32,007 bases of DNA from Bacteroidales bacterium (GTDB lineage Bacteria > Bacteroidota > Bacteroidia > Bacteroidales > F082), in the NCBI GenBank assembly GCA_027022105.1, contig JALVZH010000088.1, positions 6,253-38,259 on the forward strand, given 5' to 3'. Positions 1-32,007 of this stretch are shown piece by piece. The notes beneath the pieces were generated by a model. The model was given only the letters and a program-made list of their open reading frames with translations. It did no database searches and had not been told where the DNA came from. Position 1 is the first letter of the stretch, and each line of letters starts with the position of its first letter. A program made the translations under genes and the position numbers.

Positions 1-2
1 TC

Positions 3-1298
3 AATGATTATCCCGATTTTATGAAGGCATGGGGAATGATAAAACTCGCTACCGCCCGTGCCAATACCGAAGCCGGAAAAATGAAAAAGGAGACGCTCAG
101 ATTAATTGAGCCGGCATGCAAAGAGTTGATAGACGGGAAGTTGACCGATCAGTTTAAAATAGATATGTATCAGGGGGGAGCAGGCACCTCCACAAATATG
201 AATGCCAATGAAGTAATAGCAAACAGGGCTCTTGAACTGGCGGGATATAAAAAGGGTGATTATAAAAAGATTTCGCCCAACGACGACATAAATATGTCGC
301 AATCGACCAACGACACCTATCCTACGGCACTTAAGCTTACCATGCTTATGCAAAATGACGACTTGAAGCAAGAGCTAAAAGCATTGGCAAAATCATTTAG
401 AAATCTGGGGAATAAATACATTGATGTTCTTAAGATGGGACGTACCGAACTTCAGGATGCCGTTCCGATGACCGTGGGACAGGAATTCCACTCCTATGCT
501 TCAATGCTGGAATGGGAGCTTGACAACCTGGAACAGGCCGAAAAGGCGCTTATGTTATTAAATATGGGAGGAACCGCCATTGGAACCGGAATAAATACAC
601 CTGAAAATTATGATAAATATGTAATTAAACATCTTCGTGAAATTTCGGGATACGACCTGAAAAATGCCGATGATTTAATTGCAGCCACTTCGAGTTTGCA
701 CGGATTTGTAGTTTATTCTTCGGCTTTAAAAACACTGGCTACCACATTATCAAAAATATCAAACGATTTGATAATCCTCTCTTCGGGCCCACGTAACGGA
801 ATTTTTGAGATAAACCTCCCTCCCCGCCAGCCCGGTTCGTCTATTATGCCCGGAAAAGTAAATCCGGTAATTCCCGAGCTTACTGCGCTGGTAAGTTACA
901 GGGTTATCGGCAATGATGTTACGGTTAACATAGCCGCTTCTGACGGCGACCTCCAGCTAAATGCTTATGAACCTGTAGTGGGAATTGCCATTTTTGAATC
1001 ACAAAAACTGCTTACCAACACATTAAAAACTTTACGCGAAGATTGTGTGGACGGCATTACCATTAACGAAGATGTGGACAAAAAAAATATGGAAACCACA
1101 ATTGGAATTGTAACAGCCTTAAATCCCATACTCGGCCACCATGTTGGCGACGAACTGGCAAAAGAGGCAAAGGAAACGGGAAAAGGAATACTTGAACTGG
1201 TGCGCGAGAAAAAACTACTCACCGAAGACCAGATAAAAAAACTTCTTGACCCTGTAAATATGGTAGGGCTTGACAAAAAGAAATATGAAGGTAAATAA
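3..1298 (+). CDS. aspA: Aspartate ammonia-lyase (aspartase; fumarase/aspartase superfamily), 5' end truncated by the window
   Basis: Frame is open from base 3 (NDYPDF-MKAWGMIKLA...), so the true start lies outside the window. Motifs GAGTSTNMNANEVIANRALE and SSGPRNGIFEINLPPRQPGSSIMPGKVNPVIPE are characteristic of the superfamily. Confidence 0.93.
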   Translation, partial: NDYPDFMKAWGMIKLATARANTEAGKMKKETLRLIEPACKELIDGKLTDQFKIDMYQGGAGTSTNMNANEVIANRALELAGYKKGDYKKISPNDDINMSQSTNDTYPTALKLTMLMQNDDLKQELKALAKSFRNLGNKYIDVLKMGRTELQDAVPMTVGQEFHSYASMLEWELDNLEQAEKALMLLNMGGTAIGTGINTPENYDKYVIKHLREISGYDLKNADDLIAATSSLHGFVVYSSALKTLATTLSKISNDLIILSSGPRNGIFEINLPPRQPGSSIMPGKVNPVIPELTALVSYRVIGNDVTVNIAASDGDLQLNAYEPVVGIAIFESQKLLTNTLKTLREDCVDGITINEDVDKKNMETTIGIVTALNPILGHHVGDELAKEAKETGKGILELVREKKLLTEDQIKKLLDPVNMVGLDKKKYEGK

Positions 1299-1321
1299 AA
1301 TTAAAAAAATAATGTCTAACC

Positions 1322-1339
1322 GGTCTTAACTAAAAGACC
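1322..1339 (+). other. Small perfect hairpin GGTCTT-AACTAA-AAGACC in the aspA-ansB intergenic region
   Basis: Perfect 6-bp inverted repeat with a 6-nt loop, read directly. No clear U-tract follows. Confidence 0.4.
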
Positions 1340-1357
1340 CTTTAAAAACAGAAAATT

Positions 1358-2434
1358 ATGAACACGGTAAAAACAAGAATGAATTTAATTGTAACGGCAT
1401 TCATGTTGTTTGTATTCCTGCCATACACCATGGGGCAGGAAAAACTTCCCAAAATTGTTATTCTGGCCACAGGTGGTACCATTGCCGGTGCCGGCGAGAG
1501 TGCCACGGGCTCGGCCTATACTTCAGGACAGGTAAGTATTGATGCCATGATAGATGCAGTACCCAATATTCGGAAACTTGCCAACCTGAGCGGCGAACAA
1601 CTTTCAAATGTCGGATCGCAGGACATGAGTATCAAAATATGGTTAAAACTGGCCAAAAGAATTAACGAACTTCTTGCCGGTGATGTTGACGGAATAGTGG
1701 TTACACATGGTACCGACACCCAGGAAGAAACGGCTTTTTTCCTGAACCTTGTGGTTAAAAGCGACAAACCTGTGGTTTTGACAGGTTCCATGCGTCCTTC
1801 CACAGCATTAAGTGCCGACGGCCCGCTCAACATGTATAATGCAGTTGCAGTAGCCGCCAATCCGGAAGCAAAAGGAAGAGGAGTGATGATTGTTATGAAC
1901 GATGAAATCCACTCGGCGCACTCGGCAAAAAAGATGATTACAACACCCGTTCAAACCTTCCAGTCACCGCAGCACGGCCTTCTGGGAACTGTTATTTTCG
2001 GGCAGGTTACCTTTTTCCATTATCCTTATGGTATCCACACCACAAAAAGTGAATTTTCGGTTGACGGCGTTAAAAAACTTCCGAGGGTGGACATAGTGTA
2101 TGGTTGTGCCGACATGTCACCCGACCTTATTCCCATGCTGGTTAAAGCGGGAGCCAAAGGAATTGTTGTAGCCGGTGTAGGCGACGGTAATATGCCCGAA
2201 TCAACACTTAAAGCGGTAAAAAGAGCTACAAAAAAAGGAGTAACCGTTGTCAGGGCTACACGGGTGCCCATCGGAACGGTTCTTTTACACGGAGAAGTTG
2301 ACGATTCAAAGTACGGCTCCGTTTCGTCTATGGATTTGAACCCTCAAAAAGCCCGGATACTTCTCATGCTTGCTTTACAAAAGAATCCGGAAATAAGCAG
2401 GGAAGAGCTGCAAAAAATGTTTATTAACTATTAA
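1358..2434 (+). CDS. ansB: Type II (probably periplasmic) L-asparaginase
   Basis: N-terminal signal-peptide-like segment (MNLIVTAFMLFVFLPYTMGQ), then ILATGGTIAGAGES and VVTHGTDTQEETAFFL, the two conserved asparaginase Thr motifs. Confidence 0.92.
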   Translation: MNTVKTRMNLIVTAFMLFVFLPYTMGQEKLPKIVILATGGTIAGAGESATGSAYTSGQVSIDAMIDAVPNIRKLANLSGEQLSNVGSQDMSIKIWLKLAKRINELLAGDVDGIVVTHGTDTQEETAFFLNLVVKSDKPVVLTGSMRPSTALSADGPLNMYNAVAVAANPEAKGRGVMIVMNDEIHSAHSAKKMITTPVQTFQSPQHGLLGTVIFGQVTFFHYPYGIHTTKSEFSVDGVKKLPRVDIVYGCADMSPDLIPMLVKAGAKGIVVAGVGDGNMPESTLKAVKRATKKGVTVVRATRVPIGTVLLHGEVDDSKYGSVSSMDLNPQKARILLMLALQKNPEISREELQKMFINY

Positions 2435-2445
2435 TCTCCAATCTT

Positions 2446-3645
2446 ATGAAATTAAAAGTTCTTCTTGGGATATTTTTACTGGCAGGTATTACAGGTAACG
2501 TTCATGCACAACTGAGACAGGCAGATACGGCTGCACATTACCGCTCTTTAATTCCCATTGACAAACAAAAACGTTTATCAAATATTGATTTTATTGCCAA
2601 TACCCAGTACGCTTTCAGAAATGATTTCTATAACGGTGATTATACCGGATCAAAGTTTAAAATGGAACAATTCCGCCTCGAATTCAGAGGCTGGATTACC
2701 GATAAGGTTTTTTTCAGATTCAGACACCGTTATACCAGCCCTTTCGAACCGCAAACAATAGATAAAATTGTGAAAGGGGTTGACATGGCTTATGTAGCTC
2801 TTAAACTGGGTAAAAGGGAAAAATGGGAACTCGTGGCCGGTAAGTTTTGTGTTGACTGGGGAGGTATCGAGTTTGATTTGAATCCCATTGACATTTACGA
2901 ATATTCCGACATAATAGAACAGGCCGATAATTTCCTTTCGGGAGTGGGAATTAAACATTTTATCAATAATAATAATTATGTAGGACTACAAATTTATAAT
3001 TCCAGAACCCAAACATACGATGAAATATACGGCAACGACAGCGTTATCGGCGGTGCAGGAATTAAGCCCTCAAAGGCTCCCTTAGGAGCAGTAGTAACCT
3101 GGAGAGGTACTCTATGGGACGGACTTGTAAATACTTTATGGAGTTATTCGATTACAAACGAAGCACAAAGTATCTTCAAAAATTATCTTGCACTCGGACA
3201 GCAACTCAATTTGAAAAATTTTACACTCTCTTATGATTTCAAAATAAGTAAAGAAGATCTTGACAGGACAGGTATTATAAGTCAGGAGATACCAAGAAAT
3301 GAATACGGGTATGTTTTGAGAAATACCCTCTATTACAGTCACTGGTTAAAAGCCGACTGGAATTTTTTACCCAAATGGCATGTTACCTTTACCGGATATA
3401 TTGATTATGCCGATTGGTTGGACGATGAAGATCCGGCAAAAAATACCAACAGAATACGAACAGCTTACGGCTATGTTCCCACTGTTGAGTACTATCCGTG
3501 GAACGACATCAACCTGAAATTCTTTGTTGGCTGGATTGGTCGCATTTACCGCTATTCAGACTATACGAAATTTACAATTAATGTAAAAGATTACGATACC
3601 GGCAGGTTAATGTTTGGCATTATCTCTCCATTGAAATTCTTGTAA
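2446..3645 (+). CDS. Outer membrane porin, phosphate-selective porin O/P-like
   Basis: Signal peptide (MKLKVLLGIFLLAGITGNVHAQ). Beta-barrel-like alternation with FRLEFRGWITDKVFFRFRHRY and WELVAGKFCVDWGGIEFDLNPIDIYEYS. Confidence 0.75.
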   Translation: MKLKVLLGIFLLAGITGNVHAQLRQADTAAHYRSLIPIDKQKRLSNIDFIANTQYAFRNDFYNGDYTGSKFKMEQFRLEFRGWITDKVFFRFRHRYTSPFEPQTIDKIVKGVDMAYVALKLGKREKWELVAGKFCVDWGGIEFDLNPIDIYEYSDIIEQADNFLSGVGIKHFINNNNYVGLQIYNSRTQTYDEIYGNDSVIGGAGIKPSKAPLGAVVTWRGTLWDGLVNTLWSYSITNEAQSIFKNYLALGQQLNLKNFTLSYDFKISKEDLDRTGIISQEIPRNEYGYVLRNTLYYSHWLKADWNFLPKWHVTFTGYIDYADWLDDEDPAKNTNRIRTAYGYVPTVEYYPWNDINLKFFVGWIGRIYRYSDYTKFTINVKDYDTGRLMFGIISPLKFL

Positions 3646-3659
3646 TTAATTAAATAAAA

Positions 3660-4859
3660 ATGGTATTCGATTCAAGACAAAGTATTATTGCAGCAATACT
3701 GGTTCTGTTTCTTGGAAAGTATTTAAAACGCAAAATCGGCTTTTTCAGAACGTACAACATTCCCGAACCTGTAGTCGGCGGATTCGTTGCATCGCTGTTT
3801 TTCGGTCTGATATATTGGATTTTTAACATTGAGATTGAATTCTCAACACATTACAGAGATATTTTATTACTTGTATTTTTTACCTCTATCGGGCTTTCTA
3901 CCGACATAAAGAACATTATAAAAGGAGGTAAAGTTCTGTTGATCATTACAGTGCTTGCCATCCTGTTTATATTTGTTCAAAACATTATAGGGGTTACCCT
4001 TTCACGGTTATTTAATTTAAAAGAGATAACAGGTATTATAGCGGGTTCGGTGCCTTTACAGGGAGGTCACGGAAATGTGGTTTCTTTTGGCACCATTATT
4101 AATGAAAAGTTTAAACTTTACAATGCCATGGAAATCGGGATGTTGATGGCAACATTCGGATTGATAGCAGGAGGAATTCTGGGAGGTCCCGTAGCAAAAT
4201 ACCTGATAAAGCGCCATAAATTAAAGCCGGAAGATGAAGAGGACAAACAGATAACCATAGGTTCGAAGTACGGTGAAAATCCGGTTATAGATTACGACTC
4301 CATTTTGAAAGTTCTGTTAATGCTTTCCATATCCATTGGCATAGGAATATATTTGCATGAGTTACTGAATTATGTTCATTTCACATTACCCCTTTTTGCC
4401 ACATGCATGCTTGGCGGACTCATTGTAATAAATTCCGTTCCATATATTGTCCCCAAACTCAAATGTCCTGCTCAGTCGCCCACTTTAGCCATAACATCCG
4501 ATATAAGTCTTGGACTGTTTCTTGCCATGGCCATGATGTCGCTTAAATTTTGGTCAATAGGAGATGAAGCACTGTTTATCATAACAAACACGGTGATACA
4601 AACGGCTGTTATAATTTTATATACGGTTTTTATCATTTTCCGTTTGGCAGGGAAAAATTATACCGCAGCGGTATTATCAGCCGGTTATATCGGCTCGGCG
4701 TTGGGAGCAACTCCTACTGCAATGGCAAACATGGCCGCCGTTACCAAAGAGTATGGCCCTTCAAAGATTGCTTTTATGGTAATTCCGATTTTGGGGGCAT
4801 TTATTATTCAGGTAAGTAATGCCGTAATTGTAAATCTGTTTATAAAATTAATGAATTAG
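3660..4859 (+). CDS. gltS: Sodium/glutamate-type symporter (GltS family)
   Basis: GltS-like motifs: YNIPEPVVGGFVASL, LLLVFFTSIGLSTDIK, AGSVPLQGGHGN, ATFGLIAGGILGGPVAKYLIKRH. Hydrophobic throughout. Confidence 0.88.
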   Translation: MVFDSRQSIIAAILVLFLGKYLKRKIGFFRTYNIPEPVVGGFVASLFFGLIYWIFNIEIEFSTHYRDILLLVFFTSIGLSTDIKNIIKGGKVLLIITVLAILFIFVQNIIGVTLSRLFNLKEITGIIAGSVPLQGGHGNVVSFGTIINEKFKLYNAMEIGMLMATFGLIAGGILGGPVAKYLIKRHKLKPEDEEDKQITIGSKYGENPVIDYDSILKVLLMLSISIGIGIYLHELLNYVHFTLPLFATCMLGGLIVINSVPYIVPKLKCPAQSPTLAITSDISLGLFLAMAMMSLKFWSIGDEALFIITNTVIQTAVIILYTVFIIFRLAGKNYTAAVLSAGYIGSALGATPTAMANMAAVTKEYGPSKIAFMVIPILGAFIIQVSNAVIVNLFIKLMN

Positions 4860-4866
4860 GTTTTTT

Positions 4867-5247
4867 TCATCTATATTTCGACATCACCTTATCTATCATC
4901 TTTTCCAGATCGGCCGGGCGGTAAGGTTTGGTCATATATTCGTCCATTCCTGCCGCAATACAGTTATCGCGATCGTGTTCCATTGCGAAAGCTGTAATGG
5001 CAATAATGGGAATCCTGTTTTTTACTCCCATCTGCTCTTCATACTCCCGTATTTTGGAAGCCGCTTCCAATCCGTTCATTACAGGCATTTGAATATCCAT
5101 TAATATAAGGTCATAGTCGTTGTTCAGAAACTTCTCAACACCCACTTTTCCATTGTGAGCAAAGTCCACCTGGTGCCCAAGACGACGGAGCACAGCATCT
5201 GCAAACTTGGCATTCAATGTATTATCTTCTACAACTAAAACCTTCAC
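4867..5247 (-). CDS. Stand-alone CheY-like response regulator with intact phosphorylation residues
   Basis: VLVVEDN, DLILMDIQMPVMNG, IIAITAFA and MTKPYRP. No output domain in 126 aa. Confidence 0.92.
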   Translation of the reverse strand: MKVLVVEDNTLNAKFADAVLRRLGHQVDFAHNGKVGVEKFLNNDYDLILMDIQMPVMNGLEAASKIREYEEQMGVKNRIPIIAITAFAMEHDRDNCIAAGMDEYMTKPYRPADLEKMIDKVMSKYR

Positions 5248-5290
5248 AATTTATTATAATTTACTGTTATACTCTAAAACTACTACAAAG

Positions 5291-6829
5291 TTACGAAATT
5301 TGTTCATTCACAAATACATTATTTATAATTTTAAACAAATTCTGCTTTACTACCGGTTTAGCAACATAGCCGTCAAAGCCATGATTCATCATCTCTTCTT
5401 CTTCGCCCAATTGAGGAAAAGAGGAAAGCGCAATAAATTTTGTATTGGCAACCGTTTTCATTTTACTCTTAAAAACATCCAGTAGTTTTTGCTTTTCTGT
5501 TTTCAAACCATTCATACCGGTTTCTATAATTATTAAATCGAAGTTTTTATTATGACTATTAAAAATCTCAACACGTTGCACGGCATCGTCACTATCCGAT
5601 GCAAGATATACCTCTCCGTAATCTTCCAACATCTTTTTCAACAACATTCCGTCAAGTTTCTCAGGATCCACAATCAGGATATTCATATTTCTTTTCTTTA
5701 ATCCGATGGATGTTTCCGTTTTCGTTTCTGCAGTTTCCGATTGTTGTTTTTGTTCTTCTTTCGCAGTTACCACAGCAGATTTTTTAAACGGAATGGTAAT
5801 GGTAACCGTTGTTCCCACCGTTTTTTCCGATTCAATCTCAATAGCACCGTTCATTTTTTCAATGAGCCGCTTAACTAATGGAAGACCCAGTCCGATACCC
5901 TGATAATTTTTCTTGGAATACCCCAGACTGTATTGCCGGTAAGGTTCAAACAGGTCGGGAAGATAAGCCTTGTCAATTCCGATTCCCGTATCTTTTATCC
6001 TTATTTCAACAGATTCCAGTTCACGATGATATGCCGTTGATATTTTAACGTAACCTTTCTCCGTAAATTTCACCGCATTGTCTATGGTATTTATCAGCAC
6101 ATGTTTTAAGACTTCGGTATCGGCAAGAAAAACGGGGATTCCTTCATCCTGAACAACAAGTTTTACATTTTTCTCATCCAGTTTGGCTTTGTATTCAGCA
6201 GTCACTTCGTCCAGCAATTGATGAATATCGCAGATACTTTCTTTTATATCCAGTGTATTTGCTTCAATTCTGTTAATATCGATGATATTATTCAGAAGAT
6301 ACATCAGCGATTCGCCACTGGTTTTAATGTCGCGGGTATATTCAAAAAGTTCATCCTCTTCGGTGAGTGCAAATTCATTCTCAAGCAAAATGGAGAAACC
6401 GATAATACCGTTAAGGTTGGTACGGATACTACTGCCCAGGTTGGAAAGCAACATACTGTTGTGTAACGAATCCTGTTTTGTTTTTTTCAGGGAGTCCTGC
6501 AGCGCTTTGTAGTTTAACGACATGTCTTCAATCTGAATTTTTAGTTCTTTAACCTTTTCTTTAAGCATTGTTTCTTCATGCTCCCGGAAATGTTCTGCCT
6601 GATCTTCAATATCATCTATTTTCTTTTTTAGTTCTTCTGTTTCCAGTTTATATCTTGATTTTCTTTTTTTTACAAGGTAAATCAGAACCAAAGAAATAGA
6701 AATAAACAATATACTGCTGAGAAACAGTTCCCAATCGGACAATCCTTGCGACAACGCTCCTTGTGCCCGTGAAAACAGAGGCTTCATTATCAGAGCAAAA
6801 TACAATATGACCGACAACACCCTTCTCAT
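5291..6829 (-). CDS. Membrane-anchored hybrid histidine-kinase-like protein (DHp, HATPase, receiver) with substituted phospho-acceptor His and Asp; candidate pseudo-hybrid kinase
   Basis: One TM after a signal-like N-terminus, then a coiled coil. HisKA region reads [20 protein letters not shown] (canonical [20 protein letters not shown]). ATPase boxes [20 protein letters not shown] and GIGLGL are kept. Receiver reads [12 protein letters not shown]. Start overlaps the upstream methyltransferase stop (ATGA). Confidence 0.88.
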   Translation of the reverse strand: [512 protein letters not shown]

Positions 6830-7659
6830 AATGTTTTTTTTATGCTTTCCGGCTTCGATGCCACGTAAAGATACTCTTTGGGATTCAAAGCATACTTTTT
6901 CAGATCACCGGCATGTTTTAAACCATCCTTCTGGTCGATTATTTCCACATCAAAACCGCACGAACGTAACCTGTCGGGATAATCCATTCCGTAAATCCTT
7001 ACATGATCAAACTGTCCGAAATGCTTTTCCCTTTCCTCAGGAGTCCGGTATCTATCATCTTCATAGGTTTTTTCCAACTTCAGCGAATAAGGTACCTGCA
7101 AAACCGCTTTCCCCCCCGGTTTCAGCACGCGGAAAATCTCACGCATGGCAGAAATATCATCGGGAATATGTTCCAATACATGATTACACATTACCCAGTC
7201 AAGGCTGTTTTCTTTAAAGGGTAACTCCATCAGGTCGATTACCTCTATGGAACTGTCGTAATAAAACCCTTCCTGATATTTTGTTCCGGGGTGATAATCA
7301 ATATTCTTTGCCTTTTTAAAAACATGATAGAGCGATGGTTCGGGTGCAATATGCAGAAAGGAAGCGGGTTTTTTAAAAAAGTCGGTTTCATATTTAAGAT
7401 AGAGAAAAACCAGACGGTCGCGGTCGGTACTCTGACAATAGGGACAAATATCCTGTTCCCTTCTGCCTGCACCTACAATTTCCATCTCTTTAATAACTTT
7501 CAGGTCGAAGCCACCCGGTAACATGGTTCTGAAAGAGTGGTTGCATACAGGGCACCGGTACCTGTTTCCATAATAAAATGCTCCCCTGACTGCAAAGAGA
7601 GAATGCTTGATAAATACCCCTAGTTTTACCGGAATATACTTTTTAATCTTCTCTTTCAA
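6826..7659 (-). CDS. SAM-dependent class I methyltransferase with N-terminal zinc-ribbon-like Cys motif
   Basis: RCPVCNHSF...ICPYCQSTDRDR (two CxxC). Methyltransferase core DWVMCNHVLEHIPDDISAMREIFRVLKPGGKAVLQVPYS. Confidence 0.85.
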   Translation of the reverse strand: MKEKIKKYIPVKLGVFIKHSLFAVRGAFYYGNRYRCPVCNHSFRTMLPGGFDLKVIKEMEIVGAGRREQDICPYCQSTDRDRLVFLYLKYETDFFKKPASFLHIAPEPSLYHVFKKAKNIDYHPGTKYQEGFYYDSSIEVIDLMELPFKENSLDWVMCNHVLEHIPDDISAMREIFRVLKPGGKAVLQVPYSLKLEKTYEDDRYRTPEEREKHFGQFDHVRIYGMDYPDRLRSCGFDVEIIDQKDGLKHAGDLKKYALNPKEYLYVASKPESIKKTL

Positions 7660-7662
7660 AAC

Positions 7663-9318
7663 CTATCTTTTTTGAATTTTAATGGTCTGTTTTACGTTAT
7701 CTTTTCCGATAAGTTTCAAAAGATAATTACCGGGAGGTAACAACTTTAAATCAAACCTGTATTCATTTAACGTCTTTGTACCGGCAAATACCTCTTTCCG
7801 TATGAGCAAATTTCCCGATAAGTCATACAAAAACAGATTCAACTTTTCCTTGCCGTTGACTTTAACGTTCAGAACAAAATAATCTTGACAGGGATTAGGA
7901 AATACACGAACACCCCTTACAGGCGATTCACCGGCAAAAACACCGGCATGAGGGTCATGGCACTCAAAGGCTCCCGCATCAAAATAATCGTGGAACGGAC
8001 GGGAACGGTTCAAAAGGTCAAAGTTTATTCCCTCACTGCTCAGATCGGTTCCGTAGTTTACCGCTTTTGACGAAGGTTGCAGGTCGTAATTATCATTTTC
8101 GGGATCAATAAATTTAACATCCCCCGAAACATATTTTACAAAGTTATTCTCAGTTTCGACGGCAGAGCTGTTTACATTGTTGTTTATAAACGCATCGTTT
8201 CCTATTACAGGAAACTGTCCCGGCCCTGTTATCAGATTGTTTTTCACAAAGGTTTTTTCCAAATCGCCGTTGGCAATGGTAATTCCGAAAGATTTGGGAT
8301 CAATAACGGTATTGTTGTAAATTCCCAGTAACGCATTTTCAGTGGTTACCGTATTGCCAATATAGATTCCGTGTTTGTAATCATTGGGATTTCCCGGGTT
8401 ATAGCTTTTCCCTGCCCTGACAATCAGATTATTAAAAACCTCATGGTTGCCAAGCCCGAAAATATCTATCCCGTCGCCTTTGCCATCAAATATTTGGTTG
8501 TTGTAAGTTTTGCACACACTTCCACCGCCAAGCAATATACCCGACATTTGCCCATACTCTTCGGCCTGAGAGTCGAACCGGATAATATTGTCGTGTATCC
8601 GGCAATTAGATTCTGCAGAACTCACCTGAATACCGTCCCAGCCCGTATTTTCTATAATATTGTTAAAAATCCGCGTACCTATCATAACATGAGGCAGCAC
8701 AGTTGTATCGCAGTCACTTAAATACTGACCCGTATATTTGGAACTGCCGATATAGAGCCCTTCATCCTCAATATCATGCACATAGTTGTGATGGAACCAG
8801 AAATTGTACATGGTAAACTTATCGCGGGTCGATGAAAAATCGGTACACGTGGGATCAGTTTTTGCATACACACCGGCTATTGCCGTATGTGCCGTTTCGG
8901 TATAGGCAATTTCGACATTTGTACTCAGTTCGCCTACGGAAATTCCCGCACCTTTACCAACACGTTGCACCTGAATACCGTATTCCGTGCCGGCATCGCC
9001 GTTTCCCAGGAGTCTGATGTAACTGCAGTGTGCTATCTTAATCCCGTAAAAGTTATCAGTATTGATAACAACAGCACCTCCTTTATTCACTATGGTAACG
9101 GGATTTCCTTCTGTGCCATTGATATTAAGCAGATACAGGTATTCCTTGTTTCCCGGTTTCAGGCAAATGGTTTCGCCCGGTTGAACACCCAATTCGTTAC
9201 CGTCAATCTGCGTAGTGGAAGCATCAAATTCATAGGTACACGTTTGTGCCGGCAGCGAATGAGTTATCCCCGAAAACAAAATAACAAACCCCAACAGAAC
9301 ATGTTTCATTTGTGTCAT
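7663..9318 (-). CDS. Secreted right-handed parallel beta-helix protein with C-terminal type A T9SS sorting domain
   Basis: Signal peptide (MKHVLLGFVILFSGITHSLPAQ). Repeated NNxI/HDNII/FNNLIV beta-helix turns. C-terminus VRVFPNPCQDYFVLNV...LFLYDLSGNLLIRKE...LPPGNYLLKLIGKDNVKQTIKIQK matches the Por secretion tail pattern. Confidence 0.85.
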   Translation of the reverse strand: MTQMKHVLLGFVILFSGITHSLPAQTCTYEFDASTTQIDGNELGVQPGETICLKPGNKEYLYLLNINGTEGNPVTIVNKGGAVVINTDNFYGIKIAHCSYIRLLGNGDAGTEYGIQVQRVGKGAGISVGELSTNVEIAYTETAHTAIAGVYAKTDPTCTDFSSTRDKFTMYNFWFHHNYVHDIEDEGLYIGSSKYTGQYLSDCDTTVLPHVMIGTRIFNNIIENTGWDGIQVSSAESNCRIHDNIIRFDSQAEEYGQMSGILLGGGSVCKTYNNQIFDGKGDGIDIFGLGNHEVFNNLIVRAGKSYNPGNPNDYKHGIYIGNTVTTENALLGIYNNTVIDPKSFGITIANGDLEKTFVKNNLITGPGQFPVIGNDAFINNNVNSSAVETENNFVKYVSGDVKFIDPENDNYDLQPSSKAVNYGTDLSSEGINFDLLNRSRPFHDYFDAGAFECHDPHAGVFAGESPVRGVRVFPNPCQDYFVLNVKVNGKEKLNLFLYDLSGNLLIRKEVFAGTKTLNEYRFDLKLLPPGNYLLKLIGKDNVKQTIKIQKR

Positions 9319-10508
9319 TTTCCACGTTTTGCGCGTTCCCAGTTAACACTTTGCTGGCCTTTAAAATACCTCCTGATACCTGCATACACTGCATAATTCA
9401 TAATAAAGAAGTAATAGGGAACAAAAAGTATTTTTATGCTGATTTTCCTGTTTTCAAGATACCAGCCTATCAACGCCATCAAATAAAACAACACTTCGGC
9501 ATAAAATAGCAGTGTATAAATGTTAGAAAAGTTTGTCAAACCGTAATGCAAAGCAAGTATCAGGTTGATAATAAAGATAAGCGGCAAAGAAAGCGGTGCC
9601 AAAGTCCAGCGGAGTACCCTGTGCGAAATGTACTGAAAGCTCAATACCCCGTATTTAAATATGTTTAGCAAGGGTTTCAGCCTGATAATTGATTGAATAC
9701 CGCCGGCTGCAATCCTGATTTTCCGTTTCAACTCTTCTTTAACATTTGCCGAAGCGCTCTCAATGGCATAGGCTTCGGGGTCGTACTGAATGGTATAACC
9801 TTTCATGGCCACCCTTAACGAAATGATAAAGTCATCCAAAAGGGTATCTTTTTCCACCGGCTGATATAAATCGGTACGAATGGCAAACAACTCGCCGGCA
9901 GCACCCACCACCGAATAGAGTTCGGCATCCCATTTTTTAAGTTTCGATTCATATTTCCAGTAAATACCCTCGGTTCCGGCAGCGGTATCTTTTTCTTTAT
10001 TGAAAATCCTTTTCTCTCCCGAAACACATCCGACTTTCGGGTCGGCAAACAGGTTAACAATTCTTCTGACAGACTCTTTACCCAGCATGGTGTTGCCGTC
10101 CGAAAAAATAACAATGGGCGTTTTCACAAACTGCATCCCCCGGTTCATAGCACCTATTTTACCCCCTCTTGCGGGTTCATGATATACTTCAACGCCTTTG
10201 TCCGAATATTTTTTCAACATCTCGGGTGTTCCGTCATCCGAACCGTCGGTTACCCAAACCTGCCTTACTTTTTCTTTTGGATACTCCAGTTCAAAAGAGT
10301 TTTGAACTTTATCGTCCACATAATCCTTTTCGTTGTATGCCGCCACAAAAAGCGTAACCTCAGGCTCATAATCGGGGTTCACATTCTTTTTCTTTTTAAC
10401 AAAAAGTCTTTTGAGTCTTACCAAAAAGAAAAGAAGGATTCCATAACCGAGATAGGCATAAAAAACTACAAACAGCAATACCCAAAAGATAATTTCCAAT
10501 GTTGTCAT
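9315..10508 (-). CDS. Membrane glycosyltransferase family 2
   Basis: TM at both ends; VTLFVAAYNEKDYVDDKVQNS, VTDGSDDGTPEML, PIVIFSDGNTML, LDDFIISLRVAMKGY. Stop overlaps the start of the beta-helix gene (ATGA). Confidence 0.88.
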   Translation of the reverse strand: MTTLEIIFWVLLFVVFYAYLGYGILLFFLVRLKRLFVKKKKNVNPDYEPEVTLFVAAYNEKDYVDDKVQNSFELEYPKEKVRQVWVTDGSDDGTPEMLKKYSDKGVEVYHEPARGGKIGAMNRGMQFVKTPIVIFSDGNTMLGKESVRRIVNLFADPKVGCVSGEKRIFNKEKDTAAGTEGIYWKYESKLKKWDAELYSVVGAAGELFAIRTDLYQPVEKDTLLDDFIISLRVAMKGYTIQYDPEAYAIESASANVKEELKRKIRIAAGGIQSIIRLKPLLNIFKYGVLSFQYISHRVLRWTLAPLSLPLIFIINLILALHYGLTNFSNIYTLLFYAEVLFYLMALIGWYLENRKISIKILFVPYYFFIMNYAVYAGIRRYFKGQQSVNWERAKRGK

Positions 10509-10509
10509 C

Positions 10510-11313
10510 TTAACTATTTTTTAAAACTTTTCTGGCACCCATATTCAGGTCATCCACTTCAAGTATCTCAAAATCATCGATTTCCCGAAGCACTTTTGTC
10601 AATTCCTTTTTTCCGCTATGAACCGATTCCATCACCATAATAATATTGGGGTATTTTCGCAAAAATCTTTTGGCTCCCTGCAAGACATTGGCTTCCATTC
10701 CCTCAACATCAATCTTCATAAATATTTTGTCATCTTCATTAAGACCGAGTTCGTCCATTAAATCGTCAAGCGGTACCACCTCACTCTCAACACTCATCTC
10801 CTCCGCCGGAACATAGTCATCGTCCGTTACAATATCGGCTTTATGAGATGCCCCCGTATTAACAAGATCAAAGGTAAATGTTGTTTTATAGCGTGAAGCA
10901 CCGAGAGCCACCGGATAAACGGTGACCAAATCCTCCAGTTTATTCAGTATCAGATTGACCCTTATTGCATCATAATTGTCTTTTACAGGCTCAAAAGCAA
11001 AAGTTTTTATCCCCTCTTTGGCAAACAAAATTGCGTAAGTCCCTATATTAGATCCAATATCAAAAAAGACGTTGCAGTCTTTATAATGGTCATAAACAAA
11101 CTTTTTCACCTCCCACTCATAGGCATAATTGGCAAACTGAAAGTCAAGGGTTCCTTTCCGTACCAAAAACATGCCGAGGCTGCTTTTATATATCTGCGTA
11201 CGGGAGGTGGTTCTTTTGGTAATTAAATATTTTATGGAAGATAAAATATACCTGTACTCGCCATGCTTTATAAAATCCCTTGTATATCTGAGAAAAGTAA
11301 TTAATTTATGCAT
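10510..11313 (-). CDS. FkbM-family methyltransferase
   Basis: VFFDIGSNIGTYAILFAKEGIKTFAFEPVKDNYDAIRVNLILN and FMKIDVEGMEANVLQGAKRFL. Confidence 0.85.
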   Translation of the reverse strand: MHKLITFLRYTRDFIKHGEYRYILSSIKYLITKRTTSRTQIYKSSLGMFLVRKGTLDFQFANYAYEWEVKKFVYDHYKDCNVFFDIGSNIGTYAILFAKEGIKTFAFEPVKDNYDAIRVNLILNKLEDLVTVYPVALGASRYKTTFTFDLVNTGASHKADIVTDDDYVPAEEMSVESEVVPLDDLMDELGLNEDDKIFMKIDVEGMEANVLQGAKRFLRKYPNIIMVMESVHSGKKELTKVLREIDDFEILEVDDLNMGARKVLKNS

Positions 11314-11336
11314 TCCTTCTGTTTTCTGAATTATTT

Positions 11337-11960
11337 TTAATCCTTTTTAACCCGTTCCCAGCGCTTTGTTTCCCGGTTGTATTGCTTTAACAGCCTGCCG
11401 GGATTCCCCCCCACAATAGAATATGGCGGGACATCTTTTACCACAACACATCCGGCTGCTATAATAGAATGTTTACCAACCGTTACCCCTGCCGTAACAA
11501 CAGCATTGGCACCTATCCACACATCATCTTCAATAACAATCGGCTTTGTTTCAACCGGCTGGAGACTTGGTGGTGTATTGATATCCTCATATCCATGGTT
11601 AAGGCCCGAAAGTACAACATTTTGTGCAAACATAACGTCGTTTCCGATAGTTACCGGACCAATAAGTACATTTCCGATACCAATGCGGGTTCTGTTGCCT
11701 ATAATCACATCGCCCACGCCATTGTTTACAGTGGCAAAGTCTTCGATGGTAGAGTCGTCGCCGAGTACGAAATTGTTAAACGGCATCACATCCATGCGGG
11801 TGCGGCGGCGGATTAGCGAACGTTTTCCTTTTTTGTGCTTCAAAGGATTTACAAACAGTTTGACCCAGAGTCTCGGCCTTGCCTGGTTCCTCGGCATCAA
11901 AGCCCAAAGTGCCAGTTTTTTCAGCCCGGGGTTCGATTTTATTTTATTTACTATTCCCAT
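11337..11960 (-). CDS. Left-handed beta-helix (hexapeptide repeat) O-acetyltransferase
   Basis: Hexapeptide repeats [23 protein letters not shown] and [46 protein letters not shown]. Start trimmed to MGIVNK at 11960; the longer ORF runs into the upstream GT gene. Confidence 0.85.
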
Positions 11961-13161
11961 TTTCTTTTTGTTTTTCGATGAGTTCAATCTTCTCAAAAAT
12001 AGCATTTGCATTGGCTTCCCAGGTGTGGCTGCGGGCAAGTTTTTCACGCTCCAGCTCTTTTTCGGGAGTATTTTCTTTTAGCGCCCGTTCAACCAGTTCC
12101 AGATATTCCTCTTTATTATTGGCAAGATAAACATAATCTTTGAACACCTCCATGGCCTTGGTTTTAGTAGCCACAGTCGGCTTGCCCATGGCGAGGTATT
12201 CATCAATTTTTCTGGGATAATTTCCAATGGTAACCTCATTGAGCTTTTGCGGGTTTAAAGCCACATCAAAAGCATAGAGATATGCCGGAAGTTCTTCCAT
12301 CTTTTTACTACCGAGGAAATAAACATTATCCATTTGGTGCAGCTTGCTGGCCTTAAACTCCTCATCTTCGGGACCCACCAGTACTATTGACCAGTCGGGA
12401 CGGTTTTCGGCAAGATGTACCAACACATCTATATCCAGACGTAAAGTGTAAAGTACCCCGATATAACCGATAATCGGTTTCTTAATTTTGGCTATGTCGT
12501 CGGGTACCTTTTTTATCAGTTTCTTATCAAAAAGAGTAACATCGCAACCCTGTCCCACATAAAAGGAATTGGGGTTAAACCTGCGGGCCAGTTCGGCCAG
12601 ATAGGTGGAGTTGGCAACCACCAAATCAACCTTTTTCATCAGTGCAGCCTCTATCCTGATTCCCTGTGTTTTCCAGTAATCAACGGCTATCATGTTGTCG
12701 CGGGTATAATAGCAATGGGTTTTGGCACCGATTAATTCTTTCAGGTAAAAACTCCTGAACATATCAGTATCGTTAAAAATAATGATGTCTTTAAACCCAA
12801 GCTCTTTTATGGCCTTGTTTACCTCTTTTGCGAACCGTTTGTTGTTGATTTTGTTCAAAATATCAAAAAGCCAGTCAATAGGCAATTGGTTAATGGATTC
12901 GAGAACCGTCAAAGGGAAAAAGCTCCACATGTTCTCTTTTACCTTTACCAAGTTGGGCTCTTTTTTCTTCAACATCCTCAACCGCTTCTGAATCAAAGGA
13001 TCTTTCCGCTCCCTGAGAATAGTCAACCTGTCGAGGGGGTAATTGACATATAAAACGCGGTTATGTTTGGAAAATTCGTCTGCAAGATTGATTACATTGC
13101 TTCCGATACGGCTGTCCAGTGCAGCCAAACCAACCATAACTATATCTCTGTTCTTTATCAT
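11944..13161 (-). CDS. Glycosyltransferase, GT-B fold (GT4/GT1-like)
   Basis: [36 protein letters not shown] and [39 protein letters not shown]. Confidence 0.82.
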
Positions 13162-13173
13162 AACAGTAAATTT

Positions 13174-14328
13174 TTATTTATAATGTTTGTCATAAACCTC
13201 TTTGTACAGTTTCAGAACCTCTTTGGCCATGTTCCTCCATGAAAATTTCTTTGAATGTTCCAATCCTTTTTCAATAAGTTCTCTCCGTAAAGCTTCATCG
13301 TTAAGTAGTTTTTCAATTCCTTCGGTTATCTCCTCAGGTTTATAAGGGTCAATAATATAAGCGTTACCTCCCGAAACTTCGGGCATGGAAGATGTATTGG
13401 AAGTAATAACCGGCACACCGCAGCGCATGGCTTCAAGCATAGGAATCCCAAAGCTTTCGCGCAATGAAGGATACAGAAATACCGAACAAAGATTGTATAT
13501 GGCCGGCAAATCGGTATTTACCACATATCCTGTAAGTACTATGCGGTTTATCAGCTCTTTGTCACCTATCTCCTCCAGTAGCTTATCCAGTGCAGAGCGC
13601 TCATAATCAAGCATCACCAGATAGATATCGTCGTTTGTCTTTCTCAGGTAATCGGAAAAAGCCTTCAATACACCTTTGGTATTCTTTTTAGGGTCGGTAT
13701 TTCCGAGAAAGAAAAGGAATTTGTCGGGAAGGTTATATTGCTTTTTCACCCTGTCGAGTTCCTCTTTGTCGTTAATTACCTTAAAGTGGTTGCTTACTCC
13801 GTTGTAAACCGCAACCAGTCTGTCGTTGCCAGGGGGAAAGCCGAAAAATTCATTAATCCGGTTTCTCTCAAATTTAGAAACGGTAATAATTTTATCACTT
13901 ATTTTCACCACTTTGGGCACATTCCATCTCCGGTACATGTTGCCCAGTTTCTGGTACCAGGTTCCTCCTTTTTTAAAGATACTGATACTTTCGAGGTAAA
14001 TAATATCGTGGAGGGTAACCACCAGCGGCATCCCCGGATTTACCGGTGCCGTATTGCTGGTACAATGCAAAATATGGCACCCTTCCTTTTTTGCCGCCTT
14101 GGGTAATGCAACCTGCTCCCAGGTAGGATAAGGGCCTCCGCCAAGCTCCACAAATTTAAAGTTGGGTGTTTTTCTGAAAATTTTATTGTCTTCATCAGGC
14201 TTTACAAAAACAACATACTCGTTTTCTTTGTCGATTTGCTGCAATTCGTTGATAAGTTCCAGCGCCACCATATCCATCCCGTGTTTCTTTTTCCGGTACA
14301 GCCTTTGACCCTCTATTCCTATTTTCAT
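13174..14328 (-). CDS. Glycosyltransferase family 4
   Basis: FLFFLGNTDPKKNTKGVLKAF and CSVFLYPSLRESFGIPMLEAMRCGVPVITSNTSSMPEVSGGNAYIIDP. Confidence 0.9.
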   Translation of the reverse strand: MKIGIEGQRLYRKKKHGMDMVALELINELQQIDKENEYVVFVKPDEDNKIFRKTPNFKFVELGGGPYPTWEQVALPKAAKKEGCHILHCTSNTAPVNPGMPLVVTLHDIIYLESISIFKKGGTWYQKLGNMYRRWNVPKVVKISDKIITVSKFERNRINEFFGFPPGNDRLVAVYNGVSNHFKVINDKEELDRVKKQYNLPDKFLFFLGNTDPKKNTKGVLKAFSDYLRKTNDDIYLVMLDYERSALDKLLEEIGDKELINRIVLTGYVVNTDLPAIYNLCSVFLYPSLRESFGIPMLEAMRCGVPVITSNTSSMPEVSGGNAYIIDPYKPEEITEGIEKLLNDEALRRELIEKGLEHSKKFSWRNMAKEVLKLYKEVYDKHYK

Positions 14329-14429
14329 ATCTTTGTTAATTTATTTGAAACTTGTCCGTTAATTGTTACCTCAACCGTTACAGTCATTTATACTTATTGC
14401 AATATTATTTGTTACATTATTAACAGTTA

Positions 14430-15656
14430 TTATTTTCCCTTCTTCCAAAAACCCGAATGTTTTCTGTGTTTAATCTGGAATGCATTGTAAGTATGCTTTG
14501 TATGTAAGAACTCTTTATTGCTGTTTCCTATTTTTAACAGTGAAAACATCATCAACAAAAATCCATAAGGCAGGTATGACACAGCCTTTAAAGTTCTAAA
14601 ATTATAAAAATATCCGGGAATTGAAAGAAAAAATACCAAAACTATCAATGCAAATACGGAAAGCCACATTATCCTCGGGAATAAATCCGGAAATATTAAC
14701 GAGAGAGCCGCTCCCAGAAACAGAAGACCAATAAGTAAAATACGCGGTGGCAGCAGATACTGCATGGCTTTATTAAAATAATCGATATTTCCTTTTTTAA
14801 TCAGGTCTTTCAAAGCGGGCAAAAAACTTTTACCAAAGTAGTGTACCTGGGCCGAGAGCCATCTTCTCCGTTGTTTCACAAAAACTTTTGCATTAGGTAC
14901 TTTTTCATCATATACATACGCATTGGGCAGATAATCTATTTTCATTCCTTTTTGAAGCATAACCACCTCAATCTCCTTATCAAATCCGCCAACCACTTCC
15001 ACTTTTTTCATCATTTCTTTAAAAAAACGGTAATCGAAAGCCATGGCCGAACCTATAAGGGATGATGAGAGCCCCAACACCTGGTGTGCTTTTCTGAAAA
15101 GGTGGTTGTTTATCTCTTCGCTTACCGCATCAAGAACAGCAAAAGGCGTATCCATATTTTTGGCCACCCTGTGTCCCTGAACAGCATGCCGGTTTCTTGC
15201 AAAATCGGCATTGATCAGGTCGAGAAAATCAGGCGCCATTATGTTATCTGCATCCAAAACAACGGCAATTTCGTAACTATCGTCAAGCGTTTCAAGAGCA
15301 GCATTCAGTGCCCGCGATTTGGTACTTACTTTCAAATCAACTTTTATCACTTTCACGTTAATCTCTTCGAGTTGCCGCAAGGTTTCCTCTTTAAACCCGT
15401 CTGCAATTATTACTACCTCGTAATTTTCAATACCATAGTTCTGGTTCAGCGCTTCGAGAGCTACTCCTATAATTACTTCATCCTCCCTGTAACCGGGAAT
15501 CAGCACAACGGTTTTTCTCTTTCTTTGTGGTATTGTCAGGTTTTTTTTAACAGGGAAAAGTCCGGCAACGGAAAGAACAAACAAATAAACGGTAGATGCC
15601 GTCAGGTACAGGTACAACAGCCAAAGAATTATTTCTGTAATTTGAGCAAATATCAT
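14430..15656 (-). CDS. Membrane glycosyltransferase family 2 (duplicated module, copy A)
   Basis: VVLIPGYREDEVIIGVALEALNQ, VVLDADNIM, AVQGHRVAKNMDTPFAVLDAVSEEINNHLFRK, KQRRRWLSAQ. Confidence 0.88.
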   Translation of the reverse strand: MIFAQITEIILWLLYLYLTASTVYLFVLSVAGLFPVKKNLTIPQRKRKTVVLIPGYREDEVIIGVALEALNQNYGIENYEVVIIADGFKEETLRQLEEINVKVIKVDLKVSTKSRALNAALETLDDSYEIAVVLDADNIMAPDFLDLINADFARNRHAVQGHRVAKNMDTPFAVLDAVSEEINNHLFRKAHQVLGLSSSLIGSAMAFDYRFFKEMMKKVEVVGGFDKEIEVVMLQKGMKIDYLPNAYVYDEKVPNAKVFVKQRRRWLSAQVHYFGKSFLPALKDLIKKGNIDYFNKAMQYLLPPRILLIGLLFLGAALSLIFPDLFPRIMWLSVFALIVLVFFLSIPGYFYNFRTLKAVSYLPYGFLLMMFSLLKIGNSNKEFLHTKHTYNAFQIKHRKHSGFWKKGK

Positions 15657-16579
15657 AACATTGGGTTTTCGTGGATTTCTTTAGAAAACAGATGCGTAAT
15701 ATGCCAGCCAATGGCACGGTAATAGGCAAGAAAAAAGGATATTTTTCCCTTTAATAAAAATTTAAGCGCATTTTTTGGTATGGCCACAAAAAGCTGGTAA
15801 AGCAAACCATATACATATTCTTTTCCCTGAATATTGCGGCGCATAAATACAATTCTGTTCCGGTTTTGGTAATAAATCTTCAGCGGGCTCATTTTTCCAG
15901 TGGAAACCGACTCTTTGTGAAGCACATAAGTGCTGCCCACATAATATATTTTATATCCTGCTTTTTTTATCCGGGCACACCAGTCGGCCTCTTCGTAATA
16001 AAGGAAAAAGATATAAGACATCAAACCAATCTCTTTTACAACCCGCATGGGAACCATCATGGCTGCTCCATGCGCATAGGCTGTTTCCCTGTCCTCGTTG
16101 TATTGCCCTCTATCTTTCTCCCAATACCCAATGGCAAAATTGCGCATGGTTACGGGATTGATGGGTGTATATCCCGCGTATTGAATGGTATCGGGCTGAT
16201 AATAAAACTTTATTCTGGGACTAACGGCACCGATTCCGGGATTTTTTTCCAACTTTTCAACAAGAGGCTCCATAAAACCCGGTGGCACCTCAATATCGTT
16301 GTTCAGCAAAAGAATATAATCACCCCGAGCACGCATCAATCCGTAGTTGTTTCCTGCAGCAAAACCATAATTAATCGGATTGGCAATATAAACCACCTCG
16401 GGATACCTTTTTTTTATAATGGTCGGGTCATCTTCCGTTGAATGGTTATCCACCACAATAATCTCAAAATTGGGGTAGGTAATTTTGTTCAACGACTCAA
16501 TTAAAGCACACGTCACCTCCGACTGGTTATAATTAACCGTAATTATGGAAACGAGCGGATAGTATTTTAATCGTGCCAC
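15653..16579 (-). CDS. Glycosyltransferase family 2, rhamnosyltransferase-like (duplicated module, copy A)
   Basis: VSIITVNYNQSEVTCALIESL, IIVVDNHSTEDDPTIIK, LLLNNDIEVPPGFMEPLV, FFLYYEEADWCARIKKAGYKIYYV. Stop overlaps the next gene start (ATGA). Confidence 0.9.
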   Translation of the reverse strand: MARLKYYPLVSIITVNYNQSEVTCALIESLNKITYPNFEIIVVDNHSTEDDPTIIKKRYPEVVYIANPINYGFAAGNNYGLMRARGDYILLLNNDIEVPPGFMEPLVEKLEKNPGIGAVSPRIKFYYQPDTIQYAGYTPINPVTMRNFAIGYWEKDRGQYNEDRETAYAHGAAMMVPMRVVKEIGLMSYIFFLYYEEADWCARIKKAGYKIYYVGSTYVLHKESVSTGKMSPLKIYYQNRNRIVFMRRNIQGKEYVYGLLYQLFVAIPKNALKFLLKGKISFFLAYYRAIGWHITHLFSKEIHENPML

Positions 16580-16596
16580 AACAGTTTTTTTACTTA

Positions 16597-17820
16597 CTAA
16601 TTGTGTTTAATATCATCCACATGCGAGTGCTCGGTGTGGATAAACTTTTTGGTAGCCCCTTTTACTTTAAACAGGCTGACAAGCATCAACACAAAGCCAT
16701 AGGGCAGCGACAACAATGCTTTCAGGGTAGCCCTGTTATAGAATTTCCTTGGGACAGAAAACAGAAGAGCAAGTACCGTACCTGCGAACAAAACAAGCCA
16801 GGCAACCGGCGCTGGTTTGATCCATTCGTGCATAACATCTCTCCACAGGTTACAGGTTACCAGTTCCAGCACAAGGATAAGGAAAAGGATACCCGTAAGC
16901 AAAATACGGGGAGGTTGAACCATTTGCAGCACTTTGTCGAAATAGTCGAAATTACCTTTGGTAAACAGTTGAACCACACCATCCCAAAAGTGTGTTCTGA
17001 AATAGTCAAGTTGTGCGGCAATCCACCGGCGTCTTTGGTTAACAAACACATCCGATTTCTGTGTCTTTTCATCAAATATAATGGCATCATGAACATACTC
17101 GATAGTATGCCCCTGCCTGATAATTTTCAGTTCCACCTCTTTGTCCTCCCCTACCGAGTCAACGGTTGCCATGGTTGTTTTAAAAAGCCGGTAATCGAGC
17201 CCCATACCCGAGCCGATAAGTGCCGATGATATACCAAGAACACGATGACCTTTTCTAAAGATATGATTATTAATCTCTTCGCTAATGGCATCGAGAATAG
17301 CAAAATTGGCATTAAGGTTCTTGGCTGTACGGTGCCCCTGAACAGCCGTGAATCCACGGTCGAAAGCAGCATTTATTTTGGTGAGCACATCGGGTTTCAT
17401 AACGTTATCGGCATCCAGCACAAATGCCACATCATAATCGTCGCCGATAACCTCCATGCATTTATTCAAAGCTTTTGATTTTTTACTGACTTCAAAAACA
17501 ACTACTACGACCCTGATGGGCAACTTGCGCAAGGCTTCGAGCGTTTCCTCTTTAAACGAGTCGGCAATAACAATTACCTCGTACTTATCTTTCGGATAGT
17601 CCTGGTTAAGAGCCTCTTTTGCCACATGCACAATTACGGCATCTTCTTTATAACCGGGAATAAGAACCGCAAATTTTCTGTATTTCGAAACTTTTTCAAC
17701 CTGTTTCTGTCTGTAAAAAAGGCCTGCTACTGCATAAACAAATATATACACGGTTGCCGAAGCAAAATAGATGTACAAAATGTATTGAATAATAATTAAT
17801 GTAATTTTTACTATTTCCAT
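16597..17820 (-). CDS. Membrane glycosyltransferase family 2 (duplicated module, copy B)
   Basis: AVLIPGYKEDAVIVHVAKEALNQ, FVLDADNVM, AVQGHRTAKNLNANFAILDAISEEINNHIFRK, NQRRRWIAAQ. Collinear with 14430-15656. Confidence 0.88.
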   Translation of the reverse strand: MEIVKITLIIIQYILYIYFASATVYIFVYAVAGLFYRQKQVEKVSKYRKFAVLIPGYKEDAVIVHVAKEALNQDYPKDKYEVIVIADSFKEETLEALRKLPIRVVVVVFEVSKKSKALNKCMEVIGDDYDVAFVLDADNVMKPDVLTKINAAFDRGFTAVQGHRTAKNLNANFAILDAISEEINNHIFRKGHRVLGISSALIGSGMGLDYRLFKTTMATVDSVGEDKEVELKIIRQGHTIEYVHDAIIFDEKTQKSDVFVNQRRRWIAAQLDYFRTHFWDGVVQLFTKGNFDYFDKVLQMVQPPRILLTGILFLILVLELVTCNLWRDVMHEWIKPAPVAWLVLFAGTVLALLFSVPRKFYNRATLKALLSLPYGFVLMLVSLFKVKGATKKFIHTEHSHVDDIKHN

Positions 17821-17823
17821 AAC

Positions 17824-18750
17824 TTATTTTTTTCTTTTTAAGCGGGGTAACCCGTATATATTTTTATGATGTGTCCAGTTCCACCAAACCGCTTTCCAGT
17901 ACGCCAGCATCAAATCGGGCCTGCGTTTTAGCAAAAACTCCAGGCTTATTTTCGGCGCAGATATAAAATAAAGATACAACAGACTTAACAATCGTGTAAA
18001 GCCTCTGTTATTTCTGCGCGCATACAAAATCCTTCCCCGGTGCAAATAAAAAATCTGAAACGGGCTGTTTTTAACCGTTGAAATTGACTCTTTATGATAA
18101 ACCAGCGATTTTCCCTGATAATAAATCTTGTATCCTGTCTTCTTTATATGCTCCGCCCAGTCGTGTTCTTCATAGTAAAGAAAAAACACCTCGGTCATCA
18201 TTCCGACCTGTTCAATCACACGCATGGGAACCAGCATAGCCGCACCGAAAATAGAACCCGTCTCGCAGGTATGGTCGTACTGACCGTTGTCTGTTTCGCC
18301 AAATCCGATGGCAAAATTTCTGATTGTGATAGGATGAATGGGTGTAAAACCTGCAAACTGAAGTGTTTTGGGTGTATGGTAATATTGAATCTTCGGGCTT
18401 ACCATGCCTATTGACGGGTCGTTTTCAAGTACCTCCACAAGAGGTTCCAGGAAATTCTCTTCAACCTCGGTATCGTTGTTAATAAAAAGCACATATTTAC
18501 CTTTGCAGTATGGCAGTGCAACATTGTTTCCTCCTGCAAAACCGAGGTTTTTTTTCGTTTTAATTAAATGTACGTAAGGATACTTCTCTTTAATGATATC
18601 GGGATTATCATTGGGAGATGCATTATCGACAACAAAAATCTCTGTATTGGGATAGGTTATCTTTGCAAACGACTCCAGAAATTCACATGTTACAGCCGAT
18701 TGATTGTAATTGACCGTAACAACCGAAACAAGGGGTAATTGATTTTTCAT
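17824..18750 (-). CDS. Glycosyltransferase family 2, rhamnosyltransferase-like (duplicated module, copy B)
   Basis: VSVVTVNYNQSAVTCEFLESF, IFVVDNASPNDNPDIIK, LFINNDTEVEENFLEPLV, FFLYYEEHDWAEHIKKTGYKIYYQ. Start taken at MKNQLPLVSVV (18750); the ORF track start (18792) overlaps the upstream gene. Confidence 0.88.
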   Translation of the reverse strand: MKNQLPLVSVVTVNYNQSAVTCEFLESFAKITYPNTEIFVVDNASPNDNPDIIKEKYPYVHLIKTKKNLGFAGGNNVALPYCKGKYVLFINNDTEVEENFLEPLVEVLENDPSIGMVSPKIQYYHTPKTLQFAGFTPIHPITIRNFAIGFGETDNGQYDHTCETGSIFGAAMLVPMRVIEQVGMMTEVFFLYYEEHDWAEHIKKTGYKIYYQGKSLVYHKESISTVKNSPFQIFYLHRGRILYARRNNRGFTRLLSLLYLYFISAPKISLEFLLKRRPDLMLAYWKAVWWNWTHHKNIYGLPRLKRKK

Positions 18751-18767
18751 ACCCTTTCTACGTAATA

Positions 18768-20264
18768 TTAATCTCTTGGTTTCAATGACCAAGGTGAGAT
18801 TCCCTGGGCAATTCTTGCGACATACTCTCTGTCAAGCTGTTGGGCTGCAAAAATAAAACTCCAACTAAGATATAACAAAATACCGGTAGGCATCTGACCA
18901 AGCACACCATTCCCATAGGCGGCCCCGAAAATACCGGCATAGCCACCCAGCAAGGCTCCGAGAACCCCGCTCAGTTCTTTGCTTTTTACCCGGGCCATTA
19001 TCAAATAGAAACCCTTGAACATGATGTACATCAGGATAAAAACATGGAGAATTAAACCTACACGTCCCTGCTCTGCCCATATTTGTACATACCAACTGTC
19101 GGTAGCAACATTGGCAAGGAAACCCTGCGGTGAAAAACGTTGCCCCCAGTTACCTGCCGACCCGATACCACCTCCAAAAGGTTTATCGGACAGATATTCT
19201 TTTAAAATAGCACGGTTTTTTAAACGCACCTGATAAGAGGCATCATTTTCAGGACGAAAAGCGGTACGCATCCTTGCAATGGTATAATTACTTTCGCCAA
19301 TATAGGTATGAGCAAAAAAGACATATACAATGGCAAGCAACAGAGCTCCCCACATGATCACTTTAAAACGCTTCGACAAAATTAAGAAGGTAATACCCCC
19401 AAGCATAGGAACGATCATGGCACCCCTGGTACCCGAAATCATCATTCCCCATAAAGACATCAATCCTACAAAGTAAAAAAACAGTTTATTAAACCTCCCC
19501 CGTATAACCGGTGCAATACCAAGGAACACCGTTCCTGCAGCTCCCTGTGCAGCTCCAAACTGGCCGGCATCACTAAAAAAGGAAAATATCCTGAGTTTAC
19601 CATTAATAACATGGGTAATTGCACCCACTGTATCGAGCCAGTACTGCTCGGCAGAATCAAGACCGATATAGGATTGCTGTAAGCCTTTTAATGTGGCAAG
19701 GAGCGAGAAAATGGCCCATATCATCAGAAACGCATAGAGATGACGTAACCTGCTGAATATAAGCAACCCCAACGGTACCACCAACAAAGGATACATCGAC
19801 ATACCACGCATGGCATAAAACCAGGCTGTACGACTGAGCGCCAAAGGGTTAAAAAGTTCCATTACACCATATAAAAACCATATGAGTGTAAGATAAACTA
19901 TATCCCGTTTTATCTGGGTTAAATCAATCCTGTCATAAAAGTTCCTGAAAAAGAAAGCAATATAAGTAAGCACCAACAAGGCATCAATCGACAATCCGAA
20001 CGGGACGCCTTTTATATACCGGGTAAGACCGATTGCCAGAAAAGCCATTACGATGGTGGTATAAAGGCCAAGAGTAGGATGGTTAAAAAGACGGTTCAGG
20101 TAAATAATAATGGGAACCAATAAAAGAATGGCAAGAGAAACCTTTACCCCCCCTTTTGCTATGATATACCCCAAAACAAGAGTTGCAAGAAAAATAATCG
20201 CAATCACCAACGGGTGTTGCAACTTGTTCGCTCCTGTCTTTTCTTTTAACGATTCCAGCATCAT
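18768..20264 (-). CDS. O-antigen ligase/polymerase (Wzy/WaaL-like) multispanning membrane protein
   Basis: About ten hydrophobic segments; MISGTRGAMIVPMLGGITFLIL and FGGGIGSAGNWGQRFSPQGFLANVATDSWYVQIWAEQGRVGLILHVFIL match the ligase/polymerase family pattern. Confidence 0.8.
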   Translation of the reverse strand: MMLESLKEKTGANKLQHPLVIAIIFLATLVLGYIIAKGGVKVSLAILLLVPIIIYLNRLFNHPTLGLYTTIVMAFLAIGLTRYIKGVPFGLSIDALLVLTYIAFFFRNFYDRIDLTQIKRDIVYLTLIWFLYGVMELFNPLALSRTAWFYAMRGMSMYPLLVVPLGLLIFSRLRHLYAFLMIWAIFSLLATLKGLQQSYIGLDSAEQYWLDTVGAITHVINGKLRIFSFFSDAGQFGAAQGAAGTVFLGIAPVIRGRFNKLFFYFVGLMSLWGMMISGTRGAMIVPMLGGITFLILSKRFKVIMWGALLLAIVYVFFAHTYIGESNYTIARMRTAFRPENDASYQVRLKNRAILKEYLSDKPFGGGIGSAGNWGQRFSPQGFLANVATDSWYVQIWAEQGRVGLILHVFILMYIMFKGFYLIMARVKSKELSGVLGALLGGYAGIFGAAYGNGVLGQMPTGILLYLSWSFIFAAQQLDREYVARIAQGISPWSLKPRD

Positions 20265-20303
20265 ACTTTATTTATGCCTTAAAAATAGCAATTATTCTTT
20301 TTG

Positions 20304-21731
20304 TTATCTCCTCAATCTTAATAATCCGCTTCTAAAAAACCAGTAACCTCCGCGCAAAATATTTCTGTACTTCAGGTTCAACTCTTTGTTCAGATAGTGA
20401 AACCCTACAAAAATACCTATTAAAGTAAACAGTATGGTTACCCAGGCAACACTTTCAAGAACATTTATTACCGTAAACTGTTTGATAACATTTCCCAAAA
20501 GAGTTACGTCGTTGAAACCTGATAAAACCAAAGCCATAAAAGCAACAAACAGGCTTATATAATAAAAACCAAACACCATAATACTGTCGCCAATGATATT
20601 GGCCAGAGTCATATACACCACTTTTATAAAATTTTGTTTCGGCCTGTTCACACTGTCTAAAGCCACTCCAACAAACCTGTCGATGGGCAACAGCAGTCCG
20701 TACACACAAAATATTCTCAGTATGGCTGCCGTTTCTTCATACCCTTTACCCCCCACAATATACACAAATTCTTTGGCAAAGATAAATGTGATTAACATTA
20801 CCGGTACCATCAGGAGTGTCATCCCTCCGGCATTGTAATAAAAAATATTTTTTACCTCTTCATCATTTTTTTCAATGCTTGCTTTCGACATACTGGGAAA
20901 CGCAGTCATGGCAAAGCTGCGCAACGGAATCTCGATAATCTCCGTAAGTTTCAAAGGGATGCTGTATAAAGCCACACCCGTTGTCCCCAAAAACGGACTT
21001 AAACCGATAATAAAAGTGTCGGCACTTTTTAACAAATTACTCCCAATCAGGGTACCTGTAGTATATTTTCCAAAGTCGAGAATAACTTTATTGGCTTTCC
21101 GGGTAGCATGCCCGAAATATTTTATCCCGTCCCAATTGAACAAAGAGGCAACAAGTGATGTAATAAAATTGGTTATGAGATATGCATAAACAATAATCAG
21201 AAGACCCGCATGAAAAAAGATAAAGTTAGCCAAAAGAAAGAGCATAAAAAGTCCCACATTGATAATGCGCAACAACAGAATGTAATCAAACCTGAGTTTT
21301 GCCTGTAATACCGACTGTGCATTATTGAACGGAATGGTAATAACGGCAATAACCGGAAACCAGGTAAAAAACAGTGAAAATCCCGAAGACTTTATCTGAT
21401 CGGGAAACAGGTAATTAGCCAAAAGTACAAGTGCAATGATAATTATGGTACTGACAATACCAATAACATAATTGGAACCGATCAGCTCTTTGGCCTCTTT
21501 TTCGTCCGCTCCGGACAGAAAGCGGACAATTGCAGTCCGCGTAATACCAAAACGGAACATATCAATAAAATTAGCAGTGGTAATTAACAAAACCCATTCA
21601 CCGAAATCGGAAGTTGGAAGACTTCTGACAAGAATCAGAAAACTGAAAAAACCGAATACGGCAACCAAACCATTGTTGGCCAGCGAAAGAAAGTTCTTGT
21701 TTTTAAATATTTTAACAACAACATTTGCCAC
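20304..21731 (-). CDS. wzx: Polysaccharide flippase, Wzx/MATE-like
   Basis: Multispanning; N-terminal LANNGLVAVFGFFSFLILVRSLPTSDFGEWVL; position next to the Wzc-like and Wzy-like genes. Confidence 0.82.
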   Translation of the reverse strand: MANVVVKIFKNKNFLSLANNGLVAVFGFFSFLILVRSLPTSDFGEWVLLITTANFIDMFRFGITRTAIVRFLSGADEKEAKELIGSNYVIGIVSTIIIIALVLLANYLFPDQIKSSGFSLFFTWFPVIAVITIPFNNAQSVLQAKLRFDYILLLRIINVGLFMLFLLANFIFFHAGLLIIVYAYLITNFITSLVASLFNWDGIKYFGHATRKANKVILDFGKYTTGTLIGSNLLKSADTFIIGLSPFLGTTGVALYSIPLKLTEIIEIPLRSFAMTAFPSMSKASIEKNDEEVKNIFYYNAGGMTLLMVPVMLITFIFAKEFVYIVGGKGYEETAAILRIFCVYGLLLPIDRFVGVALDSVNRPKQNFIKVVYMTLANIIGDSIMVFGFYYISLFVAFMALVLSGFNDVTLLGNVIKQFTVINVLESVAWVTILFTLIGIFVGFHYLNKELNLKYRNILRGGYWFFRSGLLRLRR

Positions 21732-21734
21732 TGC

Positions 21735-24686
21735 TTAAGCTTCTTTCTTGACTGATATTTTAAATTTGGTCGGATAGGTGATAATATATTTTATCTTTTC
21801 AATATATTTTTTCCTATTCTTTGGTAATTCGGTAATTATCTCATCCAGAGCGTAAGATTCAACATGATTCAAAATTACCAGAGGTTCTGTACCAAGCGCG
21901 GCTTTAAATGTTTCCAGTGCCCGTTCGTCGGCTTTGGTTAATTTTTGTGTCGCTTTTACAACATACAATGCCGCATCCATTTTCTTTAATAACCTCAGCG
22001 GATAAGAATGATAAATAATAGAGGGAATCTCAATAAAAATGTAATCGTATGATGAGTTTACCTTTCTAAGATATTTTTTCCCTATCAATTCACCAAGATT
22101 TTCCACATCAATAAAGTTATCGGAGATTTTATAGGTATAATAATAGTTAAAATCATTTTCCTCATTCTCTTCGCCCTCTTTGGAATAATTGAGGTACAAT
22201 ACCCTGTCGCCAATGGTTCGCAACCTGTTTACAATTTTATGGGTTATCAGTGTTTTTCCGGTTTTATTCTGTGTGCTGAACACCAGAATAAAGTATGGAT
22301 TATTGCCCTCTTTTTTCAGTGAGGACAATTGCAGTTTCAGATTTTGTATGGTCATGTCTATCAGACGCGTACTTATGGAGGCAAGTGCCAAAGCCTGTTC
22401 TTTATCCGAGAGAGCGGGATAGGCGCCGGCAAGTTTCATCTTGGTTTTTTCCACAACCCTGCTGGGGTTTTTCATGGAAGTATCGAAATACTCAAGCGAT
22501 ACAATGATGAAAGCGATAATAATAAATCCTGCCAGAAATGCGGCCACAACCATAAACTTGGCTTTGGAAGGATTGGGTGCAATGGGGAAATAGGGAGGAT
22601 CGACAATTTTAACATTGGTTGACATCTCCAGGTTTTGCTGTTTCATTTTGGCAATATTCAAGCTCCTTAACAACTCAAAGTATGTTTGTTCAGCAAGTTT
22701 TATTTCTCTTTCAATGCGAGTAAGCATTGCTCCGAGTGGTGCATATTTTTGGTAAGTCCGTATAAAATCAAGTTTTCGTTGTGACAAAACTTTCAACGAT
22801 GCTTTGGCCTCAACATAATCAATGGTATTTTTAAGCCACTCGTCGAGCAACTGTTTTATGGGCACTCCCTGTGTGGAATGGCCGTACAGATAGAGCTGGT
22901 CGGCATACAGCTTAATTTCGTCGCGTAACCGCTTCTGCCTCCTTTTTAGTGCTGCTATATCCTTCGCAATTCTGTCATCATAATTTGCCGCAAGCTGATT
23001 GATTAATATTTTTTCGGAAACATCGGCAAGTTCCTTTTTCCTTTGGTTTATTACATCACTCTTTAAATAAATGGAATCACGAGCAGTCATTTTGGTTTCA
23101 AGTTCCTGTAATGCAGCCGACGAGGAGGACATTCTGATTTGTTCATTTTGATAATATACATCCAGATCCTCTTTTTGAGCGGCAATATATTTACTTTGCT
23201 CGTAATAGTTTATAATGTTGTTTTTCTTGTTAAACCTGAGCAAACGGTCCTCCGCTTCCTGCAGTTTTTGATCCGCTTCTTTTACCTGTTGTTCAAAATA
23301 TTTAACCACAAGGTCTGTCTCATTAATTCGCAGCAACTTGTAATTCTTCATAAATACTGTCGAAAGTATCTTCAATGTTTGCTGACAAATTCCTGGGTCG
23401 TCGGAGGTAAAGGTCAGTTTCACAAGATCGCTGTTATTTATGCGGTATATTTGCACCTGACTGATGGAGCGAATGCTATAATGTTTGCTCTGGCCGTAAT
23501 GCAGCAAACCGTAAATATAATTGGAATCGCTGGAGGCGTAATAGTTTTTCATATTCCTTACCGTAGCCTCATAATCTTCTTTTTTAACTCCGGGCGGAAT
23601 AATGGGGTCTTTTACAAATATCCTGTCGCCGGAAGCTGATGACAAAGAGGCAAAGGGTTGTTGGGTTTCAGGTTCTGAAGTTACCTCAACCGGTTGAGTT
23701 TGAGAATAAATGGAAGTCTGATCTTCCGAAACCTGTTTCACGGCAAAATCATATGAACTCGTAGTACTTTTTCCCCCGTCGCTAATGATAATCCGCTGAC
23801 CCGGTGTAAGCGAACGGTTGTTTAAATTGTTCAACTCGCGCAATTTGCTAATATTTACCCCGTACCGCTTTGCTATAGAGTAAAGCGTTTCTCCGGGCTT
23901 TACCGTATGATATTGGAGTGAAGTAACTGTTTCAGGTTTTCTAATGATCAGATTCTGTCCGGGCGACAAATCGGAATCATCATTTATACCGTTAAGGTTC
24001 ATCAATTGCCCCCTTGAAACCCCATACCTGGCGGCAATACTGCTTAATGTTTCGCCGGGAAGAACCGTATGGTACTCAGGTAAATTATTTTCCTGATTAT
24101 TATACTCGGGTGCACTGTTTTTTTCTAATCCGTAACCGGCAGGCGATTTTTGGATACCCGATTGTACACGTTTTACCTGTGAGAGTTCCCGAATAGCTTT
24201 GTTCTTCTTTTTACTTATCTCTTTTTCAAGTGAACGGATCTCTTTTTCCAGTTTATGTATTTGTTCTTCCTTTTCACGCTCAACTCCGGACTTACCATTC
24301 TTCACCACAAGATTTTTAATATACTTCGGTGTTTCTGCCATCAGTTTATCATAATTCTCATTTGAAATGTACTGGCGATTATAACTTTCGAGAGAAAGAT
24401 CCTGAGCATAAAGACGAATAGCAGTCTCAACTATGGTCTGCCTGGAATTCAGCAGGTTAATCATGTTGTCAAATTGCGCACTGGTACTAAAAAAGTCCGT
24501 TGGCCGCTGAGAGGTACTTTCAATGGAATATCCGGTTGTAATACCGGTATAGATTATTGCTTCCGACTGGTAAACCTTCTCCTGGTTTCTTGTAAAGTAA
24601 TAGACAAGAATGGCCAGAAAAAGAGGAACTGCAAGAAGCAGCACAATATTCCTTTTAAAAAGCCTTATAAAATATAGTAAATCCAT
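21735..24686 (-). CDS. Wzz/Wzc-like polysaccharide co-polymerase with two periplasmic LysM domains and a C-terminal BY-kinase-like domain
   Basis: TM1 (IVLLLAVPLFLAILVYYF) and Wzz start; LysM 1 EYHTVLPGETLSSIAARYGVSRGQLMNLNGI...LSPGQNLII and LysM 2 QYHTVKPGETLYSIAKRYGVNISKLRELNNL...LTPGQRIII; coiled coils; TM2 after VDPPYFPIAPNPSKAKF; P-loop STQNKTGKT. Confidence 0.88.
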   Translation of the reverse strand: MDLLYFIRLFKRNIVLLLAVPLFLAILVYYFTRNQEKVYQSEAIIYTGITTGYSIESTSQRPTDFFSTSAQFDNMINLLNSRQTIVETAIRLYAQDLSLESYNRQYISNENYDKLMAETPKYIKNLVVKNGKSGVEREKEEQIHKLEKEIRSLEKEISKKKNKAIRELSQVKRVQSGIQKSPAGYGLEKNSAPEYNNQENNLPEYHTVLPGETLSSIAARYGVSRGQLMNLNGINDDSDLSPGQNLIIRKPETVTSLQYHTVKPGETLYSIAKRYGVNISKLRELNNLNNRSLTPGQRIIISDGGKSTTSSYDFAVKQVSEDQTSIYSQTQPVEVTSEPETQQPFASLSSASGDRIFVKDPIIPPGVKKEDYEATVRNMKNYYASSDSNYIYGLLHYGQSKHYSIRSISQVQIYRINNSDLVKLTFTSDDPGICQQTLKILSTVFMKNYKLLRINETDLVVKYFEQQVKEADQKLQEAEDRLLRFNKKNNIINYYEQSKYIAAQKEDLDVYYQNEQIRMSSSSAALQELETKMTARDSIYLKSDVINQRKKELADVSEKILINQLAANYDDRIAKDIAALKRRQKRLRDEIKLYADQLYLYGHSTQGVPIKQLLDEWLKNTIDYVEAKASLKVLSQRKLDFIRTYQKYAPLGAMLTRIEREIKLAEQTYFELLRSLNIAKMKQQNLEMSTNVKIVDPPYFPIAPNPSKAKFMVVAAFLAGFIIIAFIIVSLEYFDTSMKNPSRVVEKTKMKLAGAYPALSDKEQALALASISTRLIDMTIQNLKLQLSSLKKEGNNPYFILVFSTQNKTGKTLITHKIVNRLRTIGDRVLYLNYSKEGEENEENDFNYYYTYKISDNFIDVENLGELIGKKYLRKVNSSYDYIFIEIPSIIYHSYPLRLLKKMDAALYVVKATQKLTKADERALETFKAALGTEPLVILNHVESYALDEIITELPKNRKKYIEKIKYIITYPTKFKISVKKEA

Positions 24687-24705
24687 TGTTTTCTGTTTTT
24701 ATTCC

Positions 24706-25497
24706 CTATCGCAAAATATTTATCAAATTAAATTTCATTCCCGTTGTTACCTCCAACAATTGATAATTCTTATTGAATTGTGCCACAGCCTGCTGAAAAT
24801 TGATAGCTCCTCTTGTTTGAATCTCTTTTAAGCGGGTGTATTCTGCTGTTGTAATCTCCCCGTTTAAAAATTCATTTTGAGCCATCTGCATTTGCAGCAA
24901 TGTAAAATTCTGATAATCATTATAAATACGTATATATTGCTGATATTGTTGCAAATCGTTATAAATGGTAATTACCTCCTTTACCAAAAACCGTTTGTTA
25001 ATCTCTTTCTGTGCCATGGATATCTCCTGCCACTTTTTCTGCTTTTTAATCCGGTTACGCCGGTCAACAAGGGTAGCCAACGGAAAACGCATATAAAAAC
25101 CTATGGCATAATTATCGCGCCATGATTGTGTCCAATAGAACCTGTCTGTTCGTGTCAGCTCATCCTTATCCCAGTAATTCCATTTTCCGATATTGAGGTC
25201 GAGATTTACACTAAAATGTTCAAGCCACTCCCTTTCTACTGATAGCTGTTCGTAAGTATAATAGTCTCTCTTCAGGTCTTCATAAAGCATGGAAGGCGAA
25301 TTATAAGTAGCCGAATCAATAAGCACCTGTAACGGAGGTAACCGTTTGGTAATGTCATCCGTAATGGGATTAAAAAACATGGAGCTGTCTATCCTCCTTG
25401 CAAACTGAGCATTGATGTTTTTAAAAGGCATTACTGCCAACACCAATAGAATTCCCAAGAATGTTAATCCCGTTTTTTTGTGTATCATTTGTTTCAT
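24706..25497 (-). CDS. TolC-family outer membrane efflux-like protein, about half length
   Basis: Signal peptide from MKQMIHKKTGLTFLGILLVLAVMPFKNINAQ; PPLQVLIDSATYNSPSMLYEDLKRDYYTYEQLSVEREWLEHFSVNLDLN and two long helical regions with QMQMAQNEFLNGEITTAEYTRLKEIQTRG. Only one alpha/beta repeat seems to fit. ORF track start is 25518. Confidence 0.7.
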   Translation of the reverse strand: MKQMIHKKTGLTFLGILLVLAVMPFKNINAQFARRIDSSMFFNPITDDITKRLPPLQVLIDSATYNSPSMLYEDLKRDYYTYEQLSVEREWLEHFSVNLDLNIGKWNYWDKDELTRTDRFYWTQSWRDNYAIGFYMRFPLATLVDRRNRIKKQKKWQEISMAQKEINKRFLVKEVITIYNDLQQYQQYIRIYNDYQNFTLLQMQMAQNEFLNGEITTAEYTRLKEIQTRGAINFQQAVAQFNKNYQLLEVTTGMKFNLINILR

Positions 25498-25601
25498 GTT
25501 CAAATATCGTTCTTCCATTTTAACCCGGAAAATTAAGAGTTATTCATTAAGGTTTCCGGTCATTTTTACATTATATTTCAATAACTTATCAACAATCTGC
25601 A

Positions 25602-26813
25602 CTAAACACTTTCTTTTTGAAACAAAGCCGGTATCGTTCTCAGTATCAGCTTTATATCACCCCAGAACGAATAGTTCTGCGCATAATAGTTATCCAGCCG
25701 TTTCCTCTCTTCCTCCGACATTACACCGCCCTTTCCGCGCAATTCAACCTGCCATAAGCCCGTAATACCCGCCGGACCGAGGAACCGTGCACTCCAGTCG
25801 TCCGAAGTCAGCAACTCGGCTTCATACAAAGGTAGCGGCCTGTTCCCCACAATCGACATATCTCCTTTCAACACATTGATAAGTTGCGGTAATTCATCAA
25901 TGCTTGTATTTCTGATAATTTTCCCGACCTTGGTAATCCGCGGGTCGTTGGGTATTTTGACGAATGTTGTTTTTTTCTTTTTCTGTTGTTCGCGATACCA
26001 GTATTCGCAAATCTTTTTCCCTTCTATGTAAAGAACAGGTGAACAATATTCTCCTTCCGGCAGTTTTGCGCAGCGCGGACATTCTTCTTCAACTTCATTG
26101 GTTTTTTTCTGTTCTTCTTCTGCTGCTTTTTGTGCAGCAGCATATTGATTCATGTGCTCCAACTCTTTCAGTTTGGCATCTGCACCTGTGTACATGGAAC
26201 GGAATTTAAGGAAATCGAAAACCTTGTATCCCGTTCCCACACGTTTCGACTTATAAATAACCGGCCCTTTCGACTCCAGTTTTATAGCAATAGCTACCAG
26301 TAGCAGTAATGGCGAAAGGATAATCAATGCAGTAAGCGAAACGACAATATCAAAAAGCCTTTTGATAAACGGGATTTTATATTCCGGTACCGGTTCGTTT
26401 TCCGATTTCTTATCTGCAAGTTCACGAAGATAATAAATAAGAAAACGGATTCTTATTTCCAGATCTTTATTATCCACAGGAAGCTGATAATAATCGTCGA
26501 TAATCCCTTTCCTGGAGAACATTTCTTCCTTTTCTTTTTCGTTGTGTTCAAAAGAAATAAGGATGAAAGGAATTTTGGAAAATTGTTTTTTGCTTTTTAC
26601 CAGTTTGGCTACCTCATCACCATTGATACCGGGAAGACGCACATCACTTACAATAGCATCCACAGGACCTTCTTTACTTAGATAGTCCATAGCTTTGAGC
26701 CCGTTTTCTTTTCTTACGGCATCAAAAGAGTAATACTGGCCTAACTGCTCAAAAAATTCAAGGTTATTGCCAATATATAAAACTTTTAACTTTCCTCTGT
26801 TATCGGCTTCCAT
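25602..26813 (-). CDS. Receiver domain fused to priming sugar transferase (polyprenyl-phosphate glycosylphosphotransferase), with a Cys-containing insertion
   Basis: N-terminal CheY-like fold with DAIVSDVRLPGINGDEVAKLV. C-terminal IKRLFDIVVSLTALIILSPLLLLVAIAIKLESKGPVIYKSKRVG, FKFRSMY, NTSIDELPQLINVLKGDMSIVGNRPLPLYEAE, GITGLWQVELRGKG are sugar transferase signatures. Confidence 0.9.
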   Translation of the reverse strand: MEADNRGKLKVLYIGNNLEFFEQLGQYYSFDAVRKENGLKAMDYLSKEGPVDAIVSDVRLPGINGDEVAKLVKSKKQFSKIPFILISFEHNEKEKEEMFSRKGIIDDYYQLPVDNKDLEIRIRFLIYYLRELADKKSENEPVPEYKIPFIKRLFDIVVSLTALIILSPLLLLVAIAIKLESKGPVIYKSKRVGTGYKVFDFLKFRSMYTGADAKLKELEHMNQYAAAQKAAEEEQKKTNEVEEECPRCAKLPEGEYCSPVLYIEGKKICEYWYREQQKKKKTTFVKIPNDPRITKVGKIIRNTSIDELPQLINVLKGDMSIVGNRPLPLYEAELLTSDDWSARFLGPAGITGLWQVELRGKGGVMSEEERKRLDNYYAQNYSFWGDIKLILRTIPALFQKESV

Positions 26814-26824
26814 GCGCTTTACCG

Positions 26825-27211
26825 TTATTTACTTATCCGTTTGAGGATATTGTTAATTCGAATAGCCAGCTCTTCGGGATTAAACGGCTTAACAATATAG
26901 TCGTCAGCACCCATTTTCAGGCATTTTACCCGTTCCTGACTACTTTCAATACCCGAAAGCATTATTACGGGAATATGTTTAAAAAAGCCGCTTGCTCTAA
27001 CTTTTTCCAAAAAAGCGTACCCGTCAATGTTGGGCATTTGAACATCGGCTACAATCAGGTCGGGCATTTCACCCTCTTCAAGGTATTTCAGTCCTTCCTG
27101 CCCATCCTTCTTTGTAACAACCTCATACTCTTTACCTAAAAAATTTTCGAGAAGCATCCTGATGCTTAACTCGTCATCTATTACCAAAATTTTTCTCTTC
27201 ATAATTTGCAA
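26825..27211 (-). CDS. Stand-alone CheY-like response regulator with intact phosphorylation residues
   Basis: ILVIDDE, DLIVADVQMPNIDGY, VIMLSG and YIVKPFNPEEL. No output domain. Confidence 0.92.
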   Translation of the reverse strand: MQIMKRKILVIDDELSIRMLLENFLGKEYEVVTKKDGQEGLKYLEEGEMPDLIVADVQMPNIDGYAFLEKVRASGFFKHIPVIMLSGIESSQERVKCLKMGADDYIVKPFNPEELAIRINNILKRISK

Positions 27212-27249
27212 TATTTTTCATTTATATTGAGGTACTAATTGCCAGTAAA

Positions 27250-27280
27250 CAAAAATAGTTAATTATTTATCAATATCAAG
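27250..27280 (-). promoter_or_regulatory. Candidate Bacteroidota-type promoter for the regulator/priming-transferase operon
   Basis: On the minus strand, CTTG (27277-27280), 19 nt spacer, TATTTTTG (27250-27257). This resembles the Bacteroidota -33 TTTG / -7 TAnnTTTG consensus, about 40 nt upstream of the 27211 start. Confidence 0.4.
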
Positions 27281-27326
27281 TTATAATACTCAAGTTATTT
27301 ACATTCAAAAGTTAATAAAAACCCCA

Positions 27327-28502
27327 TTAAAATGAATCATCCACTCTGTTTTTTCGTTTTAACAATATCAATACCGGTATAGAGCCGGTAGCAATAATTG
27401 CCGCCAGAATATATGTTTTATCCAACCCGAAAACATCGCCCATAAACCCGGTAAACAATACAGCAAGAGCACTTGTAACAAAATTAATGGTTGTAAAACC
27501 GGCATTCATTAAAGCCGGCTGTGCCGAACCCTGCTCCTGTACCAGTGCCAGCAATACCGGTGTACCGGAATAAAGAGATAAACCCAACATCAAGAGTGCT
27601 GAAATTTGCAATATTCCTGTTGTATAAACATACATAAACATCAACAGCGGAGAGACCAAAGAAACCACAAGTAATGTATTGAATCTGCCCCATTTATCGG
27701 ATATTCCGCCACCAAGAAAACTACCGACGGCACCGGCAACCTGCAATATGGAAAGCGATACCGCTCCGGCCATTAATGTTCCTCCTTTATCTCCCACATA
27801 AACAGGCAAAAAAGTTGCCAGTGAAGATTTCATTACCGCCCTGAATATCAAAAACATGGTCAGCAGACCGAAAAACCCTGCATATTTCTTAAGAACACCA
27901 TGCCATTTCAGTATTTCACCTTCGTTTTTCACTGCATCTTTCTCAAAGGGTTTTTTCTCGATACCATAAGCCAATGCTATTGTAGCTGCAATGGCAGGCA
28001 AAATCAATCTCCAGGTTCCTTCAAGCCCCCACCAGCCTACAGCACTAATAATAAGCAGAGGACCTGTCATTCTGGCGGTTTCCCCTCCCAACATATAAAA
28101 ACTCATTCCCAGTCCGGCTTTCGGCCCCGAATACTCCTTTATCATCACCGGTGCCGGAACATGAAAAACAGCAGAACTGATACCCATTGTCAGCAATAAT
28201 ATGGCAAGGACGACGATTCCGGGTGCTACACCCAGCAAACTGCCTGCCGTGGCGGTAACCAGGGGTGCCATTAATATAATCAACCGCCAGGGCAACCTGT
28301 GAGCATAAGCCCCTACCACTACACTAAAAAGTGAAGGTAACCGCTGAAACAAACTTAACAAACCTGCAACGGAGAGGCTGATGCCGAATTTTTCAATCAA
28401 CAAAGGGAGAATGGGAGGTAAAAATGAAGAGTAAACATCGTGCACAAAGTGTGCCGACGAAATACTTATTACTTTTCCTGGCCGATATTTATTTTTTAAC
28501 AT
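27327..28502 (-). CDS. Major facilitator superfamily transporter, fosmidomycin-resistance-like
   Basis: SSAHFVHDVYSSFLPPILPLLIEKFGISLSVAGLL, GISSAVFHVPAPVMIKEYSGPKAGLGMSFYMLGGE, about 12 hydrophobic segments. Start overlaps the upstream gene end by 14 bp. Confidence 0.82.
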   Translation of the reverse strand: MLKNKYRPGKVISISSAHFVHDVYSSFLPPILPLLIEKFGISLSVAGLLSLFQRLPSLFSVVVGAYAHRLPWRLIILMAPLVTATAGSLLGVAPGIVVLAILLLTMGISSAVFHVPAPVMIKEYSGPKAGLGMSFYMLGGETARMTGPLLIISAVGWWGLEGTWRLILPAIAATIALAYGIEKKPFEKDAVKNEGEILKWHGVLKKYAGFFGLLTMFLIFRAVMKSSLATFLPVYVGDKGGTLMAGAVSLSILQVAGAVGSFLGGGISDKWGRFNTLLVVSLVSPLLMFMYVYTTGILQISALLMLGLSLYSGTPVLLALVQEQGSAQPALMNAGFTTINFVTSALAVLFTGFMGDVFGLDKTYILAAIIATGSIPVLILLKRKNRVDDSF

Positions 28503-29229
28503 TTTCCTGTTTTGTTGATTCTGTTAAACCGGAAATCATATCAGGCAGCCGGCTCCAGTTAAACGGCTTTGCCACAAATACATCCATACCGGCATCGAGA
28601 CACCGTTTGCGCTCCTCCGCCGTATTGTTTGCCGTAATGGCAACTATCAACGGACGCTTCTTCAATTTTTCTGCATTCTCCGGCAAACGCAATAGTCTGG
28701 TTGCCTCTATCCCGTCCATTACCGGCATTTGTACATCCATCAGTATTAAATCATATATCCTGTCAAAAGCCGCTTCCACCGCCTCTTTTCCATTCATTAC
28801 CACATCTACACGATAGCCGTTATTTTCCAAAATATTTTTTGCGAGCCGGGCATTAATATCATTATCATCCACTACCAAAATATTGTTAACCTCAACAGAA
28901 ATGGACGAATCCTTTCCATTATTCTCCATTTTTCTCCCGGGCAATTCATTTACAAATTGCGAAATAACATTTTGCAGGTTCAATCCGGCAGACTCTATAG
29001 TATTGGCCAATCGTAACGTTTCTTCATCATGATGCAACTCTTTCAGCAACTCAACGGCATTAAAAATAGCATGCAAGGGGGTATTTAGTTCATGCAATAA
29101 TTTTCCTGTTCCGGTTGTCTCTTCTTCGGTACCCGAAAGAACCTTTTCCCTGTTCTCACTCAGATTTTCCAGCCGGGCAGCAATTAATTTCCGTATCGTC
29201 GCCTCCTTTTTTTTCAAAAGGTTATCCAT
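28489..29229 (-). CDS. DHp (HisKA-like)-receiver protein lacking a HATPase domain
   Basis: KLLHELNTPLHAIFNAVELL matches the HisKA H-box with His kept (His46). After a short linker it goes straight to ILVVDDNDINARLAKN...DLILMDVQMPVMDG...VAKPFNW. No N, G1 or G2 ATPase boxes in 246 aa. Confidence 0.87.
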   Translation of the reverse strand: MDNLLKKKEATIRKLIAARLENLSENREKVLSGTEEETTGTGKLLHELNTPLHAIFNAVELLKELHHDEETLRLANTIESAGLNLQNVISQFVNELPGRKMENNGKDSSISVEVNNILVVDDNDINARLAKNILENNGYRVDVVMNGKEAVEAAFDRIYDLILMDVQMPVMDGIEATRLLRLPENAEKLKKRPLIVAITANNTAEERKRCLDAGMDVFVAKPFNWSRLPDMISGLTESTKQENVKK

Positions 29230-29373
29230 GTTGCTAATTTATTAGTTCCTATCCATTCTCCCGTTAATACCTTGTTAAATTGTAAACAGCCGAATGTTAA
29301 AACCAAACCGTTATGACAAAATCCAAGCCAGCAAAGTCATTGATTTGATTTTATGTAATTTATAATAAAAAAA

Positions 29374-29381
29374 CAAAGGTA
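29374..29381 (-). promoter_or_regulatory. Candidate -7 promoter element (TACCTTTG) for the DHp-receiver gene
   Basis: Minus-strand TAnnTTTG match upstream of the 29229 start; no clear TTTG at -33. Confidence 0.3.
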
Positions 29382-29391
29382 ATGACAAGGG

Positions 29392-29414
29392 TGTTTTCCG
29401 GAATTTGGAAAACA
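29392..29414. promoter_or_regulatory. Inverted repeat TGTTTTCC-N7-GGAAAACA; candidate operator
   Basis: Perfect 8-bp arms with 7-nt spacer in the 237-bp intergenic region, just upstream of the candidate -7 element. No U-tract on either side. Confidence 0.4.
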
Positions 29415-29466
29415 TTTCATCTAATGGAATCAAAAATATTAGTAATAACAACTATTTAAACCCGGA

Positions 29467-30690
29467 CTACTCATACCGCAATGCCTTTGAAGGAGTAATT
29501 TTCATAATTGCATATGAGGGGACAACGAGTATCAAAAGAGAAACCGCAAACGCCCCCGCATTAATGAGTAAAACCTGATACAAAGTTAATTCTACGGGAA
29601 CATAACTCACATAATAAGAAACCGGATCTAACTTTATCAAATGATATTTTTCCTGTAATAAATAAAAGAGAAGGGCGATACCGTTTCCCCAAACCATTCC
29701 TTTTAAAATTATGCCCGATGCTTTATAAAGAAAAATCTTTCGCAAAGAACCGTCCTTTGCCCCTAGCGCTTTGAGCAATCCCACCATGGAAGTCCGTTCA
29801 ATAATGAGAATAAAAAGAGTGGAAACCATTGTGATTCCCGCCACCAGAATCATAAGAACCAAAATAACCACCACATTGGTGTCTAACAGGTCGAGCCAGT
29901 TATAAATTTCGGGATATTGATCCATCACCGTAGCAACCGTCATATCAAACGGAAGGTTGTAATAGAGGCTGTTTGCCACCTCTTTGATTTGTTTACGGTT
30001 GGCGACCAACAATTCGATACTTCCCGCCTGGTTCGATTTCCATCCGTTGAGTTTTTGAATATGCCGGATGTCACCAATAAGGTAACGGTTATCAAACTCT
30101 TCGAGGGAAGTACGGTAAAACCCGGTAACCGTCAACTTTCGCCCTCTTGCCTGAGATGTACCACTGATGAACCAAATGCGGACAGGATCGCCCGTTTTCA
30201 AGTGCAACATTTTACCCAACCGTTCCGATACGAGCACCTCATTAGAAGTTTTTATGCCGTTAATATGGGGAAGCCTACCCTCAACCAGGCTCTCTTTCAG
30301 AAAGGTCCGGTCGTAATCTTTCCCCACACCTTTTAATACAACACCTTGTATCTGGTCTTCGGTTTTAAGTACGCCACCCTTTTGGGCGGTAATCTGAACA
30401 TGCGTGACTCCGGGATATTTTCTAAAAGCCCGAAGCAACGAATCGGTAAAGGTAAGCGGCTGCTCTTCATAGGAATTGTTTCTGTCGTAAGGAACCACTT
30501 TCAGGGGAGCGGCAAATCCGGAAACCTTACGGCTTACAGAATGCTTAAACCCCACAACCACCGCTACCGATACAATCATTACGGCCAAACCAAGCGCCAC
30601 ACTTATATAAGCAATGCGTACCACAGGCGCCGAATATCCGGAATTGTTTCCGGTGTGTATTCTTCCCGCTATAAACCGTTCAAAATTCAA
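29467..30690 (-). CDS. ABC transporter permease, LolC/E-FtsX (MacB-like) type
   Basis: N-terminal MNFERFIAGRIHTG and TM1; large extracytoplasmic domain; LMILVAGITMVSTLFILIIERTSMVGLLKALGAKDGSLRKIFLYKASGIILKGMVWGNGIALLF. Start codon would be TTG. Confidence 0.85.
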   Translation of the reverse strand: MNFERFIAGRIHTGNNSGYSAPVVRIAYISVALGLAVMIVSVAVVVGFKHSVSRKVSGFAAPLKVVPYDRNNSYEEQPLTFTDSLLRAFRKYPGVTHVQITAQKGGVLKTEDQIQGVVLKGVGKDYDRTFLKESLVEGRLPHINGIKTSNEVLVSERLGKMLHLKTGDPVRIWFISGTSQARGRKLTVTGFYRTSLEEFDNRYLIGDIRHIQKLNGWKSNQAGSIELLVANRKQIKEVANSLYYNLPFDMTVATVMDQYPEIYNWLDLLDTNVVVILVLMILVAGITMVSTLFILIIERTSMVGLLKALGAKDGSLRKIFLYKASGIILKGMVWGNGIALLFYLLQEKYHLIKLDPVSYYVSYVPVELTLYQVLLINAGAFAVSLLILVVPSYAIMKITPSKALRYE

Positions 30691-30775
30691 GATTCCTATT
30701 TTTTTACAAAACTACGGCTTTTCTCCCCATTGCTACCTGAAGAATTTGTATTTTTACGACTTTAAAAAGAAATAC

Positions 30776-31972
30776 ATGCACAGGGGATTTTTCAGTTTAC
30801 TGATAATAATAATTTTAGAATCGTTAATGCAGGTTTTGGCACAGGATACTCGTGTAAGACTGGCTGCTTATAATGAAATAGTTACCGGCAATATGCAAAC
30901 CGGGAAATACCTGCCGCTCATTAAAAATAAAAATGTTGCTCTTGTGGTAAATCAGTCATCGCTGGTCGGAAAAACACATCTTGCGGATACACTAAATGCT
31001 TTGGGGATTCAGATTAAGAGAATATTTACACCGGAACACGGTTATCGCGGCAATGTTTCGGAAGGCAAAGAAATAGAAAACTCGGAAACGGAAAACACAA
31101 AAATAGAAATTGTTTCGCTGTATGGAAAAAAGAAGAAACCGGCTACTGAAGACTTAAAAGATATTGAAGCCATCGTTTTCGACCTGCAGGACGTGGGAGT
31201 ACGGTTTTACACCTATATCTCAACATTAACCTTTGTAATGGAAGCCTGTGCCGAAAATCACATTCCTTTAATTGTGCTGGATCATCCCAATCCCAATGGC
31301 TTTTATGTTGACGGACCGGTGCTCGACACAACTTACCGCTCTTTTGTGGGAATGCACCCGGTTCCTGTTGTTTACGGAATGACCATTGGCGAACTTGCAA
31401 AGATGATAAACGGTGAAGGCTGGCTTAAAAACGGGATTAAGTGCAATTTGACTGTCATCCCCTTAAAAAATTACGATCATGGAATGATTGTAAAACTACC
31501 CGTAAAACCGTCGCCAAATCTCCCCGACTGGCGATCAATTTACCTCTATCCGTCCCTTTGCTTTTTTGAAGGAACAATTGTAAGCGTAGGAAGAGGTACC
31601 GATAAACCGTTTCAGATTTACGGACACCCCGATATTACTTATGGAAATTATCATTTTACACCCGTGGCGGGTAATGTTAGCAAACACCCGAAGCTGGAAA
31701 ACAAAACCTGCTATGGAGAAAATTTAAGCGGATATGCCGAAAACTATGTTTCAAACATGCCGAAACTAAATCTGAGTTGGCTTATCAAAGCATATAACAA
31801 CCTGAAAACCAAAGATAATTTTTTCAATAATTTCTTTGTAAAACTTGCGGGAACAGCTGAACTCAGGAAACAAATAGAAGACGGACTCAGTGAACCGGAA
31901 ATAAGAAAAAGCTGGGAAGAAGATTTAAAACGTTTTAAAAAAATCAGGGAAAAATATTTGATGTATCCATAG
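30776..31972 (+). CDS. DUF1343 protein, NamZ-like exo-beta-N-acetylmuramidase family, secreted
   Basis: Start taken at ATG 30776 (signal peptide MHRGFFSLLIIIILESLMQVLAQ). VNQSSLVGKTHLADTL, IKRIFTPEHGYRGNVSEG, VSLYGKKKKP, FDLQDVGVRFYTYISTL, VLDHPNPNGFYVDGPVLD, FEGTIVSVGRGTDKPFQIYGHP. Confidence 0.85.
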   Translation: MHRGFFSLLIIIILESLMQVLAQDTRVRLAAYNEIVTGNMQTGKYLPLIKNKNVALVVNQSSLVGKTHLADTLNALGIQIKRIFTPEHGYRGNVSEGKEIENSETENTKIEIVSLYGKKKKPATEDLKDIEAIVFDLQDVGVRFYTYISTLTFVMEACAENHIPLIVLDHPNPNGFYVDGPVLDTTYRSFVGMHPVPVVYGMTIGELAKMINGEGWLKNGIKCNLTVIPLKNYDHGMIVKLPVKPSPNLPDWRSIYLYPSLCFFEGTIVSVGRGTDKPFQIYGHPDITYGNYHFTPVAGNVSKHPKLENKTCYGENLSGYAENYVSNMPKLNLSWLIKAYNNLKTKDNFFNNFFVKLAGTAELRKQIEDGLSEPEIRKSWEEDLKRFKKIREKYLMYP

Positions 31973-32007
31973 CAGGTCAATGATATTAAATTGAACCTGT
32001 AATCACT

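Follow-up and report, generated by a model that had tools for sequence, protein, structure and literature searches.

The window, a 32,007-nucleotide stretch of DNA from a member of the Bacteroidales, encodes a polysaccharide co-polymerase (PCP) of the Wzc type that bears two LysM domains (21735–24686, minus strand; a 983 aa ORF). Its sequence suggests a variant of the PCP-2-type co-polymerases for which no earlier description was found in the literature searched. Within the Bacteroidales, one branch has co-polymerases with one or two such domains on flexible tethers, which probably fasten the export machine to the cell wall.

Domain architecture of the co-polymerase

The AlphaFold model of the PCP, a monomer built from 27 homologues (pTM 0.41), places the first transmembrane helix and the opening portion of the Wzz base (motif 1) in residues 1–133 (24288–24686; all segments are on the minus strand), where Pfam Wzz also gives a sub-threshold match. 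A Lys/Glu-rich helix (residues 134–171; 24174–24287) opens the insert and leads into a disordered linker (residues 172–203; 24078–24173; pLDDT < 50 at 170–201). LysM1 (residues 204–250; 23937–24077) and LysM2 (residues 258–303; 23778–23915) follow, each supported by Pfam, by a genome search with the LysM model and by AlphaFold, and the insert closes with a low-complexity disordered linker (residues 304–357; 23616–23777; pLDDT < 50). The model and the profile link to Wzc assign the remaining motif 1, a long helical arm and the second transmembrane helix to residues 358–735 (22482–23615). The protein ends in a cytoplasmic BY-kinase-like ATPase fold (residues 736–983; 21738–22481), which Foldseek matches to the Wzc kinase domain (3la6).

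Pfam Wzz (24.8 bits) and GNVR (24.0 bits) fall just below their cut-offs of 25.5 and 27.7. The first-pass annotation, made from the sequence alone, had called the protein a Wzz/Wzc-like co-polymerase, and this assignment is borne out by profile–profile comparison and by fold. A profile built from members without LysM aligns over its full length with E. coli Wzc and other PCPs (E 1.7e-34, 609 columns); the match of the LysM-bearing alignment alone to E. coli Wzc is confined to the C-terminal part. The top Foldseek matches of the model are Wza-Wzc entries (E 2e-15). By model, Foldseek and profile, the Wzz base, the helical arm and the two transmembrane helices are homologous to those of PCP-2a proteins, and there is no doubt that the family, taken together, is of the Wzc type. 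It shares with E. coli Wzc two transmembrane helices around a periplasmic region, the Wzz base, helical arms and the BY-kinase fold.

The cytoplasmic domain retains GK[ST] and carries IxxE[IL]P where the Walker B motif is expected. The Walker A′ Asp was looked for in the PCP relatives and is absent (VLYLNY where Wzc reads VLLIDC), as is a Tyr-rich tail or cluster, with 0–3 Tyr among the final 20 residues; in both respects the family differs from E. coli Wzc. Given these losses and the altered Walker B, the domain is apparently a pseudokinase, a type also known in other PCPs (PMC12004946). EcpK/EpsV and HfsAB, PCP-2 systems whose BY pseudokinase is either fused or a separate protein, likewise have a kinase-like fold without the signature motifs and Tyr tail, whereas the window PCP keeps GK[ST]; LysM domains are not mentioned in that work (PMC12004946).

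The LysM pair

The interval in which two LysM domains had been proposed, 23781–24077, corresponds to residues 204–302 of the PCP. Pfam LysM (PF01476) matches here in two stretches at E 5.5e-33 and 113 bits, well above its cut-off of 20.9, and the genome search with the LysM model scores two copies separately in the PCP frame (67.2 and 56.3 bits), which rules out a chance LysM-like match. Both copies are modelled as beta-alpha-alpha-beta units, at residues 204–249 and 258–302, with moderate pLDDT (about 67–75). These results confirm the two domains, and the model places the Lys/Glu-rich helix and the low-complexity stretch where the first-pass annotation had seen them. The same layout occurs in 27 full-length homologues and in many genomes, and a single-genome oddity or an assembly fusion is thereby ruled out.

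Among the 27 homologues, mean pairwise identity is 54% for LysM1 and 60% for LysM2 but 19% for the linker on either side of the pair, which indicates that the LysM domains are under constraint while the tethers are free to drift. By the same measure, the base stands at 68%, the Lys/Glu-rich helix at 58%, the core (residues 358–735) at 69% and the ATPase-like domain at 48%. LysM consensus positions are retained across the aligned relatives. LysM2 is present in all 27, whereas LysM1 is missing from several, apparently through independent losses.

The best profile matches for the pair are the LysM pairs of cell-wall hydrolases, and the closest solved pairs come from peptidoglycan-acting enzymes. 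The nearest of these belongs to a two-LysM NlpC/P60 peptidoglycan endopeptidase of T. thermophilus (4uz2, 4uz3), whose pair is about 40% identical and has the same fold, although there the domains target a wall-cutting enzyme and here they sit in a polysaccharide co-polymerase. LysM domains are GlcNAc-specific, and by analogy the pair would bind a GlcNAc-containing glycan. In other proteins, LysM domains steer enzymes to septal or naked wall. Together with the hydrolase matches, this speaks for a reading in which the arms serve less to hold the machine than to guide it to one wall location, such as the septum, the pole or freshly denuded or recently cut peptidoglycan, and so couple it to wall growth. 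However, nothing in the locus links to division, and such targeting would be a special case of wall binding; we consider it quite unlikely.

The operon and its half-size TolC-like protein

Immediately upstream of the PCP gene, on the same strand, lies a gene for a half-size TolC-like outer-membrane protein of 270 aa with one OEP repeat (24706–25518, minus; PF02321, E 4.9e-9). It is preceded by a receiver domain fused to a polyprenyl-phosphate sugar transferase (403 aa; 25602–26813, minus) and a stand-alone response regulator (128 aa; 26825–27211, minus). Downstream of the PCP are a Wzx-like flippase (20304–21731, minus) and a Wzy/O-antigen-ligase-like polymerase (18768–20264, minus). The relatives whose loci were read keep a fixed order of response regulator, receiver-sugar transferase, half-size TolC-like protein, PCP, Wzx, Wzy and glycosyltransferases. 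In 63 of 66 Bacteroidales loci, the TolC-like gene directly precedes the PCP gene in the same orientation; of the other three loci, two are cut by the edge of a contig.

The TolC-like protein is modelled as a helix, a beta hairpin and two helices, which is the fold of one TolC repeat with a single hairpin, and Foldseek matches this model to TolC and OprM as an OEP repeat fold. A search of its profile against the PDB by sequence gave nothing, and the fold search alone produced these matches. In contrast to the two tandem OEP repeats per protomer of TolC and OprM, it has one repeat in about 270 aa, and it is paired with a co-polymerase gene instead of an efflux pump. Its length is conserved (median 269 aa across the 63 loci), which rules out a truncated pseudogene.

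No OPX (Wza) gene was found at the loci of this PCP family. The window's genome has two OPX genes, both on other contigs. In related genomes, OPX genes adjoin most of 30 other Wzz-domain loci, at none of which was a half-size TolC-like gene or a convincing LysM found; LysM as a general trait of the genome's Wzz proteins is thus ruled out. Judged by gene content and order, the predicted outer-membrane partner of the PCP is the half-size TolC-like protein and not Wza, the partner of E. coli Wzc, and the machine is not a Wza-Wzc system.

Operons of this type without LysM are present on Parabacteroides distasonis and Salinibacter ruber plasmids, which likewise carry a response regulator, a sugar transferase, a small TolC-family gene, a PCP and an O-antigen ligase. 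These PCPs, annotated as 'hypothetical protein', differ from that of the window in lacking the LysM insert, and the Salinibacter TolC-family gene is on the opposite strand. With or without LysM, the half-size TolC-like protein is a candidate OPX-independent polysaccharide exporter of the Bacteroidota. The findings point to its conservation in this phylum, gut species included, and no description of it was found in the literature searched; nor was any paper joining TolC with such systems in Bacteroidetes, in a search that covered few subscription journals.

Distribution of the LysM insert

The PCP was searched for in 60 relatives, in 393 Bacteroidales genomes and in 396 Bacteroidota genomes, and the loci were then read. 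The survey covered Bacteroidota genomes and a plasmid set, the latter being the sole route to other phyla. Of the 66 family members read in the Bacteroidales, 36 have no LysM, 15 have one and 15 have two. The 30 LysM-bearing proteins are spread over 15 family-level groups, and the two weakest cases, both in one group, are still above the Pfam cut-off. None of the 16 members read outside the Bacteroidales has a LysM. Close relatives come from records of Bacteroidales MAGs, one of which is labelled Lentimicrobiaceae. The first-pass annotation had allowed that the architecture might prove widespread and already characterised. It is widespread, within one branch of the Bacteroidales, and no characterisation was found in the literature searched. 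No paper joining LysM with a PCP was found there either, which is weak evidence of absence as the search covered few subscription journals.

On a PCP-core tree made by a quick method, LysM state is strongly clustered, and at least five changes between presence and absence are required. A single set of 46 rows (SH-aLRT 98) unites the two-LysM group with its one-LysM members, and inside this set LysM1 has apparently disappeared from two or more branches separately. LysM is also missing from one nested branch. Repeated loss of LysM1 and this nested absence are what a neutral domain insertion without present function might leave behind. Such a history sits poorly with the 60% identity of LysM2 beside linkers at 19%, and with the retention of LysM across 15 family-level groups; we hold it to be very improbable.

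A group with a weak single LysM (L116:7239–9977 and L118:776–3532) branches apart from the main LysM set. The tree alone cannot separate gain from loss, so this group is possibly a second, independent gain of LysM in the same slot.

The insertion slot and the proposed role of the LysM arms

PCP relatives without LysM (about 700–745 aa) have a short loop at the exact start and end point of the insert and lack the Lys/Glu-rich helix (residues 134–171) as well. In E. coli Wzc, the Wzz domain spans residues 16–107 and the jellyroll (WZC_N) residues 111–204. In the profile alignment, the LysM insert and the jellyroll share the interval between the first and second motif-1 ring stretches, an equivalence that is topological, drawn from the aligned flanks, and says nothing of kinship between the inserts. 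Jellyroll motif 2 was searched for in the window PCP and its relatives by Pfam and alignments and is not present; unlike in E. coli Wzc, the slot of this family holds LysM or nothing.

The main rival explanation starts from this slot, and supposes that the LysM domains replace the function of the jellyroll by recognising, close to the membrane, either GlcNAc-containing repeat units or the chain as it grows, and by feeding it to Wzy or measuring its length. The GlcNAc specificity of LysM domains suits such a role, one also proposed for the Wzc jellyroll. The Wzc jellyroll is itself a glycan-binding module for GlcNAc/Gal glycans, and its loss lowers colanic acid and capsule output (PMC12881504). 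The position of the insert thus makes polymer binding a stronger alternative than the first-pass annotation implied when it named the nascent polymer beside the cell wall as a possible ligand. Polymer reading is harder to square with the long disordered tethers on both sides of the pair and with the variable presence of LysM among relatives with similar transferase, Wzy and glycosyltransferase sets. Furthermore, members with an empty slot are widely conserved, and need no reader. We regard it as unlikely, though far from negligible.

Anchoring to the wall is the explanation that we favour, with fair rather than firm confidence: the flexible LysM arms may tether the PCP, and with it the half-size TolC-like export channel, to peptidoglycan. 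The PCP would act as the inner-membrane co-polymerase of a Wzx/Wzy system with this outer-membrane channel. Its LysM stalk, made of the Lys/Glu-rich helix and the disordered linkers, would project from the membrane-proximal ring into the periplasm, where the arms would bind the GlcNAc-MurNAc strands of peptidoglycan. Should the PCP form an octamer as Wzc does, the weak contacts of up to 16 LysM domains could act jointly and moor the PCP and the channel where the wall has a gap, with the helical arms still mobile. The octamer, the periplasmic exposure of the arms and the LysM ligand are all inferred by analogy.

Several observations argue for this anchoring. The helix and the two flexible tethers fit arms that reach out better than a domain held in place within the channel, conserved LysM domains between freely drifting linkers point the same way, and the retention of LysM2 in 27 of 27 homologues alongside the loss of LysM1 in several is as expected of an additive anchor. 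LysM varies among relatives that retain the same transferase, half-size TolC-like, Wzy and glycosyltransferase types, and a common ligand such as peptidoglycan fits this better than one particular polymer. The known function of LysM domains and the origin of the closest solved pairs in peptidoglycan-acting enzymes also favour the wall. The jellyroll that occupies this slot in Wzc is directed radially and makes no contact with its neighbours (PMC8285477), a geometry that favours anchoring as well. Against it count the many relatives without LysM, including those of Parabacteroides and Salinibacter, in which anchoring is evidently dispensable, the glycan reader that Wzc carries in this position, which favours polymer handling (PMC12881504), and the confidence of the model (LysM pLDDT about 67–75, pTM 0.41). 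The arms could possibly combine anchoring and polymer reading.

A broader model, which we find plausible but stop short of calling probable, is an OPX-independent Bacteroidota exporter in which a ring of half-size TolC-like proteins docks on a pseudokinase PCP with an exchangeable slot for glycan modules, used for LysM mooring in one Bacteroidales branch. The way in which capsule and EPS machines cross the peptidoglycan layer and are positioned there has been little discussed, and peptidoglycan goes unmentioned in the main text of the Wza-Wzc structure paper. If the co-polymerase does have built-in wall-binding arms, wall positioning becomes testable through one dispensable insert, for which the natural LysM-less relatives are ready controls.

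Additional features of the locus

The receiver-fused sugar transferase (25602–26813, minus) contains a four-cysteine insert, C-x2-C-x8-C-x11-C, at residues 245–269, which is kept in 71 of 93 aligned homologues and is possibly a metal or redox site. Upstream of the operon, an ORF at 28489–29229 (minus) has HisKA and receiver domains and no ATPase domain by Pfam, and may be a degenerate hybrid kinase. Also near the operon, 30614–31972 (plus) encodes a NamZ-type exo-N-acetylmuramidase, a peptidoglycan-recycling enzyme, and overlaps a LolCE-like ORF on the opposite strand. The glycosyltransferase cluster has at its far end a gene (7663–9318, minus) for a beta-helix protein that carries a sorting tail for type 9 secretion and is possibly a surface enzyme acting on the polymer.
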